Shown piece after piece: positions 1 to 64,000 of a DNA stretch of 64,000 bases. A model generated the notes under the pieces. That model worked only from the letters and a program-made list of their open reading frames with translations, did no database searches and had not been told where the DNA came from. The stretch is from Candidatus Chloroploca sp. Khr17 (GTDB lineage Bacteria; Chloroflexota; Chloroflexia; Chloroflexales; Chloroflexaceae). The stretch lies in the NCBI RefSeq assembly GCF_004138165.1, contig NZ_RYFF01000010.1:1-64000 (forward strand). The letters are read 5' to 3'. Position 1 is the first letter of the stretch; every line of letters begins with the position of its first letter. A program made the position numbers and the translations under genes.

Positions 1-1
1 G

Positions 2-49
2 CGCACCTTCGATCGTCCGCTGCCGGTATTCTGGTTTGTGTACGTTTGA
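2..49 (+). CDS. C-terminal end of an upstream gene (partial)
   Basis: Frame 2 is open from the window edge to TGA at 47-49 and reads RTFDRPLPVFWFVYV, which looks like a natural protein C-terminus. Too little is present to name a family. It is followed by a short GC hairpin (76-80 with 84-88), which could end this transcript but lacks a clear T-run. An alternative frame 1 reading ends at 55-57 and looks less protein-like. Confidence 0.35.
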   Translation, partial: RTFDRPLPVFWFVYV

Positions 50-96
50 CACCATAAAAAAGTGACACCTGGTGAGGGGCGCAGCCCCCAGGAGTA

Positions 97-105
97 TGCT
101 ATAAT
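97..105 (+). promoter_or_regulatory. Extended -10 promoter (TGCTATAAT)
   Basis: TGC directly precedes a perfect TATAAT at 100-105, about 55 bases before the next gene. No convincing -35 hexamer lies 17 bases upstream, so it would be an extended -10 promoter. The surrounding AGTATGCTATAAT recurs at 34654-34666. Confidence 0.6.
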
Positions 106-160
106 CCCATCGACATGTGCCAACAGCGACGTTGGTGCAGCGCAACAAAGGAGTTAGCGC

Positions 161-550
161 ATGATTACCAAGCGACCGGGTCGTCATGGAGGTGTGCTGG
201 TTACGTTTGTGGTGCCTGCCTCGATTTGGGCTGATACAATCTATGTCGTTGGTGACTTCAACCGTTGGGATGAGCAGGCAACGCCGCTTCGCTTGACCGA
301 AAATGGCTGGATAGCGACGCTTGAGCTTGAAGCAGGTCGTTCGTATCAGTATCGCTACCTCGTCAATCGGGTTGAGTGGCATAACGACTGGAACGCTGAT
401 GCGTATGTGCCGAATCGTTTTGGTGGCGATAATTCTGTGGTGATTACGCCGGATTTTCTAACTCCGCAGCCTGAGGGCAAAAAGGCTTCTTCCAATGACG
501 TTGTGCTCACCTTTGTGCGTCCGCAGTTGCGCTTGATTTCATCTGGTTAA
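161..550 (+). CDS. CBM48/AMPK-beta-like glycogen-binding domain protein
   Basis: A 129-residue stand-alone carbohydrate-binding module of the CBM48/isoamylase N-terminal type. The hallmark is [15 protein letters not shown] around residues 29-43, followed by the aromatic and basic strand pattern [19 protein letters not shown] and then W-N-D-W. Such modules bind alpha-glucans. Alone, without a catalytic domain, it could tether a partner to glycogen or simply bind it. The start is well supported: AAAGGAG at 148-154 lies six bases before the ATG. It is a single-gene unit between an extended -10 promoter and an intrinsic terminator. A function beyond glucan binding is not visible. Confidence 0.85.
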
Positions 551-576
551 GGCCCCCTCTGGGGCCTTTGCCTCTT
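549..576 (+). terminator. Intrinsic terminator
   Basis: AAGGCCCC (549-556), loop CTCT, GGGGCCTT (561-568), then a pyrimidine/T-rich stretch. It overlaps the stop codon of the CBM48 gene and lies 20 bases before guaA, so guaA should be transcribed separately or by read-through. Confidence 0.8.
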
Positions 577-587
577 TTCTCAAAACC

Positions 588-2132
588 ATGTCAAATCAGA
601 GTGTCCCTGTCCTCGATTTTGGTTCGCAGACAGCCCAGTTGATTGTGCGACGCCTCCGCGAATTGGGCGTCTACAGCGAGTTGTTGCCCCACGATGCGTC
701 CGAAACACAGGTGCGTGCCCTCAATCCTATCGGGGTGGTGCTCTCTGGTGGCCCCGCTAGTGTCTATGCGCCTGATGCGCCGTCGCTGCCCGCCTGGTTG
801 CCTGCCTCGGGCTTGCCTGCCCTTGGGGTCTGTTATGGCATGCAGTTGATGAGTTATACCCTCGGTGGCATAGTCCAACGCCCCGATGCACGTGAGTATG
901 GCCCCGCGATGATTACCCGCAACGAGGAGCATCCTCTGTTTGCTGGCCTCCCCGCTGAACAGCCGGTCTGGATGAGTCACGGGGATAGAATCGAGGCCCT
1001 GCCCCCCGGGTTTCGTGCGCTCGCTGCGAATCCTGCGACGCCTTTTGCGGCAATGGGTGATGATGCCCGTCGTTGGTATGGGGTTCAGTTCCATCCCGAG
1101 GTTGTCCATACGACCCACGGTCAGGCGTTGCTCGGTAATTTCCTCTTTCATATCTGTGGTGCCGAAGCCTCGTGGCGCCCCACCGCGTTTGTCGCCGAGG
1201 CGGTTGAACGGGTACGTCAGCAGGTTGGCCCCGCTGAACGTGTGATCTGTGCCCTCTCGGGTGGGGTTGACTCGGCTGTCGCTGCGTTGCTTATCCATCG
1301 TGCCATCGGTGAACGCTTGACCTGTATCTTTGTTGATAATGGCCTCTTGCGCCTGGGTGAGGCTGAACAGGTTATTGCAACGTTCCGTGAGCATGTGCAG
1401 GTGCCCCTTATCGCTGTGGATGCCCGTGAGGAGTTTCTCGCTGCCCTCGAGGGCGCCGCCGATCCTGAACGCAAACGCAAAATTATTGGCGAGAAGTTTA
1501 TTCGTATCTTTGAACGCGAGGCTCGTAGCCTCGGTGAAGTACGGTTTCTTGCCCAGGGAACGCTCTATCCCGATGTGATCGAGTCGCGTGCCCCCGATCG
1601 TATCAAGGGCGTGACGATCAAGACGCACCATAATGTCGGTGGTTTGCCCGCTGATATGAAGATGAAATTGGTCGAGCCTCTGCGCTATCTCTTTAAGGAT
1701 GAGGTGCGTGCGGCTGGCCTCGAACTCGGTTTGCCTGAAGATTGGGTCTGGCGCCATCCGTTCCCCGGGCCTGGTCTTGCGGTGCGGGTCATCGGGCCGG
1801 TCTCTTTTGCCCGCCTCGAGACGCTGCGCCAGGCCGATGCGATCTTTCTGGCCGAGTTGCGCGCCGCTGGTCTCTATCGGGCGACCCAGCAGGCGTTTGC
1901 GGTGCTTTTGCCTGTCCAGAGTGTCGGGGTGATGGGTGATGAACGTACCTACGCCGATACGATTGCCCTGCGTGCGATTACGACCGAAGATTATATGACC
2001 GCCGATTGGGCCCGTTTGCCGCACGAATTGCTCGCGACGATCAGTAGCCGTATTGTCAATGAGGTTCCTGGAGTCAATCGGGTTGTCTATGATCTCTCGT
2101 CAAAACCGCCTGCTACGATTGAATGGGAATGA
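588..2132 (+). CDS. guaA: GMP synthase (glutamine-hydrolysing)
   Basis: Makes GMP from XMP, glutamine and ATP in the cytoplasm (de novo purine synthesis). The 514-residue length is normal. The N-terminal class I amidotransferase has the nucleophile in GVCYGMQLM and the His/Glu pair in QFHPEV. The ATP-pyrophosphatase half has the PP-loop SGGVDSAV, and the C-terminal dimerisation domain ends in the family's typical TIEWE. The ATG has no visible Shine-Dalgarno sequence and lies just after a terminator, so a leaderless or very short-leader mRNA is possible. The TGA overlaps the next ATG (ATGA), coupling guaA to mevalonate kinase. Confidence 0.97.
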
Positions 2133-3091
2133 GTGCGCTGATCCAGTCTGCTCCATCCAAGCTGATTCTCTGCGGTGAGCACGCGGTTGTCTATGGTCAA
2201 CCCGCGCTGGCTGTACCCCTTGGCGATCTGCGTGCCTATGCCGAGGTCTCTGCTGGTACCCCCGGTTCTGGGCTCTCTTTTGTGGCACCTGATCTTGGCG
2301 AGGCCTGGTATGCTCACGTCAAGCCTGAGCATCCGCTTAGCGAGTTGGCTTTGGCTGTCCTCGCTTTCTTCGGTGTTACGCAGGCTGATCTGGTGCTGAG
2401 GCTGCATGCCGAGATTCCGCTCGCCAGCGGTATGGGCAGTGGTGCTGCGATTGGTACGGCGCTCGTCCGTGCCCTGGCCGCATGGTTTGACCAGGAACTC
2501 CCCCCGACCCAGATCGCCGAGCTTGTCTATGCCAGTGAGCGTCGGTTCCACGGTACGCCCAGTGGTATTGATAATACGGTGGTTGCGCACGAGCAGGCTA
2601 TCTGGTATGTGCGCCACGTTATCCCCGGTGCGCAGACCTTCACGGCGACGATTGAGCCGGTGGTGATCAAAGCCCCGCTCCACCTTGTGATCGGTGATAC
2701 GGGTGTGCGGAGCATGACCCGCTTGCCTGTCGGTGCAGTGCGCGAAGCTTGGCAGGCTGATCCCCCACGCTATGAGGCTCTCTTTGCCGCCATTGGCCAG
2801 GTTGTCCATCGGGTGCGCACGGCCCTCGCCGATGGTAACCAGCAGTTTCTTGGTGCGCTGTTCAACGAAAATCAGGCGCTTCTCGAAGAAATCGGCGTCT
2901 CTTCACCCGAGCTGCACCATCTTGTTGCCGCTGCACGCCAGGCCGGTGCCCTCGGGGCCAAACTCTCAGGTGCAGGTTGGGGTGGGGTTATGTTCGCCCT
3001 CGTTACGCCTGACCAGCGTTCAACGGTTGCCCAGGCCCTCCACCAGGCCGGTGCGGCCAGGGTTATCGCAACCACCGTGGCCTCAACCTAA
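2129..3091 (+). CDS. mvk: Mevalonate kinase (GHMP kinase family)
   Basis: Phosphorylates mevalonate in the mevalonate route to isopentenyl diphosphate. This fits Chloroflexus-type phototrophs, which use that route for carotenoids and pigment tails. The 320-residue protein opens with [21 protein letters not shown], the mevalonate kinase N-terminus. It has the GHMP phosphate loop [13 protein letters not shown], the SGIDNTVV substrate motif and the C-terminal [12 protein letters not shown] motif. The start at 2129 forms an ATGA overlap with guaA; an in-frame ATG at 2123 would add two residues. The pairing with guaA has no obvious metabolic logic beyond co-expression. Confidence 0.93.
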
Positions 3092-3109
3092 AGCCCCACA
3101 TCTTCGCGT

Positions 3110-3130
3110 CTCTGCGTCTCTGCGTTAAAA
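3110..3130 (+). repeat. Intergenic repeat copy 1
   Basis: Contains TCTGCGTCTCTGCGTTAAAA. The same 21 bases recur at 29602-29622. Both copies lie just after the stop codon of a plus-strand gene. Function unknown; probably one copy of a dispersed genomic repeat. Confidence 0.75.
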
Positions 3131-3169
3131 CCTAAGCACAGCTTCTGCCAACCTTTTTGCAACGTGTGG

Positions 3170-3175
3170 TATAAT
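3170..3175 (+). promoter_or_regulatory. Probable -10 box
   Basis: TATAAT at 3170-3175, 57 bases upstream of the TTG-initiated secreted protein. There is no good -35 at the expected distance, and the base context GTGG before it gives only a weak extended -10. Confidence 0.45.
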
Positions 3176-3231
3176 TGAACGTTGTCACCTTGTTCGTGAC
3201 TTCTACCATGAACGTAGAACAGGAGGTCTTA

Positions 3232-4683
3232 TTGCGATCAACACGAACCCCCACGCTGTGGTTACGCTTTGCCTGGGCTCTCTTGATCATGGTCTTCTTT
3301 GGTTCCGCAACCCTCACCCAGGCCCAAGGATCGACGGGTGCCAGACCGCACCAGACCGCCGTCGGCCTTGCTCAGTTCGATGGAGTGCTGAGCCAGGGAG
3401 ACGGTTCAGTCACCCTTGTTGACATGGCGCTCCCTTCACCTGCCGTTTTGTCCGACGTTGACCGGTACGGTACCCTCACATCTGAACAACTCTTCTTTGC
3501 CCAACCTGTGACCCGTCTGCAACTCACCTATGCGGCTCAGAGTCCGTCTGGATCTGCCGTTCGTGTTGATGTGCGCGGCAGTCTCGATGGGCAGCGCTGG
3601 CAGCCCTGGGTGGTGGATCTTTCCTCTGGTGACGTCATTGATTTTCGCCAGCCGATCAAATATGCACAGTATCGCCTGACTCTCACCGGCAACCAGTTCA
3701 GTGCGCCTGTGGTGCGCGAGGTGCGGCTTGAGCTAACGAGTAGCGCGGCGTCAGTGGAGGCGACTCCGGCTGACCCCTATGCGGTTGCCCCGACTTTTCG
3801 TGTCCGGGCTACGCGCCAGGGCATGGTTGGTGGCCGCACCGCCAATGGCTATATCATTCCACCCAATGCCCGCTTTGTCTCGCTTCCTTCGTGGAGTGCG
3901 CTCTCGAGTCGGGGTGGCAATGAGTATCAGGTACGCCTGACTTACCGTGGTCGCAGCACCGTCGTGCCGGTCTACGATGTTGGTCCGTACAATACTCGTG
4001 ATGACTACTGGGCGACTCAGCGTACCGGCTTTCCCGATCTCCAGTGGGGTTGGTCAATGGATCATGCCGCCTACTATGATGGCTACAACAACGGGCGTGC
4101 CGAAAAGGGTTATGTGCGGTTCCCCACCGCCGTTGATGTCGGCGATGGTGCATGGATCCAGGATCTCGGCATTGTTGGCGACCAGGCCGAAGTGGAAGTC
4201 ACCTTCCTCTGGATGGGGCAGGATCCAGCCAATGGCCGCCCCCTCCGCAATCCCGAGGCAAGTGAGCATCTTGTTGATGAACTTGATGGCGATTTCTGGA
4301 GCAATACGCCGCTCTTGAGTGCGAGTGCGATGCGCTGCGGGGCCAATCTGCACGCGTACTGGTCACGCACCACGGCGAACCCCGAGAACGCAACGGTCGT
4401 GCGATGGCAACCCAATGTGCCCATCGAGGCCGCCTACGACCTCTTTGTGCATGTCCCGGTTTGCCCGCAACGCTTGCCCGCAACGACAACGGCAGCGTAT
4501 ATTGTCGGGCACCGCGATGGTGTCACCGAAATTGTTGTCAACCAGCGTTCGCAGACTGGCTGGGTTCACCTGGGCCAATTCCCCTTTGCCGCTGGTGATC
4601 AGGGCTATGTCCAGCTTGGGGCCGTCGCCAGCGATGGAGGCATCACCTGGTTTGATCAGGTGCGCTGGGTTCCTGTGCGGTAA
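3232..4683 (+). CDS. Secreted protein with golvesin-like C-terminal region
   Basis: A 483-residue exported protein of unknown function. The start is TTG at 3232: AGGAGGT (3221-3227) is ideally spaced, and from there the protein opens directly with a signal peptide (basic RSTRTP, hydrophobic LWLRFAWALLIMVFFGSA, then TQAQG). The first ~160 mature residues look like a discoidin/F5-8 type beta-sandwich (SPSGSAVRVDVRGSLDGQRW). The later part, with YNNGRAEKGYVRFPTAVDVGDGAW and a C-terminal ITWFDQVRWVPVR, resembles golvesin/xanthan-lyase-associated binding domains. I see no catalytic motif. It is probably an extracellular or cell-surface carbohydrate-binding or adhesive protein. An ATG at 3175 would place the signal peptide too far inside. 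Confidence 0.75.
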   Translation: MRSTRTPTLWLRFAWALLIMVFFGSATLTQAQGSTGARPHQTAVGLAQFDGVLSQGDGSVTLVDMALPSPAVLSDVDRYGTLTSEQLFFAQPVTRLQLTYAAQSPSGSAVRVDVRGSLDGQRWQPWVVDLSSGDVIDFRQPIKYAQYRLTLTGNQFSAPVVREVRLELTSSAASVEATPADPYAVAPTFRVRATRQGMVGGRTANGYIIPPNARFVSLPSWSALSSRGGNEYQVRLTYRGRSTVVPVYDVGPYNTRDDYWATQRTGFPDLQWGWSMDHAAYYDGYNNGRAEKGYVRFPTAVDVGDGAWIQDLGIVGDQAEVEVTFLWMGQDPANGRPLRNPEASEHLVDELDGDFWSNTPLLSASAMRCGANLHAYWSRTTANPENATVVRWQPNVPIEAAYDLFVHVPVCPQRLPATTTAAYIVGHRDGVTEIVVNQRSQTGWVHLGQFPFAAGDQGYVQLGAVASDGGITWFDQVRWVPVR

Positions 4684-4703
4684 CGGTAACGCTCGCCGCC
4701 ATC

Positions 4704-4762
4704 AAGCATAGTCCCTCGGCGTGACCAGAGTCAAACTCTGGTCACGCCGAGGGACTTATGCT
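4704..4762. terminator. Long bidirectional terminator hairpin
   Basis: The left arm (4704-4730) pairs with the right arm (4736-4762) around a 5-base loop. The stem is about 27 bp with a single one-base bulge. It separates the convergent secreted-protein and GTPase genes, and its right arm contains the GTPase stop codon. Confidence 0.8.
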
Positions 4763-5289
4763 TCCTCACTATTTTCTTGAATAACATAGAGCAACTCAAG
4801 CAAAATATTTTTGACACTTGCACGATCCGAGGCCACGCACGGCAAAATTTTGACATGGGCTGGCTGCCGTAGGGCAAGGCGGAGTTCATCGGGTGCCCAG
4901 GCATTGGGCCGATCTTGTTTGTTGGCCGCGATCACAAACGGTGTCTCACGAAAGGAAACAAAAAAATCAATAATGCGATTCGTCTCACGAAAGGTCTCGG
5001 GCCGGGTACTATCCACCAGGATCACAAGGCCCAGCATCCCCTCCGACAGAATCTCCCACATAAAATCAAACCGCTTCTGCCCTGGTGTCCCAAACAGGTG
5101 CAACACCAAATCATCAGCAATCGCAATGCGCCCGAAATCCATCGCGACCGTGGTCTCGTGTTTGATCATCTTGGTATCATCAGTCGCCCGGCGTTCGGTC
5201 GAGACTACTTCGATGTCGCTGATTGACCTGATGAACTCAGTTTTGCCTGCGTTCACGGCCCCGGTAATAACCATTTTTACAGTCTGCAC
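4756..5289 (-). CDS. MglA/Rab-like small GTPase
   Basis: A 177-residue Ras-superfamily GTPase of the bacterial MglA-like type. The P-loop is GAVNAGKTEF (about residues 10-19), the G3 motif is GTPGQKRFD and the G4 motif is AANKQD. The family switches between GTP and GDP and usually works with Roadblock/LC7 proteins in polarity or signalling. The upstream gene encodes a DUF4388 protein, a common partner in multi-gene GTPase modules. A receiver-like/Roadblock protein lies at 35.9-37.1 kb. It is the last gene of the 23 kb minus-strand run. Whether it acts in gliding polarity is a guess from family knowledge. Confidence 0.88.
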   Translation of the reverse strand: MQTVKMVITGAVNAGKTEFIRSISDIEVVSTERRATDDTKMIKHETTVAMDFGRIAIADDLVLHLFGTPGQKRFDFMWEILSEGMLGLVILVDSTRPETFRETNRIIDFFVSFRETPFVIAANKQDRPNAWAPDELRLALRQPAHVKILPCVASDRASVKNILLELLYVIQENSEEA

Positions 5290-5337
5290 GCCAGCCCTCC
5301 GCTATGGTGCTGTGCCCTGGCTGAAGCACATCGGGTT

Positions 5338-6150
5338 TTACATATCTTTAATGCGATGAATAATGCGGTTGACCAGACTTTTTTTGACTTTGGGTGGTTC
5401 TGCGGGTTGAGGACTCCGGCTTGTGGGCCTGGGTTTGCGTTGCACCTCGACCAGACCGGTCGTCAAAAAACCGTAGACCATCCGGCACACTTCAAAGTCA
5501 CTCATGCCCGTCTTCTGCGCTAGTTCAGCGAGTGTCTCACGGCCATTGATCCGTGCAAAGAGCCGCCACTCGGTCGTTGAGAGCTTCACGCCTTTGAGGT
5601 GCTCACGTGGCTGTTCGAGGAAACGTGCCACCATATCGGTCGAAGGAATGCGGTCTTTAATGCGGCCCCATTCATCAATCCGCCGTACACCCTCCATAAT
5701 CAGGTGATCGACCGAGATAGGCATAGGAATGACGGGCGTATCGTGCGCTGGCCGCTGGTTTTGTTCAAAGCGAAACTCACCTTCAGGCCAGGCAAACAGC
5801 CCATAGACGGCCTCTTCCGTAAATGCCTGCAAAGCCCGTTGTAGGCGTTCACGGGGCACCAGTTGTTCTTCCACGATGACCTGGGTAAGCGTGGTTCCAT
5901 CGGCACTCATCGCAAGCCCTGAACGGGCGCGGTTTAACTCTTCTGCACTCAACACACCCAGGCGCACCAGCAAGGCCGCCTGGACATCCTCGGGCCGCCG
6001 CACGGCCAGCAGCAACTTGCCCTGTTCAAAAAAGAGCAAGGCCATCTCGTGCTGATAGGCAAGATGGAGCCCGCCCGTTTTATAGCCACGATCAACCAGA
6101 TAGAGAAAATCAGAGAGGCCAAAATCGCGAAGGTTGCCTACCAGTGCCAT
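5338..6150 (-). CDS. DUF4388 (PatA N-terminal-like) protein
   Basis: A 270-residue cytoplasmic protein. The first ~100 residues (GNLRDFGLSDFLYLVDRGYKTG ... MALLFFEQGKLLLA) match the DUF4388 pattern found fused or adjacent to response regulators and small GTPases. The middle is helical, and the C-terminal ~80 residues resemble a winged-helix (RINGRETLAELAQKTGMSDFEVCRMVYGF). The tail is Lys/Arg/Pro-rich. The start at 6150 is chosen because GGAGGG lies seven bases upstream; the ORF could extend to 6183. It is co-directional with the GTPase 48 bases downstream, suggesting a two-gene signalling module. Confidence 0.8.
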   Translation of the reverse strand: MALVGNLRDFGLSDFLYLVDRGYKTGGLHLAYQHEMALLFFEQGKLLLAVRRPEDVQAALLVRLGVLSAEELNRARSGLAMSADGTTLTQVIVEEQLVPRERLQRALQAFTEEAVYGLFAWPEGEFRFEQNQRPAHDTPVIPMPISVDHLIMEGVRRIDEWGRIKDRIPSTDMVARFLEQPREHLKGVKLSTTEWRLFARINGRETLAELAQKTGMSDFEVCRMVYGFLTTGLVEVQRKPRPTSRSPQPAEPPKVKKSLVNRIIHRIKDM

Positions 6151-6236
6151 ACTACTACCCTCCGGAGCCGCTACGTGATGCAAACGAGGTCTGGTTCCAG
6201 GCGACCGAGGTGAGCCAGAAGGGGCCTATCATGGGT

Positions 6237-7160
6237 TCAATATACCACCTGGGCCAGTGGTTGTTCGGCTTCAAGCGTCTCATTGACGGTTACCCCATCG
6301 GCAGCCAGAACTGGCAAAAGGGCTGCAATCGCGGTGGCAACCATCGCATCATCAGGTTCGCGTGTGGTCAGATATTGTGTTGAGAGGGCTGGCATAAGCA
6401 GGCGACTTACCCAGGGCCGATGGTAGTGTGCAGCCGCAAAACGCATCACTTCGAACGCGACTGCCGCAACCAGGGGAATGAGCACAATCCGTGCCCCGAT
6501 GCGTGCCAACAGCGGTAACCCACTGACGGCAAGAAAGATCACAAACCCGATGATGGCGGCAATTACGAGGAAACTTGTCCCACAGCGAGGATGAATCCGA
6601 CTGAACGGGCGCACTGCCTCTACCGTGAGTGGCACACCGGCTTCGTACGCATTGATTACTTTATGTTCGGCCCCATGATAGCCAAACACGCGTTGAATAT
6701 CAGAGAGCCGACTGATGGCATAAATGTACAAAATGACGAGCGTCAGATTGATCAGCCCTTCAATGATCTCACGTACCAGAACTGATGCACCACGTTGGGC
6801 GAAGTAATTTGCAATAAGCGATGGCCCGACAACAAACAGCCCGATACCCACCGTGAGCGCCACCAGCAAGATGATCCATTGCACCACCGGCGACAGATCG
6901 TCTTCGTGCTCTTCGCTCGTCACGGCTGCCGAGAAATCGAGCGCCTCTTTCCCAACGAGAAAGGCACTCCGCAGCCCCACCAACCCACGGATAATCGGCC
7001 ACCGCATCCAGGCTGCGCTAGCAGACGGGGGCAAGGGGATATGCTTCAGCGCCAGACTGCCATCGGGACGTCGCACGGCCACACTGGCGAGATGCCGTCC
7101 GCGCATCATGACCCCTTCGAGCACTGCCTGACCGCCATATGAAAATGTCTTATCGCTCAT
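6237..7160 (-). CDS. DUF1385 (YqhQ-like) membrane protein
   Basis: A 307-residue member of the DUF1385 family. The N-terminal signature GGQAVLEGVMMRGRH is followed by hydrophobic segments (about residues 90-110 and 130-150). Next come the conserved FGYHGAEHKVINAYE and IHPRCGTSFL motifs with their His, Glu and Cys residues, and two further membrane segments. The role is unknown, although the conserved polar motifs suggest a metal or cofactor site at the membrane. It belongs to the minus-strand run downstream of the dcw cluster. Confidence 0.88.
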   Translation of the reverse strand: MSDKTFSYGGQAVLEGVMMRGRHLASVAVRRPDGSLALKHIPLPPSASAAWMRWPIIRGLVGLRSAFLVGKEALDFSAAVTSEEHEDDLSPVVQWIILLVALTVGIGLFVVGPSLIANYFAQRGASVLVREIIEGLINLTLVILYIYAISRLSDIQRVFGYHGAEHKVINAYEAGVPLTVEAVRPFSRIHPRCGTSFLVIAAIIGFVIFLAVSGLPLLARIGARIVLIPLVAAVAFEVMRFAAAHYHRPWVSRLLMPALSTQYLTTREPDDAMVATAIAALLPVLAADGVTVNETLEAEQPLAQVVY

Positions 7161-7245
7161 GATCCACGTACCACAATCCTACCCTCACACGCGCTGCTGG
7201 GTATTCGCCGTGCTGCTTCATCGCCGCCATCTTCGTCATCCGGCT

Positions 7246-7746
7246 CTATCCGCCCTTTGTGCCATTGAGGTCACCATTTTGCTGAGACGCCATCTGTTCG
7301 GCGATGCTCTCAGGCGCACCACGTCGTGCCAGGGTGGTTGCCGCAGCACGGACACCCGTGGCAAGACTGGCAATGCGAATCACAGGTGAAACCACCCGTT
7401 CGGCCACGAAGGTTGTGGATCCCGTCACGGTTGCCGAAGAGTCGCGGACATTATTCGCCAGTGTGCGGGTACTATCAAGCACTTCATTCAGTTTGACGAT
7501 CGACTCATCAACCTTTGGCACGAGCGTACCACGGGCAAGGCGGTCGATCCGGTTGAGGATATAGAACAAACCGAGCAGCACTGCGATCATCAAAATCACC
7601 CCAACCAGGGTGAACAGGCCAAGCAACACAATGAAGATATCACGGAATGCTTGGCGAATCTCTACTGGGGCTAGGGCCAGACCAACAATCAGCGCGATCA
7701 ACGCCAGCAGGATTATTCCGAAGCCAATTCCTACCCACTTTAACAC
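7246..7746 (-). CDS. Small membrane protein with coiled C-terminus (DUF948-like)
   Basis: 166 residues: two hydrophobic helices (about 5-27 and 38-65), then an amphipathic stretch with VDESIVKLNEVLDSTRTLANNVRDSSATVTG, typical of DUF948-type proteins. It starts at GTG (7744-7746) with GGAGGA five bases upstream. Function unknown; it may be a membrane-anchored scaffold. Confidence 0.7.
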   Translation of the reverse strand: MLKWVGIGFGIILLALIALIVGLALAPVEIRQAFRDIFIVLLGLFTLVGVILMIAVLLGLFYILNRIDRLARGTLVPKVDESIVKLNEVLDSTRTLANNVRDSSATVTGSTTFVAERVVSPVIRIASLATGVRAAATTLARRGAPESIAEQMASQQNGDLNGTKGG

Positions 7747-7841
7747 AGCGCTCCTCCGCTATCAGCGACGTAACAGGACGCCTGGATCTTTATGGCGGCT
7801 TTCCAATGCGGTGTTCAGGGACGGCAATGCTGCGGATTATA

Positions 7842-8099
7842 TCACACCCTCAGACGTGAAACAACTATCAGCAAGATCCATGCCAGCAGCACTGCCTCAA
7901 GCACAGGTATACCTGCTGGAGTAGGCAGATCCAGAGGGAAGCGCCACCCGAGGCCATAAGCAAGCAGACATCCGACACAGGCGGTCAACCAGAAGACAGG
8001 CAACTGACGCCAGCGTTTCCCCAACAAAACATGCGCCAGACCTGCGCAGGCCGTGGCGAGCAACAGGATCAGCAAGGTGGCCGGTGCCCATCCGGTCAT
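7842..8099 (-). CDS. Small hypothetical membrane protein
   Basis: About 85 residues from ATG at 8099, which overlaps the mnmA stop as ATGA and so is translationally coupled. Three hydrophobic segments (APATLLILLLATACAGLAHVLL, LPVFWLTACVGCLLAYGLGW, LEAVLLAWILLIVVS) predict a three-helix membrane protein. No family recognised. Confidence 0.65.
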   Translation of the reverse strand: MTGWAPATLLILLLATACAGLAHVLLGKRWRQLPVFWLTACVGCLLAYGLGWRFPLDLPTPAGIPVLEAVLLAWILLIVVSRLRV

Positions 8100-9241
8100 G
8101 CCAGACTCACGGCCTGGTTGTCGTCGGGTTCTGCCTGACGTGCGGGGCAAGGCTCTTTCAGCGCACGTACAATGCGGCCCCCGCCAATGACCCGGTTGCC
8201 ATCATAACAGACGGCTGCCTGTCCAGGGGTGATTGCCTTCAAGGGTGCTTGCAAGTGTACCTCCATCCGTCCATCGTCAAGCAGTTCAACCTCAGCCGGG
8301 GCCGGGTCGGCGTGTGCCCGTACCTGCACCTGACAGGTAAACGGGGAGGTTGGGGGCACATCGGTGACAAAATTGAGCCGATCCACCAGAAACCGATCCC
8401 GCAGGATCGCTTCAGGTGGGCCTACGACCAGCGCATTACGGGCGACATCCAGTTCGACCACATAGAGCAACTGCCCGCCTCCCAGGCCCAGGCCGCGCCG
8501 TTGCCCAATTGTATAGAGGGGCAAACCCTGATGTTGCCCTATTTCCCGCCCCATCAGATCAACAATTGGCCCTGGGGTCAGTCGCTCGGGAACCTCGTCG
8601 CGCAACAAATTGCGATAATCCCCATTGGGGACAAAGCAGATATCCTGGCTCTCGGGGCGGTCGGCGCTCGCCAGGCCGCGTGCTGTCGCCATTGCACGAA
8701 CCTCGGTTTTGGTCAGTTCACCAAGCGGAAAGAAGAGGTGCGCCAGATCGCGCTGTCCAAGCATATAGACCATATACGACTGGTCTTTATCGCGATCAAC
8801 CGCTCGCGCAAGCGTATAGCGTAGCCTCCCATCGGGAAGCTGTTCCTCAACCCGCTGTGCATAGTGGCCTGTTGCCACATACGTAAAACCAAGGGTATGC
8901 GCACGGTCAAGTAGTGCTCGGAACTTGATCTCGCGGTTACACTCGAGACACGGGTTTGGTGTATAACCCTGAGTGTACGCTTGCACGAAATAATCAATCA
9001 CGTGACGTCGAAATTCACGCTGATAGTTAAAGACATAATAGGGCACACCAAGCTGAGCACAGACGCGCCGCGCACTCTCGGTCATCTCTTGGGAACAACA
9101 GAGACTCTCGGCCATGCGCTCATCGTCACCATCCCAGAGATGCATCGTCACCCCGACGATCTCGTGGCCCTGTTCGTGGAGCAACGCTGCCGTCAGCGAG
9201 CTATCAACGCCACCACTCATCGCAACCATAATCTTTGCCAT
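8096..9241 (-). CDS. mnmA: tRNA-specific 2-thiouridylase MnmA
   Basis: Thiolates U34 of Lys, Glu and Gln tRNAs. The 381-residue protein begins MAKIMVAMSGGVDSS with the PP-loop SGGVDSS. The first catalytic Cys is in TPNPCLECN and the second in SQDICFV; the family's GQRRGLG and ATGHYA motifs are also present. The start at 9241 is set by homology. An extended -10 (TGCTATAAT, 9256-9248) ends only seven bases upstream, so transcription would begin at or next to the A of the ATG, predicting a leaderless mRNA. It lies downstream of ftsZ but is separated from it by three hairpins. Confidence 0.96.
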   Translation of the reverse strand: MAKIMVAMSGGVDSSLTAALLHEQGHEIVGVTMHLWDGDDERMAESLCCSQEMTESARRVCAQLGVPYYVFNYQREFRRHVIDYFVQAYTQGYTPNPCLECNREIKFRALLDRAHTLGFTYVATGHYAQRVEEQLPDGRLRYTLARAVDRDKDQSYMVYMLGQRDLAHLFFPLGELTKTEVRAMATARGLASADRPESQDICFVPNGDYRNLLRDEVPERLTPGPIVDLMGREIGQHQGLPLYTIGQRRGLGLGGGQLLYVVELDVARNALVVGPPEAILRDRFLVDRLNFVTDVPPTSPFTCQVQVRAHADPAPAEVELLDDGRMEVHLQAPLKAITPGQAAVCYDGNRVIGGGRIVRALKEPCPARQAEPDDNQAVSLA

Positions 9242-9247
9242 ACGTAT

Positions 9248-9256
9248 ATTATAGCA
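9248..9256 (-). promoter_or_regulatory. Extended -10 promoter of mnmA
   Basis: On the minus strand TGC plus TATAAT reads 9256 to 9248. The expected start of transcription coincides with the mnmA start codon at 9241. Confidence 0.65.
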
Positions 9257-9278
9257 AATCTTGCCCGATGAGGAATGC

Positions 9279-9437
9279 ATGAGAGGTGGGATTGCGCAGC
9301 TTTGCTGCGCAATCCCACCTCTCATATGGTGTAGTGCGCATTTTTGCCAACACAAGTACATGAACGTTAGGGCGTCAGCCCTAACGTTCATGTGCGTCGC
9401 AGTACCCCACGCATCACTCTGGGGAGGGAGTGATGCG
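9279..9437. terminator. Three consecutive hairpins between ftsZ and mnmA
   Basis: Hairpin 1: a perfect 22-bp stem, 9279-9300 with 9304-9325, loop TTT. Hairpin 2: a perfect 16-bp stem, 9358-9373 with 9378-9393, loop GTCA. Hairpin 3: a 10-bp stem, 9410-9419 with 9428-9437, ending two bases from the ftsZ stop codon. Together they probably end the ftsZ transcript and insulate mnmA. Confidence 0.75.
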
Positions 9438-9438
9438 C

Positions 9439-10605
9439 TTAGCGGTTGCGGTTGCGGTTGCGCAGGAAGGGCGGAATATCCAGGTCTTCACTATTCGTGA
9501 AGTTGGGGGCCACCCGTGGCTGTTGTGGCTGCTGCTGGGCCGGGGCCGGTTGGGTCGGGCGCTGCTGTGGCTGCTGCTGAGCCGCATTCGGATTCGTTGT
9601 GGCCCCAGGGTACGAACGGGTACGCTGTACGTTGGGCTTGTTTAGATCAAAGCCGGTTGCAATCAGCGTGACCTTCACTTCGCCAGGTGAGTAGGCTGGA
9701 TCGATGACGGCACCAACAATGATATTGGCCTCGGGATCAACTTGCTTGGCGACAATGTCTGCCGCCTCGTAGACCTCGAGAATGCCCAGATCTTCGCCAC
9801 CTGTGACATTGAAGAGCACACCTTTGGCCCCATCAATGCTGACTTCAAGCAGCGGGCTGGCAATCGCCATATTGACGGCATCAACCATCCGGCTATCACC
9901 TTTGCCAAAACCCATTGCCATCAGCGCTGAACCCTGCTGCGCCATGATGGTCTTGACGTCGGCAAAGTCGACGTTGATCAACCCGCGCTGGGTAATCAAG
10001 TCGCTGATGCCCTGAATACCCTGGCGCAGCACATTGTCGGCCATCTGGAACGCCTGCGTAAAGGTGGTATTCTTGCTCGCGGTCTGCAACAGGCGGTCGT
10101 TGGGGATGACAATCAACGTGTCAACTACTGGACGCAACTGGTCAATCCCTGCTTCACCGATCTTCCGCCGGTGGTTCCCCTCAAAGGTAAATGGACGCGT
10201 CACAACACCCACCGTCAAGGCCCCAAGATCGTGGGCGATGCCCGCAATAATCGGCGATGCGCCCGTTCCTGTGCCACCACCCATGCCTGCCGCAACAAAG
10301 ACCATATCGGCCCCTTTGAGTTGCTCGTAGACATCTTCCTGGTTCTCTTCCGCAGCTTTCTGCCCGATGACTGGGTTGCCACCACTCCCGAGACCCCTGG
10401 TCAATTTGTCACCAATCCGAATCCGCACGGGGGCGAGCGAGTGCATCAACGCCTGGACGTCGGTGTTGACCGTCATGAACTCAACTCCCTGCACGCCGTC
10501 GGCAATCATCCGATCAATCGCATTCGAACCACCACCACCGACGCCTACGACCTTGATCTGGGCAAAATCCTCGTAGCTAAAGCCCCCACTGGTACGATCA
10601 ACCAT
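9439..10605 (-). CDS. ftsZ: Cell division protein FtsZ
   Basis: Tubulin-like GTPase that forms the division ring. 388 residues from ATG 10605, chosen because GGGGAG lies just upstream and the protein then opens [29 protein letters not shown]. The tubulin signature GGGTGTG is present, as are the T7-loop NVDFADVK and a Pro/Gln-rich linker of about 50 residues ([20 protein letters not shown]). The C-terminal peptide [15 protein letters not shown] is the likely FtsA docking tail, with an unusual Arg-Asn repeat at the end. It lies 26 bases after ftsA. Confidence 0.97.
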
Positions 10606-10631
10606 AGCTCCCCTCCCCATTATTGCATTCT

Positions 10632-11882
10632 TTATGGTAGAAATTCCCGCATCCAACCCTTGAAGCGCTCGTAGACATTGCCCCATCCCTGGCGTTCTTC
10701 TGAACGATGGGTTGGACCCAACATCCCTAGCCCATGACGTGCGCCCCAGCGTAACAGACCCACCCCGGTGGCATATGAGGGGCTGTCGAGTGAGTCGGCG
10801 AGCCCACTGAGGTCGGTTGGTGTCCCGATGCGGACGGGCATGCCCAGCATTTCGCGCATCAGTTCATCGAATTGGCCCAGTTGGGCCGCACCTCCGGTCA
10901 AGACAATCCCTGCTGGCAGCATTCCTTCGTAGCCGCTCCGCCGGATCTCGTTATATATCAACTCCACCACCTGCTCGGCTCGGGCCTGAAGAATCTGATT
11001 GAGCAAGTGGCGGCTAATTTTCTGCTGCTCGCCGACCGTCAAGGTCTCGATCTCGATCTGATCCTGTTCATCACCCGCTGCGGGCGCTTCACCGGCAATG
11101 GCACTGCCATAGCGCAACTTCAGATATTCAGCGGTATTGTGCGGCGTGTGCAAGACATAGGTCAGGTCGTTGGTGAAATGATTGCCCCCAACTGAAATGA
11201 CACTGGTATGCCAGACCCCGCCCTGCACAAAGATGGCAACATCAGTTGTTCCTCCTCCAATGTCAACGAGCATGACGCCACGATCTTTGTCTTCATCGGT
11301 CAGCACTGCTTCACCCGAGGCCAGCGGTTGCAAAACGAGATCATCTATTTCAACCCCGGTTCGCTGAACACTCTTGATCAGGTTTTGGATCGCCATCATT
11401 TCGCCGGTAACGATATGCGTTTCCACTTCAAGGCGGAAGCCACTCATCCCGATCGGGTCACGAATCCCTTCGTGTCCATCCAGCACATACGCCCGCGGAA
11501 TGACATGAATAATCTCGCGCTGGGTTGGGATCGCGACCGCCTGGGCTGATTCAACGGCCCGTGCGACATCGTTGCGGGTGATTTCGTGATCGGGGCGCTG
11601 CACGGCTACGACGCCCCGGCTGTTGAGGGACGAAATATGCCGCCCACTGACTCCGACAAAAGCCGTTCCAATCCGATAGCCACTCAGCCGCTCGGCTTTC
11701 TCGACACTGGCCGTGATCGCGTTGACGGCATCGTCAATGTTGACCACGACACCCTTGTCGAGCCCTTTGCTGGGCATTACGCCAACACCCAGAATATTCA
11801 GACGCCCGCCATCGGCTACCTGGGCCACAATGGTACAGACTTTGGTTGTGCCGACATCAATTCCGACAATGGTTCGCTGCAT
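10632..11882 (-). CDS. ftsA: Cell division protein FtsA
   Basis: Actin-fold protein that links FtsZ to the membrane. 416 residues from ATG 11882, where the conserved opening [21 protein letters not shown] begins and AGAGG precedes it. Actin-type phosphate motifs [13 protein letters not shown] and [14 protein letters not shown] are visible. The C-terminus [14 protein letters not shown] is a classic amphipathic membrane-targeting helix. Gene order ftsQ-ftsA-ftsZ is canonical. Confidence 0.97.
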
Positions 11883-12013
11883 AGATGCCTCTGTCTTTTC
11901 GCTCGTTGGCTCGCAAACAACCAGCAAAAAGGGTGTTGTAACTTCCTTCCAATCGAACGCTTCGTTTCATATGTGCGCTCAGGATTCCAGATGAACTGAC
12001 GCTTTCACGTATG

Positions 12014-12841
12014 CTATGGCTCTGGTGCGCCCGTTGCTGGTGCTTGGAGCATCTCGGGGCGGTACTGGTAAAATGGTGTTGCAGGACGGAGATCAAGATA
12101 ACTAAATTCGGTCTGTTCATTGAGGAGCAACGTCAGGATCGCTAGCTTGCGCTCAAGCTCTTCGCTTTGCCCAAAGACAATGGTTTGCCCAATGGTGGTG
12201 CGTACATACACCCCCAACCCATAATCCCAACCGATCTGCGCCGGGGTGAAGCCTAGTTCAATGGGGAGCCGGAGGGCCAGTACCTGGGCGAGTTGAATGG
12301 CATCAAGATCGAGATGTTCATTCGGGCTCAGTTGGGCATGCGATGTGTCAATAATGACAAGAACGTCGTTTTCTGCCGGTTCCTGCGCAGCATCAAGCAC
12401 TTTGCCACTCGCATCAACCAGATACTGGACCCCGCCTGCTTGCCAGCGCACTTCCGGGCGGCGTTCGATGATCTGGATCGTTGCCTGATCAGGAAGGGCT
12501 ATCGTCAGTGAGGCCGAGGCGATATAGGCATTCTCTTTGAGGCGGGCCAGGGCACCCTGTTGGTCAACAAACCAGATCGAATGCCCACGAATACCTGCCA
12601 GTTCGGCAATCGTTTCGGCGTCAAGCGCTTGGTAGCCTTCTACCTTGATCTGTTGCACGCTGAACCTGGCATCGGTAAAGGCATACCCGAGCCCCCCGGT
12701 CGCAGCCACGAAGAGCAGCAGTCCCACGATGCGCCCGCTCGTTACCCAGGTGAGTAACGAACGCCACGGCCCCGGTGTAGCCTGCTGGCCTGGCACCGGT
12801 TGAGCGGGACGACGACGTCGGGTTGCCATCTCTCGCGACAT
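12014..12841 (-). CDS. ftsQ: Cell division protein FtsQ/DivIB (POTRA)
   Basis: A bitopic membrane protein of the divisome. 275 residues: a basic Pro-rich cytoplasmic N-terminus (RRRRPAQPVPGQQ), one transmembrane helix (IVGLLLFVAATGGLGYAF, about 39-56), then a POTRA domain (FSVQQIKVEGYQALDAETIAELAGI) and the FtsQ beta domain (IQIIERRPEVRWQAGG). The start could be 12841 or an ATG four codons later. It lies five bases after ddl in the dcw order. Confidence 0.92.
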   Translation of the reverse strand: MSREMATRRRRPAQPVPGQQATPGPWRSLLTWVTSGRIVGLLLFVAATGGLGYAFTDARFSVQQIKVEGYQALDAETIAELAGIRGHSIWFVDQQGALARLKENAYIASASLTIALPDQATIQIIERRPEVRWQAGGVQYLVDASGKVLDAAQEPAENDVLVIIDTSHAQLSPNEHLDLDAIQLAQVLALRLPIELGFTPAQIGWDYGLGVYVRTTIGQTIVFGQSEELERKLAILTLLLNEQTEFSYLDLRPATPFYQYRPEMLQAPATGAPEP

Positions 12842-12846
12842 AAAGG

Positions 12847-13956
12847 CTACTCCTTTGTCCGGCTTAACGCCAGTTCAATCAGCCGGTCAAGCAAGGTTGG
12901 ATACGCTAGCCCATCCGCCGACCACATTTTGGCGTACATACTGATCGGGGTAAAACCTGGCATCGTATTGACTTCGTTCAACCATAATTCGCCGCTCTGC
13001 TTATCGAGCAAGAAGTCGACCCGTGCCAACCCCGCACCGTCAAGCGCCTGAAAGGCTTTGATGGCCAGTTCTTGAACCCGTGCCGTCTCGGCATGGTCGA
13101 TGGGGGCCGGGATATACGTTTTGGACGCATCATCAATATATTTGGCCTCGTAGTCGTACCACTCGCCTGAAGGGACAATTTCACCTGGCGTGCTGGCAAG
13201 CGGGTCTTCGTTCCCAAGAATACTTACCTCGATTTCGCGGGCGGCAATCCCTTGTTCCACCACGATGCGTCGGTCATAGCGCCCTGCTTCGGCCAGCGCC
13301 GTTCGTAGACTTGCCCGGTTCGTTGCTTTGCTCACTCCGACACTACTGCCCATATTGGCCGGTTTGACAAAGACCGGATAGTGCAGCGCGGCTTCAATGC
13401 GCTCGCAGACTTCGCTCGGCGCACGTGCGAAGTCACGCCGCCGTACTAGTAACCAAGGCAGCAAAGGCAAGTCAGCAGCGGCAAACGCGGCTTTCATCAA
13501 GGCTTTGTCCATCCCGACGGCACTTGCGGCCACGCCACAACCGACATAGGGCAAGGCCGCCAGTTCCAGCAAGCCCTGAATGGTGCCGTCTTCGCCTTTT
13601 GGCCCGTGCAAGACTGGAAAGACTACATCAATCCCTGGCGGCAAGAGGCGCGCCACACTCGGCCTCCCGGTATCCGGGATCATTGAGGTCAGGTGCGCAA
13701 CTGGCCCTGGCGTTACTTCGCTCTCTTGTGCATTCGTAAAACTCGTCGGTAACATAATGGGATTAGCTTCCGCGACCAGCGCGGCGAGCACCCCCGGCCC
13801 GGAAAGCCAGCGCCCGTCTTTGCCGATGCCAATTGACAACACGTCGTATTTCTCCCGGTCGAGCGCCTTCATCACGGCATGGGCCGAGACCAGTGATACT
13901 TCATGCTCGCCACTCTGACCGCCAAAGAGCACGGCTACCGTTCGTCGCGTCTTCAT
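12847..13956 (-). CDS. ddl: D-alanine--D-alanine ligase
   Basis: ATP-grasp enzyme making the D-Ala-D-Ala dipeptide for peptidoglycan. The 369-residue protein opens [19 protein letters not shown], the family's N-terminal signature. It contains [36 protein letters not shown] and the metal-binding [17 protein letters not shown]. The start codon overlaps the murB stop by four bases (ATGA). Confidence 0.97.
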
Positions 13957-14900
13957 ATGATCCGTACCTCCAGTTCGAGCATGATCCCGGTCTGTTGTTC
14001 AACCTCTTGTTGCACATGGCGAATCAGGTTGAGAATGTCGGTCGCGGTCGCTTTACCGGTGTTGATGATATAGTTGGCGTGCAGCGGGCTGACAATGGCC
14101 CCCCCAAGCATAAAGCCTTTCAGTCCGACCTGTTCAATCAGGCGACCGGCACTATCGCCAGGCGGGTTCTTGAAGACACTGCCACAAGAACTGCCCGCTG
14201 GCGTGCGTGCCTTGCGCTGCATCGCGATGGAGGCCATGCGGCTGTGCAGTGAAGCCGGATCACTCCGCAAGAGGCGAAACGTTGCGGCTACCACCAGTGG
14301 AGGCTGCGGCCACCACTCATGTGAACCAAGTTCGGCCTGGGTGCGGCTTACCGCATCGCTTGTCGCCTCGCCGCGCTTCAAGACACTCGTTCGGTAGCCG
14401 TAGCCCATCTGCTCAACCGGCCAGACCTCAAGCGCTTTGCCGAGCACTTCCGCGCTGACCAGACACCCGGCCATATCACCGCCATAACACCCGGCATTGC
14501 CAACCACGGCCCCACCCACGGTGCCAGGTAAGCCTTCCGCCCATTCGAGCCCGGCCAGACCCAACGCGGCAACGCGGCGTACTAGGCTCGTCATCGTTGC
14601 TCCAGCCTCGATCCGCAGATGAACGAGATCGTCATCAGGCTTTTCTTCAAGCTCCCAGGCCTGACCACGATAGGTCGCGATCAACCCGGCAAAGCCCGCC
14701 TCGCGGACAAGCAGATTGGTGCCGCGTCCGACCCAGATCAGTGGCATCTCCATCTCATGTGCCCACGCTGCCAGGGCCTGGGCCTCGTGCATACTGGTTG
14801 GCTCGGCATAAAAACGGGCAAGCCCACCCGTACGCCACGAAGTGTGACGTTGCATTGGTTCAGCTTCACGTACGCCCGACGGTACCTGCATAGTTCCCAT
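13953..14900 (-). CDS. murB: UDP-N-acetylenolpyruvoylglucosamine reductase MurB
   Basis: FAD enzyme that reduces UDP-GlcNAc-enolpyruvate to UDP-MurNAc. 315 residues. The FAD-binding core includes [43 protein letters not shown] and the catalytic [10 protein letters not shown] region. It is coupled to ddl by an ATGA overlap and lies six bases after murC. Confidence 0.96.
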
Positions 14901-14906
14901 GTTCCC

Positions 14907-16325
14907 CTACTCAACTTCCTGGTGGCGTAACCTTTCGAGCAGGCGTATGCCGAGAAGTGAACTATCACCAGCCCCCATTGTCACAACCAGATCGTCAGGC
15001 TGTACCAGCGCACCGAGGTGCTCAAGGGCCTGTTCAAGTGAACCGACCGGGCGCACATCAAGGCCTGTTGCGGCCATCTGTGCTGCCAGTGCTTGTGACG
15101 CAGCGGTCGCGTCACCAGCTTCACGTGCCGCATAGACATCGCCCACCAGGACGATATCAGCTGCCGCACATGCTGTTGTCCACACACTGCTCAGCGCTGT
15201 TGTGCGGCTAAACGTGTGTGGCTGCAGATAGGCGATCAGGCGTCGTCCCGGATAGGCAGCCCGCGCTGTGGATAGCGTGGCCTCTACTGCCGTGGGATGG
15301 TGGGCATAATCGTCAATCACCAGGACACCGCACGCTTCACCCTTCTGCTCAAACCGGCGCAGCGCACCACCAAAGTTCGCGAGCGCAGCCGATGCTGCCG
15401 CTAGATCGCCCTCGAGCATGGCAACAACTGCCAGTGCAGCCAGGGCATTGCGCACATTATGCACCCCCGAAAGCCGCAAGTTCTGGGTGCCGAGGCGTCG
15501 CTGGGCCATGCGGCGTCGATCGTAGCGCCAAAGATCAAACGTGACGCCGCCGCCTTGCTTTGTCTGTACCCCGCTTGCGGTCCAATCAAAGGGGGCTAGG
15601 CGACACGAGACTGGATCAGTTGCGAGCCGTTCTTCGATGCCATACAGCGCGGCTTCGTGCAACCCGAGGCTCATCGCCCCCTGATCATCACCACAGAGAA
15701 TGACGCGCTGCGGTTTGGCGACCGCCGCCGCAAACTGAGCAAAAGTCTCGTGATAGGCGGAGGCATCGGGGTAACAGTCGGGGTGATCCCATTCGACGTT
15801 CGTGATCACGGCCACGTCCGGGCTCAGTGCGAGAAACACCTGGGCATACTCATCGGCTTCGATCACCAGAGGGGTTTCAGGGTCGCCCCACGCTGCATTG
15901 CCGCCAAGCTCAGGCACTTCCGCCCCGATCAGATACCCCGCAGGCACCCCGGCGGCTCTGAGGGCTACGGCGACCATGGCACTCGTCGTTGTTTTGCCGT
16001 GCGTCCCGGCGATGGCGATCACACGCCGTTGGGCCGACCAGTCGCGCCACAAGTCAGCCCGGCTCAACACGGGAATGCCCGCTGCCCGTGCCGCCTCAAG
16101 CTCACAATGGTCAGCCGTCACGGCTGCGGTTGCCACAAGTGCATCGACCCCTCGCACATATGCCGGGCTATGGCCCAGGTAGATTGTCGCGCCTCGTTCG
16201 ATCAGCGCCGCTGTCTGACGATTGGCAACGCGATCCGAGCCACTCACCGTGTGACCCTGATCGAGCAATAGATTGGCAATGGCACTGAAGCCTGTCCCCG
16301 CAATTCCTACCAGATGATAATGCAT
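14907..16325 (-). CDS. murC: UDP-N-acetylmuramate--L-alanine ligase MurC
   Basis: Adds the first amino acid of the stem peptide. The 472-residue Mur ligase begins [19 protein letters not shown]. It has the ATP-binding [12 protein letters not shown], the central [12 protein letters not shown] and HNVRNALAA motifs, and the C-terminal [14 protein letters not shown] motif typical of MurC. It starts three bases after the stop of the Gly-rich membrane protein. Confidence 0.97.
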
Positions 16326-16328
16326 ATG

Positions 16329-17042
16329 CTATCTCTTCCCGCCGCCGCCGCCGCCGCCGCCGCCGCCCGCATCGCCCTTCCAGACTTTCGGGAAATTGAA
16401 GACAATCAACACCATGAGTACCAGGAAAAAGATGACAATCAGCGAAGTCAAAAAGTTGCTGACATTGGGTAACGTATTGAGCACCTGGGCCAGCGGTCCA
16501 CCAAACGTTCCTCCCTGCTCCTGAAAGGTTTCCCAGAACACAACTGCCGCGTTGGCCCACAGTTGCAGCACAAGCACCCCGGCAAAAAAACCGAGTGGCT
16601 TGGCCAGTGGCTCTTTTGGTGCCCCGCGCCAGGTTGCCGAGCGATCAAAGAAAAAACCGAGCAGGACAAGCACCGCAAACATCACCATGCGAAAAAAGAG
16701 CGGAACCTGAAAATCGGTCGCGATCAGGGGATCCAGCGCCGGAGCCTCGCTCACCGGACGTCCCAGGGCAAAAGCGGCGAGTCGTGGTCCGTTGACCCAG
16801 AAACGGTTGAGAATTTCAACCACAATATTGCCACCCTGCACCGTTGTGAGATAGGCAATAATCGTCCACAGGGCGATCGTAATCATATTCCGAAAGCCCT
16901 GCTGAAACCCCCAGTACCCCCCCAAGGCGAGCAGGATCAACAGGAGACGCGCACTATCCAGATCGACCTGAAAGGTCGTCTGGGCGAGAGGGAGCAGTGA
17001 AATTTCAAACAAGAGCGGGTGTGCAGCCGTCGCGTTACTCAT
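16329..17042 (-). CDS. Membrane protein with C-terminal oligoglycine, in the dcw cluster
   Basis: 237 residues with about four predicted membrane helices (LLLILLALGGYWGFQQGF; MITIALWTIIAYLTT; FFRMVMFAVLVLLGFFF; FLTSLIVIFFLVLMVLIVF). It ends in an uninterrupted run of ten glycines then KR, encoded by GCC triplets (16341-16367 on the plus strand). The first half has a CvpA-like feel (GFRNMITIALW) but I would not assign the family. It is coupled to murG by ATGA and sits between murG and murC, so a role in cell-wall synthesis or division is likely by context only. The triplet tract may vary in length between strains. Confidence 0.75.
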   Translation of the reverse strand: MSNATAAHPLLFEISLLPLAQTTFQVDLDSARLLLILLALGGYWGFQQGFRNMITIALWTIIAYLTTVQGGNIVVEILNRFWVNGPRLAAFALGRPVSEAPALDPLIATDFQVPLFFRMVMFAVLVLLGFFFDRSATWRGAPKEPLAKPLGFFAGVLVLQLWANAAVVFWETFQEQGGTFGGPLAQVLNTLPNVSNFLTSLIVIFFLVLMVLIVFNFPKVWKGDAGGGGGGGGGGKR

Positions 17043-18262
17043 CAGCTACAACTCCTTGCGGCCAGGCTGAGCACTGCTTCAGCCAGGTGGCGTGCCGCAT
17101 CTGGACGAGCCAGAGCCCGACTCTGCTCGACCATACGTTGACGTTCAAGTGGGTTGTCTAACAGCCGGGTGATAGCAGCAAAGAGTGGCCCCGCTTCTGG
17201 TTGATGCGACCCCAGCAAGGCTGCATCAGCCACTTTGACCGCCGCACCACGCTCCACCAGGTAATCAGCATTCTCATCCTGATGCACATACGGATACGGC
17301 ACAAGGATGGCTGGCAGGGCTGCTGCGGGCAGTTCAGCCAGGGTCGACGCGCCACTCCGACAGATGCTCAGGTCAGCCGCGCCAAAGGCTGCGGTCATTG
17401 ATGGTTGGGATGCGCCATCGGTCTTTGCTTCGAGATAAGGGTAGAGACGGTAGCGGGCTTGCAGGGTTTCAGGCAAGGCCGCCGCAGCCTCTTTCAGCCA
17501 TGCTTCATCGCCTTCGCGCCCGCAGACATGGATCAGCTGGCACCGTTCGAGCAGTGCTCGCAAGAGCGCTGCAATCGCCCGGTTAATGCTCCGTGCGCCG
17601 CGGCTTCCTCCATAGACTAACACGACGGGCAGCGCTGGATCAAGTGCAAAGCGGCTGACGCAGGTGGGCCGATCTTGCCCAAATAATTCGCTACGGACAG
17701 GGTAGCCAGTCACGAGTGCGCGTGCGTCGTTGCGCTGCAACCCAAGCCGCGGCAGGGCATCTTCGACGTTGACAGCGGTGAGCGTCGCGATACGTGACAG
17801 CATCTTTACCGCCAGACCAGGCACCACATCGGGCAGGTAAATCATCGTTGGTACCCCCTTGCTGCGTGCAGCAAGAAAGAGCGGTACACAGACATACCCT
17901 CCTGTCCCCAGGATCGCACGTGGCTGAAGCGCGGTGAGCAACCGCCGGGCCATGCGGGTGCCTGCTACCATTGTGGCTAGCCCACGCATCAGCGCCACCG
18001 GGTTGCGCCCGCGTAGCGCTGCGGCGGGCAAGGCCCGAAACGGTAATTGACTTTCTCGTGCGACAATACGCTCCTCCATACCACCTTCGCTTCCCACATA
18101 GACGAGCGAGACAGGGGCTTGCCCGGGGTTGACGGTTTTTTTACCGTCGTCGAGCGCTACGGCTACTGCTAGCGCCGGATAGACGTGCCCGCCCGTTCCC
18201 CCGCCACACAGTAAGATGGTCGAGGAAGCGCAAGGCGGAGCCACGGCGGGTGAACGGGCCAT
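17042..18262 (-). CDS. murG: UDP-GlcNAc:lipid I transferase MurG
   Basis: Adds GlcNAc to lipid I at the inner face of the membrane. 406 residues. The glycosyltransferase signatures ILLCGGGTGGHVYPALAVA, VYGGSRGARSINRA and ICRSGASTLAELPAAALPAILVPYP are present. The start at 18262 is chosen for AGGAGAG five bases upstream. It lies 122 bases inside the 3' end of ftsW. An alternative GTG at 18244 has no ribosome binding site. The first helix is preceded by about 15 extra residues, encoded in the overlap. Confidence 0.95.
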   Translation of the reverse strand: MARSPAVAPPCASSTILLCGGGTGGHVYPALAVAVALDDGKKTVNPGQAPVSLVYVGSEGGMEERIVARESQLPFRALPAAALRGRNPVALMRGLATMVAGTRMARRLLTALQPRAILGTGGYVCVPLFLAARSKGVPTMIYLPDVVPGLAVKMLSRIATLTAVNVEDALPRLGLQRNDARALVTGYPVRSELFGQDRPTCVSRFALDPALPVVLVYGGSRGARSINRAIAALLRALLERCQLIHVCGREGDEAWLKEAAAALPETLQARYRLYPYLEAKTDGASQPSMTAAFGAADLSICRSGASTLAELPAAALPAILVPYPYVHQDENADYLVERGAAVKVADAALLGSHQPEAGPLFAAITRLLDNPLERQRMVEQSRALARPDAARHLAEAVLSLAARSCS

Positions 18263-19403
18263 CACTACTCTCCTGAGCCTGTCGTGCAACCATATGTTTG
18301 GAAATGTTGAGCAAAATGCCTACGCCGATCATGGTTGTGTAAAGCGACGTACTGCCATACGAAAGAAACGGTAAGGTCAATCCGGTAAAGGGCAAGAGCG
18401 ATGTGGTGACGCCAAGGTTGACCATCGCTTGAATAACGATCCAACTGGTAATGCCTACGGCTACCAGGGCGGCAAATGGATCAGGGGCACGCCCAGCAAT
18501 GCGATAGCCTCGGTACGCAATCATCGCAAAGGCGATCAGAATGGCCGTCGTGCCAATCAGCCCCAGTTCTTCGCCGATAATGGCAAAAATTGTGTCGGTG
18601 TGGGCTTGGGGCAACCACTGAAACTTCTGTCGTCCCTGGCCCAGGCCGAGCCCAAAGATGCCGCCGTTGCCTAGCGCGTACATCGCGTGGATCGGCTGAA
18701 ACCCGAACGAGTCGTAGTATTTCCACGGATCCAGATAGGCCAGAATGCGGTAATTGCGTATGCCCATCACACCTACCAACATCCAGAAGGCTAGAACTCC
18801 TGTTCCGATGGCTCCCGCCAGGTGCCAGAGATTGGCCCCCGCAGCAAAATAGACTGCGCCGCCAATCAGTACCAGAATAACCGCCGTACCCAGGTCAGGT
18901 TGAAGCATCACTAGGCCACAGACAAGCCCGAGCATGACACTGAATGGGATGAGACCATAGGTTACGTTGCCGACATGCTCCCCCCGGCGAGAGAGCCAGT
19001 CGGCAAAGTAGATGATGATGGCTAGTTTCGCGAGTTCGGCTGGCTGAATGCTAAAGAGACCGAAGACCCCTCCTTCGCCAAAGCGGATCCACGAACGTGA
19101 TCCGTTGACTTCGGCCATCGAAGCCGGCAAAATCAGCACCAGGAAGAGCAAGAGCAGGCAGATCCCCATGATGTGAACCGAGTATTTCCGCCAGACTTTA
19201 TAGTCGATCCGCATCACGATGAGCAAGCCCACCGTCCCGATGACTGCCCCGACCAACTGTCGTAAGAGGTAGAAATACTGGTTTTTGTGGATGACAAACG
19301 CCTCGATGAAGCTGGCACTATAGACCATCACGAGACCGAAGGCTACCAGCGAGCCGACGGTCGCCAAGAGGACATAGTCCGGCTTTGTGCTGCGATCGGT
19401 CAC
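18141..19403 (-). CDS. ftsW: SEDS glycosyltransferase FtsW
   Basis: Lipid II polymerase of the divisome. 420 residues with about ten membrane helices and the SEDS motifs: FGLVMVYSAS near the start, PAELAKLAIIIY, LVMLQPDLGTAVIL, TDTIFAIIGEELGLIG and LPFLSYGSTS. After the last helix (GVGILLNISKHM) it carries an Arg/Ser-rich tail of some 40 residues that overlaps murG out of frame. Together with the adjacent ftsI-type PBP gene it forms the septal synthase pair. Confidence 0.95.
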   Translation of the reverse strand: MTDRSTKPDYVLLATVGSLVAFGLVMVYSASFIEAFVIHKNQYFYLLRQLVGAVIGTVGLLIVMRIDYKVWRKYSVHIMGICLLLLFLVLILPASMAEVNGSRSWIRFGEGGVFGLFSIQPAELAKLAIIIYFADWLSRRGEHVGNVTYGLIPFSVMLGLVCGLVMLQPDLGTAVILVLIGGAVYFAAGANLWHLAGAIGTGVLAFWMLVGVMGIRNYRILAYLDPWKYYDSFGFQPIHAMYALGNGGIFGLGLGQGRQKFQWLPQAHTDTIFAIIGEELGLIGTTAILIAFAMIAYRGYRIAGRAPDPFAALVAVGITSWIVIQAMVNLGVTTSLLPFTGLTLPFLSYGSTSLYTTMIGVGILLNISKHMVARQAQESSDGPFTRRGSALRFLDHLTVWRGNGRARLSGASSSRSARRR

Positions 19404-19435
19404 GCGCTTTTTCCTTTCTCAAACCTTCCCTGGCT

Positions 19436-20263
19436 TTAACTGGCTCCGGGAAGGACGACAGCTAGGGCACTCAACACGGCAAAGACGGCAACGGCCATGC
19501 CCCAGCCCCAGCTTTCAAACTGACGCACAAGCGTTGGCGGAAACCAGGTCTGATTGACCGTCAGACGTGGTGCGAGGGCAAACCCGACGGCAAGGCCAGC
19601 CATCAGGCCTCCCAGATGGCCCCAGTTGTCAATCACACCTGGTGCCGAAAAGCCAATCACGAGGTTGATGCCGGCAATGGCCGCCATACTCTGCACCTGT
19701 GCGCGCCCCCAGGCACCCAGAATCTGACGGTTGAGGTAGAAGAAGATCCCAAGCCCACCGATCAACCCGAAGATAGCCCCACTTGCCCCGACTGATGGCA
19801 CGGGTGACATTAGGTACGAGGCGACGCTTCCTCCGATGCCCGCAATGAAATAGAGCGCGAGAAAGCGTGCGGTGCCATAGATGCGCTCACTCTCGGGCCC
19901 GAGGGCATAGAGGGCGAAACTGTTGAAAAAGATATGGACAAGGTTGCCATGGAGAAAGGTCGCGGTCAAGAGCCGCCAGTACTGGCCCTGGTCAATCAAG
20001 CTATTCTCTTTGGCCCCGAGCACCAAGAGTGCCCGTAAACTTGGTTGAAACAGGCTGCCACTCAACAGACTACTCAGGATATAGCTCACAATAATCGCCG
20101 CCAGAATAATCCAGACGGCAATCACTCTGGGGCGTTCACCTGATCCCGTATCGGTCATCTGGCCTGATGACGCATCGGGAGGTGGTGAGGGCGAAGGGTC
20201 GTTGTGCAACTGGTGCAGGCCAATCCTGTCAATCATGCCGTTCCTGTCGTGCTCAAGTTTCAT
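19436..20263 (-). CDS. Rhomboid-family intramembrane serine protease
   Basis: 275 residues with a soluble 45-residue N-terminus and six or seven membrane helices. The catalytic dyad is visible: Ser161 in GASGAIFG and His216 in WGHLGG. The conserved HGNLVHIFFN lies in helix 2 (His105, His110, Asn114). Rhomboids cut membrane proteins within the bilayer. Its place between murD and ftsW, with short gaps on both sides, is unusual for a dcw cluster and hints at a division or envelope substrate. It has an alternate start further in (QMTDTG). Confidence 0.9.
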   Translation of the reverse strand: MKLEHDRNGMIDRIGLHQLHNDPSPSPPPDASSGQMTDTGSGERPRVIAVWIILAAIIVSYILSSLLSGSLFQPSLRALLVLGAKENSLIDQGQYWRLLTATFLHGNLVHIFFNSFALYALGPESERIYGTARFLALYFIAGIGGSVASYLMSPVPSVGASGAIFGLIGGLGIFFYLNRQILGAWGRAQVQSMAAIAGINLVIGFSAPGVIDNWGHLGGLMAGLAVGFALAPRLTVNQTWFPPTLVRQFESWGWGMAVAVFAVLSALAVVLPGAS

Positions 20264-20269
20264 AAGTAG

Positions 20270-21802
20270 TTATGCGTCTGCTCGGGTCTGTTCAGGCGGA
20301 TCAGCTTCTTGCTGTGACGTCAGCGCGGCCACGTGCTGTCGAAACATGTCGCCCCGGTGGAATTCGTTCCGAAACATGCCAAAACTCGCACATCCCGGCG
20401 AAAGCAGCACCGTATCACCTGGTTCGGCAACTTCGCGTGCCCTGTTTAGCGCTGTGCCGAGATCGAGGAATGGGCCGTTAACGGGCAGGTCGCGACGGTG
20501 AAGGGCCACGGTGCCAGCGAGTCGTGTGGTCGCTGTCCCTTCGAGCAAGATCAGGGCCTTGACCCGCTGCGCAATCGCCGCCCCCAGGCTGGTAAACTCT
20601 AGGGCTTTGTCGGCACCCCCGGCAATCAGTACCAGCGGCGTTGTCAATGCCTCTAGGGCTGCAATGGTTGCCGCCGGATTGGTTGCTGTGGTGTCATTGA
20701 CATAATGTACGCCGTCAAGCTCACGTACCAGTTCGAGGCGATGTTCAACACCAGTAAAATGCTGGAGAGCGTGCTGGATGGCGGCGCTAGCGAGGCCAAA
20801 GGCGCGAGCCAGGGCCGCTGCCTGCATGGCATTGGCGAGATTGTGCCAGCCCGGTACCCGTAGATCAGAGCGCCGGAAGAGAAGTTCGCCCTCAACCGGG
20901 GTGGCCGGGCCGCTCCTGCCCCCGGGGTCATACCAGATCACCTCGTCGTGCCGTAGCTCAACGCGGGTTGAGACATCACGAACAGATGGTTGCGGGTAAT
21001 GACTGCGTACGCGTGACCAGTGTGGCCCCGCCCCAACCCAGATAGCCTGACCACCGCGCCGTGCGCCCTGTTCATCAAAGAGCGTATAGTAGTCGACCGA
21101 ACCGTCATCGGCCCCATTCAACACGACGGCTCCATCAGCCTGTTGGTGCCAGTAGATTTGACGCTTGGCCGCTGCGTACGCCTCAAGGGTGCCATGCCAG
21201 TTGAGGTGATCGCCCGAGAAATTGGTGAGCAGGCTATACTGGGGACTCAGCCCGACTGCCCCCATCCGCTCGAGTTGGAAACTCGACAATTCGAGCACGA
21301 CCGGCGTGCCTTCGGGCAGGTGCTCGATCGCTTCCAGGGCCGAGACCCGCAGATTGCCTGCCGCAAGGGTGGCAGGGTAGCGTTCGCGCAGCATGGCGGT
21401 CATCATCAGTGCCGTGGTCGTCTTGCCTTTGGTGCCGGTAACGCCCAGCACCGGCCCGCGGTAGGTACGCAAAAAGATCGTCATTTCGGTCTCGACCGGT
21501 ACCCCGAGTTCGGCAGCCCGAGCGAGCCAGGGCGAGTCAGGCCGCACCGCTGGATTGACAACCACCAGATCAGCCGCCGCGAGGTCGGCCTCCTCGTGAC
21601 GGCCAAGCGTATAGTGGACGCTAGTTCCTAGCGCTGAGGCTGCCGCATCAAGCGCCTCAAGTGAGCCAGCGAGCAGTTCGCGTTCGGCGAGATCGGTCAC
21701 GGTAACCTGTGCACCCTGGGCAAGCAACCAGCGTGCCACGCCAAGCCCGCCACCGTGAACCCCCAACCCCATCACCAACACATGTTTATCTGACCATTGC
21801 AT
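20270..21802 (-). CDS. murD: UDP-MurNAc-L-Ala--D-Glu ligase MurD
   Basis: Adds D-glutamate to the stem peptide. 510 residues from ATG 21802, where the conserved MQWSDKHVLVMGLGVHGGG begins; the mraY stop is one base upstream (TAGTATG). ATP-binding GVTGTKGKTTTALMM, NFSGDHLNWHGTLEAYAAAK and HRLELVRELDGVHYVNDTTATNP are all MurD signatures. It is longer than the usual ~450 residues, partly through an insertion near residues 230-290 and a 25-residue tail. Confidence 0.95.
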   Translation of the reverse strand: MQWSDKHVLVMGLGVHGGGLGVARWLLAQGAQVTVTDLAERELLAGSLEALDAAASALGTSVHYTLGRHEEADLAAADLVVVNPAVRPDSPWLARAAELGVPVETEMTIFLRTYRGPVLGVTGTKGKTTTALMMTAMLRERYPATLAAGNLRVSALEAIEHLPEGTPVVLELSSFQLERMGAVGLSPQYSLLTNFSGDHLNWHGTLEAYAAAKRQIYWHQQADGAVVLNGADDGSVDYYTLFDEQGARRGGQAIWVGAGPHWSRVRSHYPQPSVRDVSTRVELRHDEVIWYDPGGRSGPATPVEGELLFRRSDLRVPGWHNLANAMQAAALARAFGLASAAIQHALQHFTGVEHRLELVRELDGVHYVNDTTATNPAATIAALEALTTPLVLIAGGADKALEFTSLGAAIAQRVKALILLEGTATTRLAGTVALHRRDLPVNGPFLDLGTALNRAREVAEPGDTVLLSPGCASFGMFRNEFHRGDMFRQHVAALTSQQEADPPEQTRADA

Positions 21803-21803
21803 A

Positions 21804-22904
21804 CTATGGTTGACCTTCAACAACCTGCGAAGCTGGGGGCAGTTCGGCGCGGATGGGTGTACTTGGAGCGGTGAAGATCAAGGCCAGCGAAATGCCAACC
21901 ATGGCCGCAACGGTGCCAATGAGCACAAAACGCTGCGTTACCTGCACCTGACTCCATCCGAGCAATTCAAAATGGTGATGCAGCGGGGCCATGCGGAAGA
22001 CGCGACGACCTTCGCCAAAGCGCCACTTTGTCCACTTGAAGTAGCCTGTTTGAATAATGACCGAAAGTGCTTCAACGACGAACACAATGCCGACGACCGG
22101 CAGCAATAACCACTGCTGCGATTGCAAGGCCACCACAGCCAGGGTTGCCCCGAGGGCAAGCGATCCGAGATCGCCCATAAAGACCTGCGCGGGATGCGCA
22201 TTAAACCAGAGAAAGGCGGCACACGCCCCGACCAGGGTAAAACAAAAGCCCATCAGATTGATCAACTGCGGCTCGGCCAGGAAGGTCATCACCCCATATG
22301 CTGCAAAGGCGAGCGTCAGATTCCAACCAGCCAGACTATCGAGCCCATCGGTCAGGTTTACCGCATTGGCCGTGCCCACAATGATCAGGGTCGCAATCGG
22401 AATGAAAAAAAGGCCGATATCGCGTTGCCCGACAAACGGTATCTGCACCAAGCCCTCGTGATCGAGGCCAAATGGTGGCGGCAGATAGAGGGCGAGGCTG
22501 GCGACCAAGGCCACCAGGATCATCAGCCAGAACTTGTAGCGCACGGTAAAGCCGTAGGTTTTTGACTTCGAGCCAGTCAGCGTCATCCAGTCATCAACGC
22601 CACCCAGGACGGCAAAGCTTACAAGTACCGCAAGGGGCAGCAAGATTGACCAGCGATCCACCACATTGACCAGGGCGGTCAAGACGACCACCGTACCCAC
22701 AATCATCACCCCACCCATCGTCGGGGTGCCCATCTTCGTCAAATGGCTCTGCGGGCCATCAAGACGGATCTGTTTGCCAAGTTTATGTCGGCGGGCAAAA
22801 CGCACCCACCAGGCCCCAACAAACAGCGTCAGCACAAAGGCTGCGGCTGCCAACAACAAGGCTCGAGCCATATCTTGCACGAGAACCGCGCGTAGGACAT
22901 CCAA
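21804..22904 (-). CDS. mraY: Phospho-MurNAc-pentapeptide transferase MraY
   Basis: Forms lipid I from UDP-MurNAc-pentapeptide and undecaprenyl phosphate. The 366-residue, ten-helix protein has GTPTMGGVMI, the Asp-rich GGVDDWMTL, NAVNLTDGLDSLAG and the C-terminal MAPLHHHFELLGW histidine motif. The murF stop lies three bases upstream. Confidence 0.97.
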   Translation of the reverse strand: MDVLRAVLVQDMARALLLAAAAFVLTLFVGAWWVRFARRHKLGKQIRLDGPQSHLTKMGTPTMGGVMIVGTVVVLTALVNVVDRWSILLPLAVLVSFAVLGGVDDWMTLTGSKSKTYGFTVRYKFWLMILVALVASLALYLPPPFGLDHEGLVQIPFVGQRDIGLFFIPIATLIIVGTANAVNLTDGLDSLAGWNLTLAFAAYGVMTFLAEPQLINLMGFCFTLVGACAAFLWFNAHPAQVFMGDLGSLALGATLAVVALQSQQWLLLPVVGIVFVVEALSVIIQTGYFKWTKWRFGEGRRVFRMAPLHHHFELLGWSQVQVTQRFVLIGTVAAMVGISLALIFTAPSTPIRAELPPASQVVEGQP

Positions 22905-22907
22905 GGT

Positions 22908-24386
22908 TTATTCCTCCTCCAGATAACGTTGTAGTGCTGCAACGATCTGCTCCATCTCCATACCGCGCGATCCTTTGATCAAGACATAATCGCCAGCGTG
23001 CAAGCTTGTGGTGAGTAGGGCAACCGCTTCGACATTGGTTGCGCAGCAATGAATCTGATTGATCGGCATGCCAGCCTGCCTTGCTCCTTCGGCGTACCAG
23101 TGTGCACGTGGCCCAACCGCAACCAGGGTGGTGACGATCTCAGCCGCTTGTCTGCCAACCTCATGGTGGCTGGCTTGCTCAACGCTCCCCAGTTCGAGCA
23201 TATCGCCAAGCACGGCTATCCGGCGCCCTGGGGCTTCGGCTAGCAAGGCAAGGGCGGAACATGTTGAAGCTGGTGCTGCGTTGTAGGCATCATCAATGAG
23301 CGTTACTTCATGGCGTGTCTTGATGATGTTCACGCGACTCTGACTGCCTGAAGCTTGCAGGCCCGCTATTATTGCGGGCCATTCCATCCCAAGAACGAGG
23401 CCTGTACTGATGGCTGCCAGGGCTGTATACACGTTATGTCTGCCGAGCAAGGGCAGCCGTATTTGTACGGCATCAGTGGCGGTTGTGACAACAAAGCCAA
23501 GGCCAGCAAAGCCAAAACTCTCTAGCTGCGTAGCCCGCAGATCAGCTTCAGGGGCACAGCCAAAGCGGAAAACCCGCGCTGCGGTTCGCTCGGCCATTGC
23601 CGCTACCCGGGGATCATCAACATTGAGCAGACACCATCCATCGGCAGGCAAAGCCTCGGGCAACTCGGCTTTCGCGTGGGCAATTGCCTCGATACTTCCC
23701 AGTCGCTCAAGGTGCGACGGCCCGACATTGGTCACAATCCCGACGTGGGGCCGGGCTAGTTCGGCCAAAAACCGAATCTCACCCGGCGCCCACATCCCCA
23801 TCTCCAGCACCGCAACCTCGTGGTCAGCGGTCAACTGAAGCAGGGTCGTCGGGAGCGTTGCCTCGCTATTAAAACTACGTTGACTTTTTAAGGTTCGGAA
23901 TTGGCGCGCCAGGATGGCTGCCGTGACTTCTTTGGTCGAAGTCTTGCCCACGCTGCCGGTGATACCAACAACGGTCGGCGTGAACTTTCTACGATGGTAG
24001 ACGGCCAGCCGCTGGATCGCCATCAGCGGGTCGTCTACGGCGATGAACAGAAACGCATCGGGTGGAGCTTCGGCAAGCCCGGCCCCCGAGACTGGATCAA
24101 CCACGACCCAGGGACGCTCGCTTGTGCGTAAGCGTTCGCTCCGCGCTTCAACCGCCGCCCGCGTGACGAGTGCCCCGCGTGCGCCCCGTTTCATAACATC
24201 GACCAGATAATTGTGTCCGTCGGTACGCTCGCCACTCAGCGCCAGAAAGAGCTCACCTGGCCCCACCTCGCGTGAGTCAGTGACCACCTTGCCGAGTGCC
24301 AGACCCTGCCATTGGTGCGGCAGGTGCGGCATGCTCCGTGACCACGCTGGCTGCACACCATACAGTACATCTTCTAATTGCAGCAC
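22908..24386 (-). CDS. murF: MurF, D-Ala-D-Ala-adding ligase
   Basis: Completes the UDP-MurNAc-pentapeptide. 492 residues with GITGSVGKTSTKEVTAAIL (P-loop), NVGPSHLERLGSIEAIAHAKAEL, LIDDAYNAAPAS and RIAVLGDMLELG, all typical of MurF rather than MurE. The cluster has no murE, so the third amino acid must be added by an enzyme encoded elsewhere. A TGCTATAAT extended -10 lies about 45 bases upstream, so murF onward may have its own promoter inside the dcw run. Confidence 0.96.
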   Translation of the reverse strand: MLQLEDVLYGVQPAWSRSMPHLPHQWQGLALGKVVTDSREVGPGELFLALSGERTDGHNYLVDVMKRGARGALVTRAAVEARSERLRTSERPWVVVDPVSGAGLAEAPPDAFLFIAVDDPLMAIQRLAVYHRRKFTPTVVGITGSVGKTSTKEVTAAILARQFRTLKSQRSFNSEATLPTTLLQLTADHEVAVLEMGMWAPGEIRFLAELARPHVGIVTNVGPSHLERLGSIEAIAHAKAELPEALPADGWCLLNVDDPRVAAMAERTAARVFRFGCAPEADLRATQLESFGFAGLGFVVTTATDAVQIRLPLLGRHNVYTALAAISTGLVLGMEWPAIIAGLQASGSQSRVNIIKTRHEVTLIDDAYNAAPASTCSALALLAEAPGRRIAVLGDMLELGSVEQASHHEVGRQAAEIVTTLVAVGPRAHWYAEGARQAGMPINQIHCCATNVEAVALLTTSLHAGDYVLIKGSRGMEMEQIVAALQRYLEEE

Positions 24387-24431
24387 GATGCCCTCCAGAA
24401 TTCCCTGTTTGCTCAGGGGCTACTGCGGGCA

Positions 24432-24440
24432 ATTATAGCA
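24432..24440 (-). promoter_or_regulatory. Internal extended -10 promoter upstream of murF
   Basis: Minus strand reads TGCTATAAT from 24440 to 24432, in the 124-base gap between ftsI and murF. No clear -35. Confidence 0.55.
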
Positions 24441-24510
24441 CCTCCCTCTTTCGTTTTGAGCATAGCTCATACCTGCGTGCAATGATAGGTAGCTGATAGC
24501 GCCATCGCAC

Positions 24511-26328
24511 CTAGCGTTGCCCTGGACTAAAGAGCGCCGGATCGGGTGGGATGCGTTCGTATTGCAGCAATTCTTTCATGACGTTGTAAAAGACCGGAAT
24601 CGCCGTGCCCACACCCCAGATATCGTCTTTGGGCCGGTCAATTTTGACCAGCACGGCAAAATGAGCATCTTCTGCGGGCGCAAACCCGAGTACCGAACCA
24701 ATCGTATAACTGGGATCGTACCCGCCGCCAGGGAGCGGAATGCTGGACGTTCCGGTCTTGGCTCCGATCTCGTAGCCCGGGACGAGCCACTGATCTGACC
24801 AGTTCCCGATCCGGGGCCCCCAGACGACCGGGGCATAGTGATTGGCTGACTTGACCATCATGCGCCGTACGGTCCACGCTACGCCAGGCTCAACTGGCTC
24901 ACCGGCTATGACAGGATTGGTGTCGGTGCAATTTTCACCTTCATAATCACATGTTCTCTCAATAATATACGGCTTCATCATTACGCCATCATTAGCGATC
25001 GCTGCTGCCGCCTGCACCATCTGGAGCGGTGTTACCGAAATGCTCTGCCCGTACGCATTGATCAAAAATGAGAGATCGTTATAGAATGGGCTGCCCGGCC
25101 CATGCACAAGCCCAACTTCTTCGCCGCCGAGTTCAATCCCCGTTGCCCGGCCAAACCCAAACGCATCAAGGCTGCGATAGAAGTTTTCTGGCCCCGTCAA
25201 CTCGTTGAGTTGGATGGCACCAACATTGCTTGAGTAATAGAGCACGCCAGCCGAGTCGAGCATCCCATTGGCCCCGGCATTCCAGTTCCGCAGCATCTGA
25301 TCATAGCGAAAGATGACGCCGGTATCATTCACCAGCGTATCGGCGGTAAACGAACGACTCTGCAATCCGGCGGCCACCGTCACCATCTTGAACGTACTAC
25401 CTGGCTCGTAGAGGTTGCTGATCGCCGGGTTGCGGGCATAGACCTCTTCGGGATACTCGGTATACCGATTCGGATCAAAGGGCGGCCACGACGCCATGCC
25501 CCGAATCGCTCCGGTACGCGGATCCATCACGATGATCGAGCCACCATCGGCGTTGTGGCGTTCCACCGCCTCTTTGAGTTCATGTTCGATCACATATTGA
25601 ATCAACGGGTCAATCGTGGTCTGGATATTGATCCCATTGCGGGGCGAGACGGTGCGGCTCTCGGCAATTGCGATCAGTTGCTGGCCGGGGCCAAATTCGC
25701 CCTCAATCGAGCCGGCAACCCCCTCGAGTTGAGGATTGAAGAAGCCCTCTATCCCACTGATACCATCACCATTATGGTTGACCGCCCCAATAAGCTGCGC
25801 CGCAAAGGAATTTTGCGGATAGATGCGCCGCGGTTCGTGGATCAGCCGCAGCCCCGGCTCGTTCAGCGCCTCGATTTGCGCTGCTACCTCCGGTTCAAGC
25901 CAGCGGGCAATGGGGAGCCAGTAGAAGCGGGTATCACCGAGCGCCACGAGGATGCTCTGGGGCTCTTTGCCAATCAGTGCCGACAGCGTGATCGCCAGGC
26001 GTGTCGCACGTTCTTGATTGATGTGCGCTGGTACAACCCAGAGACTCTCGCGTTCAACATCCATCGCCAGCACATTGCCGGCATGATCAGTAATCAGACC
26101 GCGGGTGGGCAGCAGGGCGATCTCTTGCTCGATCTCGCCCCGCGCCTTCGTGCTCAATTCTTCATGGCGCACGACCTGCAATTCGCCGAGGCGCAAAAAG
26201 ATGCGCCCAACGAGGATGACCGCAAAGAGCAGCAAAAAATTAATCCGCCAGCGCGGGAGCCGCACCCTGCTGGGCGCGGCTGATGCCGGAGGGCGGGTGC
26301 CAAGACGAGTTGTCGTGCGGGTTGCCAT
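24511..26328 (-). CDS. ftsI: Septal penicillin-binding protein FtsI/PBP2
   Basis: Transpeptidase that cross-links septal peptidoglycan. 605 residues: a basic N-terminus, one membrane anchor (INFLLLFAVILVGRIFLRL, about 29-47), a dimerisation domain (about 60-220) and the transpeptidase domain. The three active-site motifs are STFK (Ser311), SSN (366-368) and KTGT (524-527). No PASTA repeats. It lies 25 bases after ftsL. Confidence 0.95.
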   Translation of the reverse strand: MATRTTTRLGTRPPASAAPSRVRLPRWRINFLLLFAVILVGRIFLRLGELQVVRHEELSTKARGEIEQEIALLPTRGLITDHAGNVLAMDVERESLWVVPAHINQERATRLAITLSALIGKEPQSILVALGDTRFYWLPIARWLEPEVAAQIEALNEPGLRLIHEPRRIYPQNSFAAQLIGAVNHNGDGISGIEGFFNPQLEGVAGSIEGEFGPGQQLIAIAESRTVSPRNGINIQTTIDPLIQYVIEHELKEAVERHNADGGSIIVMDPRTGAIRGMASWPPFDPNRYTEYPEEVYARNPAISNLYEPGSTFKMVTVAAGLQSRSFTADTLVNDTGVIFRYDQMLRNWNAGANGMLDSAGVLYYSSNVGAIQLNELTGPENFYRSLDAFGFGRATGIELGGEEVGLVHGPGSPFYNDLSFLINAYGQSISVTPLQMVQAAAAIANDGVMMKPYIIERTCDYEGENCTDTNPVIAGEPVEPGVAWTVRRMMVKSANHYAPVVWGPRIGNWSDQWLVPGYEIGAKTGTSSIPLPGGGYDPSYTIGSVLGFAPAEDAHFAVLVKIDRPKDDIWGVGTAIPVFYNVMKELLQYERIPPDPALFSPGQR

Positions 26329-26353
26329 AGCTAGCGCTTCTGCTCCTCAATCC

Positions 26354-26764
26354 TCACGGTTGGCGCTCTTCCATCGTGGCACCAGAAAGTTCTGGCGCTA
26401 GCGGAACGTTCGCTGGCTTGATCATCAGATCAACATAGCGCACCTGATCAGCCGTAACTGGCTGCATGCCAAGCTGCTCGGCGCGCCGACGAATCCGATC
26501 CAGTGACTGCGCACGCGCCTGGCGCTCTTGCAAGAGGCTTCGCTCACGCAGCAAGGTCACCTTCTCGGCTTCGAGACCCGCGAGGGCGTACCCTTTGGTT
26601 GCGACAACCCCGGTCTGGACAAGGACAATGAGGCTCATCAGGCTCAAAATAAGCACCAGCCCCAGCAGGTAACGGCTACCATCAATGCGTAGGTAGCGAG
26701 GCAGGGCCATCCGCCGTGCTCGAGCACCTTCGATGAGCGAGATGCGTTGCGAATTGATAGCCAT
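26354..26764 (-). CDS. ftsL: FtsL-like septum protein
   Basis: 136 residues: a short basic cytoplasmic N-terminus, one membrane helix (LLGLVLILSLMSLIVLVQTGVV), then a predicted coiled coil rich in Glu/Arg/Leu (LEAEKVTLLRERSLLQERQARAQSLDRIRRRAEQLGM). This architecture and the position between rsmH and ftsI identify an FtsL/DivIC-type protein. Sequence conservation in this family is low, so the name rests on architecture plus order. Confidence 0.85.
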   Translation of the reverse strand: MAINSQRISLIEGARARRMALPRYLRIDGSRYLLGLVLILSLMSLIVLVQTGVVATKGYALAGLEAEKVTLLRERSLLQERQARAQSLDRIRRRAEQLGMQPVTADQVRYVDLMIKPANVPLAPELSGATMEERQP

Positions 26765-26804
26765 TGTGGCGTTCCCTTCAGCACAGAGTTAACTACGACA
26801 CGAC

Positions 26805-27716
26805 CTATAGTTTCTCGGCAACCCGCAATTTTGCACTACGCGCACGCGGATTCACGTCACATTCATCGGGGCCAGCAATGATCGGCTTGCGAGTGATGAT
26901 GCGTAGATGCGGTGTTCGCTCATTCATACTGCCGCCATAGCCTGATTCATCACGAAAAAATTGCTTGACAATGCGATCTTCTAACGAATGAAAACTGATT
27001 ACTGCCAGTCGTCCTCCCGAGCGGAGCAACGCCACCGCCTGGGGTAAGACGCTTGTTAGTTGCTCAAGCTCGTCGTTCACCGCGATCCGTAGCGCCTGAA
27101 AGGTGCGTGTTGCCGGGTGGATGCGGTCACGCCCTCCTCGTCCAATCGCCTTGGTGACCAGGTCGGCCAGCGTGGCGGTTGTCGTGATAGGGGTGTGCCG
27201 ACGATGTTCGACAATCAGACGTGCAATGCGGCGTGAGCCGCGTTCTTCACCATAACGATAGATAAGATCAGCCAGTTGTTGTTCACTCAGTTCGGCGATC
27301 AGGTCAGCTGCGGTTGGCCCTCGGGTTGGATCGAGGCGCATATCGAGCGGGCCATCAGCACGAAAACTAAAACCTCGTTCCGGTGTATCAAGTTGATATG
27401 AAGAGACCCCGAGATCGATGAGGATGCCATCAACCTGCACCAATTGAGCCACTTCAGCCAAGGTGGTCAGGTCACGAAAATGGCCGTGGCACAGATGAAA
27501 CTGGCTCGTTGCTATGCCCCCTGTCACCAGGCGTTCGTGCGCCCTTGCAAGGGCTACTGGGTCAGCATCAAGGCCCAGCAAGTGACCGTCTGGCTGACTT
27601 GCCGTAAGCAAGGCGAGCGCATGCCCTCCGGCCCCCACAGTACAGTCAATGAAGCGACTGCCCGGCCCTGGGGCCAGCATGCTCTGAACTTCCTGGGGCA
27701 ACACGGCAACATGCAC
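26805..27716 (-). CDS. rsmH: 16S rRNA (cytosine-1402-N4)-methyltransferase RsmH
   Basis: Methylates C1402 of 16S rRNA using SAM. 303 residues from GTG 27716: GGGAGG is four bases upstream, and the protein then opens [13 protein letters not shown], matching the family. The SAM site is [16 protein letters not shown], followed by [28 protein letters not shown] and the C-terminal [19 protein letters not shown] at 27734 is a possible longer start. Confidence 0.95.
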
Positions 27717-27775
27717 AATTCCTCCCACCCTCACTTCGTTGTCGCTCAGCGCGGCTCACGCTACCCTTCAACTGG

Positions 27776-28225
27776 TTAGATCCCAAGTTCCGCCATCTGC
27801 TCGGCAATCGAACTGCCACTGCCTTGCAACTCTGCTTGCAAGGTTTGCCATTGTGTCTGTGACCAGACTTCAAAATAGGTGTTCATGCCTGTGATCAGTA
27901 CCTCTTCGGCGAGGCCTGCATACTCGCGTAACCCCTGAGGAATGACAATCCGTCCCTGACGATCAAGTTCTACTTCTGCGGCTGGTGCAAAGAGGATGCG
28001 CCGCATGTTACGTGCCTGAGGACTGCCGAGGGGCAGTTGATCAACTTTTGTTGCGAGTTGTTCCCACATCGTAAGCGGGAAAGCTTGAAGACATAGCTCA
28101 AAGCCGCGGGTCAACACAAAACGCTCGCCGAGCGCTTCACGAAAGCGGGCTGGTATGGCGACACGGCCCTTGTCGTCGATAACATGCTCGAACTCTCCAA
28201 GGAACACCGCATCCTCCATATGCAT
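27776..28225 (-). CDS. mraZ: Transcriptional regulator MraZ
   Basis: First gene of the dcw operon and its autoregulator. 149 residues with two tandem SpoVT/AbrB-like halves: FLGEFEHVIDDKGRVAIPARFREAL (N-half) and VELDRQGRIVIPQGLREYAGL (C-half), each with the DxxGRxxIP motif. MraZ binds TGGGN repeats 5 nt apart, and exactly such repeats lie 32-56 bases upstream of its start. ATGs at 28225 and 28219 are both possible; neither has a clear ribosome binding site. Confidence 0.95.
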   Translation of the reverse strand: MHMEDAVFLGEFEHVIDDKGRVAIPARFREALGERFVLTRGFELCLQAFPLTMWEQLATKVDQLPLGSPQARNMRRILFAPAAEVELDRQGRIVIPQGLREYAGLAEEVLITGMNTYFEVWSQTQWQTLQAELQGSGSSIAEQMAELGI

Positions 28226-28256
28226 AGTGAAAGAAAAGAGAACTTTCGTTCATATT

Positions 28257-28281
28257 CCCCACTTTGCCCCACTTTGCCCCA
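28257..28281 (-). promoter_or_regulatory. MraZ box: three TGGGG repeats
   Basis: On the minus strand TGGGG occurs at 28281-28277, 28271-28267 and 28261-28257, separated each time by CAAAG. This gives a 10-bp period on one helix face. It matches the known MraZ operator (TGGGN with 5-nt spacers) and lies between the -10 box and mraZ. Confidence 0.85.
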
Positions 28282-28301
28282 CTTTTTGCTAGTTCTCAGG
28301 C

Positions 28302-28330
28302 ATTATATACCAGTCCCTCCTTCATTTCAA
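28302..28330 (-). promoter_or_regulatory. dcw operon promoter
   Basis: Minus strand TTGAAA (28330-28325), exactly 17 bases, then TATAAT (28307-28302). Expected start near 28295, leaving a leader of about 70 bases that contains the MraZ boxes. This is a near-consensus housekeeping promoter. Confidence 0.85.
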
Positions 28331-28376
28331 GCAGAGATACGCGTGATTTTGCCGCAATTTGGGCTCGATCATGATC

Positions 28377-28405
28377 GCCAGCACGCTTTTTGTGCTGGCC
28401 TCTTT
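28377..28405 (+). terminator. Terminator-like hairpin between the dcw promoter and moaC
   Basis: GCCAGCAC (28377-28384), loop GCTTTTT, GTGCTGGC (28392-28399), followed by CTCTTTT. The T-run suits plus-strand transcription, although no plus-strand gene ends here. It may block stray transcription into moaC. The 315-base gap 28226-28539 holds this hairpin and the dcw control region; a weak -10 (TACAAT near 28484) may serve moaC. Confidence 0.5.
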
Positions 28406-28539
28406 TGTGCCTAGCATAGCATAGCCGACGTAAAAAGTCTACTACAATGCGTGGTAAATAGCGCAAAAGTGAAGAGAATGTGTACAATAGGGTGACGATT
28501 TTTCACGGTGTCTATCGATTATGACAGAAAGTAACACAT

Positions 28540-29028
28540 ATGAGCGAAGAAGTGCCTGCTTTAACCCATCTTGATCAGCAAGGCCGTGCGCATATGGTGG
28601 ATGTAGGGGCAAAAGAGGTAACGCCACGCGAGGCGATCGCGGCTGGCCGTGTGGTTATGCAACCAGCCACCCTCGCCGTGCTTCTGCAGGGTGGGATGCC
28701 CAAAGGCGATGTGTTCGCCACTGCCCGCATCGCCGGCATTATGGCCGCCAAACGTACCCCCGAGTTGATCCCGCTGTGCCATACCCTCTTCCTGACCCAC
28801 GTCCATATCGCCATCGTACCCGTCGCTGATGCTCCTGCTCTCGATATTCAGGCAACGGTACGCACAACTGGTCAGACCGGGGTGGAGATCGAGGCCCTGA
28901 CCGCCGTGAGTGTGGCGGCCCTTACGATCTATGATATGTGCAAAGCGGTTGATCGCACCATGCGTATTACTGATGTCCGCCTGCTCGAAAAACGCGGTGG
29001 ACGCAGTGGCGAGATGGTGCTTGAATAA
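28540..29028 (+). CDS. moaC: Cyclic pyranopterin monophosphate synthase MoaC
   Basis: Second step of molybdenum cofactor synthesis. 162 residues with the family's [25 protein letters not shown] opening, the [29 protein letters not shown] active-site region and the late [24 protein letters not shown] motif with the catalytic lysine. No other mo-cofactor gene is nearby. Confidence 0.96.
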
Positions 29029-29041
29029 GCGTACAGTGTTC

Positions 29042-29070
29042 TTGACATTGTACAAATGTTCTGTTATACT
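29042..29070 (+). promoter_or_regulatory. Consensus promoter of the 101-residue protein gene
   Basis: TTGACA (29042-29047), 17 bases, TATACT (29065-29070). It implies a leader of about 175 bases before the next ATG, unusually long here. An 11/12-base near-repeat, GTACAGTGTTC (29031-29041) and GTACAAATGTTC (29050-29061), overlaps the -35 region and spacer and may bind a regulator. Confidence 0.75.
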
Positions 29071-29250
29071 CGAACGACAAGCAGCGATTTCTATGTAAGG
29101 CAAGGTTTCAGGTTACTTTACAGTTTGGAGGCATCCATCGCGTCCTGATGCGCTCGGCTATTTCCTATTTTCTAGCTCCTAAATCCTTGTCTAAGTGTTA
29201 GTGTCGGGCAAGTCGCTCGTGCGTCGCAACTTGTCTGGCTACAAAGGTCT

Positions 29251-29556
29251 GTGATGATGAATGTGCAAAGCCCGCCCTTTCTCGTCTGGTATGATGATAA
29301 CCCCAAGATCAGTGTTACCCAGAAGATCGAGGCGGCTATTGCAGCGTATGGTCATCGTTTCCGTGGGGTTCAACCAACCCTGGTGCTCGTCAATGAAGCT
29401 GAAGTGACCGAACTCCAGGGCGTTGAAGTGCGCAGTGCTACCAATGTCCGTCGCCATACCTATTGGGTTGGGCTCGACGAGCAGACCGCCGCTGCGCTCC
29501 CCTCTCCCGACACGGCACCGCTCAAGCCGACACCTGCCTCGCGCCGCAAAAAGTGA
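29251..29556 (+). CDS. Small conserved-type hypothetical protein
   Basis: 101 residues, soluble. Recognisable stretches are FLVWYDDNPKISVTQKIEAAIAAY and PTLVLVNEAEVTELQGVEVR, followed by a Pro/Ala tail ending in SRRKK. Similar short proteins seem common in this phylum but I know no function. The start has AAAGG ten bases upstream; three consecutive ATG/M codons make the exact start uncertain. Confidence 0.7.
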   Translation: MMMNVQSPPFLVWYDDNPKISVTQKIEAAIAAYGHRFRGVQPTLVLVNEAEVTELQGVEVRSATNVRRHTYWVGLDEQTAAALPSPDTAPLKPTPASRRKK

Positions 29557-29601
29557 TCCACCACCGTTCGCCTGAAATATCGTTCTTGCTTCTCTCCGCG
29601 C

Positions 29602-29622
29602 CTCTGCGTCTCTGCGTTAAAA
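29602..29622 (+). repeat. Intergenic repeat copy 2
   Basis: Same 21 bases as 3110-3130 (contains TCTGCGTCTCTGCGTTAAAA), between convergent genes. Confidence 0.75.
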
Positions 29623-29657
29623 AAGGAACCTGGATGTAACGTAGGGGCGCTCCGGCG

Positions 29658-30413
29658 CTACCTCACCTCGATCCGTTGCCCGTCACGCCCGATCTCGGCC
29701 TGCCCCAGAAACCCACCCGCCCGTATCGCCGCCAGGGCTTGCTCTTCAGCCATTGTCCAGCGTGGGCTATAGTGAACCAGTACCAGACGCTCTACCCCCG
29801 CCGCCGCCGCGACTGCTCCGGCTTGCTTGGGTGAGCTATGTCCTTCAAATGGCTCAGCTGTGGTCGCTTCATGGATGAGCACCGTTGCACCATTGGCAAG
29901 TTCCTGCACTTCAGGGCTTGGTTCAGTATCTGCCGAATAGACCAGTGCTCGCCCAGTTGCGCTCTGCTCAAAGCGTAGGGCAAGGCACGGGCGGCTATGT
30001 TTGGTCGGTGCGGTCAGCAGCTGCCAGCCCTCATCAAGCGCAAGACGGCTGCCTGGCGGCAACTGCTGCCACTCGAGCGGCACATGGTACTCGACTTGCA
30101 TCGCCCCCATCGTCGCTTGCACAATCGCCAGCGTTGCATCGAGTCCATAGATTGGCAGTGGGTCTTCCCGCCCTCCCAGGCGCATACTAAAGACGAGCCC
30201 GGGCAATCCGTTGATATGGTCACAATGGCTATGGGTCAACACAACCCCGGCTAACTTCTGCGGATCAATCCCGGCTCGTAACAGCCGCTCATATGTACTT
30301 CCGCCTGCGTCAATGAGGAGGGGGCCGCCTGGTCCATCCCATACCATATGCGTATTGCCCCGATCCACATCGGGCAACCCGGTGCCGGTTCCCAATAAAA
30401 TCATGGTTGCCAT
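29658..30413 (-). CDS. RNase Z-like metallo-beta-lactamase-fold hydrolase
   Basis: 251 residues of the ElaC/RNase Z branch. It opens MILLGTGTGLPDVDRGNTHMVW, has the metal-binding THSHCDHINGLPGLVF with the HxHxDH core, then a His in APTKHSRPCLALR, Asp in YSADTEP and His in LVLVHYSPRW. It could be the tRNA 3'-processing enzyme or a related phosphodiesterase. The exosite arm is not obvious, so I leave the symbol open. GGAGGG precedes the ATG by six bases. Confidence 0.85.
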   Translation of the reverse strand: MATMILLGTGTGLPDVDRGNTHMVWDGPGGPLLIDAGGSTYERLLRAGIDPQKLAGVVLTHSHCDHINGLPGLVFSMRLGGREDPLPIYGLDATLAIVQATMGAMQVEYHVPLEWQQLPPGSRLALDEGWQLLTAPTKHSRPCLALRFEQSATGRALVYSADTEPSPEVQELANGATVLIHEATTAEPFEGHSSPKQAGAVAAAAGVERLVLVHYSPRWTMAEEQALAAIRAGGFLGQAEIGRDGQRIEVR

Positions 30414-30452
30414 AGCGCATCCCTCCGTAGCTTTTCAGGTGAGTTTGTGACC

Positions 30453-31109
30453 CTATTGATCATCCATTGGTACCAGACGTTTGCGGAGTGCATAGATTGC
30501 CACCTGTGTGCGATCCGCCAGGTGTAATTTCGAGAGGATATTGCTAAGGTGCGTTTTGGTCGTCTTTTCCGAGATAATCAGCGCTTCGGCAATCTCTTTG
30601 TTTGACATCCCCCGAGCAACCAGGCGCAATACATCCATCTCGCGGGGGGTCAATTGATCCACCGGCGCTTCGTTGGGGCGCGGTGAGCTAAATTCTTGCA
30701 TCAGTTTCGTCGCGACCTCGGGGTGCAAGACGGCTTCATTGCGCTGCGCCGCACGAATGGCATGGGCCAGTTCTTCTGGGGAGATATCTTTCAGGAGGTA
30801 GGAAATCGCCCCCGCTTTGATCGCCGGAAAGACCTTTTCGTCGTCGGCGAAGCTCGTCAGCACGATCACTCTGGTGCTCGGACTCACTGCTTTCAGCCGT
30901 CGGGTTGTTTCGACTCCGTCAATCCCGGGCATGACTAGATCCATCAGTACCACATCGGGCAACAGTTCACGCGCCAGTTGCACGCCCTCTTCGCCACTTG
31001 AGGCTTCGCCCACAACTTCAATATCGTCTTGCAATTCGAGAAAATCGCGCAATCCCTGCCGTACAACGCGGTGATCGTCAATCAACATCACATTGATGAT
31101 ATCCATCAA
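30453..31109 (-). CDS. NarL/LuxR-type response regulator
   Basis: 218 residues: a receiver domain (LIDDHRVVRQGL acidic pair, DVVLMDLVMPGIDG phosphorylation site, VLTSFADD, YLLKDI switch lysine) and a LuxR-type helix-turn-helix (LTPREMDVLRLVARGMSNKEIAEALIISEKTTKTHLSNIL). Start ATGA overlaps the kinase stop, so the pair is translationally coupled. DNA targets unknown. Confidence 0.95.
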   Translation of the reverse strand: MMDIINVMLIDDHRVVRQGLRDFLELQDDIEVVGEASSGEEGVQLARELLPDVVLMDLVMPGIDGVETTRRLKAVSPSTRVIVLTSFADDEKVFPAIKAGAISYLLKDISPEELAHAIRAAQRNEAVLHPEVATKLMQEFSSPRPNEAPVDQLTPREMDVLRLVARGMSNKEIAEALIISEKTTKTHLSNILSKLHLADRTQVAIYALRKRLVPMDDQ

Positions 31110-33298
31110 GGCTCCTTTCGTTCCCGCACCCGTGGTACCGTCACCAGTACCTCTGTTCCAATGCCCAGGGTAGAGTGTAGATCCATAGTGCCGCCGAGTT
31201 CGATGGCTCGCTCGCGCATACTCAGGACACCAAGATGACGCCCGTGGCCGGTTGGTAACGAGGCAAGATCAAACCCGGTGCCGTTGTCAGTGATGCGAAC
31301 CGTGACATGTTCAGTGGTGAACTCCAGGATGACTTTTACATGGGTGGCCGATGCATGCTTGATCACGTTATTCAACGCCTCCTGGACAATCCGATAGAGG
31401 GGCTGTTCAAGGTTGCGTGCCAGGCGCTCATCACCAACGACGGTCAAGCCGATGGCGATGCCTTCACGCCGTGAGAGCATCTGCGCGTGTTGCTGCAAGG
31501 CTGCCACCAGGCCTTGATCGCGCAGCGCCGGCGGGCGCAGTTGAAAAATCAGCGCACGCATTTCGGCAAGGGCCGCTGCCGAGGTCTCTTGCAAGCGTTC
31601 GAGTTGCAACGCGACGCGCTGGGGATTGCGCTCGAGTTGGGCACGGGCCGCCTGCGAGGTCAGGGTCATGCTAAAGAGTTGTTGGGTCACACTATCATGC
31701 AATTCGCGTGCCAGCCGGTTCCGTTCTTCGAGCACGGCGGCTGCTTGCGCCCGCCGGTACAGATGCACATTCTCAACCGTTCCCGCCAGGATATCTGCAA
31801 CCGTCTCGATCAGATGCATGTCTTCTTCTGAAAAGGCATGCGACGCGGGTGACTCAAGATTGATCAGCCCGAGAACTCGCCCACTGGCGATAATCGGTAC
31901 GATTAATTCCGCGCAGGTTGCCTCACGTTCTGCCAGGCCCAGAAAATCTGGCTCTTCAGTGGCGTTCGCAAAGTACAGGCTTTTTCCTTGCCGTGCTGCG
32001 CGCCCGATCAAGCCGAGGTTGAGATGCTGGCGGTAGCCTGCCATTAACGCGGTCAAGCTGCCTTCACTTGCGACGAGCACGAGTTCACTGGTCTCTTCGT
32101 CGATCAGAAAGAGATCAACCTGTGGGTAGCCGAACCCCTGCTGAATCTGCGCCGTAACCTGGGGGAGACTCTGGGTCTGTTCGAGAGAACCCGACGCGAT
32201 GCGGGCAATCATGTTGAGCACCGCCAGTTGATCGGCTCGCCGTTGCACCTGTTCCGCCAGTGATTGGGCCTCGGCATAGAGTTGGGCCGAGGTGATCGGC
32301 CCGCTTACCTGTGCGGCAATTGCTTCAAGCAGATCGACTTCTTCGTAGGTAAAGGCATTGGGATGGCGTGCGCCGACATTGAGCGTGCCAATCACATGTC
32401 CACCACTGAGCAGCGGGACAACAATGCTTGACCGTGCCTCAGGATCATGTGGGGCAAACCCTGGCTCTCCCGTCGTGTCGTTACTCAGATATGCTTGTCC
32501 TTGCACCGCCACCCGTCCGATCATCCCTTCGCCCAGGCTGAAATGCCGTCCAACCAACTCCAGTTCGTGTGCGACGGCCGCAATCACTTCGAGCGTTCCA
32601 TCAGCCCCCAGCAAGGCCAGTGAGCCGCTTCCAAAGGCCGTGCCGATCCGTTCGACGGTACGCCTAAGGATCGTCGATTGGTCGAGGGTGCTACTCAGAT
32701 CCCGCCCAAGCGCCGCCAGGAGTTGCTCTTTGGCAAGAAGGCGGGCACTGCGTTCGGCCAGGCGCACATTTTCCACCGCCATCGCGGCCTGGCGCGTGAT
32801 CGCTTCGATCACGAGGACAACGCTGGAATTGATCGTGTGCTCGGGTGTGGGCAAGACAATGCTAACGACGCCGATTAAACGGGTTCCGCGTCCACGCAAG
32901 GGTACCAGCAGCGTCGCTCCATCAAGGTGCAGTTCTTCTGGATGCACCAGTGCATGTGGCTCAGGTTTGAGCAGAAATGACTCACTGACCTGGTACAACG
33001 GGATCAGGAAATCCTGGTAGGTGGAAGGAGCAACCACTGTCTTGCGCAAGAGTGCTGCTTGTTCCGGTGCCGTGCCGACACAGGCAACCGTCTCAAAGGC
33101 ATCGGTATCAAGGTTGCGCAGCCGCACATAGACGAGGGGGCTGGCAACGACCCGGCACAGGCTTTGCGCAACGTCGTGCAAGAGGCTTTCGGGTGTGTCA
33201 TCAATGCGCAGGTGACTGCCCAGGGCCAAGAGATCCCCCAGAGGCAGGTGACTCATTGGATCAAGCTGGTTGTTCGTTTCTGAGCTTTGATTTTGCAT
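31106..33298 (-). CDS. Cytoplasmic GAF sensor histidine kinase (NarL-type)
   Basis: 730 residues from ATG 33298, chosen because the ORF upstream of it runs through scpA. It has no membrane segment. Three GAF domains lie at about 20-170, 190-330 and 360-505. Then comes a HisKA_3 dimerisation domain with the phospho-acceptor in ERNRLARELHDSVTQQL (about 520-535) and an HATPase_c domain (NNVIKHASATHV, DNGTGFDLASL, GHRHL-like GVLSMRERA). It probably senses a small ligand, redox state or gas through GAF domains. The signal cannot be read from sequence. Confidence 0.92.
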   Translation of the reverse strand: MQNQSSETNNQLDPMSHLPLGDLLALGSHLRIDDTPESLLHDVAQSLCRVVASPLVYVRLRNLDTDAFETVACVGTAPEQAALLRKTVVAPSTYQDFLIPLYQVSESFLLKPEPHALVHPEELHLDGATLLVPLRGRGTRLIGVVSIVLPTPEHTINSSVVLVIEAITRQAAMAVENVRLAERSARLLAKEQLLAALGRDLSSTLDQSTILRRTVERIGTAFGSGSLALLGADGTLEVIAAVAHELELVGRHFSLGEGMIGRVAVQGQAYLSNDTTGEPGFAPHDPEARSSIVVPLLSGGHVIGTLNVGARHPNAFTYEEVDLLEAIAAQVSGPITSAQLYAEAQSLAEQVQRRADQLAVLNMIARIASGSLEQTQSLPQVTAQIQQGFGYPQVDLFLIDEETSELVLVASEGSLTALMAGYRQHLNLGLIGRAARQGKSLYFANATEEPDFLGLAEREATCAELIVPIIASGRVLGLINLESPASHAFSEEDMHLIETVADILAGTVENVHLYRRAQAAAVLEERNRLARELHDSVTQQLFSMTLTSQAARAQLERNPQRVALQLERLQETSAAALAEMRALIFQLRPPALRDQGLVAALQQHAQMLSRREGIAIGLTVVGDERLARNLEQPLYRIVQEALNNVIKHASATHVKVILEFTTEHVTVRITDNGTGFDLASLPTGHGRHLGVLSMRERAIELGGTMDLHSTLGIGTEVLVTVPRVRERKEP

Positions 33299-33311
33299 CC
33301 GTACTTTGCTT

Positions 33312-34052
33312 TCATGGCACCAACTTGGCTCGCCCCAGGCTAATTGGCCCGAATAAGGCCTGCTGTTCAAGCACAATCATCCGTCGTTTCAGGAGTTCAA
33401 GGACTGCCCAGAACGTGACAATCACATCTTCGCGGGTGACCGATAGCCCGAACAAATCGTCAAAACTGCACCATGTCTGGTGTTCGAGGCGGCGCTCGAT
33501 CTGCTCGACAACCTCATGTACCGTCAAACGAGGCGCGAGACTTACGACCTCTGGCTCATCAAGCGTCAATCTCAGTTGCAAGCGACGCTGGATTGCCGCC
33601 AATAACTCGGCGATGTCCTGCTTGACGAGAGGCGGCTTCAGATCGAGCTTAATGGCAAGCGGGGCCGCCCGGACGAATGTTTGCCGCTCGTCATCATAAC
33701 AGGCTCGCAGCCAGGCCGCTGCCTGCTGATACCGCCGATATTCGCGCAACTGACGGGCCAGCGTTTCGGCATCATCCTCTTCCTCGTCATCTATTGCTCG
33801 CTCTAGCCGGGTTGGTCGTGGCAAGAGCATGCGTGATTTGATCACCAGCAGACGTGCCGCGAGACTCACAAACTCGGCGAGCGCACGTGGTTCGGGTGCC
33901 TCCAGCGAACGCACATACGCAAGGTACTGATCGGCCACTTGCGCCAGCGCAATCGTGGTAATATCCAACTCTTCCCGTTCGATCAGGCGTAAGAGCAGAT
34001 CGAGCGGCCCGGTAAAAGCCGGGAGCGTAATTTCATACTTAGTGCTGTTCAT
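33312..34052 (-). CDS. scpA: Segregation and condensation protein ScpA
   Basis: Kleisin that bridges the SMC dimer in chromosome condensation. 246 residues from ATG 34052, where the family opening YEITLPAFTGPLDLLLRLIEREELDITTIALAQVADQYL begins. The conserved SLAARLLVIKSRMLLP and the C-terminal winged-helix ending (VTFWAVLELLKRRMIVLEQQALFGPISL) are present. It overlaps the HD-domain gene by 14 bases. No scpB follows; it must lie elsewhere. Confidence 0.94.
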   Translation of the reverse strand: MNSTKYEITLPAFTGPLDLLLRLIEREELDITTIALAQVADQYLAYVRSLEAPEPRALAEFVSLAARLLVIKSRMLLPRPTRLERAIDDEEEDDAETLARQLREYRRYQQAAAWLRACYDDERQTFVRAAPLAIKLDLKPPLVKQDIAELLAAIQRRLQLRLTLDEPEVVSLAPRLTVHEVVEQIERRLEHQTWCSFDDLFGLSVTREDVIVTFWAVLELLKRRMIVLEQQALFGPISLGRAKLVP

Positions 34053-34560
34053 CGGCCCATTTGAGCAGGGCCGCCAGGCCCGTAGGATTTGGATCGTGAT
34101 AATGACGGAGCGCCTCAACCATGACCGGCGGACTGCCCGCCTTCGCTGCCATCTGCGCCCCGCGCCAGGCATGTTCAGCATAGATTCTGATCGGTTGCAA
34201 CATGCCTCCGTAACGTGCCACCGCAAGATAAAGCCCTGGGATCTGTTTGAGGATCGTTGCGACGACATACCATCCGAGGGCCATTGGGCGTCCATGATCA
34301 TCAACTTTGCCACAATCGTGGATTAACGCTGCTCGGCGCAACAATGGCTCATCATAGCCTGCAGCAACGAGCGTATGATGCACATCCAGGCAATGCCGCT
34401 GATCGTAACGCGGCATGGCACCAAAGAGACGTTGTTCTGGCTCGGTCAGGGTTGCGGCGACCATGGCTACCTCTGCGGGAGTCAGGTCGGCACGCAGCGC
34501 GGCACGTAACTGTGCCATGCGATAATGCCCCCTGATCTGTTCCTTCGCGTGCTGTACCAT
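34039..34560 (-). CDS. HD-domain hydrolase
   Basis: 173 residues. Metal-binding HD motif in LIHDCGKVDDHGRPM, a preceding His in CLDVHHTL, and further His residues in EHAWRGAQMA and ALRHYHDP, fitting a small HD phosphohydrolase. Substrate unknown. It has its own minus-strand TATAAT (34607-34602) and is coupled to scpA. Confidence 0.85.
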   Translation of the reverse strand: MVQHAKEQIRGHYRMAQLRAALRADLTPAEVAMVAATLTEPEQRLFGAMPRYDQRHCLDVHHTLVAAGYDEPLLRRAALIHDCGKVDDHGRPMALGWYVVATILKQIPGLYLAVARYGGMLQPIRIYAEHAWRGAQMAAKAGSPPVMVEALRHYHDPNPTGLAALLKWADEQH

Positions 34561-34601
34561 AACTGCCGATCTCTTTTGCCTCGTCTCAACCTGATGCGTC
34601 T

Positions 34602-34607
34602 ATTATA
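34602..34607 (-). promoter_or_regulatory. -10 box for the HD gene and scpA
   Basis: TATAAT on the minus strand, 42 bases before the HD start codon. No clear -35. Back-to-back with the plus-strand promoter at 34658-34666. Confidence 0.5.
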
Positions 34608-34657
34608 GCGCAGCCCATCCGGTTTCTCGACTTTCCTGGCTGTGTCTCGGCCCAGTA

Positions 34658-34666
34658 TGCTATAAT
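34658..34666 (+). promoter_or_regulatory. Extended -10 promoter (TGCTATAAT)
   Basis: TGC plus TATAAT (34661-34666), 43 bases before the next start codon; same AGTATGCTATAAT context as at 93-105. Confidence 0.6.
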
Positions 34667-34709
34667 ACCCCGTATCACGAACCTGACCACAGCGGTAAAG
34701 GTTGATCAC

Positions 34710-35855
34710 ATGTTGTTGCACAACCCCGAAGGTATGCCGCCGATTGTATCGAGCGTGATGGCCCGCATCGAGCGTCGTCTGCCCTATCCAGGTCAGATCC
34801 TTGTTCGTCAGGGTAGCCGCGTTGAACCTGAAGATGCAATCGCCCGTACGCTCAAGCCCCTTCCTCCCTATAATGTCAATCTCGCCCGTGTGTTGCGCAT
34901 CGCTCCCGATCAGCTTGAACGTGCGCTCCTTGTTCAGCCGAACAGCAAGGTTGAGGTTGGGCAGATCCTTGCGCGTGCCCCCGGGATCTTTGGGCATACC
35001 TATCAGTCACCGGTCAATGGTGTGGTGATGGGGGTTGATGCGCAGACAGGCTATCTGACCCTTGCGCCTGATCCTCTTGAACAGGCCATGCATGCCGCTG
35101 TGCGCGGTGTGGTGATGGAGGTTCGCCCCTATGAGGGGGTTGTGATCGAGACCCTCGCTGCGCAGATCTACGGTGCCTTTGGGGTTGGTGAAGAGCGGAG
35201 CGGGGTGCTCCGTTTGATGGCGCTTGAGCCGTCCGATATTGTCCGCCCTGAACAGATTGATGCCCGTAGTGCCTATGCGGTGCTGATCTGTGGGGCAACG
35301 ATGAGCGCAGCAGCCTTGCAGCGCGCCGTTGAAGCACAGGTTCGCGGGATTATTGTTGGTGGTCTCGAAGAAGCCGCCCTTCGTGAGTTTCTGGGTTGGT
35401 CGGGCCACGGGGGTTGGCGTCTTGATGCCCACTCCTGGCAGTGGCCTGCTCCACGGATGACCCCTGATCTGCCGTTGACCCTGGTCGTTACCGAGGGCTT
35501 TGGCGTTCGCCCAATGAACCAGGCGATCTTTGAACAGTTGAGCCTCCACGATGGGCAAGAGGCGCTGATCGATGGTCATACGATCCTCCGCCGTCCCCTC
35601 CGCCGCCCTCGGGTGGTCATTCCCCTTGGACGTGCGAGTAGTGCCCAGCTCGAGCCGCCTTCGCCTCACCTTCGCCCTGGGGTCAAGGTTCGTCTCTTGG
35701 ATGCGCAGCATCTCGGCCAGACAGCGCTTATCCGCTCCCTCTCCGCTGCACCTCGCCGCCTTGCCTCTGGCATGCGCCTTCCTGCGGTCGAGGTGATTGC
35801 TGCTGATCAGACCTCCTTCTGGCTCCCGCAGAGTTGTGTTGAAGTATTGGGATAA
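34710..35855 (+). CDS. Hypothetical protein with biotinyl/lipoyl-like N-terminal half
   Basis: 381 residues, no signal peptide or membrane helix. The first ~150 residues have two beta-rich segments like those of lipoyl-type hammerhead folds (LVRQGSRVEPEDAIART, KVEVGQILARAPGIFGHTYQSPVNGVVMGVD, VRGVVMEVRPYEGVVIET). There is no biotin/lipoyl lysine motif. The second half contains VLICGATMSAAALQRAVEAQVRGIIVGGLEEAALREFLGW and LTLVVTEGFG, like a Rossmann-type or RnfC-like segment. It lies nine bases before the receiver/Roadblock gene and is probably co-transcribed with it. Function unknown. Confidence 0.7.
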   Translation: MLLHNPEGMPPIVSSVMARIERRLPYPGQILVRQGSRVEPEDAIARTLKPLPPYNVNLARVLRIAPDQLERALLVQPNSKVEVGQILARAPGIFGHTYQSPVNGVVMGVDAQTGYLTLAPDPLEQAMHAAVRGVVMEVRPYEGVVIETLAAQIYGAFGVGEERSGVLRLMALEPSDIVRPEQIDARSAYAVLICGATMSAAALQRAVEAQVRGIIVGGLEEAALREFLGWSGHGGWRLDAHSWQWPAPRMTPDLPLTLVVTEGFGVRPMNQAIFEQLSLHDGQEALIDGHTILRRPLRRPRVVIPLGRASSAQLEPPSPHLRPGVKVRLLDAQHLGQTALIRSLSAAPRRLASGMRLPAVEVIAADQTSFWLPQSCVEVLG

Positions 35856-35864
35856 AGCACTCGT

Positions 35865-37088
35865 ATGACCAAGCGCCTCCTTCTTGTTGCGGCTGACGAT
35901 TCACCTTTGCGTGCGCTGGTTCACCAGTTCGCCGAGCGTATGCAGCTGCACGTCTTCTCTTCACCAAATGAGGCCCTCTGGGAAGTTCGTCTTAATCCAC
36001 CCGAGGTGTTGCTCGCTGAGTGCGATCTTGCCGAGATGACTGGCCTTGAGTTGCTTGAGATCGCGCTTAGTTTTGAACATGCACCACGGGTGCTTCTCTA
36101 TAGTTCTTCTCCTGATAGTCTCTGCGCTACCGCTGAGACGATCGGGGCCTTCCGTTTCCTCCAGGGTGCGCTTGAGCCCGAGCAACTCTTTGCCGTTGTC
36201 AGCCAGGCTGCCAATGCAACTCCGTCTCACGGTGGCGATCCCGCCTCACTTCTTCCCGCTAGCCCTGCCGCGCCGTCTGATCCGCCTCCCCTCGCTTCGG
36301 CTGTTCAGGCCGCTCCTGATCAGGCGCTTCAGGCAACGGTTGAGCCGCTGTCCCCTTCGGTGGCACCATCACTTTCAACTGAGCATTCAGCCCAGTCTTC
36401 CGCACTTCCCGCTGATCAACCGCATCCCCGTCGTGATTTTACGCCCGCACGGGTGGTTCTGCCAACAATGCGCGAACGCGAAGCCGCTGCCGCTGAGGCC
36501 GCCGCCGCTGCCGCTGCTCAGCCACCTGTGTTATCATCGCCATCAACGCCTGCTTCGCCTCGTCCCAGGGGCCTCGCTGCACGCAGCCGTGCTGCTGCTG
36601 CGCGGATGCCCGAGCCGTCGCGGATGCCCGAACCGCCGCCCCTGTCACCCGCCGAGCCGGCATCGGTTGCATGGCGCACGAGTGAAAGCAGTCTTGTTGT
36701 CACCGAGCACAATATCAATGCGGTTCGTACGGTGATGAGCCATGTGGCTCAGGATCTTGGTACGCAGAGCATCATTTTGACGGATCGCGCCGGGATGCCC
36801 CTTGTTGAAGTCGGAAGTTCGTATCAACTGCCGATGATGGTCGTGTTGCCGCTGCTCTCAACGGGGTTTTCTACCACCGGTGAGGTTGCCCGCCAGCTTG
36901 GTGAAGAACAGGGTACGAGTGTCTATATCCACGAAGGTGTGAAGATAGATATCTATTGCTTTGATGTCATGCAGCGTTTTCTACTTGTCCTTGTTTTTAA
37001 CAAGCAAGTGGCCCATTCCAAGCTCGGTGCTATCTGGATCAATACCAAACGTGCTATTCGTGAATTGGATGAGATCCTCCAGCATTAA
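35865..37088 (+). CDS. Receiver-like domain fused to Roadblock/LC7 domain
   Basis: 407 residues. Residues 1-115 are receiver-like, with the acidic pair DD (11-12). The usual phospho-Asp position appears to be Glu52 in LLAECDLAEMTG, with Asp54 two residues on. Residues ~120-280 are a low-complexity Pro/Ala/Ser linker with SRMPEPSRMPEPPP repeats. Residues ~285-407 are a Roadblock/LC7 domain (VMSHVAQDLGTQSIILTDRAGMPLVEVG ... FNKQVAHSKLGAIWINTKRAIRELDEIL). Such proteins regulate MglA-type GTPases; a candidate partner lies at 4.76-5.29 kb. Confidence 0.85.
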   Translation: MTKRLLLVAADDSPLRALVHQFAERMQLHVFSSPNEALWEVRLNPPEVLLAECDLAEMTGLELLEIALSFEHAPRVLLYSSSPDSLCATAETIGAFRFLQGALEPEQLFAVVSQAANATPSHGGDPASLLPASPAAPSDPPPLASAVQAAPDQALQATVEPLSPSVAPSLSTEHSAQSSALPADQPHPRRDFTPARVVLPTMREREAAAAEAAAAAAAQPPVLSSPSTPASPRPRGLAARSRAAAARMPEPSRMPEPPPLSPAEPASVAWRTSESSLVVTEHNINAVRTVMSHVAQDLGTQSIILTDRAGMPLVEVGSSYQLPMMVVLPLLSTGFSTTGEVARQLGEEQGTSVYIHEGVKIDIYCFDVMQRFLLVLVFNKQVAHSKLGAIWINTKRAIRELDEILQH

Positions 37089-37130
37089 ATGCGGAACCTA
37101 CTGCCTCGAAGAAACTCGCGTGTGCAGGCT

Positions 37131-37166
37131 CAATCAAGCTTAGGGTGTTAGCCCTCACCTTGATTG
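37131..37166. terminator. Hairpin between convergent genes
   Basis: CAATCAAG (37131-37138) pairs with CTTGATTG (37159-37166), with an inner AGGG/CCCT pairing. It lies between the Roadblock gene and ribokinase and overlaps the ribokinase stop. Confidence 0.6.
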
Positions 37167-38072
37167 GCCCTGTGCAACCAGTGCCTCAACCTCGGCTCGC
37201 CTCGGTAGCGCAGGCTGCGCTCCGGCACGGGTGACGGTGATCGCCCCCGCTGCCGCCCCCCAGATCGCCGCTTCCCGTGGGCTTAATCCTTCACACAATG
37301 CTACCGCAAAAGCCCCCACAAAGGCGTCCCCCGCCGCAGTCGTGTCCACTGCCTCGACCCCAAACGGGGCAATCGCGGTTTTCCCGGCTTCGTCAACCAC
37401 CAGCGCTCCTGCCGATCCCAGCGTCACAATGACGCTGCTGGCACCCTGCGCTCGTAGTTGCCTTGCCGCCTCTGCCGGGCTCTCTTCGCCCCCACTTAAC
37501 AGGCGAATTTCGTGTTCGTTTGGTAATAGGTAGTCTACCATCCCGAGGATCTCGCGCCCAAGCGGTTGGGCCGGGGCAGGGTTGAGCAGCGTGGGGACAC
37601 GGTATCGACGGGCCAGGCTCAGCGCTTCGATGACGGTCGCCATCGGTGTTTCTAGTTGCACCAGCAAGACCGCTGCTGTCTTAAAGAGCGCTTCGCTCGC
37701 CTGTATATCTTGTGGTTGCAAGAGGGCATTCGCCCCCGGGGCGACAATGATGCTGTTTTGGCCTGTTGCATCAACGGCGATCAAGGCGATGCCTGTCGCT
37801 GCTTCAGACGTCACGGCGATATGGCTAATCTCAATGTGATCAGCGGCCAGTCCTTGCCGAAGCTCTTCCCCAAAATGATCATTTCCCGTGCGCCCAATCA
37901 TGACGACCGGTGCCCCTAGTCGCGCTGCCGCAACGGCCTGGTTGGCTCCCTTCCCCCCTGGAATGGTCGCAAATGGCCCGCCCAGGATCGTCTCGCCAGG
38001 CTGCGGGTGCTGCGGGGTTTGCACCACCAGATCTATATTCAGACTACCCACTACCAGGATGTGCCGCTTCAT
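37155..38072 (-). CDS. rbsK: Ribokinase
   Basis: PfkB-family sugar kinase, ribose to ribose-5-phosphate. 305 residues: N-terminal GSLNIDLVVQTPQHPQPGETILGG and IPGGKGANQAVAAARLGA, and the C-terminal DTTAAGDAFVGAFAVAL with the catalytic Asp in TAAGDAF. No ribose transporter is adjacent, so it may serve nucleoside salvage; a purine nucleoside phosphorylase lies 1.5 kb away. Divergent from recO, with a palindrome between. Confidence 0.93.
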   Translation of the reverse strand: MKRHILVVGSLNIDLVVQTPQHPQPGETILGGPFATIPGGKGANQAVAAARLGAPVVMIGRTGNDHFGEELRQGLAADHIEISHIAVTSEAATGIALIAVDATGQNSIIVAPGANALLQPQDIQASEALFKTAAVLLVQLETPMATVIEALSLARRYRVPTLLNPAPAQPLGREILGMVDYLLPNEHEIRLLSGGEESPAEAARQLRAQGASSVIVTLGSAGALVVDEAGKTAIAPFGVEAVDTTAAGDAFVGAFAVALCEGLSPREAAIWGAAAGAITVTRAGAQPALPRRAEVEALVAQGQSR

Positions 38073-38106
38073 CGTTGCGCCGCTTGATTCAGCCCTGAGG
38101 TATCGT

Positions 38107-38129
38107 TATAATACCCATACTATGGGTAT
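38107..38129 (+). promoter_or_regulatory. -10 box with overlapping perfect palindrome (operator candidate)
   Basis: TATAAT at 38107-38112 leads into a perfect 19-bp palindrome, ATACCCATA-C-TATGGGTAT (38111-38129), in the 78-base divergent gap between rbsK and recO. A dimeric regulator could bind here; its identity is unknown. Confidence 0.6.
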
Positions 38130-38150
38130 CATACCAGTAAACCTACACTG

Positions 38151-38906
38151 ATGCGCGATCGTGTCTATCGAACCGAAGGCCTGATCTTACGGCGAAACGA
38201 TTTCGGCGAAGCCGATCGCATCGTCTTGCTTGCCACGCCCGCCGGAAAGCGCCGCGTGGTCGCCCGCGGGGTGCGCAAAACGACGAGTAAACTTGCCGGA
38301 CATATTGAACTCTTCACCCACACTAGTCTGATGCTCGCCCTTGGGCGCAATCTTGATATTATGACCCAGAGTCAGACCATCAGCCCCCATACCAAGCTTC
38401 GTACAAGCCTCGCTCGCCTCGGTTGTGCCTATTATGCCGCTGAACTCTATGATCGTTTTACAGAAGAACAAGATGAGAACCCCGCCCTCTTTGCGGCCCT
38501 GATCGAAACCTTTGGCCTGCTCGATCGTAGTGCTTCCCCAGATCTTGTGCTACGGGCCTACGAACTTCACCTTATGCAACTGCTCGGCTATCGCCCACAG
38601 TTGCACCAGTGTGTGGTCTGTGAGTCTCAGTTGACCCCCGTAGCTGACCGTTTTAGCCCTGAATTGGGTGGCGTTCTCTGCCCCCTCCATCGTGACGCCG
38701 ACCGGATGGCCCTGCTGATGGCTGAACCGGTCTTTCGCTTGATGCGGTATCTTCAGAGCCATCCGCTTGGTGCCGTTGAGTCGCTGCTCCTTTCGCCAGA
38801 ACTCCGCCGTGATGTTGAACGCCTGCTCCGTGCGTATGTGCGCCAGTTGCTTGAACGCGATCTCAAGTCCGTCGCTTTTCTTGACGAGAGCCTGCGCGTC
38901 GAATAG
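38151..38906 (+). CDS. recO: DNA repair protein RecO
   Basis: Loads RecA with RecR at single-strand gaps. 251 residues: an OB-fold N-terminus (YRTEGLILRRNDFGEADRIVLLATPAGKRRVVARGVRKTTSKL), a helical middle, and a zinc-ribbon-like set of cysteines (QCVVCESQL ... GVLCPLHR). First gene of a short plus-strand operon with the PH protein and the phosphorylase. Confidence 0.93.
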   Translation: MRDRVYRTEGLILRRNDFGEADRIVLLATPAGKRRVVARGVRKTTSKLAGHIELFTHTSLMLALGRNLDIMTQSQTISPHTKLRTSLARLGCAYYAAELYDRFTEEQDENPALFAALIETFGLLDRSASPDLVLRAYELHLMQLLGYRPQLHQCVVCESQLTPVADRFSPELGGVLCPLHRDADRMALLMAEPVFRLMRYLQSHPLGAVESLLLSPELRRDVERLLRAYVRQLLERDLKSVAFLDESLRVE

Positions 38907-38916
38907 GAGTGAGGTC

Positions 38917-39594
38917 ATGAATTACGTCGATAGCCTCCTCAGCCGTGGCGAACAAATCGTCTACGTTGCCCGTCAACATATCTTTGTCTTGATCAGCAAT
39001 ATCTTGGCCGAACTCTCGATGATAGCGTTGCTGGTCGCCGCAGGCGTTGCGTCCCATGTTGCGTTTGATACCTCTCAGCCGGTGATGAGCGATCTGACGG
39101 CGAGTTCACTTATTTTGCTTATTAGCATTACGATGAGCCTGGTGGTGCTCGTTAGTGGCTTTATCGATTATCTGCGCTGGACGACCGAACAGTATGTTGT
39201 GACCGACCGACGCGTTATTCAGGTGCAGGGGGTGTTGAATAAGCGCGTCACCGATTCGTCGCTCGAGAAGATCAATGATGTCGAGTTGCGCCAGAGCATT
39301 TTCGGGCGCATGATGAATTTTGGCACGGTGGCGATCTTGACGGCTTCAGGCAGTGAGGGCCTCAGCGTTATGGATCGTATCGCCGATCCCCTCGCGTTCA
39401 AACGGGCGATGATGGACGCGAAACATAATCTTGAACGTGGGTATGGTTTCCTCGAACAAGCCTATATCCATTCGTCAGGAGCAGCAGGCGACATCCAACG
39501 TACCATCGAAGATCTCGCCGACCTCCGCGACCGGGGTATCCTTTCAAGTGATGAGTTTGAAGCCAAGAAGCAGGAATTGCTGCGGAGAATTTAG
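38917..39594 (+). CDS. Membrane PH-domain protein with SHOCT tail
   Basis: 225 residues from ATG 38917, ten bases after recO. Two membrane helices (IFVLISNILAELSMIALLVAAGVASHV; LILLISITMSLVVLVSGFIDYL) precede a bacterial PH (bPH2, YdbT-like) domain: YVVTDRRVIQVQGVLNKRVTDSSLEKINDVELRQSIFGRMMNFGTVAILTASG. The last 30 residues, DLADLRDRGILSSDEFEAKKQELLRRI, are a SHOCT motif. Function unknown. Confidence 0.85.
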   Translation: MNYVDSLLSRGEQIVYVARQHIFVLISNILAELSMIALLVAAGVASHVAFDTSQPVMSDLTASSLILLISITMSLVVLVSGFIDYLRWTTEQYVVTDRRVIQVQGVLNKRVTDSSLEKINDVELRQSIFGRMMNFGTVAILTASGSEGLSVMDRIADPLAFKRAMMDAKHNLERGYGFLEQAYIHSSGAAGDIQRTIEDLADLRDRGILSSDEFEAKKQELLRRI

Positions 39595-40428
39595 ATGAGT
39601 ATCCTCTACGAGCAGATTACCCAGGCCTGTACGACGATCAAGATGCATGCCCGTGTCACTCCCCGCATTGGGCTGATCCTTGGCTCGGGCCTCGCTGCCC
39701 TCGCTGATGAGTTGACCCAGGCGGCGGTGATTCCCTATGCTTCGATCCCCGGTTTCCACGAGCCAAAGGTGCCCGGTCATCGCGGCGAACTCGCGATTGG
39801 TTCGATGGCCGGTCAGTCCGTTGCGGTTCTCCGCGGGCGCTTCCATTTTTATGAGGGCTATAGTATGACCGAGGTCACGTTTCCCGTGCGTGTCCTCAAG
39901 GCCCTCGGGTGCCAGACGTTGATTGTCACCAATGCCGCTGGCGGCCTCCATGCTGATTGGCAGGTCGGCGATATTATGCGCATTACTGACCATATTTTTC
40001 TGCCTGGCTTGATGGGCATGCATCCGCTCATTGGCTCAAATGACGATCGCCTCGGCCCGCGGTTTCCTGCGATGCTCAATGCCTATCAGAATGATCTTGT
40101 TCCATGTGCCCACGCCGCCGCCGCGAGCACCGGTGTCCGCCTCCGTTCCGGGGTTTATGCGATGCTCGCTGGCCCCAGTTTCGAGACCGCCGCCGAGATG
40201 CGGATGCTCCGGGCGATGGGCGCCGATGCCGTCGGGATGTCCACCGCCCCCGAGGTGGTCGTCGCTCGTCACGCTGGGATGCGCGTTCTTGGCTTTTCAC
40301 TTATTACGAATCTTGCGCTGCCCGATGGTTCCCCCGCTAATCACGCCGAGGTGTTGGAGGCCGGCGAGAAGGCGAAGCCTCGTTTCGCGGCGATGCTCCG
40401 ACAGGTGCTTGCTCAGGTTGTGAATTGA
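39595..40428 (+). CDS. Purine nucleoside phosphorylase (class II type)
   Basis: Phosphorolysis of purine nucleosides for salvage. 277 residues: IGLILGSGLAALAD, IPGFHEPKVPGHRGELAIG, LRGRFHFYEGYSMTEVTFPVRVLKALG, VTNAAGGLHADWQVGDIM, and GVYAMLAGPSFETAAEMRMLRAMGADAVGMSTAPEVVVARHAGM. These match trimeric PNP. The ATG follows the upstream TAG directly. Confidence 0.95.
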   Translation: MSILYEQITQACTTIKMHARVTPRIGLILGSGLAALADELTQAAVIPYASIPGFHEPKVPGHRGELAIGSMAGQSVAVLRGRFHFYEGYSMTEVTFPVRVLKALGCQTLIVTNAAGGLHADWQVGDIMRITDHIFLPGLMGMHPLIGSNDDRLGPRFPAMLNAYQNDLVPCAHAAAASTGVRLRSGVYAMLAGPSFETAAEMRMLRAMGADAVGMSTAPEVVVARHAGMRVLGFSLITNLALPDGSPANHAEVLEAGEKAKPRFAAMLRQVLAQVVN

Positions 40429-40443
40429 GAAGGTGAGAGATGC

Positions 40444-43383
40444 ATGCCTCTATCGTTGACTTCGCTCGATCAGTTGACGCTCCTTGATGCTTCCCTGCGG
40501 GCGAAGCTTGAACCCTATTGGATTACCAGTGTTGAAGAACTGGTCACAACTGCGCGTGCGAGCAATCAACGCTACGGGAGTGGCCTCGTTGCCCTCGCGC
40601 TCGCCCTTGGCATCGGTGAGGCGACCCTTCGCCCTCTGATCGAGGCCGCTCTGCCTCTGATGCCTCCCGGACTCTCTTTTGATGTCCCTGTGCAACAAGA
40701 GTACGGCGCTGGCCTTGTCCTTCCCGATGATGATGACGATTTCGATGCTGTCTCGTTTTCTGTCCCGACAAATCTTCCCTCCGTAGTTCTTCCGCTCTTC
40801 GCCCTCCCTCCCCCCGTCGATCAGGGCGTTCGCAATACCTGTGTCGCCTTCGCTCTCAATGCCGCCCTCCAGGTGCTCAGTCAGGATCCGACCGCGCTCT
40901 CGGCTCAGTTTCTCTACTGGGCCGCTAAAGCTGCCGATGGCCTCCCCGGTGACGTTGGTACCGATCCCTTCAAGGCGGCCCTTATCCTCCAGTCCACCGG
41001 TGTCTGCCGTGAGCTTACCTGGCCCTATCAACCCGCTCCCCGTGATGACCAGAATCCCGGCCACGGCCCGCCCCCCCCCGAGGCCCACGCCGAAGCGCCT
41101 CAACGTCGCGTCAGGCTCTTCCATAAGTTGCCCCGAACGAGCGTTGTGCAGCTCAAAACGGCCCTCGCTGCCGGTCAACCAGTGCTGATCGGTTTGACGA
41201 TCTGGGAGCATTGGAGCGATTCATGGCAGGGGAGTCGCCTCGGGCGGCTGCGCCTCGCGTTGCCCGGTGAGGCACGGCGTAGCGGCCACGCGCTCTGTGC
41301 CCTTGGTTATCGCGATGATCCGCAGGCCCCCGGTGGTGGCTATTTCATTGTCCGTAATTCCTGGGGCGACTCCTGGGCCGTTGAAAATAGCGATGGTCCT
41401 GGCTATTGCCACGTGCCCTATCGCCTCATTGCCGAAACCGGCCTCGCCTCCGTCGCCCTCGAAGGTGCTTTCATCCAGGCCCCTCCCCTCCCCACACCAG
41501 AAGCAGCGCCAACCTCTGCAACTACACCGCTTCACCAGGGTGGCGCCTCCCCCGGCACTGTTTCCGGCGAACTTGCCGCTCTCTATGCCGAAGCTACTGA
41601 TCTTAAAGCGCGCCTCGATGCTTTTGTTGTCCGCCTCGGTAGCCTTCTCCACGCCGAGGCCTCCGCTGGTTCACCTCAGCAGCCTGATCCTTCAACGAGG
41701 CGCACGTCAGATCCTGTAGGCGCAAGCTCTGGCGAGCAAAGCCCGGACTCTGCCGTCGGCATGCCGCTGCTCCTTCTCACGCCGTCCGAGGCACCAGACT
41801 CCGAAGAGCTCTACCCCAACGGGCTTTCGCCTGATGGCCGGCCTCTGCTGCGGCTCAGCACGGCAGTGGCTGCCGATCTTGCGCGCAATAAAATGGCTGC
41901 TGATCCCAGGCCACTCGCTGATTTGCACCGAACAAAACTTGATGCTGAAGCACAGCACCTCGGTACCGTGATTGATGTTGATATCCATAGCCTCCCCCAG
42001 GCGCACTGGGCCGTGGTGATCAATGCCAATGAAGATGCTGCCCTGCTCAAGGCGATTTGGCCCCTCATCGCGCATCGGATGCGCCAGATGGGCCATGCGC
42101 CGCCGTCGGTCGATTTCAGAGCGGGCGAAACTGCGGCAGCCTGGCTCCTCCGGCATACCGACAATGGCCGTCAGAACCTCAAAGAGGCCTGGGGCCAGCT
42201 TCCACCGGTGCTCATCTATCGCCACGATGATACCGTACGTACCTGGCTGAATCGCTATGGCGTCGCGCCTGGCCCCGTCGATCCAGGCCGTGGGGTGCCC
42301 TTCTATCTGCTGCTCCTTGGACTTCCAGGGCCTCGTCAGGCCAATGATACGGCCTTCATTCCCTTTCTCTTCCAGTATCAACTCGATATCTTTTGGGGCG
42401 TTGGTCGTCTCTGTTTCACCGATGCCAACGGTCTGCATCGCCTCGCTGACTATACCACCTACGCTGAACGCCTCGTTGCCTTTGAGCAGCGCCAGGACGC
42501 CGCTACGCTCCTCCGCAAAGAGGCGCTCTATGTCGCGACTCGCCATCCGCTTGATCCTGCCACCATCCGCAGCGCCGATGAGTTGATCCAGCCCCTTGCC
42601 CGCTGGAGTAGCGATCCAACGCGTACGCCCCTCACATTTGGTTTTGCGCACCGCCTTATCGTCGGTGAGCAGGCGACTCGTGCGCAATTCGAGGCGCTTT
42701 TGCGCGGCAACGGCGATGGCAAGGCCCCGGCTATTCTCTTCACTGCGACCCACGGCCTCGGCCTGCCGGCCAGCGACGATCGCCTTGTCGCTTCTCAGGG
42801 TGCCCTTGTTTGGCAAGACTGGGATGGCGTTGGCAATGTGAAGCGCGAGCACTGGTTTGCCGGCGAGGATCTTGCTGCGCTTGGCGCTGATGCGCACCTC
42901 GAAGGCACGATGGCGCTGCTCTTCGCCTGTTATGGCCTGGGCTGTCCGGCCTACGATGAGTTTATTTTTGATGCTCAGCGTCGTCGCCCCCGTATTGCGC
43001 CCTTCCCCATCCTCGCGCAGTTGCCCCAGCAACTTCTACGCAACGGCGCTCTCGGTGTGCTCGGCCACGTTGAACGCGCCTGGACTTTCTCTTTCACCGG
43101 CATTGAGGGGGCACGTGCTCAGTCGCAGGCCTTTGAAGATCTGCTTGGTCGCCTCATGCGCGGCTGGAGGGTCGGCCACGCGACTGATCAGTTCAATGTC
43201 AATCAGGCCGAACGTGCCTCCGCGCTCGTCCAGGAACTCGAAAACACCGAGTTTATCATCGCCAATGGAGGTGCCCCTGATAACCGGCTGATTGCTAGGC
43301 TCTGGATGGCGCGCAACGATGCGCGCAACTATCTCTTCCTTGGCGATCCCGCCGCTCGCCTTCCCTTCGCCGAAGAAAGTTGA
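40444..43383 (+). CDS. Two-headed cysteine-peptidase-like protein (papain-like plus clan CD-like)
   Basis: 979 residues, no signal peptide. Residues 1-70 are helical and may be an adaptor. Residues ~110-345 are a papain-family (C1) domain with a full catalytic set: Gln127 and Cys133 in PVDQGVRNTCVAFAL, His282 in RSGHALCALGY, Asn305 in FIVRNSWGDSW. A low-complexity linker (350-450) follows. Residues ~500-979 form a second large domain with a His-Gly and Ala-Cys pair (His770 in LFTATHGLGL, Cys829 in LLFACYGLGCPAYDEF), like the dyad of clan CD peptidases (gingipain, CHAT, caspase-like). The first assignment is firm, the second tentative. Substrates unknown. Confidence 0.8.
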   Translation: MPLSLTSLDQLTLLDASLRAKLEPYWITSVEELVTTARASNQRYGSGLVALALALGIGEATLRPLIEAALPLMPPGLSFDVPVQQEYGAGLVLPDDDDDFDAVSFSVPTNLPSVVLPLFALPPPVDQGVRNTCVAFALNAALQVLSQDPTALSAQFLYWAAKAADGLPGDVGTDPFKAALILQSTGVCRELTWPYQPAPRDDQNPGHGPPPPEAHAEAPQRRVRLFHKLPRTSVVQLKTALAAGQPVLIGLTIWEHWSDSWQGSRLGRLRLALPGEARRSGHALCALGYRDDPQAPGGGYFIVRNSWGDSWAVENSDGPGYCHVPYRLIAETGLASVALEGAFIQAPPLPTPEAAPTSATTPLHQGGASPGTVSGELAALYAEATDLKARLDAFVVRLGSLLHAEASAGSPQQPDPSTRRTSDPVGASSGEQSPDSAVGMPLLLLTPSEAPDSEELYPNGLSPDGRPLLRLSTAVAADLARNKMAADPRPLADLHRTKLDAEAQHLGTVIDVDIHSLPQAHWAVVINANEDAALLKAIWPLIAHRMRQMGHAPPSVDFRAGETAAAWLLRHTDNGRQNLKEAWGQLPPVLIYRHDDTVRTWLNRYGVAPGPVDPGRGVPFYLLLLGLPGPRQANDTAFIPFLFQYQLDIFWGVGRLCFTDANGLHRLADYTTYAERLVAFEQRQDAATLLRKEALYVATRHPLDPATIRSADELIQPLARWSSDPTRTPLTFGFAHRLIVGEQATRAQFEALLRGNGDGKAPAILFTATHGLGLPASDDRLVASQGALVWQDWDGVGNVKREHWFAGEDLAALGADAHLEGTMALLFACYGLGCPAYDEFIFDAQRRRPRIAPFPILAQLPQQLLRNGALGVLGHVERAWTFSFTGIEGARAQSQAFEDLLGRLMRGWRVGHATDQFNVNQAERASALVQELENTEFIIANGGAPDNRLIARLWMARNDARNYLFLGDPAARLPFAEES

Positions 43384-43386
43384 GTT

Positions 43387-44544
43387 ATGTCATCGCTTGC
43401 CGAACAATTGACTGCCTGGCTCACTGCTCGCTCTACGACCTATCTTGAAGAGCTTCGCCAACTCTGTGCCTTTGAGTGTTTGACTGACCACAAACCTGGG
43501 GTTGACCAGGCTGGCAACTGGGTGCGTCAGTGGGCGATGCAGCGCGCCTGGTCAATCGATACGTACCCCGATCCCGAGGTTGGTGATGGCCTTGTGGTCA
43601 GTTGCCCTGGTACCGGCCAGGGGCGCGTGATGCTCGTCGCCCACCTTGATACCGTCTATCCTGTCGGCACCGCAGCCGAACGCCCCCTTCGCATCGAAGG
43701 TGACAAGTTGATCGGCCCTGGCACCGCCGACAATAAAAGCGGCCTGCTCTCGGGACTCTATGCTATCGAAGCCCTCGCTACCCTTGCCCCCGCATCCTTT
43801 GGCTTGCTCAGCCTTGTCTGCGGTGGCGACGAAGAGACGAGTGCACGTGCGTCGGGCGCGATGCTTGCCAGCCTTGCGCCGCACTACGATCTTGCCCTCG
43901 TGCTCGAAGCAGGTCGCGAAAATGGTGATATCGTCAGTGCCCGCAAAGGCGGTGGTCTCTTCACGGTCACGGTTACAGGCCGCGCTGCTCACGCCGGTGT
44001 CGAGCCCGAAAAGGGGGCCAATGCCATCCTCGCCCTCGCCCATCACATTCTTGCCCTCCAGGCGATGAATGGAATGTATCCGGGCTTGACCGTCAATGTC
44101 GGGGTGATCACCGGTGGCAGTGTGCCCAATACCGTACCTGCCCTGGCCGAGGCTCAAGTTGATCTGCGCATCACCCATCCCGACCACACTGCCCCCGTTG
44201 AAGCGGCGCTGCAAGCGCTGGTACAACGCGATCTAGTCCAGGGTACCCGTACCACCCTCGCTGGCGGATGGGGCTTTGCCCCGATGGCTCGTACACCTGC
44301 GATTGCCAGGCTTGCTGAGCTTACCCGTAGCTGTGCCGATGAGCTTGGTTTTGCCCTTACCGACGCCGCCACGGGCGGCATCAGTTACGCCAATCTCCTC
44401 GCAGGCGCAGGCCTACCAGTGCTCGATGGCCTTGGCCCTGTCGGCGGAATGGATCACAGCCCCGACGAATACATTGACCTCTCAAGCATCATACCGCGCA
44501 CCGCCCTGCTCGCGCTCCTTATTGCCCGTTCGAGTGAGCAGTAG
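43387..44544 (+). CDS. M20-family metallopeptidase (glutamate carboxypeptidase/ArgE-like)
   Basis: 385 residues. Two-zinc site: His in MLVAHLDTVYPVG, Asp in GPGTADNKSGLLSG, catalytic Glu-Glu in VCGGDEETSARASG, later Glu in VLEAGRENGD and His near the end in GGMDHSPDEYI. The dimerisation domain has TGRAAHAGVEPEKGANAI. It starts three bases after the two-headed protease stop, so the two may be co-expressed. Exact substrate (amino-acid conjugate or short peptide) unknown. Confidence 0.9.
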   Translation: MSSLAEQLTAWLTARSTTYLEELRQLCAFECLTDHKPGVDQAGNWVRQWAMQRAWSIDTYPDPEVGDGLVVSCPGTGQGRVMLVAHLDTVYPVGTAAERPLRIEGDKLIGPGTADNKSGLLSGLYAIEALATLAPASFGLLSLVCGGDEETSARASGAMLASLAPHYDLALVLEAGRENGDIVSARKGGGLFTVTVTGRAAHAGVEPEKGANAILALAHHILALQAMNGMYPGLTVNVGVITGGSVPNTVPALAEAQVDLRITHPDHTAPVEAALQALVQRDLVQGTRTTLAGGWGFAPMARTPAIARLAELTRSCADELGFALTDAATGGISYANLLAGAGLPVLDGLGPVGGMDHSPDEYIDLSSIIPRTALLALLIARSSEQ

Positions 44545-44546
44545 CC

Positions 44547-44699
44547 TAGGGCGATTGCATCTTGCGTGTATGCACCCCCCAGGGCCCCGCAAGGGGTGCC
44601 CGTACACCGAGCCCGGCCCCCGGCCTGTAGGGGCACCCCTTGCGGGTGCCCTGATAGCGCGTCTTGTTGTATCCGGTTTCGTATGATGCAATCGCCCTA
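44547..44699. mobile_element. MITE-like element with 15-bp perfect terminal inverted repeats
   Basis: 153 bases bounded by TAGGGCGATTGCATC (44547-44561) and its exact complement (44685-44699). Inside is a second inverted repeat, GCAAGGGGTGCCC paired with GGGCACCCCTTGC. No coding capacity. It begins two bases after the M20 peptidase stop. It fits a small non-autonomous element or palindromic intergenic repeat; no target-site duplication is obvious. Confidence 0.6.
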
Positions 44700-44716
44700 A
44701 GCAGTAACCCCATCCA

Positions 44717-44763
44717 GTTGCACGGGCCAGAAACCAGCCTGGCTGGTTTCTGGCCCGTGCAAC
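44717..44763. terminator. 23-bp perfect hairpin between convergent genes
   Basis: 44717-44739 pairs perfectly with 44741-44763 around one base. It lies between the M20 peptidase and the DUF1338 gene. No T-run, so it acts as a bidirectional terminator or is another repeat. The rest of the 305-base gap 44545-44848 shows no gene. Confidence 0.65.
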
Positions 44764-44848
44764 CTTGTTCAGGCATCAGCACGACGCCGACTTCGTCCAG
44801 ATGCGCTGCGCCTAATCTACAAGCGCAAATCTGCAATCTGCAAGCGTA

Positions 44849-45763
44849 CTAGCCCCGTCGCCCCGTCTGATCACTGTAGGTGCTCTCGAAGATCTTGTCG
44901 GCATTGCCCGCCTCGAAGCCCTCGCGCCGATGCTCACGCCGCAATTCATGCGCAGGCAGATGCGCATAGGCCTCAAGCGGACGTCGCTCGGCAAACTCGA
45001 CATACGACCCCGAGATGGGATGTTTTTCGCCACCCGCGAAGGTCGCCTCAAGCATCTCGGCCACGGTGCTGCTCTGCAATAAGTTGCCATCAGGACTGAT
45101 CTTCACCTTGCCGCCCGCATTGTTCAGCTTGAAGCCGTGTTGCTCAAGGAACGCGTTAAAGGTCGGAATCGTATCATACCCCGTCGGCAAGTTGTGGATC
45201 GTCACCGTGAAATGGTTGAGATAATACCGATTGTAGATGACCCACGCGGCATACTCGCTCTCTTCCGCCAGGCGGCAATAATCGGCCCATGTCGGCAGGT
45301 GCCACAAACTCTTGTGCAGGAAGGCATCCACCTGACTGCCATCATCCAGATCAAGATCGTCAACGGGATCATGCGTGACTTCATCAGTATAACTGTGAAT
45401 GATTGCCTGCGCTTCGGGCGATAGATCGCTCACCCGCAACTCCGAAATAAAGATCCGTGGCAGATCAACGCGTGGCGGATGATACCAGAAAGCGTTCAGT
45501 TTCTTCCCTTCAAAATGATACGCATCACGTCGCTCGTATCCGTAGTGTAAAAAGATGCGCTCAAGAGACGCGATGCCAAGCTGTGGCACCCCCATCGTGC
45601 GGAAGGCAATATGATCGTTCTCGATCTGCTCAGGGGCCGTAATCAGTCCTTTGTCTATCATCGCGGCAATAATCTTGCCCACATCAGGCACTCGCTCCTG
45701 GTACCGCCGCATCAACCCATCCAGCACCTGTTCAAGTGTGGTTAACCGATCAATCGTTGTCAT
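44849..45763 (-). CDS. DUF1338 protein (2-oxoadipate dioxygenase/decarboxylase-like)
   Basis: 304 residues. The family is a non-haem iron enzyme group whose characterised members convert 2-oxoadipate to 2-hydroxyglutarate in lysine breakdown. Visible: NDHIAFRTMGVPQLGIASLERIFLHYGYERRDAYHFEGKKLNAFWYHPP, ELRVSDLS, NHFTVTIHNLPTGY and the C-terminal GSYVEFAERRP. Candidate metal ligands are the His in NDHIAFRT, the His in NHFTV and the Glu in SYVEFAER. Substrate is inferred from the family only. Single minus-strand gene. Confidence 0.85.
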   Translation of the reverse strand: MTTIDRLTTLEQVLDGLMRRYQERVPDVGKIIAAMIDKGLITAPEQIENDHIAFRTMGVPQLGIASLERIFLHYGYERRDAYHFEGKKLNAFWYHPPRVDLPRIFISELRVSDLSPEAQAIIHSYTDEVTHDPVDDLDLDDGSQVDAFLHKSLWHLPTWADYCRLAEESEYAAWVIYNRYYLNHFTVTIHNLPTGYDTIPTFNAFLEQHGFKLNNAGGKVKISPDGNLLQSSTVAEMLEATFAGGEKHPISGSYVEFAERRPLEAYAHLPAHELRREHRREGFEAGNADKIFESTYSDQTGRRG

Positions 45764-45959
45764 GACAATGTTCTCCCTCTTTCGTCACGGACGCCACTGT
45801 CCTGTGACCTGACACCTTCAAGTATAATCTCAATTCTACCGTAAGAGAAGCTCTCAGGCACCTTTGTCGCTTGTGCTCATCGTCGTACCGTCTGATGGTT
45901 TTCAAGCATAATTACCTCTGAAGTGGCCGCATCCATTGGTCATGCCGAAAGGATCGCGT

Positions 45960-46913
45960 ATGCAACGATTGATCGCCTTGCTTGCTCTGGGGCTCCTGTT
46001 CCTCATCATCTTTGCGGCCACACTTGCCTATGCGCAGATGAATCGGATTCACCTTGTCGTGCCCCCAGAGCAATCCGCTGCTCTGCCTGAATCACTTCTA
46101 CCCTCGGTTCGCCTGCCGCAACCTGCCCCTGGTACCCCGACCGTGAGGCCCACTATCTTTCCCTCACTTACCACGGTTGCCCTTTCACAACAGATGAGCC
46201 CTCCACCTTCACCATGGCAAATCCTCTATGATGGTACCCGCGAAGGCGAAAAACCAGACGATCAGGGTTTTTTTAGTTATCAGGCGCTAACCCGCCAGCC
46301 TCCGCTTGCCACCGATACGCTTTACGAAGCAGGTGGCACGACGATGCGCAGCCTCACCCAACTCGCCGATTATGCCGGTTACATTGGCTTCCTTGCCGAG
46401 CCACAGATCCTGACCAGGACGGTGGGCTATACGCTCACTATGACCGTTGAATTGCTCGCCGAGACACACGCCAGTCTGGATCGGGCCGGGTTTAGTCTGC
46501 TCATCTTAGATAATGAGAGCTGGGGGGTCGAGTTGGCGTTCTGGGAGGATCAGATCTGGACCCAGAATGACGGCATGCGTGATCCTGGTCCGCTCTTTAC
46601 CCGAGGCGAAACGGTCGCTTTTACGCCGACGCTCCGCCCTTTCACCTATACCCTCGTCGTCCAGGGCGATCATTATCGCCTCATTGTGGATGCAACTACC
46701 ATCTTGACTGGTTCGCTGCGTCGGTACGAGCCAGTGCTCTCGATCGAAAACCCGCTTCGCCTGATCTATTACCAGTCTAACCTCATCTTTCTCGGTGACA
46801 ATACCAGCGCTGCCGGGGCCAATGCTCGCCTCCACTCCGTTGCCCTTGACAACGCCTTGTTGCCATCGACCCCAGCTGCCTCGCGCCTCTTTGTCCCGTT
46901 GTTGCGTCGGTAG
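45960..46913 (+). CDS. Membrane-anchored or secreted protein of unknown function
   Basis: 317 residues from ATG 45960 (AAAGGA upstream). Signal sequence or anchor: MQRLIALLALGLLFLIIFAATLAYAQ. A Pro-rich spacer (PSVRLPQPAPGTPTVRPTIFP) follows, then a beta-rich domain with TVGYTLTMTVELLAETHASLDRAGFSLLILDNESWGVELAFWEDQIWTQN and VVQGDHYRLIVDATTILTG. This resembles a concanavalin-like sandwich of the kind that binds sugars. The protein ends SRLFVPLLRR. No catalytic residues recognised. Confidence 0.7.
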   Translation: MQRLIALLALGLLFLIIFAATLAYAQMNRIHLVVPPEQSAALPESLLPSVRLPQPAPGTPTVRPTIFPSLTTVALSQQMSPPPSPWQILYDGTREGEKPDDQGFFSYQALTRQPPLATDTLYEAGGTTMRSLTQLADYAGYIGFLAEPQILTRTVGYTLTMTVELLAETHASLDRAGFSLLILDNESWGVELAFWEDQIWTQNDGMRDPGPLFTRGETVAFTPTLRPFTYTLVVQGDHYRLIVDATTILTGSLRRYEPVLSIENPLRLIYYQSNLIFLGDNTSAAGANARLHSVALDNALLPSTPAASRLFVPLLRR

Positions 46914-47406
46914 TCAGGTGTCTGGTTAACAAGAATTGCCAGATCCTGGCCCGATGCTTGTGAAAAATCCAGCTTGTGTATAGAGATTCTCTCCCTGAAA
47001 GTGGTACTCCTTGTGTTGCAAATCATACAACTAGTGCTATGATATCCACGGGATAGCAATCATCAGTCTGGTGGAGCAACAGGTAAGCATTATCTTGCAA
47101 GCGATCAGGCCAGAAACAGGCCCTTCAGATCCTGAAAAAGCCTGTTTCCACCGAAAAGTTGTCATTTTTCCTCTCTGTAGCCACACGACAACCATCGCTT
47201 ACCTTTGGTGCATATGAGTCATTTTTATTGACACTCCAAGACATTCATGGTACTATTGCCGCATATCCGAGCGATAGTCGAGATGTAAAGGGCATCAAAG
47301 TTTTTAGCATTTAAGCAAAAATGCCCACCACTGGATGGTCTACCCCGAATGTTTTCGCCCGCCTGTTAATGGATAAGCAGAGCAGCCCGCTCCTGGAAAG
47401 GTACCG
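46914..47406. other. 493-base regulatory gap before the chlorosome island
   Basis: No convincing gene. It holds a stem-loop (GAAACAGGC 47113-47121 with GCCTGTTTC 47140-47148), a possible first promoter (TTGCAA 47016-47021, 16 bases, TATGAT 47038-47043 with TGC before it) and the stronger promoter at 47228-47256. The long AT-rich gap is unusual in this compact window and suits a regulated operon. Confidence 0.6.
47228..47256 (+). promoter_or_regulatory. Promoter of the chlorosome island
   Basis: TTGACA (47228-47233), 17 bases, TACTAT (47251-47256). Leader of about 145 bases to the first ATPase gene. Confidence 0.7.
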
Positions 47407-48606
47407 ATGCGAACCCTCATCTTTACGGGCAAAGGCGGTGTCGGCAAGACAAGTGTCGCCGCAGCAACAGCGTTGCGGGCCGCCGACATGGGCCTTCGCA
47501 CCCTCGTGATGAGTACCGACCCGGCCCATAGCCTTGCTGACTCATTGGATCTTGAAGGCCCCCTTGGCCCCGATCCTGTGCGTCTAACGCCAACACTCGA
47601 CGCACTCGAAGTGAGCATTTATCACGACATCGAGTCAAACTGGGGTATCGTGCGCGAGCACTTTTCACAGTTGATGGCTGAGCAAGGTGTCGAGGGTATT
47701 CTGGCTGATGAGATGAGTATCCTCCCCGGTATGGACGAGGCTTTTCCACTCATTCGCATCAAGAAACACAAGGATAAAGGTGACTATGACCTCCTTGTGA
47801 TCGACTGTGCTCCCACTGGCGAAACCCTTCGCCTGCTCTCGGCTCCCGAGACGTTCAAGTGGGCTATCGGGATGTTGCGTGGTGCTGAGAAGTTTCTGAT
47901 CAAGCCGCTTCTTCGTCCGATGAGCAAGGTGACACCTGGTCTCAGCAAAATGGTCGCTCCCGCTGAGGTCTATGAGGCAGTGGATGATATTTTCCAGCAA
48001 CTGGAAGGTGTCACTGCTACCTTAGCTAATCCGCTCGAAACATCGGTGCGTCTGGTGATGAATCCTGAGAAGATGGTCATTAAAGAGAGCCAGCGCGCTC
48101 TGACCTACCTCTCGATGTATGGGATGACCGTTGATACGGTCGTGGTGAATAAGATTTTGCCGGTCAATGAGGATAGTGGGTACCTCAACCACTGGAAAGA
48201 TGTCCAGCAACGCTATCTCCAGGATGTCGAGCATTCGTTCGCACCCCTGCCCATTCGTCACGTGCCCTACTACCCCGAGGAGGTAGTCGGTCTCGAGAAG
48301 TTGCGTGCGATGGGCCGTGATATCTATGGTGATACCGATCCGAGTGCGGTGCTCTATAATGAAGCACCAATGGATATCAGTAAATTGCCTGATAATTCGT
48401 ATCGGGTCAAGATTAAGTTGCCGTTCGCTGATGTGAGTCAGCTGGATCTCTTCCAGAACGGCGATGAGTTGGTCATTCAGATCGGGGACTTCCGGCGGAT
48501 TATGACCTTGCCAACGAGCCTCGGAGGCCAGGAGGCAGGTCAGGCTGAGATGGAAGGGGACTGGTTGATCGTTCCTTTCTATGCAGCGAATGGTGTTCCT
48601 AGCTAA
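47407..48606 (+). CDS. ArsA/Get3-family ATPase 1
   Basis: 399 residues. Deviant Walker A GKGGVGKTS (8-16), switch I STDPAHSLADSL, switch II DCAPTGETLRLL, the family's LVMNPEKMVIKESQRALTYLSMYGM and a C-terminal alpha-crystallin-like module (YRVKIKLPFADVSQLDLFQNGDELVIQIGDFRRIMTLP). Relatives insert tail-anchored proteins (Get3) or drive arsenite pumps (ArsA). There is no ArsB or arsenite cysteine motif here, and the gene directly precedes csmA. A role in chlorosome protein targeting or envelope assembly is therefore the likely reading, by context. Confidence 0.92.
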   Translation: MRTLIFTGKGGVGKTSVAAATALRAADMGLRTLVMSTDPAHSLADSLDLEGPLGPDPVRLTPTLDALEVSIYHDIESNWGIVREHFSQLMAEQGVEGILADEMSILPGMDEAFPLIRIKKHKDKGDYDLLVIDCAPTGETLRLLSAPETFKWAIGMLRGAEKFLIKPLLRPMSKVTPGLSKMVAPAEVYEAVDDIFQQLEGVTATLANPLETSVRLVMNPEKMVIKESQRALTYLSMYGMTVDTVVVNKILPVNEDSGYLNHWKDVQQRYLQDVEHSFAPLPIRHVPYYPEEVVGLEKLRAMGRDIYGDTDPSAVLYNEAPMDISKLPDNSYRVKIKLPFADVSQLDLFQNGDELVIQIGDFRRIMTLPTSLGGQEAGQAEMEGDWLIVPFYAANGVPS

Positions 48607-48668
48607 GTCAGGTGTAACGTCTGATATCATCGGCGTGAGCCTGCAAGGCTACTTCACAATGGGGTTAA

Positions 48669-48686
48669 TCGGGGTGTTTGCCCCGA
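48669..48686 (+). terminator. Hairpin between ATPase 1 and csmA
   Basis: GGGG (48671-48674), TGTTTG, CCCC (48681-48684), extended by flanking C-G pairing, 47 bases before csmA. It may partially stop or process the transcript so that csmA is expressed at a different level. A near copy lies at 51960-51973. Confidence 0.5.
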
Positions 48687-48732
48687 AGCCTAATAAATCA
48701 GGGTGTTCGTTTAGGTTACAGGAGGTGTACGG

Positions 48733-48975
48733 ATGGCCGTCACACGAGGCTGGTTCTCAGAGTCGTCAGCGCAAGTTGCGCAAATCGGCGACATCATGTT
48801 CCAGGGTCACTGGCAGTGGGTGTCGAATGCACTCCAGGCCACGTCGGCAGCGGTCGAGAATATCAACCGCAACGCCTACCCCGGTATCTCTCGCAGCGGT
48901 AGCGGCGAGGGTACGTTCACCGCTCCGGATGCAGGCTTCCGCCCGAAACGCATTCGGTCGCGCTTCAACCGGTAG
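48733..48975 (+). CDS. csmA: Chlorosome baseplate protein CsmA precursor
   Basis: 80 residues; binds BChl a and forms the baseplate that passes energy from the chlorosome to the membrane. The sequence TRGWFSESSAQVAQIGDIMF and GHWQWVSNALQAT ... NINRNAYPG is the Chloroflexus-type CsmA; His26 (His25 after Met removal) in FQGHWQW is the conserved pigment ligand. From memory the mature Chloroflexus protein is about 51 residues. The tail after about AYPGIS, SGSGEGTF..., ending in basic KRIRSRFNR, would then be removed. A very strong ribosome site, AGGAGG, lies eight bases upstream, fitting a highly abundant protein. Confidence 0.97.
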   Translation: MAVTRGWFSESSAQVAQIGDIMFQGHWQWVSNALQATSAAVENINRNAYPGISRSGSGEGTFTAPDAGFRPKRIRSRFNR

Positions 48976-48985
48976 CACGTTGTCC

Positions 48986-49038
48986 GTAGTCCGTAGTCCA
49001 CGATCTGTGTGCTTCACAGGTCGCGGCCTACGGACTAT
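48986..49038 (+). terminator. Stem-loop after csmA
   Basis: GTAGTCCGTAG (48986-48996) pairs with CTACGGACTAT (49028-49038, one wobble). An inner CTGTG/CACAG stem lies at 49005-49019. It probably protects the 3' end of the csmA message or reduces read-through into the next gene. GTCCGTAG is tandemly duplicated in the left arm. Confidence 0.55.
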
Positions 49039-49056
49039 CGGCTACAGGCCTTCCTC

Positions 49057-50313
49057 ATGATCAGTTTACTCTATCATAGCCATACCGTAGTTCCCGCCCA
49101 TCTCGCTGAGCTTGAGGCGATGCATCTTGTCGAACCCGATGAGCAGATCCTCGTGGCGTTCGATGGGGTCATCCTTGATGCCAATGGGCAGCGACTCAGT
49201 GGGCCAACCTTGCATGATTATTGTCTGTTGACGAGCCTGCGCGTGATTCTGTGGGCACGCGATTATGGACAGCATCTCTGCTGCGCGTTTCCGCTCGCTG
49301 AACTGACGTCTGTTGAAGGTGTGGGGCTCGATCCGCTCCACGCGCAAATTACCATGACGTTTGCGGCACCTGATGAGGAAGAACAGCAGTTTACGCTGGC
49401 CCTGTTGCCCCTAGTGAATCTGCAGGCTGCTTTGGTGTTGATGCGTGCAGCCAGTACTGCCGCACGTGAACTTGCTGACCATGGGGTCGATGCGCGTGAG
49501 GCTGGGCCTGAAATTATGGCGGTCTTGAGTGAACAGATCTATGGGCACGTGGATGGGTTGCGGCCCAATGAGACTCCCTATCGCTGGCCCGGTGCGGCGG
49601 TTGTTCAGCCGACTCTGAGCCCTACACCTGCGTTTGCCCACGATCCCGCGAGCTTGCCGCCAGGTCAGATTTATGCGGCTGGTCGCCTCGCTCGTTCGGC
49701 CTGGGATACCCTTCGCCGTTCAATTCGTGAAGCTGATTTGCCGCTCCCGTTTGATCTGAATGGTAATAGTTTACGTGAGTTGACCGAGACGATCCGCGCA
49801 GTTAATGATCTTGTGCATACGGTGTCAAGTAGCCCGACGGCCCAGCAGATGGCAATGGCGTTCCTTAATCGCAATAATAATGCCCAGGCTGCTCCGCCGT
49901 CTCCTATGGCAACCGCTGCTGACTTTGCCGCTGAGGCATGGCAGGCTCAGGTGCAACCTGAACCGGATCTTCCTGCGGCTGCAGTGCCACCATCACCGCC
50001 GAATGATTATCATGAGATCCCGTTGCGTCGTCGCAATACGTCTCCTCTTGATGCTGTTGTTCCTGTTGCTGAACCGCCTGTTGAGACGGTTCAAGCCGTG
50101 CAACCGGTGGTGGAACGCCGTCAGTCGCTTGCCGACCGCACTCCATCAGTTGCCGCTGCGCCTGATCATCGCGAGATTCCTTTGCGCCGTCGTAGTAGTT
50201 CCTCGCCGACAGCCCGTACGTTTGGTCAGGGTCATCGTACCCCGGCTATGAGTGGCTCAGGTGACGCCGGTTTGGAAGATCGCGCTATCCCGCCCGAAGA
50301 CCGCCGCCCATAA
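49057..50313 (+). CDS. PH-like domain protein A with repeated tail motif (chlorosome island)
   Basis: 418 residues from ATG 49057. Residues ~20-150 look like a bacterial PH fold (LVEPDEQILVAFDGVILDANGQRLSGPTLHDYCLLTSLRVILWARDYGQ), paralogous to the next gene. A helical segment follows (AGRLARSAWDTLRRSIREADL ... QMAMAFLNR). The tail is Pro-rich and repeats HEIPLRRRNTSP and HREIPLRRRSSSP, ending EDRAIPPEDRRP. No signal or membrane helix. Probably an assembly or adaptor protein; function unknown. Confidence 0.75.
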   Translation: MISLLYHSHTVVPAHLAELEAMHLVEPDEQILVAFDGVILDANGQRLSGPTLHDYCLLTSLRVILWARDYGQHLCCAFPLAELTSVEGVGLDPLHAQITMTFAAPDEEEQQFTLALLPLVNLQAALVLMRAASTAARELADHGVDAREAGPEIMAVLSEQIYGHVDGLRPNETPYRWPGAAVVQPTLSPTPAFAHDPASLPPGQIYAAGRLARSAWDTLRRSIREADLPLPFDLNGNSLRELTETIRAVNDLVHTVSSSPTAQQMAMAFLNRNNNAQAAPPSPMATAADFAAEAWQAQVQPEPDLPAAAVPPSPPNDYHEIPLRRRNTSPLDAVVPVAEPPVETVQAVQPVVERRQSLADRTPSVAAAPDHREIPLRRRSSSSPTARTFGQGHRTPAMSGSGDAGLEDRAIPPEDRRP

Positions 50314-50379
50314 TGGACTCGGTGCGACCGGTTGATGATGGTCGCTTAGTAGCTTATTTAGACTAGATAGGGAGCGACT

Positions 50380-51879
50380 ATGAGCACTCGCCCGTATCTC
50401 GGCATCAATGTGAACGCGGCTAGCGCTGATGAATTGCGCTACCGTGGGCTGCTCGAGGAGGGCGAGATTCTCCTCGCCCTCTTCGATGGTGTGCTGTTGG
50501 ACGAGCGCCGCCGACGTGTTGGTGGCCTGGCCCTCTCCGATTTTGTGGCCCTTACCGAACGTCGGGTGATTACCTGGGCTCGTGGCTTTTTTAACGATAC
50601 CGTTGATAGCTTCGAGTGGAAGGATGTCGATGTCGTTGAGGCTGAAACTTGGGATCCGTGGCACGGCCGCGTGACGCTTGCGTTCCGTTTGCCTGCGGTT
50701 GCCCCCCGCAAACGCCGTATCGCGGTCAATGGCTCCGTTGAGGATCCTGGCAGCGGTGAACGCTTGGTGATCAATACGCTCGATTATATGCCGACCGATG
50801 ATGTGACGATCTTTGCACGCATGGTCGAGTTGATCGGTGATCAGATTATTGCCAGTGTTGGCGGCGAAGAATTGGTCGCTGCGTTTGTTGAGGCCTTCCC
50901 TGGCGTTGAGCACGAGCCCCTTCAACCATTCTTTACGGCACCTGAACCGGCCCCGCCCCCTGTCGCTGAGCCTCTTCCCGAGGCAACGCAGACCCGCAAA
51001 CGCTGGTGGCAGGTCGGTAGCGCTGGGGAAGAACAGCGTGAACTGGTTCCTCCGACGACGCCTGGTAATCTGATTGCCGCGTATGAAAGTCAGCGTGGCG
51101 GTGCTCCCGCTGGCAGTGGCATCTCGCCGCTCTCTTCGACTGGCCCTATTGGTCCGTTGCCCAATTTGCCTGAACAGCCGAGTATGTATGAGGTCAGTCG
51201 CTCGCTGCGTCTGGTGCTTGAAGCACCTCGTAAGCTGGCCCGTGGCCTCCGTCGTGCGACCGAGGCTGTGGGTGGGGCAAATGAAATGGTGAGCGGTCTC
51301 CAGGATCCGCGTGTCCGTCGCAATGCGATGCGGGGCCTCTATTATGCCGCTTCTCAGCAAGAGTCTGAGGGCGGGCCGTTTGCGCCGGTCGCGCCAGTGG
51401 TGCGTGCGGCTGTTCGTTTCGCCGAGCCGCTCGAGGATGAACAGGCTGACCAGCAACAGTCGAAGCGTATTCAGGTTCGTGCTGCTGTTCGTCGTGCGCC
51501 TCCTTCTACTCAGCAGGTTGCACCCGAGGCGAAAATGTCGCCTCCTCCAACGGTTGCGCAACCTCGTACACCGCCACCGTCAATGGAGGCCGATCGCCTC
51601 GATCCGCAACGCCCCGATCCGGTTAAGCGCTCGATTAGCGTGCGTCGGATTGAGACTGCCCCTCAACCAGTCGCCCGCGAGGAGTCTGCTCAGGCTGAAC
51701 CGGTTCAGCCTGCTGCTGATCTTTCGCCAACGCTTGACCCTAATCGCGCTGCACCTGTGCGCCGTATTGCTGTTGGTCGCCCTGAACGGGTGCTCCATGC
51801 ACAAGAGACGGTTGAATCTGCGGGTCCACGCGTCATTAGTTATAATGGCAATGGCGTCCATCATGCCGAGGATGAATGA
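50380..51879 (+). CDS. PH-like domain protein B with repeated basic tail motif (chlorosome island)
   Basis: 499 residues; GGGAG precedes the ATG. The N-terminal domain (LLEEGEILLALFDGVLLDERRRRVGGLALSDFVALTERRVITWARGF) aligns with protein A, indicating a tandem duplication. A helical region at ~265-325 (MYEVSRSLRLVLEAPRKLARGLRRATEAVGG) follows a Pro-rich stretch. The tail repeats basic motifs: KRIQVRAAVRR, KRSISVRRIE, PVRRIAVGR, then ends HHAEDE. No known function; the conserved pairing with ArsA-type ATPases suggests a shared complex. Confidence 0.75.
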   Translation: MSTRPYLGINVNAASADELRYRGLLEEGEILLALFDGVLLDERRRRVGGLALSDFVALTERRVITWARGFFNDTVDSFEWKDVDVVEAETWDPWHGRVTLAFRLPAVAPRKRRIAVNGSVEDPGSGERLVINTLDYMPTDDVTIFARMVELIGDQIIASVGGEELVAAFVEAFPGVEHEPLQPFFTAPEPAPPPVAEPLPEATQTRKRWWQVGSAGEEQRELVPPTTPGNLIAAYESQRGGAPAGSGISPLSSTGPIGPLPNLPEQPSMYEVSRSLRLVLEAPRKLARGLRRATEAVGGANEMVSGLQDPRVRRNAMRGLYYAASQQESEGGPFAPVAPVVRAAVRFAEPLEDEQADQQQSKRIQVRAAVRRAPPSTQQVAPEAKMSPPPTVAQPRTPPPSMEADRLDPQRPDPVKRSISVRRIETAPQPVAREESAQAEPVQPAADLSPTLDPNRAAPVRRIAVGRPERVLHAQETVESAGPRVISYNGNGVHHAEDE

Positions 51880-51894
51880 GCAAGCAAGCCAGGT

Positions 51895-51973
51895 GGTGAG
51901 GTCAGGCCTCACCGCTTGTGCTCGTTGGCACGAGGTGTCAACGATGAAGGCAGGCGTCTGGGGTGTGTGCCCC
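51895..51973 (+). terminator. Two hairpins between protein B and ATPase 2
   Basis: GGTGAGG (51895-51901) with CCTCACC (51907-51913), and GGGG-TGTGTG-CCCC (51960-51973). The second closely resembles the hairpin before csmA. No promoter-like sequence is obvious in the 159-base gap. Confidence 0.5.
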
Positions 51974-52038
51974 GGAAAAGCACCAGAGCAGAAGTTTGTG
52001 GTGATCTACCATAGCTCTTCTGCCAGCAAAGAGACACT

Positions 52039-53283
52039 ATGACGCGCGTCATTATCTATTCAGGCAAAGGTGGAACCGGTAAAACCACCATCTCAGCGGC
52101 TACGGCTACCTTGTTGGCTCGCACCGGACGGCGTACGCTCGTTCTCTCTAGTGATCCGGCGCACTCGCTGGCCGATGCGCTTGGTACTGAGATTAGCCGC
52201 GATCGCCCAACGGCGATTGCACCCCGACTCTATGGCCTGGAGATAGATACGATTTATGAGTGGCGCCATAATCTGGGGGGCTTTCAACAGTTTGTGGCCT
52301 CAACCTATTCGAATCGGGGCATTGATCGCTCGACCGCAGCGGAACTGGCGAATCAACCTGGCCTCGATGAGATCCTTGCCCTCCAGCGGATGATGACTGA
52401 GGCTGAGAGTGGGCGCTGGGATGCGATCGTGCTCGATACGGCTCCAACAGGCAATACCCTGCGCCTCTTGGCCTATCCCGAGATGATTATCGGTGGCGAT
52501 GCCGGTAAGAAGTTCTTTCGGGTCTATCGGGGCCTGGCGAATTTTGCGCGCCCCTTTAAACGCGATCTCCCCGATGACCGTTTCTTCAATGAGGTCGGGT
52601 CGTTGCTGGAACGGATGGATAAGCTCGCGAATTTCTTGTTGAGTCCTGAGATTTCGGTGCGCCTGGTGCTCAATCCCGAGAAGTTGCCCCTCCTTGAGAC
52701 CCGCCGGGCCTATACATTCTTGAATCTCTATGGCTTGATGGTTGACGCGATTATGGTCAATAAGATTTTGCCCCTTCGCGCTGACCTTGGCCCCTATTTT
52801 GATTATTGGGTGAGCCTCCAGCGAGGCTATCTGCAAGATATTGATGATAGCTTTATGCCCACCCCTATCTTCCGTACCGTTTTGCAAGAGGGTGAGCCGA
52901 TTGGTATGCCAGCCCTTGAAGCTATCGGGCGGGCCACGTTTGGTGAGCACGATCCAGGGGCGCTGCTCTTTGATGAGCGCCCGATCTGGCTTGAGCAGTG
53001 GAGTGAAGAGGGTGAGCCGGGACGGTATGACCTCTGTATGAAACTGCCGTTTATCAATGAGGAAGAAGCGGTTGATTTGGTGCGTAGTGGGCCGGATCTC
53101 GCTGTATCGATCGGCCGTGTGCAACGTACGATTGCGTTGCCGCGCATCCTCTATTCATGTACCATGGGGAACCATCGTTATGAAGAGGGTGTGCTGCGTT
53201 TGGAGTTCTGCGAGGGTACCGGTGATGAGGCTGGTCTCCCCATTGAAGAAGAACCCGATAAGTTGCGGGTTGAGGCAGCATAA
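52039..53283 (+). CDS. ArsA/Get3-family ATPase 2
   Basis: 414 residues. Walker A GKGGTGKTT (9-17), switch I SSDPAHSLADALG, switch II DTAPTGNTLRLL, LVLNPEKLPLLETRRAYTFLNLYGL, and a C-terminal alpha-crystallin-like module (YDLCMKLPFINEEEAVDLVRSGPDLAVSIGRVQRTIALP). All ATPase motifs are intact. It is followed two bases later by the degenerate third paralogue, a spacing that fits a heteromer made from one message. Confidence 0.92.
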   Translation: MTRVIIYSGKGGTGKTTISAATATLLARTGRRTLVLSSDPAHSLADALGTEISRDRPTAIAPRLYGLEIDTIYEWRHNLGGFQQFVASTYSNRGIDRSTAAELANQPGLDEILALQRMMTEAESGRWDAIVLDTAPTGNTLRLLAYPEMIIGGDAGKKFFRVYRGLANFARPFKRDLPDDRFFNEVGSLLERMDKLANFLLSPEISVRLVLNPEKLPLLETRRAYTFLNLYGLMVDAIMVNKILPLRADLGPYFDYWVSLQRGYLQDIDDSFMPTPIFRTVLQEGEPIGMPALEAIGRATFGEHDPGALLFDERPIWLEQWSEEGEPGRYDLCMKLPFINEEEAVDLVRSGPDLAVSIGRVQRTIALPRILYSCTMGNHRYEEGVLRLEFCEGTGDEAGLPIEEEPDKLRVEAA

Positions 53284-53285
53284 TC

Positions 53286-54395
53286 ATGAAGTTATTGATC
53301 TTCTCCGGCTTTAGCCAGATCTTGCAGAGTACTGCCGCTATCGCCTCGGCCTGCCATGCAGCTCGTCGTGGGCAGCGTGTCCTGCTTGCTTCGGTTGGGC
53401 CGGGGCATGTGCTCGGTTCGTTGCTTGGTCAGAGCCTGGGATCACGTCCGATGGAGTTGGAAGCGAATCTGGCTGCACTGGAAATCAATGCCCTCAGTGA
53501 GCTCGGAGCACGCTGGGACGATGTCCGTCCGTCGTTGCGCAGTGGTCCCGCAGCGAAATTGCGCGAGCTTGGCCCCGAAGAACTGCCTTCGTTCCCCGGT
53601 ATGGATGCGATCGCAGGGTTGCTGATTGCGGAAAAAGCCCGTCAGACCGGGCGCTTTGATCTGGTGGTGCTCGATGGTCCTTCTCCCGAAGGCCTCGTGC
53701 GGGCGATGACGCTGCCCGATGTGTTGCGCTGGCTGACCCGCCTGATCTTTGGGCTTGACCGTGGTGCGGGACGTTCGCGTACCTCCCAAGAGGCGGCGTT
53801 TATCCCTGCCGCTCTGCTTGGCCCCAATGCCGTCGCGCCCCTCCAGGATCTGCGCGTTGAACTTGAAGTGCAACGCTCTCGCCTTGATGCCGCGACTGGT
53901 ACCCGCGTACGCTTGGTGGCAACGAGTGATGAATTGGTGCTCCCTCCTACCCGTACGATGCTGACGGCCCTCGGTCTCTATGGGCTCGCAAGTGATGAAC
54001 TGCTCGTTTCAGGCGAACCCTCGACGGTCAGTGATGCGACGCGCCTCGAATTTTCACCCGAGACAAGCAAGGCGCGCCCACATTTGCGTATCCATCCGCT
54101 CGTTTCAAGCCCTGCTAATGGTGATGATTGGGCCCTGCGTGGGGCCGCACTCTATCATGATGGCGAAGTCTTTGACCCCGCAAAGTCGCCCCGTGAATCC
54201 GCAGGCGATCGCGAGGTGAAGTTGCATATCCCCTTCCTCGACTCGAAAGAGTTGGATATTGCGCTGGCAAGCGAAGAAGTTGTGGTTCGCCTTGGCCAGT
54301 TGCGCCGCCACGTGCTGCTGCCTGGCATTGCGAGTGGTGGCCGTTTGCGTGCCAAGGTCGATACCGATGAAGTGCTCCGGCTTTGGGTTGAGTGA
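53286..54395 (+). CDS. Degenerate ArsA-like paralogue 3 (P-loop lost)
   Basis: 369 residues aligning along their whole length with the two ATPases. The Walker A position reads FSGFSQILQSTAAIAS instead of GKGGxGKTT. Switch I DPAHSLA is GPGHVLG, and switch II DTAPTG is LDGPSPEG. The core LRVELEVQ ... MLTALGLYGLASDELLV and the C-terminal crystallin-like module (KLHIPFLDSKELDIALASEEVVVRLGQLRRHVLLPG) are kept. The frame is intact and codon use looks normal, so it is a working pseudo-ATPase rather than a pseudogene, probably a regulatory partner of ATPase 2. Confidence 0.85.
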   Translation: MKLLIFSGFSQILQSTAAIASACHAARRGQRVLLASVGPGHVLGSLLGQSLGSRPMELEANLAALEINALSELGARWDDVRPSLRSGPAAKLRELGPEELPSFPGMDAIAGLLIAEKARQTGRFDLVVLDGPSPEGLVRAMTLPDVLRWLTRLIFGLDRGAGRSRTSQEAAFIPAALLGPNAVAPLQDLRVELEVQRSRLDAATGTRVRLVATSDELVLPPTRTMLTALGLYGLASDELLVSGEPSTVSDATRLEFSPETSKARPHLRIHPLVSSPANGDDWALRGAALYHDGEVFDPAKSPRESAGDREVKLHIPFLDSKELDIALASEEVVVRLGQLRRHVLLPGIASGGRLRAKVDTDEVLRLWVE

Positions 54396-54420
54396 GCGTT
54401 TGCCCTCTGGAGAAGTAGCG

Positions 54421-55428
54421 ATGCTGAACGAAGAGACGAGCCAGTCAGTAACAAGGTTGGGCACAGGGATTCCCACCGCGCCAACGGCAAAATATAGCAC
54501 CTATCGGGAAGAGGTCGCAACGAAACTCGCAGGTAAGTTGAGCGCCCGCGAGCGTCGCCGCCTCGAAGCCGAAGAATATCTGATGAGTCGGGCCAACTTT
54601 GTTGAGTTGAATGGGGTTGTGCACCATTATATGGATGTCGGGCCACGTGATGGCGAACCGCTGGTGCTCATTCACGGCTGGGATTGCTCTTCGTACTGGT
54701 GGCATCATATTATTGACCCCTTGGCTTCGGTTGGCTATCGGGTGATTTGCTATGATCTCAAGGGTCATGGCTTTTCCGATACCGATCCGCGCCGTGATTA
54801 TACGGTCGCCGGGTTTAGCAATGACCTGCGTGCCCTCGGTGAGGCACTGCAGTTGCCGCCCCACCATGTGTCGGCTTTCTCGCTCGGGGCGTTCGTGGCT
54901 CTTCACTATGCCGATGCGAATCCTGATCGGGTGCGTTCGCTCACCTTCTTTAATTTTAGTCTGATTCCTTATAATCGTGTAGCCTCGGCCCTGATCCCCG
55001 GCATGCTCGACACTGTCTTTAATACGGTGCTGCGCCCGATCGAGCGTCGTGGCCTCTGGTGGATTCCTTATGTCTATGCGCTCGTCGTGCTGTCAAAGAA
55101 TACCGCCCCGGTGAGTGATGTCAAGCTGGCGACGCTGAGTCTCCGCTGCTGTGATCCTGCGGCGGTGCGTGTCTCGGCTCAGGAATTGGCCCGACGTGAG
55201 ATCCTCGAAGCGGTCGCCGCGCAGATGGCTCGGGTTCAGCATCCTACGTTGCTCGTGGCAGGTTCAGGTGATCCGATTATGCGTCCCCAGGGGGGGCGTA
55301 AGCTGATGCAACTCGCCCCCAATGGACAGTATCTCGAGGTGCCACGTTGTGGGCACTTGATCCTTTTTGAACTGCCCGAACAGGTTATTCAGATCCAACG
55401 CCTCTTTTTGCGGGGTGTGCGCGAGTAG
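54421..55428 (+). CDS. Alpha/beta hydrolase (chlorosome island)
   Basis: 335 residues from ATG 54421 (GGAG upstream). After a ~60-residue helical N-terminus, the fold shows LVLIHGWDCSSYWWHHIIDPLASVGYRVICYDLKGHGFSD. The nucleophile is Ser154 in SAFSLGAFVAL, an AxSxG variant of GxSxG, with Asp284 in AGSGDPIM and His312 in RCGHLILFE. The full triad is present, so it should be active. No signal peptide. A role with pigment esters or lipids is possible but unproven; BchO-like proteins share the fold. Confidence 0.85.
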   Translation: MLNEETSQSVTRLGTGIPTAPTAKYSTYREEVATKLAGKLSARERRRLEAEEYLMSRANFVELNGVVHHYMDVGPRDGEPLVLIHGWDCSSYWWHHIIDPLASVGYRVICYDLKGHGFSDTDPRRDYTVAGFSNDLRALGEALQLPPHHVSAFSLGAFVALHYADANPDRVRSLTFFNFSLIPYNRVASALIPGMLDTVFNTVLRPIERRGLWWIPYVYALVVLSKNTAPVSDVKLATLSLRCCDPAAVRVSAQELARREILEAVAAQMARVQHPTLLVAGSGDPIMRPQGGRKLMQLAPNGQYLEVPRCGHLILFELPEQVIQIQRLFLRGVRE

Positions 55429-55504
55429 TTTTGGATTGCAACTCACGGCATCTCAGTTCGGCTGAGGTGTCTCAGAAACTGGAAAGTGCCAACGAGGAAG
55501 TCAT

Positions 55505-56389
55505 ATGCAGCTACTGCTTCGAGCAAATGGTCAGCAAGCCGTGATCACTATGGAGCAAGCCGGCGATCAGGTGTTGATGGTGGGCGAGTACCGCTATCGG
55601 CCTGCACAGATGGCCCGCAAGGTGCGGCGCTTTGCCGGTGCCATGTGGGGGGCTGATCTGGCAAGTGATATTCTCAATGAGAGACTCACCTTTGAGGCGC
55701 TTGATAGCGGCAAGCCAGGTGGCCCCTGGACAGATAGTGGCAGTTTTTCGCCACGCAGTGGTTCGTTTGTGAGCCTCGGTCGCTGGGACGAAGATGGTAC
55801 GGTTGGCATTGCGCTCCACGAACTGGCTCACGAGATGCACCTCCGCCGCGGTGGGTATGATGCTTCTGATGGTGTTGTCCGCGAGGCTGTGTCGCTGATG
55901 GCCGAGCGCGAGGCTGACCTTGAGCGGACATTTGAGCGTGAACCGTACTATACGGCAAGCAATCTGGTCAGTCAACTTGCCGCCCTGAGTGCTTTTAGCC
56001 GTCAGCCGTTTCATAAACGCTGGGATGAGCTTATGGAGTTGACGAGTGATACGGGCTTGTCTGATCTGGTCAATTTTTACCTTGATAAGAGCGAGCGCTT
56101 TGGTCTTGAACGCTGGTTGAAGCGTTTTACTGAAGACCTCGATTTGCGCGATGCTATCTTGGGGAAATTGGCCGCGACGACATTGCGCTATAGCCTCGAA
56201 TTGCGCCGCAAGCTGATTGGCAATCTGGTACGCTGCGGCCCTCAGGTGCAACCTGATCAACTCGCGTACGTGCTTGACTCGATCATCACGCTTGACCGAC
56301 GCTACCCTGGTGATGACCTTGGTCGAATTATTGATTTCTGCTTCGCCCCCCATATGCAACCGAAACGGCGGCTCCTGGCGCTGGGGTAA
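55505..56389 (+). CDS. Putative HExxH metalloprotease (chlorosome island)
   Basis: 294 residues, cytoplasmic by sequence. The key feature is IALHELAHEMH: His105, Glu106 and His109 form HExxH. Glu127 in VVREAVSLMAE is placed about 18 residues on, where gluzincins carry the third zinc ligand (His112 or Glu134 are alternatives). The rest is helical and unlike any family I recognise. It may process the CsmA C-terminal tail, since it lies in the same island. An alternative is an inactive scaffold. Confidence 0.7.
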   Translation: MQLLLRANGQQAVITMEQAGDQVLMVGEYRYRPAQMARKVRRFAGAMWGADLASDILNERLTFEALDSGKPGGPWTDSGSFSPRSGSFVSLGRWDEDGTVGIALHELAHEMHLRRGGYDASDGVVREAVSLMAEREADLERTFEREPYYTASNLVSQLAALSAFSRQPFHKRWDELMELTSDTGLSDLVNFYLDKSERFGLERWLKRFTEDLDLRDAILGKLAATTLRYSLELRRKLIGNLVRCGPQVQPDQLAYVLDSIITLDRRYPGDDLGRIIDFCFAPHMQPKRRLLALG

Positions 56390-56430
56390 TGTGCGCGGAA
56401 CACCGCGCTTATGATTGAGAGGACAGGCAT

Positions 56431-57267
56431 ATGTCCAGTTCAAATTCGTACAGCTGGATGCCGGAGTGGTTACGCAAGTTCTTGAACCTTGATAGCGAGC
56501 CAACAAGCTATGGTTCGGCAAGTAGCGTGAGCACACAGTCCAGTTATTCGCCACCTGCTCGTCAGTCGTTCAGCTACACGCCACCTCAAGCGACCTATAC
56601 GCCGTCTACCCAGGCGACTTATACGCCGCCTGAGGCGACTTATACGCCGTCTACCCAGGCGACCTATACGCCGCCTTCTTCAGGCGAGGCGTCAACGGCT
56701 AACAATGCAGAGACACCACCGCGTTTTGCGATTGAAGGCTCGTGGAAGCCGAACACGCCACCCCCGCCGGCTCCACGTACCAATGGCAATGGAAGCGGCA
56801 ATGGCAATGGTTCCTCGTACAATCTCGAAGGCTATGTTCAACCGATTGGCTATGGCGTCCGTACCTATCTACGAGGGTCGCTGCCACCTCAGGGGCTTGA
56901 GCAATTTACTCGTGAATTTCGGGCGACCCTGACGGATGTCTGGAATTTCTATAGCTATTGGACACGCTTCCAGACGGATGAATTGGTGCGTATTGGCCGT
57001 GAAGCGGTCGATACCGTGATTGAAAATCTGCCTGGTGATAGTTCGGCCAGTAGTGCGCCGACGGTGCGCCGTATCAAGGTCAATATGGCCAATGGCAATG
57101 GGCAAAACAAAGCTTCGGTAGCCCCTGAGGCCAAAGCAACCCCTGAGGCCAAAGCGGCCCCTGAAGCAAGTGATGGCCCACCGCCACCTGCTGCTAGTGA
57201 TAAGCCAGCCGATGCATCGGACAGTGCCGCGCCAAGTCCATCTGACAAGAACAAGAAGCGGCGATGA
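56431..57267 (+). CDS. Repeat-tailed protein of unknown function (chlorosome island)
   Basis: 278 residues. Starts MSSSNSYSWMPEWLRKFLNL, then a repeat region with four ATYTP units (encoded by 56590-56679), a Pro/Gly/Asn-rich linker (NGNGSGNGNGSS), and one folded-looking segment (about 130-205): LEGYVQPIGYGVRTYLRGSL ... EFRATLTDVWNFYSYWTRF. The tail is Pro/Ala/Lys-rich with PEAKA repeats. No signal peptide. The amphipathic first helix and the aromatic core could bind the chlorosome envelope or a partner. Confidence 0.7.
   Translation: MSSSNSYSWMPEWLRKFLNLDSEPTSYGSASSVSTQSSYSPPARQSFSYTPPQATYTPSTQATYTPPEATYTPSTQATYTPPSSGEASTANNAETPPRFAIEGSWKPNTPPPPAPRTNGNGSGNGNGSSYNLEGYVQPIGYGVRTYLRGSLPPQGLEQFTREFRATLTDVWNFYSYWTRFQTDELVRIGREAVDTVIENLPGDSSASSAPTVRRIKVNMANGNGQNKASVAPEAKATPEAKAAPEASDGPPPPAASDKPADASDSAAPSPSDKNKKRR
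56590..56679 (+). repeat. Tandem repeat inside a coding region
   Basis: Two 45-base units (56590-56634 and 56635-56679), each made of a 24-base and a 21-base half, encoding ATYTPSTQ and ATYTPPE. It can shrink or grow in frame. Confidence 0.85.
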
Positions 57268-57308
57268 GTTCGCTTGAAGGAATGGAAATGGGCGCTGTGC
57301 AATGCAAT

Positions 57309-57327
57309 TGGGGGCCACAGGCCCCCA
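57309..57327 (+). terminator. GC hairpin before the lipase gene
   Basis: TGGGGGCC (57309-57316), ACA, GGCCCCCA (57320-57327), with no T-run. Possibly an mRNA processing or stability element. Confidence 0.45.
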
Positions 57328-57373
57328 CTCTACCGTGTAGCCCTTGGGTTGCATAGCTTGAGGAGAGAAGAGT

Positions 57374-58120
57374 ATGCATAGACCAATTGTTATTGTAGGC
57401 GGGTGGCTTTCATCGCCAGGGGACTATCTGGGGTTTGCCCGGATTCTGGCTCAGCCCTCTTACAATCGCATTGTCTATATTACTGATTTTGGACGAACCC
57501 AGTGGGCAGCGTTGCGTGATCCCGATTTTACGCCGATCCTGAATGTTGTGGCCCGTACGGTTGAACTGGCGTTGCACGAGACAGGTGCCGAGCAGATTGA
57601 CCTGATTGGACATAGTGCCGGTGGTCGCGTTGCGCGGGCGTATCTTGGTGACCAGCCGTACCATGGGGTGGTCTACAATGGTCAACGCCACGTGGCAACC
57701 TTGACGACGTTGGGAACCGCCCACACGACGTATGAGGTCTGGGTTCAAGAATTTGCCGGAATGGTCAATGGTCGCTATCCGGGGGCTTACTATCCACATA
57801 TTCGTTATACCTCGGTGGTTGGGCGGAGTGTGCAGGGCAAACGTCTGGGGACACCCGAAGAGATTCTTGCCTTCCGCTCGTATGACGTCTCGTTTGGCGA
57901 TGGTAACCAGCTTGGTGATGGCATTATTCCTACCCATGCCTGTTATCTTGACGGAGCCGATAACTTGGTGCTTGAAGGGGTGCGCCACGCACCCTACAAT
58001 GCCCCACGGACATGGTATGGCGCACGCGATGTCGTGCTGGCCTGGTGGGAAGGCAGTAGTCTTGATGAGACGGTGCCTCGTAGCCAACCAGCACTGCTGA
58101 GCGGTCTTGCGCATGGGTAG
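57374..58120 (+). CDS. Lipase/esterase-like alpha/beta hydrolase (chlorosome island)
   Basis: 248 residues. Opens IVIVGGWLSSPGDYLGFARILA, an oxyanion-type segment. The nucleophile is Ser81 in LIGHSAGGRVARAYL; a later Asp lies in GDGIIPTHACYLDGADNL and a likely catalytic His in GVRHAPYNAPRTW. It resembles small PGAP1/lactonizing-lipase-type proteins. There is no signal peptide, so it acts inside the cell. GAGGAG precedes the ATG. Chlorosome envelopes are glycolipid monolayers, so a lipid-remodelling role is an idea only. Confidence 0.82.
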   Translation: MHRPIVIVGGWLSSPGDYLGFARILAQPSYNRIVYITDFGRTQWAALRDPDFTPILNVVARTVELALHETGAEQIDLIGHSAGGRVARAYLGDQPYHGVVYNGQRHVATLTTLGTAHTTYEVWVQEFAGMVNGRYPGAYYPHIRYTSVVGRSVQGKRLGTPEEILAFRSYDVSFGDGNQLGDGIIPTHACYLDGADNLVLEGVRHAPYNAPRTWYGARDVVLAWWEGSSLDETVPRSQPALLSGLAHG

Positions 58121-58131
58121 GGTCGCAAGAA

Positions 58132-58152
58132 CTGGTCAAAAATATTGACCAG
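58132..58152. promoter_or_regulatory. 21-bp perfect palindrome, operator or terminator candidate
   Basis: CTGGTCAA (58132-58139), AAATA, TTGACCAG (58145-58152). It lies 11 bases after the lipase stop. A TATAAT (58171-58176) follows it, and the next gene starts at 58185, leaving only 8 bases between the -10 and the ATG. A regulator bound here could control the pigment genes bchU and bchK downstream. Confidence 0.6.
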
Positions 58153-58184
58153 GACTTGCTCGTTTTGTACTATAATACAATTGC

Positions 58185-58688
58185 ATGTTCAAAAGGCTAA
58201 GTGACCGACAAATTCTGTATGCAATGGCCCTGGTCAGTGGTATCTCACTCGTATGTTATACCGCCGTACTCCGGCTCTGTCGACTTGAAGCACAGGAGCA
58301 TCAAGCCGAGCGCGCCGCACAACGCACACGATTGGCGAATCTCGCACACGTGCTTGACTGGGTGATGAACGCGATGGTTGCCATCGTGGGAATTGGAAGA
58401 CTCTTTCGCGAAGAGGATTTTGGGGGGCAGCATCAGCCCCGGTGGCTGAAGATCTATTTTATGATTACCGGCCCACTCCCAACCATTGGCATGGTTGGTG
58501 CGATGATCACGGGTCATCGTTGGGGGCCACAACTTGGGAGTGATCCCAGGCGGCGATCCATCCATCGGGCGTTTGCCTGGGTTGGCTATATTAGTTGGTG
58601 GCTCAGTTATATTCCTATCTTTGCCCAGCCACTGCTCAACCGCATCAGTGAAGAGCGGGTCGAAAGTTCGAGACCGTTAAGTGAGTAG
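58185..58688 (+). CDS. Four-helix membrane protein (chlorosome island)
   Basis: 167 residues with hydrophobic segments at about 10-29, 57-75, 87-110 and 130-151, separated by polar Arg/Glu/His-rich loops. His residues lie in GQHQPRW, TGHRWGP and RSIHRAF. No family recognised. Its end runs into the bchU reading frame, so expression with bchU is likely. It may be a membrane anchor or pigment-handling protein. Confidence 0.72.
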   Translation: MFKRLSDRQILYAMALVSGISLVCYTAVLRLCRLEAQEHQAERAAQRTRLANLAHVLDWVMNAMVAIVGIGRLFREEDFGGQHQPRWLKIYFMITGPLPTIGMVGAMITGHRWGPQLGSDPRRRSIHRAFAWVGYISWWLSYIPIFAQPLLNRISEERVESSRPLSE

Positions 58689-58701
58689 AAAGACCACAGA
58701 C

Positions 58702-59769
58702 ATGACCAGTGCGGAGGCACAGTTTCGTTGTTTTCCGAATTGTCGCTGCATGAGCGATGATGCTGAACTCTACTGTTCTATGGAACGGGCCTATGAGATG
58801 GTCTTCAAAGGCACCGTTGACTTCTTTGTGATCAAAGCGGCGTACGATCTTGATTTGTTCGAGGCTATGGCGAGTGGGCCTCAGGAGGTTGAGACGCTGG
58901 CAAACGCAACTGGCAGTGTCCCGATGCGTCTTGAGCGGTTGCTGATCACCATGGAACAGATCGGCCTGACGCACCTGCACGAAGGGATCTGGGCGCTTAC
59001 CCCATTTGCCGAGCAGTTCTTTACGACCCCCGAGCAACATCGCAACATGACGATGCTGCCCTTTGTCAGCTATATGACTGACTTGATCCAGACCTACTAT
59101 TCTAGCCTGGCCGATGTGACCCGTGGCAAGATGGATTTTACCAGTCATGTGCCCCATCCGCCTCGTACTCGCGAAGATAGTGTCTTTTATGAAACAATCC
59201 ATCGTAGCAATATCCACTTTGTGCAGAAGTTCTTGCGCGATCAAGCCAACTTGAACGGGGTTGAGCGACTCACAGATGTTGGCGGTGGCATTGGCGATAT
59301 TGCGGCATCGCTGTGTGCCAAATACCCCGAGTTGCAGGTGACCCTGATCAACTTGCCGAGTGCGCTTGATCTGGTGCGTGAGAATGCCGAGGTGCGGGGG
59401 GTTGCAGGGCGAATTAACCCGATTGCGATCGATATGTATCGCGACCCCTATCCCAAAGCTGATGCGGTGCTCTTTGCGCGTATTCTCTACCCAATGAATC
59501 GCCAATTCTGCACGATGCTGCTACAGAAGGCGTATGAAGCCCTGGAGCCGGGTGGGCGCGTGCTCGTCCTTGATATGATTATCAGTGACCGCAGCAAACC
59601 AAATTATGACTATCTCACCCATTATCTGTGTGGGATTGGGATGAACTTCTCGGTACTCGAATTCAAAGATCACGCCATCTATCCCGAATTGCTGCGGGAG
59701 ATCGGGTTTGATGAGGTGACGTTCGCCGAAGGGTATGATCATGTGCTCTATCAGGCGGTGAAAGTCTGA
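58702..59769 (+). CDS. bchU: Bacteriochlorophyllide C-20 methyltransferase BchU
   Basis: SAM-dependent enzyme that methylates C-20 and turns the BChl d-type ring into BChl c. It matches Chlorobaculum BchU throughout: MERAYEMVFKGTVDF, TGSVPMRLERLLITMEQI, PPRTREDSVFYETIHRSN, the SAM loop LTDVGGGIGDIAASL, INLPSALDLVRENAEVRGVAGR and KPNYDYLTHYLCGIGMNFSV. The start is uncertain: GTG 58681, ATG 58702, or ATG 58750, which aligns best with the known N-terminus. The longer forms carry a cysteine-rich leader (CFPNCRC, then C). Confidence 0.93.
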   Translation: MTSAEAQFRCFPNCRCMSDDAELYCSMERAYEMVFKGTVDFFVIKAAYDLDLFEAMASGPQEVETLANATGSVPMRLERLLITMEQIGLTHLHEGIWALTPFAEQFFTTPEQHRNMTMLPFVSYMTDLIQTYYSSLADVTRGKMDFTSHVPHPPRTREDSVFYETIHRSNIHFVQKFLRDQANLNGVERLTDVGGGIGDIAASLCAKYPELQVTLINLPSALDLVRENAEVRGVAGRINPIAIDMYRDPYPKADAVLFARILYPMNRQFCTMLLQKAYEALEPGGRVLVLDMIISDRSKPNYDYLTHYLCGIGMNFSVLEFKDHAIYPELLREIGFDEVTFAEGYDHVLYQAVKV

Positions 59770-59814
59770 TTGTGTACGCGTAGTGTGGGCAAGCGACCAT
59801 ATCTGAGTGTTAAC

Positions 59815-60735
59815 ATGCTCTCTACTTCTGAAAAACAGGTGCCACTCGGCAAAAAGATCAGGGCTCATATTGATCTGGCTGATCCGGTGACATGGATCTC
59901 GCCTTCGATTGTGACGATCTGTGGTGCCCTGGCATCCGGCCCATTGATTGGTTTTCAGTGGACAAATGTGCAACACTGGGGGCTTGTCATGCTCGGGGCA
60001 TTGATGACTGGGCCACTCGGGACGGGATTTAGCCAGAGCATCAATGATTACTATGATCGTCACCTGGATGCCATTAATGATCCTGAACGTCCCATTCCAG
60101 CCGGGCTCGTCACGCTCAATGAGGCTCGCCTGAACTGGATGTTTTTGGCAACAGCGACGCTGCTTGTCTCGTTTGTCTTTCAAAATCTCTGGATCGTCTT
60201 GCTGGCCCTCGGTGGGTTGGTTTTGTCGGTCGTTTATAGTATGCCGCCAATCAAGCTCAAAAAACATTTCTGGCTTGGTCCGCCTGCAGTCGGGTTGGGC
60301 TATGTCAGTATGAGCTGGCTGGCAGGACATCTTATTTTTGCCCCGCTCACCTGGGAGAGTGTGGTTGTGGCGTGGATCAACGGCGCACTCGCTGCGGGTT
60401 TGCTCTTTCTCAACGACATTAAGAGCGTTGAGGGTGATCGGCAGCATGGGCTGCAATCGCTCGCGGTGGCAATTGGGGTGCATAAAACGTTACTGGTCGC
60501 CTATGCGACAATTAATCTGTCGCAGGCGCTGCTGATGGTTCTGGCGATTGTGTGGGGTTACTATGCTATCGCCGTGTTTATTGGATTGTCAATCGTTGTC
60601 CCGATTTATAATCAAATTAAACTCTATCAGGATCCATCGCAGAAGAACTATGTGCGGTATTTGCTTGCGAGCAATCCGTTCGTAGCGATTATCCAGTTCT
60701 TGTCGGGCTTTATGGTCGGCGGCTACTTTCGGTGA
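59815..60735 (+). CDS. bchK: Bacteriochlorophyll c synthase BchK (UbiA prenyltransferase)
   Basis: Attaches the isoprenoid or alcohol tail to bacteriochlorophyllide. 306 residues, about nine membrane helices. First Asp-rich motif SINDYYDRHLDAINDPERPI (Asn77, Asp78, Asp81, Asp85); second LFLNDIKSVEGDRQHGLQSL. BchG and BchK look alike. I choose BchK because it sits next to bchU, csmM and csmN. Start at ATG 59815; a TTG at 59770 would add 15 residues. Confidence 0.9.
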   Translation: MLSTSEKQVPLGKKIRAHIDLADPVTWISPSIVTICGALASGPLIGFQWTNVQHWGLVMLGALMTGPLGTGFSQSINDYYDRHLDAINDPERPIPAGLVTLNEARLNWMFLATATLLVSFVFQNLWIVLLALGGLVLSVVYSMPPIKLKKHFWLGPPAVGLGYVSMSWLAGHLIFAPLTWESVVVAWINGALAAGLLFLNDIKSVEGDRQHGLQSLAVAIGVHKTLLVAYATINLSQALLMVLAIVWGYYAIAVFIGLSIVVPIYNQIKLYQDPSQKNYVRYLLASNPFVAIIQFLSGFMVGGYFR

Positions 60736-60810
60736 TTGCAGATGGTAGTTGCTGCTTGGTGGAAGCTGGACTGATGAATGGTGTCAGAGGCTTCCATCGC
60801 ATCTGTAATC
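60734..60810 (+). other. RNA stem-loop between bchK and csmM
   Basis: GATTGCAGATG (60734-60744) pairs with CATCTGTAATC (60800-60810, one G-U). An inner GGTGGAAGC pairs with GCTTCCATC. It lies between a low-level enzyme gene and an abundant structural-protein gene, so processing or stabilisation of the csmM mRNA is plausible. Confidence 0.55.
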
Positions 60811-60834
60811 GGTAAGAGCACAAGGGAGGAAAAC

Positions 60835-61149
60835 ATGTCGGAAACCACAGGTGAAGTGAGAGTGCGTAGCGTCCGCCCACAGCGGAATGACAGCGCGATG
60901 GAGTCGGCAGTTGAGTTTGGTGGCGGGATCGTGCGGTTCGGCTTTTCGCTGGTCACGCTGCCGTTTGCCTTGCTCCCCAGCGAGAGCCGACAGCATATGC
61001 GCAATGCCTCCAAGGAGTTGATGTACGCGTTCGCCAGCCTGCCCAAAGATTTTGCTGATATCGCAGGTGAGGCTATTGAGGAGTGGGCCGCCCAGGGTGA
61101 GGATGCTCCGGCCAAGCAAGCGCCGAAGGATGAACTCGTTGCTGGGTAA
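60835..61149 (+). CDS. csmM: Chlorosome envelope protein CsmM
   Basis: 104 residues, about 11 kDa, as for Chloroflexus CsmM. A basic N-terminus (VRVRSVRPQR), then an amphipathic/hydrophobic hairpin GGGIVRFGFSLVTLPFALLPSESRQHMRNASKELMYAFASLPKDFADIAGEAIEEW and an acidic/Lys tail. Strong ribosome site GGGAGG before the ATG. It shares the layout of CsmN, so the two arose by duplication. Assigned from size, position after bchU-bchK and the pair arrangement. Confidence 0.85.
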   Translation: MSETTGEVRVRSVRPQRNDSAMESAVEFGGGIVRFGFSLVTLPFALLPSESRQHMRNASKELMYAFASLPKDFADIAGEAIEEWAAQGEDAPAKQAPKDELVAG

Positions 61150-61181
61150 GCGGTCTGAAGACGATAGAAGGAGTGACGCAT

Positions 61182-61634
61182 ATGAGCGAACAAACAGGCG
61201 TAGCCCGTACAGAGCGTGACGGTGTGTTCGAGATGGGCGCGGCATTCGTAGGAGGTGCGGCACGCATCGGTCTGACGATCGTCTCGGCACCGTTGGTGCT
61301 CTTGCCCCGTGGCTCACGCCGCCGGGTTCGTCGGGCGATGGTTGAAGTGGCCCGTGCGGTCGTTGTGCTCCCCAAAGAATTGGCGAATGTTTCGGAGCGA
61401 GTGGTGGATGACATTTTCACCGGCCCGGCTCCGACGCTCAATTTGCCAAATTTGCCAAGCCCTGACCGGATCGGTGAGCGTGCCCGTGCGTTTACCGAGC
61501 GTTTGGCGAAGGCTGCTGATGAGTTTGGGGCCAGTGTCGGGCGTGCGGCGAACCGTGCTGCCGATGGCGTCGAGCGCACGGCAGCGAAGGTGGATGAGTG
61601 GGTTGAAAAACCCCCGACGACGCCCTCGGCCTGA
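61182..61634 (+). CDS. csmN: Chlorosome envelope protein CsmN
   Basis: 150 residues, about 16 kDa, close to the Chloroflexus CsmN (18 kDa class). GAAGGAG precedes ATG 61182. It repeats the CsmM core, GGAARIGLTIVSAPLVLLPRGSRRRVRRAMVEVARAVVVLPKELANVSERVVDDI. A longer helical tail is rich in Ala/Glu/Arg (RAFTERLAKAADEFGASVGRAANRAADGVERTAAKVDEW). The hydrophobic core suggests insertion in the glycolipid envelope, the tail an outward-facing helix. Last gene of the island. Confidence 0.85.
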   Translation: MSEQTGVARTERDGVFEMGAAFVGGAARIGLTIVSAPLVLLPRGSRRRVRRAMVEVARAVVVLPKELANVSERVVDDIFTGPAPTLNLPNLPSPDRIGERARAFTERLAKAADEFGASVGRAANRAADGVERTAAKVDEWVEKPPTTPSA

Positions 61635-61762
61635 GATGACAATGGTCGTTCCCCTGAGGTGATGCTGTTTGCTTGCCTTGCTGAACAGGCAGCATCACTT
61701 CGCGCAGTGAGGATCGAGCCTCGCTGTGCGGTTGGGGCTAGATGACAATGGGCCTGGATTGG

Positions 61763-61790
61763 GGGCGGCTGGTCAGCCGCCCTTGTTGTC
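61763..61790 (+). terminator. Intrinsic terminator after csmN
   Basis: GGGCGGCTG (61763-61771), GT, CAGCCGCCC (61774-61782), then TTGTTGTC. It ends the chlorosome island. An upstream hairpin (GTGATGCTG 61659-61667 with CAGCATCAC 61690-61698) lies in the same gap. Confidence 0.75.
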
Positions 61791-61856
61791 GTCATGAGCG
61801 TCGCGAAGGCTGCGAATCCGTGCATTGATTTTTCAAAATCATGGTATGCTATTGGT

Positions 61857-63035
61857 ATGCAAATCATCATTCTAGGTGCCGGTTATGCCGGTTTACGGAC
61901 CGCGCTCGATCTTGATCAGATGCTCCGTGAGCGTGGACGCGACGACAAGGTTGTTCTGGTTGATCATTTTTCGTACCATCAAATAGTACAAATTCTGCAT
62001 CTTACGGCTACCGATAGATCGCCTCAAGAAAAGGCGATCTATGAGCTCGCTCCATTGTTGCGCAAGACGAGCGTTGAGTTTGTAGAGGGCCATGTCAAGC
62101 TCGTCGTGCCCGGTCAGCGTGAGGTGCAGTTTGATGATGGACGGGTTTTGACGTATGATCGACTAGTCCTTGCGCTGGGGGCCGAGACTGATTTTCGTGA
62201 TGTGCCCGGGGCGCGTGAGCATACGTTTCCCCTGCGTACCTATCAGCACGCAGTGCGCCTTCGTGACCATCTGATTGCTCAGTTCGAGGCGGCCGCTCGT
62301 ACGAATGATCCGGTGGAGCAGCGGATCTTGATGACGACGGCTGTGGTTGGTGGTGGCTATACCGGGTGCCAACTTTCGGGTGAACTCGCCGGCTGGGTGA
62401 GTGAGCTTTGTCAACGAACAGGGGCACCACGCGGGCAGGCGCGCATTGCGCTGCTGCACCGTAATCCACGTTTGCTCGAGCATTTTGAGCGTTCTTCCTC
62501 GCTTGAGGCTGCGCGAGTGCTCGATCAGTTGGGGGTAAGCATTTACCTTGATACCAGTGTGACCAGTGTTGAGCCGCGCTTGCTGCGGGTCAATGATGGG
62601 CGTATCTTGCGTGCGGCCACCCTGGTCTGGGCTGGGGGCATTCGTGCCCCGGCGCTTCTCGCGAACTCGGGGTTTGTGGTTGATGAAATTGGGCGGGTGC
62701 TGGTTGATCGGTATATGCGGGTTCACGACCAGGCGCTGGTCTTTGCTATGGGCGATTGTGCCGCGATTCCCGATGGCTCGGGTAGCGTGGTGCCGTCTAC
62801 GGCGAGTTATGCGATGCGCCAGGGTGAGCATATGGCCGAGTCCTTGCTTGCCGAGGTGATGGGCCGCGCCCCCCGTTCGTATGAGCCGCTCAAACTTGGT
62901 GAACTGGTCTCGTTGGGTCCCAAAGATGCTGTTGGTAGCCCCCTTGGTCTTCCCGCCAGAGGCTACCCGCTTATTCTGCTCAAAAAAGGAATTGAGCAGT
63001 ATTACCGTGCGTCGATTGAGAGTGCGTCGTTGTGA
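61857..63035 (+). CDS. ndh: Type II NADH:quinone oxidoreductase
   Basis: 392 residues from ATG 61857 (MQIIILGAGYAGLRTALDLD). Non-pumping NADH dehydrogenase with an FAD Rossmann fold at the start, LVLALGAETDFRDVPGAREHTF, NADH-binding TTAVVGGGYTGCQLSGELAGW, and the second FAD motif RVLVDRYMRVHDQALVFAMGDCAAI. A C-terminal amphipathic end (EQYYRASIESASL) should seat it on the membrane. Start has no Shine-Dalgarno, but a TATGCT element lies seven bases upstream, hinting at a leaderless message. Independent of the chlorosome transcript. Confidence 0.92.
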   Translation: MQIIILGAGYAGLRTALDLDQMLRERGRDDKVVLVDHFSYHQIVQILHLTATDRSPQEKAIYELAPLLRKTSVEFVEGHVKLVVPGQREVQFDDGRVLTYDRLVLALGAETDFRDVPGAREHTFPLRTYQHAVRLRDHLIAQFEAAARTNDPVEQRILMTTAVVGGGYTGCQLSGELAGWVSELCQRTGAPRGQARIALLHRNPRLLEHFERSSSLEAARVLDQLGVSIYLDTSVTSVEPRLLRVNDGRILRAATLVWAGGIRAPALLANSGFVVDEIGRVLVDRYMRVHDQALVFAMGDCAAIPDGSGSVVPSTASYAMRQGEHMAESLLAEVMGRAPRSYEPLKLGELVSLGPKDAVGSPLGLPARGYPLILLKKGIEQYYRASIESASL

Positions 63036-63047
63036 GGAGTTTTGTCT

Positions 63048-63533
63048 ATGATTGTGCAAGAAGAGTGGGTCTCGATTACGACAACACCAGATGTTGTTGA
63101 ACGCCATTTGACCGAGCCAGCCTTGATGGCGCAGTGGCGCTCACCGCTGGTGCAACTTCAACCTGTTGAGGGTGACTTGATGAGCCTCGGCAGTGTCCAC
63201 AAGATGCGTCTGGTCTCACTGGGGTTGGCAGGTTCTGATTATACGGTGGTCGAACGTGACCGCGAACATATTTTGATGAAGATCAATGGCCTCTGGGAAG
63301 GTCAGGAGTTGTGGCGCTGGTTTGCCGATGGCTCGCGGGTGGTGGTGCAGAACCGGGTTGAATATGAAGTGGCGAATGATGGCCTGCGTGTGTTTGTGCT
63401 AGGCCTGGGGCGCTTCGTGGCGGATCTGGATATGCGGGTGCAACTCTTCCGCCTCCGTGAGTTGATCGAAGGCCCCGCCTCTGGGCGTTCGTCAGATGGT
63501 CGTGGCCCCCAACGGATTGTGGTTGAGGAATAA
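63048..63533 (+). CDS. SRPBCC (START-like) domain protein
   Basis: 161 residues forming one SRPBCC helix-grip domain: VSITTTPDVVERHLTEPALMAQWRSPLVQLQPVEGD, a central strand set, and the long C-terminal helix RFVADLDMRVQLFRLRELIEG. These bind hydrophobic ligands. GAGGAG lies ten bases upstream of the ATG and the gene follows ndh by 12 bases, so the two form an operon. Ligand unknown. Confidence 0.8.
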   Translation: MIVQEEWVSITTTPDVVERHLTEPALMAQWRSPLVQLQPVEGDLMSLGSVHKMRLVSLGLAGSDYTVVERDREHILMKINGLWEGQELWRWFADGSRVVVQNRVEYEVANDGLRVFVLGLGRFVADLDMRVQLFRLRELIEGPASGRSSDGRGPQRIVVEE

Positions 63534-63719
63534 CGTGTCGCGAGGCTCGCTCGACGGGGCGCTGGCTGAGGCCGGGGCCCCGTTTGTTTTTTCCTGAGGC
63601 GTTGGGTAAGGTTGTCTTTCTGTAACAGCTTTTCAACTGTTCTACCACACAAGAACATGCTAGGATAGCGGCATATGTTGTGAACTTGTGAGACGATCCT
63701 CGTCAGGAAAGGTAGCGGC

Positions 63720-63983
63720 ATGGCACAGCAGCAGCAGCGCCGTTTTAGTACACGTGATGAAGTCTATTTGAATAGCCCAGGCTTTGAGAGTTTTATCGTG
63801 GCCGGGATGGTCTTTGCGGCTCTTTTTACGGCCATCTTTATCTATAGCATCAAAGCCCATAGCGAGTGGATGGTCTGGCCTGGGATTGCCATTGCTGGCG
63901 CAGCTTGCCTTGGAACCCTCAAGTTCCTGCAACGGCGCGAATATCAGCGTAAATTGGCTGAGCTTGAGGCTGAGCAAGAGTAA
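63720..63983 (+). CDS. Small two-helix membrane protein
   Basis: 87 residues. Gln-rich N-terminus (MAQQQQRRF), two membrane helices (FIVAGMVFAALFTAIFIYSI and WMVWPGIAIAGAACLGTLKFL) and a charged tail (RREYQRKLAELEAEQE). AGGAAAGG lies before the ATG. Function unknown. The end of the window follows. Confidence 0.7.
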   Translation: MAQQQQRRFSTRDEVYLNSPGFESFIVAGMVFAALFTAIFIYSIKAHSEWMVWPGIAIAGAACLGTLKFLQRREYQRKLAELEAEQE

Positions 63984-64000
63984 CTGCAGGACTAGACGCA

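Follow-up and report, generated by a model that had tools for sequence, protein, structure and literature searches.

A signal-less protein with predicted papain-type and C25-like cysteine-peptidase sites, nearly fixed in one Chloroflexales family

Cysteine peptidases of the papain type (C1A) have a bacterial short form, represented by the solved structure 3ois, while the gingipain-type peptidases of family C25 belong to clan CD. Gingipains are typically secreted and carry a signal peptide, which is not strictly a defining feature. A further domain with a clan CD arrangement of His and Cys is CHAT, one kind of which is the TPR-CHAT/Csx29 type. Kaur et al. 2020 (PMC7159879) describe an α/β-hydrolase as the constant neighbor of caspase-superfamily domains in VMAP systems, a pairing that occurs in NTP-dependent conflict systems; the words C25 and gingipain are absent from its text. 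A search of the full-text literature retrieved no description of a protein that joins a C1A domain to a C25-like one and so bears out, within the literature searched, the claim of an earlier sequence-only reading that the pairing lacked a published description; most subscription journals fell outside its scope, and absence is thus unproven.

The window studied here is a 64,000-nucleotide stretch of the genome of Candidatus Chloroploca sp. Khr17, and all features described for it lie on the + strand. The gene at 40444-43383, an open reading frame placed as in the sequence-only reading, encodes a protein of 979 residues, also encoded by two named relatives at 94% identity. From the residue patterns and family matches given below, we hold it highly probable that this one signal-less protein combines two intact and unrelated cysteine-peptidase sites. 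We propose that it is a cytoplasmic, two-headed cysteine peptidase that serves as a regulated effector, a proposal that, taken as a whole, we judge evenly balanced between right and wrong.

The protein starts with a helical region (residues 1-85, 40444-40698), which has no Pfam match, conserves L5, L8, L22, W26, E31, E32, G47, L51, and L55, and precedes the papain domain also in a protein devoid of C25 (L054). Compared with solved structures, this region gave five matches, none convincing (best E 0.065); it may resemble a helix-hairpin-helix. The papain (C1A) domain follows at approximately residues 87-345 (40702-41478), and a Pro/Ser/Thr-rich linker (residues 346-458, 41479-41817) joins it to a C25-like peptidase region at residues 459-979 (41818-43380), assigned from PF01364 matches in relatives and from profile alignment. 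The latter apparently has the same extent as a C25 catalytic domain and bears at residues 967-970 (43342-43353) the GDPA motif common to C25 C-termini. No hydrophobic stretch was found near the N-terminus, where the best Kyte-Doolittle 19-mer mean is 0.52 (1.69 for the whole protein), in agreement with the earlier view that a signal peptide is missing. Pfam found no TPR repeats in the 979-residue protein, and a scan for promoters and terminators returned a number of sites not above expectation.

The papain domain is recognized by Pfam Peptidase_C1 (PF00112) at residues 132-312, with 34.1 bits against a gathering score of 20.7. Its closest solved structure is 3ois_A (E 8.4e-18, residues 87-335), and the alignment pairs the DQG..C, GHA, and RNSWG motifs of the two. 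The predicted site consists of the oxyanion-hole Gln127 (40822-40824), the nucleophile Cys133 (40840-40842), His282 (41287-41289), and Asn305 of the NSWG motif (41356-41358). These four residues, together with His770 and Cys829 of the second site, are invariant in 23/23 full-length homologues. Phage records yielded two matches, both confined to residues 126-336 and hence to the papain part, and the viral contigs searched yielded none.

The second site is predicted to comprise His770 of a THG motif (42751-42753) and Cys829 of an FAC motif (42928-42930). The alignment had 43 rows, of which 20 lack the papain part or are partial and one is a gap in each site column, with L003 and L004 omitted as apparent duplicates of L033 and L032; each residue is kept in 41 of the 42 rows that remain. 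Thus, the proposed pair does not vary among homologues, save in L048, where His770 is replaced by Q and Cys829 by S. Loss of both residues together is the pattern expected of a catalytic dyad. L048 itself, a C25-like protein, is encoded (L048:6071-6916) in the vicinity of genes for a NACHT-FGE and a TPR protein. Both residues were present in all 44 C-terminal halves of a set assembled later; neither that set nor the set of 34 used below contains L048 or the partial rows L046, L047, and L021 (1-1392). A further histidine, H875, is equally conserved (44/44 C-terminal halves), so that conservation alone cannot single out the catalytic His, and the profile alignment places H770, not H875, on the C25 histidine. 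As patterns of residues, the two predicted sites are far beyond chance.

As to family, the sequence-only reading had likened the His-Cys spacing of the second half to that of clan CD enzymes such as gingipain, CHAT, or caspase-like proteases. The 979-residue protein itself matches Pfam Peptidase_C25 with 15.2-17.6 bits, below the gathering score of 23. Among the C-terminal halves of 34 relatives, 27 match C25 (E<=0.1, lowest 1.4e-9), three match CHAT weakly, and we dropped CHAT as the identity of this half on these counts. Several relatives that align with it exceed the C25 gathering score (L037, 33.9; L050, 29.8; L049, 26.8; L042, 23.1 bits), as do L098 (38.9), L099 (30.0), and L097 (25.5 bits), and the plasmid relatives, with 32-37% identity, carry the annotation C25 family cysteine peptidase. 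For direct comparison we used 29 C25 domains taken from Chloroflexota. A first profile comparison, with fewer rows, aligned 44 columns at a probability of 17.9, with the active site outside. The local profile-profile comparison with 38 sequences aligned 159 columns (probability 62.9, E 7.1e-5) and set SHG opposite the C25 GHG and FAC opposite the C25 Cys; wider alignment modes covered 325 columns and ended at the common GDPA motif. An hmmsearch with a model of the 29 domains gave no significant match to the 34 C-terminal halves, the best scoring 6.5 bits, while 170 shuffled sequences reached up to 4.1 bits. A profile search of solved structures with the C-terminal half returned one match at chance level (E 0.71), which is no peptidase. 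We read this half as a divergent C25-like domain of the gingipain/caspase superfamily, either a member of C25 or a sister group, so that the clan CD assignment stands in its C25 form and falls in its CHAT form.

Fold prediction of this half gave models of very low confidence. AlphaFold reached a mean pLDDT of 34.9 for the C-terminal half with four rows and of 41.0 for residues 728-979 with five rows. In the latter model, His770 and Cys829 lie at the ends of strands 38-43 and 96-102, an observation of little weight at a pLDDT of 41.0. A Foldseek search with the same low-confidence model returned 138 matches, none at E<=0.001; MALT1 entries occur among the best 50 of these and were not counted as evidence.

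Selection acts on both parts. Across the window sequence, L032, and L033, three Candidatus Chloroploca-type sequences, the papain part has a dN/dS of 0.06-0.15 and the C-terminal half one of 0.07-0.09, and the linker is the quickest-evolving part at 0.22-0.30. Both halves are under purifying selection, which together with the six invariant residues upholds the claim of two distinct, conserved cysteine-peptidase sites. Matches were present in 51 of 400 Chloroflexota genomes sampled. Within the window's own Chloroflexales family the whole double protein occurs in 21/23 sampled genomes, one of the other two having a C25-like half only and the other neither half; among the 400, no genome outside this family has the whole protein. 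A second sample of 150 genomes of the class contained the N-terminal half in 31, all within the same family (38 members listed). The double architecture is thus nearly fixed in one Chloroflexales family.

The gene in the window lies in a conserved neighborhood. This begins with a putative recO-like gene at 38151-38906, which is followed by one encoding a bPH_2/SHOCT protein (38917-39594, ATG at 38917; Pfam and synteny) and by a purine nucleoside phosphorylase-type gene (PNP; PF01048, 39595-40428) 15 bases upstream of the peptidase gene. Among 11 syntenic loci, all three were called directly upstream in seven (L055, L056, L057, L058, L061, L062, and L065), and a partial set was called in four (L059, L060, L063, and L066). 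These counts are lower bounds, since long antisense ORFs mask some genes of L058, L059, and L066; the dual gene is among those masked at L058 and L059, where it was placed from a genome match search. At L062:2136-8360, three tandem papain-less C25-like copies follow straight after the dual-protease gene. PADLOC assigned the 979-residue protein to no family at E<=1. Neither a STAND NTPase (by family matches of the neighbors and the ORF list) nor an α/β-hydrolase was recognized among the immediate neighbors of the window gene. This copy looks like a fixed chromosomal gene in ordinary-looking surroundings, and its near-fixation in the family, together with the recO-bPH2/SHOCT-PNP neighborhood, argues against a mobile defense gene at this locus.

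Such surroundings suggest a routine role, as does the presence of the protein in nearly all genomes of the family, and the alternative to be weighed before others is housekeeping: an unregulated or mildly regulated peptidase of intracellular degradation, salvaging protein together with the PNP and, where adjacent, the M20 peptidase. In the window, an M20 peptidase gene (43387-44544) does begin 3 bases downstream of the peptidase gene, and the sequence-only reading had suggested that this enzyme could finish the degradation. However, among the 11 syntenic loci examined, M20 adjoins the dual gene only at L061 and L066, which reduces the neighbor to a weak clue; we dropped the partnership on that ground. 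Moreover, the PNP is absent at L130, and synteny with recO carries no functional link. We consider a housekeeping role somewhat unlikely, also in view of the gene company of a second clade.

This second clade (support 1.0) unites L002, which is encoded in the window's own genome, with L035 and L129, all three with the same dual architecture. The paralogue L002 belongs to a row of genes on one strand (L064, G000:C20, 2-11231), in which it lies 3' of genes for CHAT-SIR2, nSTAND1-WD40, and DruE-like DEAD helicase proteins; the helicase matches PADLOC DruE models. We regard this row as a candidate defense cluster; for L002 itself PADLOC gave no family at E<=1e-5. L129 lies next to two NACHT-FGE-sulfatase proteins, and CHAT-like ORFs and a HEPN-TPR protein lie upstream of L035. 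STAND, NACHT, and CHAT surroundings of this kind speak against simple housekeeping. They also provide, in this clade, the homologues of the same architecture near defense-like genes that the sequence-only reading had proposed to look for; the window copy has no defense-like neighborhood.

Papain-less relatives keep comparable company. In Ca. Viridilinea (L034), an nSTAND1-WD40 protein and a C25-like protein precede a 937-residue protein (L034:5786-8599) in which an α/β-hydrolase-like region, recognized via motifs and BLAST rather than Pfam, is fused to a second C25-like domain. Upstream of the Sinorhizobium and Nostoc plasmid relatives lie proteins of 438-442 residues, mutually 45-46% identical, one with a sub-threshold match to Abhydrolase_8. 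By similarity, an α/β-hydrolase partner accompanies L097, L098, and L052, and CHAT genes are found near all three plasmid relatives. The role in defense or programmed death suggested earlier consequently finds some footing in the second clade and in these relatives, but not in the recO-bPH2-PNP setting of the window copy.

Other arrangements of the two halves were seen as well. In one 845-residue ORF (L050:6646-9183), a C25-like domain is combined with a carbon-nitrogen hydrolase of the nitrilase type. In a draft genome (G452), the papain and C25-like halves are two overlapping ORFs (L125:2537-5472) that meet at a run of ten A, and a split gene, slippage, or an assembly error are possible. L037-L045 (e.g., L039:6856-10506) make up a further C25-like family, whose members carry a C-terminal extension and lie beside conserved small genes of no known family (clusters cl2 and cl6). 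Trypco2, considered as the identity of the extension and of a small neighbor, was discarded for want of a Pfam match.

A second alternative is that the two peptidases work independently and share a chain for co-production, the linker having no regulatory role. The halves do occur alone, as C25-only proteins (L034, L053, L036, and L062) or as a helical-papain protein (L054), the linker is quick to evolve, and L125 has the halves apart. However, the run of ten A at the L125 junction makes a frameshift or assembly error possible there, and the fusion has been retained in both dual clades; we find co-production rather improbable. It is very improbable that just one half works as a peptidase and that its partner, in the window clade most probably the C25-like half, is a conserved module for binding or scaffolding, a state reported for many effector-position caspases of conflict systems. 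Although L048 lacks both residues and, according to Kaur et al. 2020 (PMC7159879), some 70% of the effector-position caspase domains of one system are inactive, invariance of both residue sets in all 23 dual proteins and low dN/dS in both halves are unexpected of a dead site.

Returning to the regulated effector, we hold this role tentatively, at somewhat less than an even chance, because it is the gene company of the relatives, not the window locus, that points to it. Both sites would cut. The protein may have the C25-like half as its ancestral core, to which the papain half was added as a partner that could trim or activate the C25-like half through the flexible linker or else broaden the range of bonds cut; the helical region of about 85 residues might be an adaptor or a pro-region. 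The enzyme would be kept inactive in the cell until stress or infection switched it on. In the second clade it would act like an effector adjoining NTPase sensors, and in the window clade it may have been turned into a fixed gene of the family. A bolder form of the proposal, which we rate as doubtful, is a two-stage cascade on one chain: the STAND/NACHT sensors of the second clade would trigger one peptidase, a cut in the linker or in the partner would free the other, and the cell would be dismantled, the window clade being a domesticated, chromosomally fixed version. Were the cascade true, initiator and executioner caspases would have a counterpart within one protein, built from two unrelated protease folds.

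Although the halves belong to known kinds of peptidase, one protein with two unrelated cysteine-peptidase sites, kept across a family, is unusual, and it offers a model in which the single control of two proteases can be tested. With the C1A short form (3ois) the protein shares the Gln, Cys, His, and Asn set and the extent of the domain, but here a region unmatched in Pfam precedes that domain, a predicted second peptidase follows it, and a signal peptide is missing. With C25 it shares collinear motifs, the aligned His-Gly and Cys, and the terminal GDPA; it differs in scoring below the Pfam gathering threshold, in having no signal peptide, and in a His-to-Cys spacing of 59 residues compared with 34 in the C25 member L067. 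The likeness to CHAT lies in the clan CD arrangement of His and Cys, whereas it is C25 that is matched and TPR repeats are missing. The nearest published pattern, as given in Kaur et al. 2020 (PMC7159879), is the caspase/α/β-hydrolase pairing. The window copy differs from those systems in having no hydrolase, STAND, or CHAT partner beside the gene. Relatives of its C-terminal half, in contrast, adjoin or are fused to α/β-hydrolase-like genes near STAND and CHAT genes, and it is by these partners that the likeness was judged. If our reading of the second half is right, the range of C25-like peptidases widens beyond secreted virulence enzymes and takes in proteins lacking a signal peptide, with relatives near STAND, NACHT, and CHAT genes.

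Follow-up and report, generated by a model that had tools for sequence, protein, structure and literature searches.

The gene that directly follows a catalytic Get3/ArsA-type ATPase (P2) in the chlorosome gene cluster of the Chloroflexales encodes a selectively maintained, Get3d-like pseudo-ATPase (P3), and we give about even chances to the view that this protein acts in chlorosome assembly as a chaperone or adaptor that needs no nucleotide. The locus was analysed within a stretch of 64,000 nucleotides ("the window"), to which all positions refer unless stated otherwise. Its source is Candidatus Chloroploca, as the P3 protein is 98% identical to those of C. asiatica and C. mongolica.

P1 (ATPase 1), csmA, two uncharacterised genes, P2, P3, and a BchO-like hydrolase are all encoded on the plus strand, heading towards bchU and a bacteriochlorophyll synthase gene. 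P1 (47407..48606) is an intact Get3/ArsA-type ATPase with an alpha-crystallin-like domain. It lies upstream of csmA (48733..48975), which was assigned to the chlorosome baseplate protein by a match to PF02043 (Bac_chlorC, 2.2e-28). The two uncharacterised genes encode the conserved cluster proteins X434 (49009..50313) and, just upstream of P2, Y499 (50380..51879); no Pfam match was found for either of them, and some 100 residues at their N-termini form a shared domain (36% identity). P2 (52039..53283, 414 aa) is followed after 2 bases by P3 (53286..54395, 369 aa), and the alpha/beta hydrolase gene (54421..55428) is directly downstream of P3. Further along the plus strand are bchU (58681..59769; TIGR02716, 3.5e-148), encoding the bacteriochlorophyllide C-20 methyltransferase, and a bchK/bchG-type bacteriochlorophyll synthase gene (59770..60735; TIGR01476, 1.4e-110), which is called bchK by its position, as in C. 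aurantiacus (PMC3150298). This order, from P1 to bchU and bchK, is kept in more than 20 genomes. A further protein of the cluster, encoded at 56431-57267, contains TYTPPxATYTPS repeats and shows low identity (28-57%) to its relatives outside the genus.

An alignment of the three paralogues of the cluster, P1, P2, and P3, revealed how far P3 has diverged from a functional ATPase. P2 contains the Walker A motif GKGGTGKTT, the switch I motif SSDPAHSL, and the switch II motif DTAPTGNT, while the sequences of P3 in the same columns are GFSQILQST (residues 8-16, 53307..53333), SVGPGHVL, and DGPSPEGL. The preliminary description of this DNA had noted intact motifs in P2 and degenerate versions of all three in the neighbour two bases on, and the alignment bears this out. 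The differences are typical of the orthologues. The Walker A sequence of P2, and thus both P-loop lysines, is identical in 30 of 30 orthologues, while none of the 30 P3 orthologues assessed has a lysine at either of the conserved P-loop positions; the lone lysine in one P3 copy (SHSKMLQCA) is at a different position. The position of the Walker A lysine is mostly occupied by Gln or Arg, usually followed by Ser, so that residual binding of phosphate or a nucleotide by P3 is conceivable. The catalytic Asp of switch I is replaced in P3 by a Gly that is invariant across the orthologues, and the Gly-Pro of switch I and the Asp-Gly-Pro of switch II are likewise conserved.

Despite the loss of these motifs, P3 is recognisable as a member of the family. 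It matches the ArsA/Get3 ATPase profile (PF02374) with 74 bits, above the curated cut-off of 24.3 (E-values of 1.6e-20 for P3 and 4e-68 for P2), but it has neither the deviant Walker A motif with its signature lysine nor the switch I Asp by which ArsA/Get3 ATPases are defined. The alpha-crystallin-like domain ArsA_HSP20 (PF17886) is present in all three cluster proteins (1.2e-17 for the C-terminal domain of P2 and 1.9e-8 for P3). The score of P3 against the NosAFP equivalog NF050088 is 92.5 bits, below the curated cut-off of 325 bits. A confident AlphaFold2 prediction (pLDDT 85.6, pTM 0.86; pLDDT 83 for P2) shows that P3 has retained the whole Get3 fold, and the best match of the model among solved structures is NosGet3d (Z 26.6 over 326 residues), with an alignment that spans P3 residues 1-367 and includes the crystallin domain. 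The earlier claim that P3 keeps both the fold and the C-terminal crystallin-like module is thus supported by Pfam, the model, and the structural match. A helix at residues 248-272 of P2 is absent from P3. The CXXC helix of Get3 is missing from both AtGet3d and NosGet3d (PMC10248533), and the helix lost from P3 may be the same one.

Orthologues of P3 were found in 33 of 82 Chloroflexales genomes, with identities of 46-100% and without a single internal stop codon. Pairwise Nei-Gojobori dN/dS values (19 pairs, dS 0.14-2.2) range from 0.02 to 0.13 for P3 and from 0.00 to 0.07 for P2. These values confirm that P3, a pseudo-ATPase by its sequence, is maintained by purifying selection and is far from neutral, although its rate of evolution is about double that of P2 (mean distances 0.53 and 0.24). 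A pseudogene in decay or an artefact of the sequence, for which the degeneration of all three motifs might be cited, was rejected as an explanation of P3, because the frame is intact in 33 genomes, selection is strong, and the predicted fold is confident; we assign this explanation practically no probability.

The distribution of P3 overlaps largely with that of CsmA. CsmA was found in 33 genomes of one family and P2 orthologues in 34. Among the 82 genomes, 30 encode both CsmA and P3, three encode only the one and three only the other, and 46 encode neither. This co-occurrence is significant within the order (Fisher p = 1e-15) and within the family (p = 0.003), values that are uncorrected for phylogeny. 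Wherever one contig carries both P2 and P3, the two are adjacent and equally oriented, with a gap of 1-225 bp between them, the one exception being a P2 fragment that is truncated at the edge of its contig. In C. aurantiacus (G007), for example, P2 is located at 166418-167596 and P3 at 167713-168813. The preliminary description had made its reading dependent on P3 being neither neutral nor missing or broken in close relatives. Neutrality was not seen, and the gene is intact in 33 genomes, but it is absent from one lineage: the assembly G038 (2.8 Mb, estimated to be 81% complete) has the same cluster with only 73 bases between P2 and the hydrolase gene. Because P3 is cleanly missing there, chlorosome clusters can do without it. 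A further assembly, G019, contains P3 and lacks P2 and csmA. Two assemblies (G029 and G031) are uninformative with regard to P3, because their contigs break off behind P2 and shortly behind csmA. In two genomes from elsewhere in the class (G085 and G086), P1 neighbours csmA, and the tandem partner of the P2 orthologue is an intact ATPase rather than a pseudo-ATPase; no P3 or P4 (see below) was found in them. Their divergent CsmA sequences suggest that they are likely relatives of Chlorohelix, and relatives of X434 and Y499 also adjoin csmA in these Chlorohelix-like genomes. Candidates for P3 outside the Chloroflexales were limited to weak matches (28-31% identity across some 150-180 residues) in Myxococcales, Deltaproteobacteria, and Acidimicrobiia, and those sequences that were inspected keep the P-loop and do not qualify as P3.

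The positions that are under constraint differ between the two neighbours. In P3, the variability of Walker A is in the 88th percentile, and the values for the crystallin domain (residues 310-369, 54213..54392) and for residues 155-168 (53748..53789), a loop with the sequence GLDRG(P/A)GRS, are in the 0th percentile. The pattern is reversed in P2, with an invariant Walker A and switch II and a crystallin domain in the 81st percentile. This comparison of sequences shows that the constraint on P3 has moved to the crystallin domain, its most conserved domain, and to the GLDRGPGRS loop. Residues 159-175, which overlap the conserved loop, have pLDDT values below 50 in the model of the isolated chain; a stretch that is conserved and yet of low confidence alone resembles a putative binding surface.

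P3 is not the only pseudo-ATPase of this fold in the genome. The preliminary description had counted three paralogues, including ATPase 1 upstream of csmA. The position of the latter was correct, but the count is too low, because the genome encodes two further intact paralogues (contig C136) and, besides P3, a second degenerate one, P4 (contig C148; L048:7957-9090 of the source genome G000). A gene for an SDR-type oxidoreductase (7120-7932) neighbours P4, and a folD-like gene is nearby on the opposite strand. P3 and P4 resemble each other in several respects: the P-loop lysines are absent from 8 of 8 P4 sequences, both proteins have the switch I GPxH with the exchange of Asp to Gly, and the loop GLDRGPG(R/K)S is common to both (as GLDRGPGRS in most P4 sequences). 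Within this genome, P3 is about 34% identical to P4, compared with 26% to P1 and 24% to P2. In contrast to P3, P4 lies outside the chlorosome cluster, occurs also in families without csmA, and keeps the helix that P3 has lost.

Phylogenetic trees united P3 and P4 with support values of 100/100, and of 98/95 after NosGet3d, AtGet3d, and archaeal Get3 had been added, although long branches are involved in this join. The grouping of P3 with P2, as expected for a tandem duplicate, is disfavoured by an AU test when P4 is in the tree (p = 4.9e-6), but is not rejected when P4 is left out (p = 0.119). Because the trees join P3 to the older P4 family, which is found also in families without csmA, P3 probably did not arise as a tandem copy of P2 that then decayed. 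Most likely, though not certainly, it descends from an older pseudo-ATPase lineage that it shares with P4. NosGet3d and AtGet3d form one branch and P3 and P4 another, in a tree with long branches in which Get3d is represented by these two proteins of solved structure.

The simplest reading in the preliminary description was a heteromer of a catalytic P2 and a regulatory P3. The pseudo-subunit of such a dimer would tune the ATPase activity of P2 or fix the orientation of the dimer. One part of this is supported, i.e. that a maintained pseudo-ATPase is encoded beside P2. The assignment of P3 as the regulatory half of P2 found no support, and we regard a P2-P3 heterodimer as doubtful. It is compatible with the same-strand adjacency and small distance of the two genes, with purifying selection on both, and with the precedent of an asymmetric Get3-like hetero-complex (6bs3, chains A and B), in which Rv3680 has the P-loop GAGGVGKTT without the signature lysine. 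However, the signature lysine of a Get3-type ATPase works in trans, on the ATP of the partner subunit (PMC10248533). P3 has no lysine to donate to the ATP site of P2, and the signature lysine of P2 is invariant (30 of 30) though P3 offers no ATP site. A P2-P3 sandwich would therefore leave the ATP of P2 without a lysine in trans and the lysine of P2 without a target, which favours P2-P2 (or P1-P2) dimers. Furthermore, P2 occurs without P3 in G038, G085, and G086, and P3 groups with P4 instead of P2. No covariation of evolutionary rates was seen between P2 and P3 (partial r = -0.12, compared with 0.33 for P1 and P2), which is weak evidence with 28 pairs and 23 related genomes. The contrast that had been drawn to homodimers of Get3 and ArsA was also too strong, because ArsA is a fused pseudo-dimer and the hetero-complex of the Get3-like mycobacterial proteins A and B has been solved; as this complex is asymmetric, a P2-P3 heteromer would not be the first in this fold. 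A wider version, i.e. a three-part GET-like machine of P1, P2, and P3 that targets proteins or lipids to the chlorosome, with P3 as a nucleotide-free regulatory or scaffold subunit paired with P2, seems unlikely to us.

Two other roles for P3 were weighed. It could be the non-catalytic partner of another cluster protein, e.g. Y499, so that its adjacency to P2 would reflect operon order only. Y499 is indeed the protein whose rates covary most strongly with those of P3 (partial r = 0.52; p < 0.001 by permutation), and the conserved loop of low confidence would suit a binding surface. However, such covariation carries little weight with 28 pairs tested in 23 related genomes, an interface was not seen, and Y499-like proteins occur also in Chlorohelix-like genomes without P3, so we consider this improbable. 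Still less probable is a sensor function of P3, with a nucleotide or phosphate bound in a remodelled pocket. The Gln or Arg usually followed by Ser at the Lys-Thr position of Walker A and the conserved residues of switches I and II would fit a sensor, as would the binding of inorganic phosphate by AtGet3d (PMC10248533). However, P3 retains neither of the lysines nor the Asp of switch I, and few of its stretches are more variable than the P-loop.

Among known systems, Get3d is closest to P3. NosGet3d (All4481, PDB 3IGF and 8EGK) is the best match in sequence (1.4e-22) as well as in structure, and it shares with AtGet3d (8ELF) and P3 the Get3 fold, the C-terminal alpha-crystallin domain, which has been described as unique to Get3d (PMC10248533), and a degenerate switch I; Get3d is found in photosynthetic lineages. 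In contrast to P3, from which the P-loop and the Asp of switch I have disappeared, the two Get3d proteins have a recognisable P-loop and are active ATPases, and NosGet3d still hydrolyses ATP with an Arg (PMC10248533). They also form a separate branch of the tree, and P3 is part of a chlorosome cluster. The Mycobacterium proteins BagA and BagB (Rv3679-Rv3680, PDB 6BS3) are two Get3-like paralogues, one with an altered P-loop, that form a hetero-complex, but the Walker A lysine is present in both chains (GKGGTGKST and GAGGVGKTT). We know of no link between BagA/BagB and chlorosomes. Get3/TRC40 and ArsA have the fold of the ATPase domain in common with P3, but they are active deviant Walker A ATPases that form a homodimer or a fused pseudo-dimer, while P3 is non-catalytic by sequence. 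In an Acidimicrobiia sequence (L093:1696-3900), tandem Get3-like ATPases have the P-loops GKGGVGSTS, without the Walker lysine, and GPGGVGKTT, without the signature lysine; such complementary losses are the pattern expected of an obligate heterodimer.

According to the reading of P3 as a Get3d-like chaperone or adaptor, P3 would work without a nucleotide as a holdase or adaptor. Get3d structures are closed in the absence of a nucleotide, bind a transmembrane segment, and contain a lipid in a hydrophobic chamber (PMC10248533), and P3 is probably a constitutively closed dimer like Get3d. It might hold or pass on hydrophobic proteins or lipids of the chlorosome, and CsmA is the nearest candidate client. 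P1 and P2 would perform the ATP-driven steps as ordinary ATP-sandwich dimers. A contact between P3 and P2 may occur, but the enzyme activity of P2 would not require it. Against this reading stand the clean absence of P3 from G038, the presence of P3 in the G019 assembly, which lacks P2 and csmA, and the Gln or Arg at the position of the Walker A lysine, with which some nucleotide binding is conceivable.

The delivery of proteins, pigments, and lipids to chlorosomes is not settled, and budding and aggregation models are debated (PMC9316378). In the literature library that we searched, no paper was found that ties Get3 or ArsA proteins to chlorosomes. If the three-part machine with a P2-P3 pair were real, it would add a catalytic/pseudo heteromer to the Get3 family and be a first candidate for the route of chlorosome proteins to the organelle. 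The example of P3 indicates that the Get3 fold and its crystallin domain can stay under strong selection after the loss of the ATPase, and it raises the question of a Get3d-like function without ATP. Get3-like chaperones, of which one is ATP-dead, form a conserved set between csmA and bchU/bchK that offers a direct genetic handle on chlorosome delivery.
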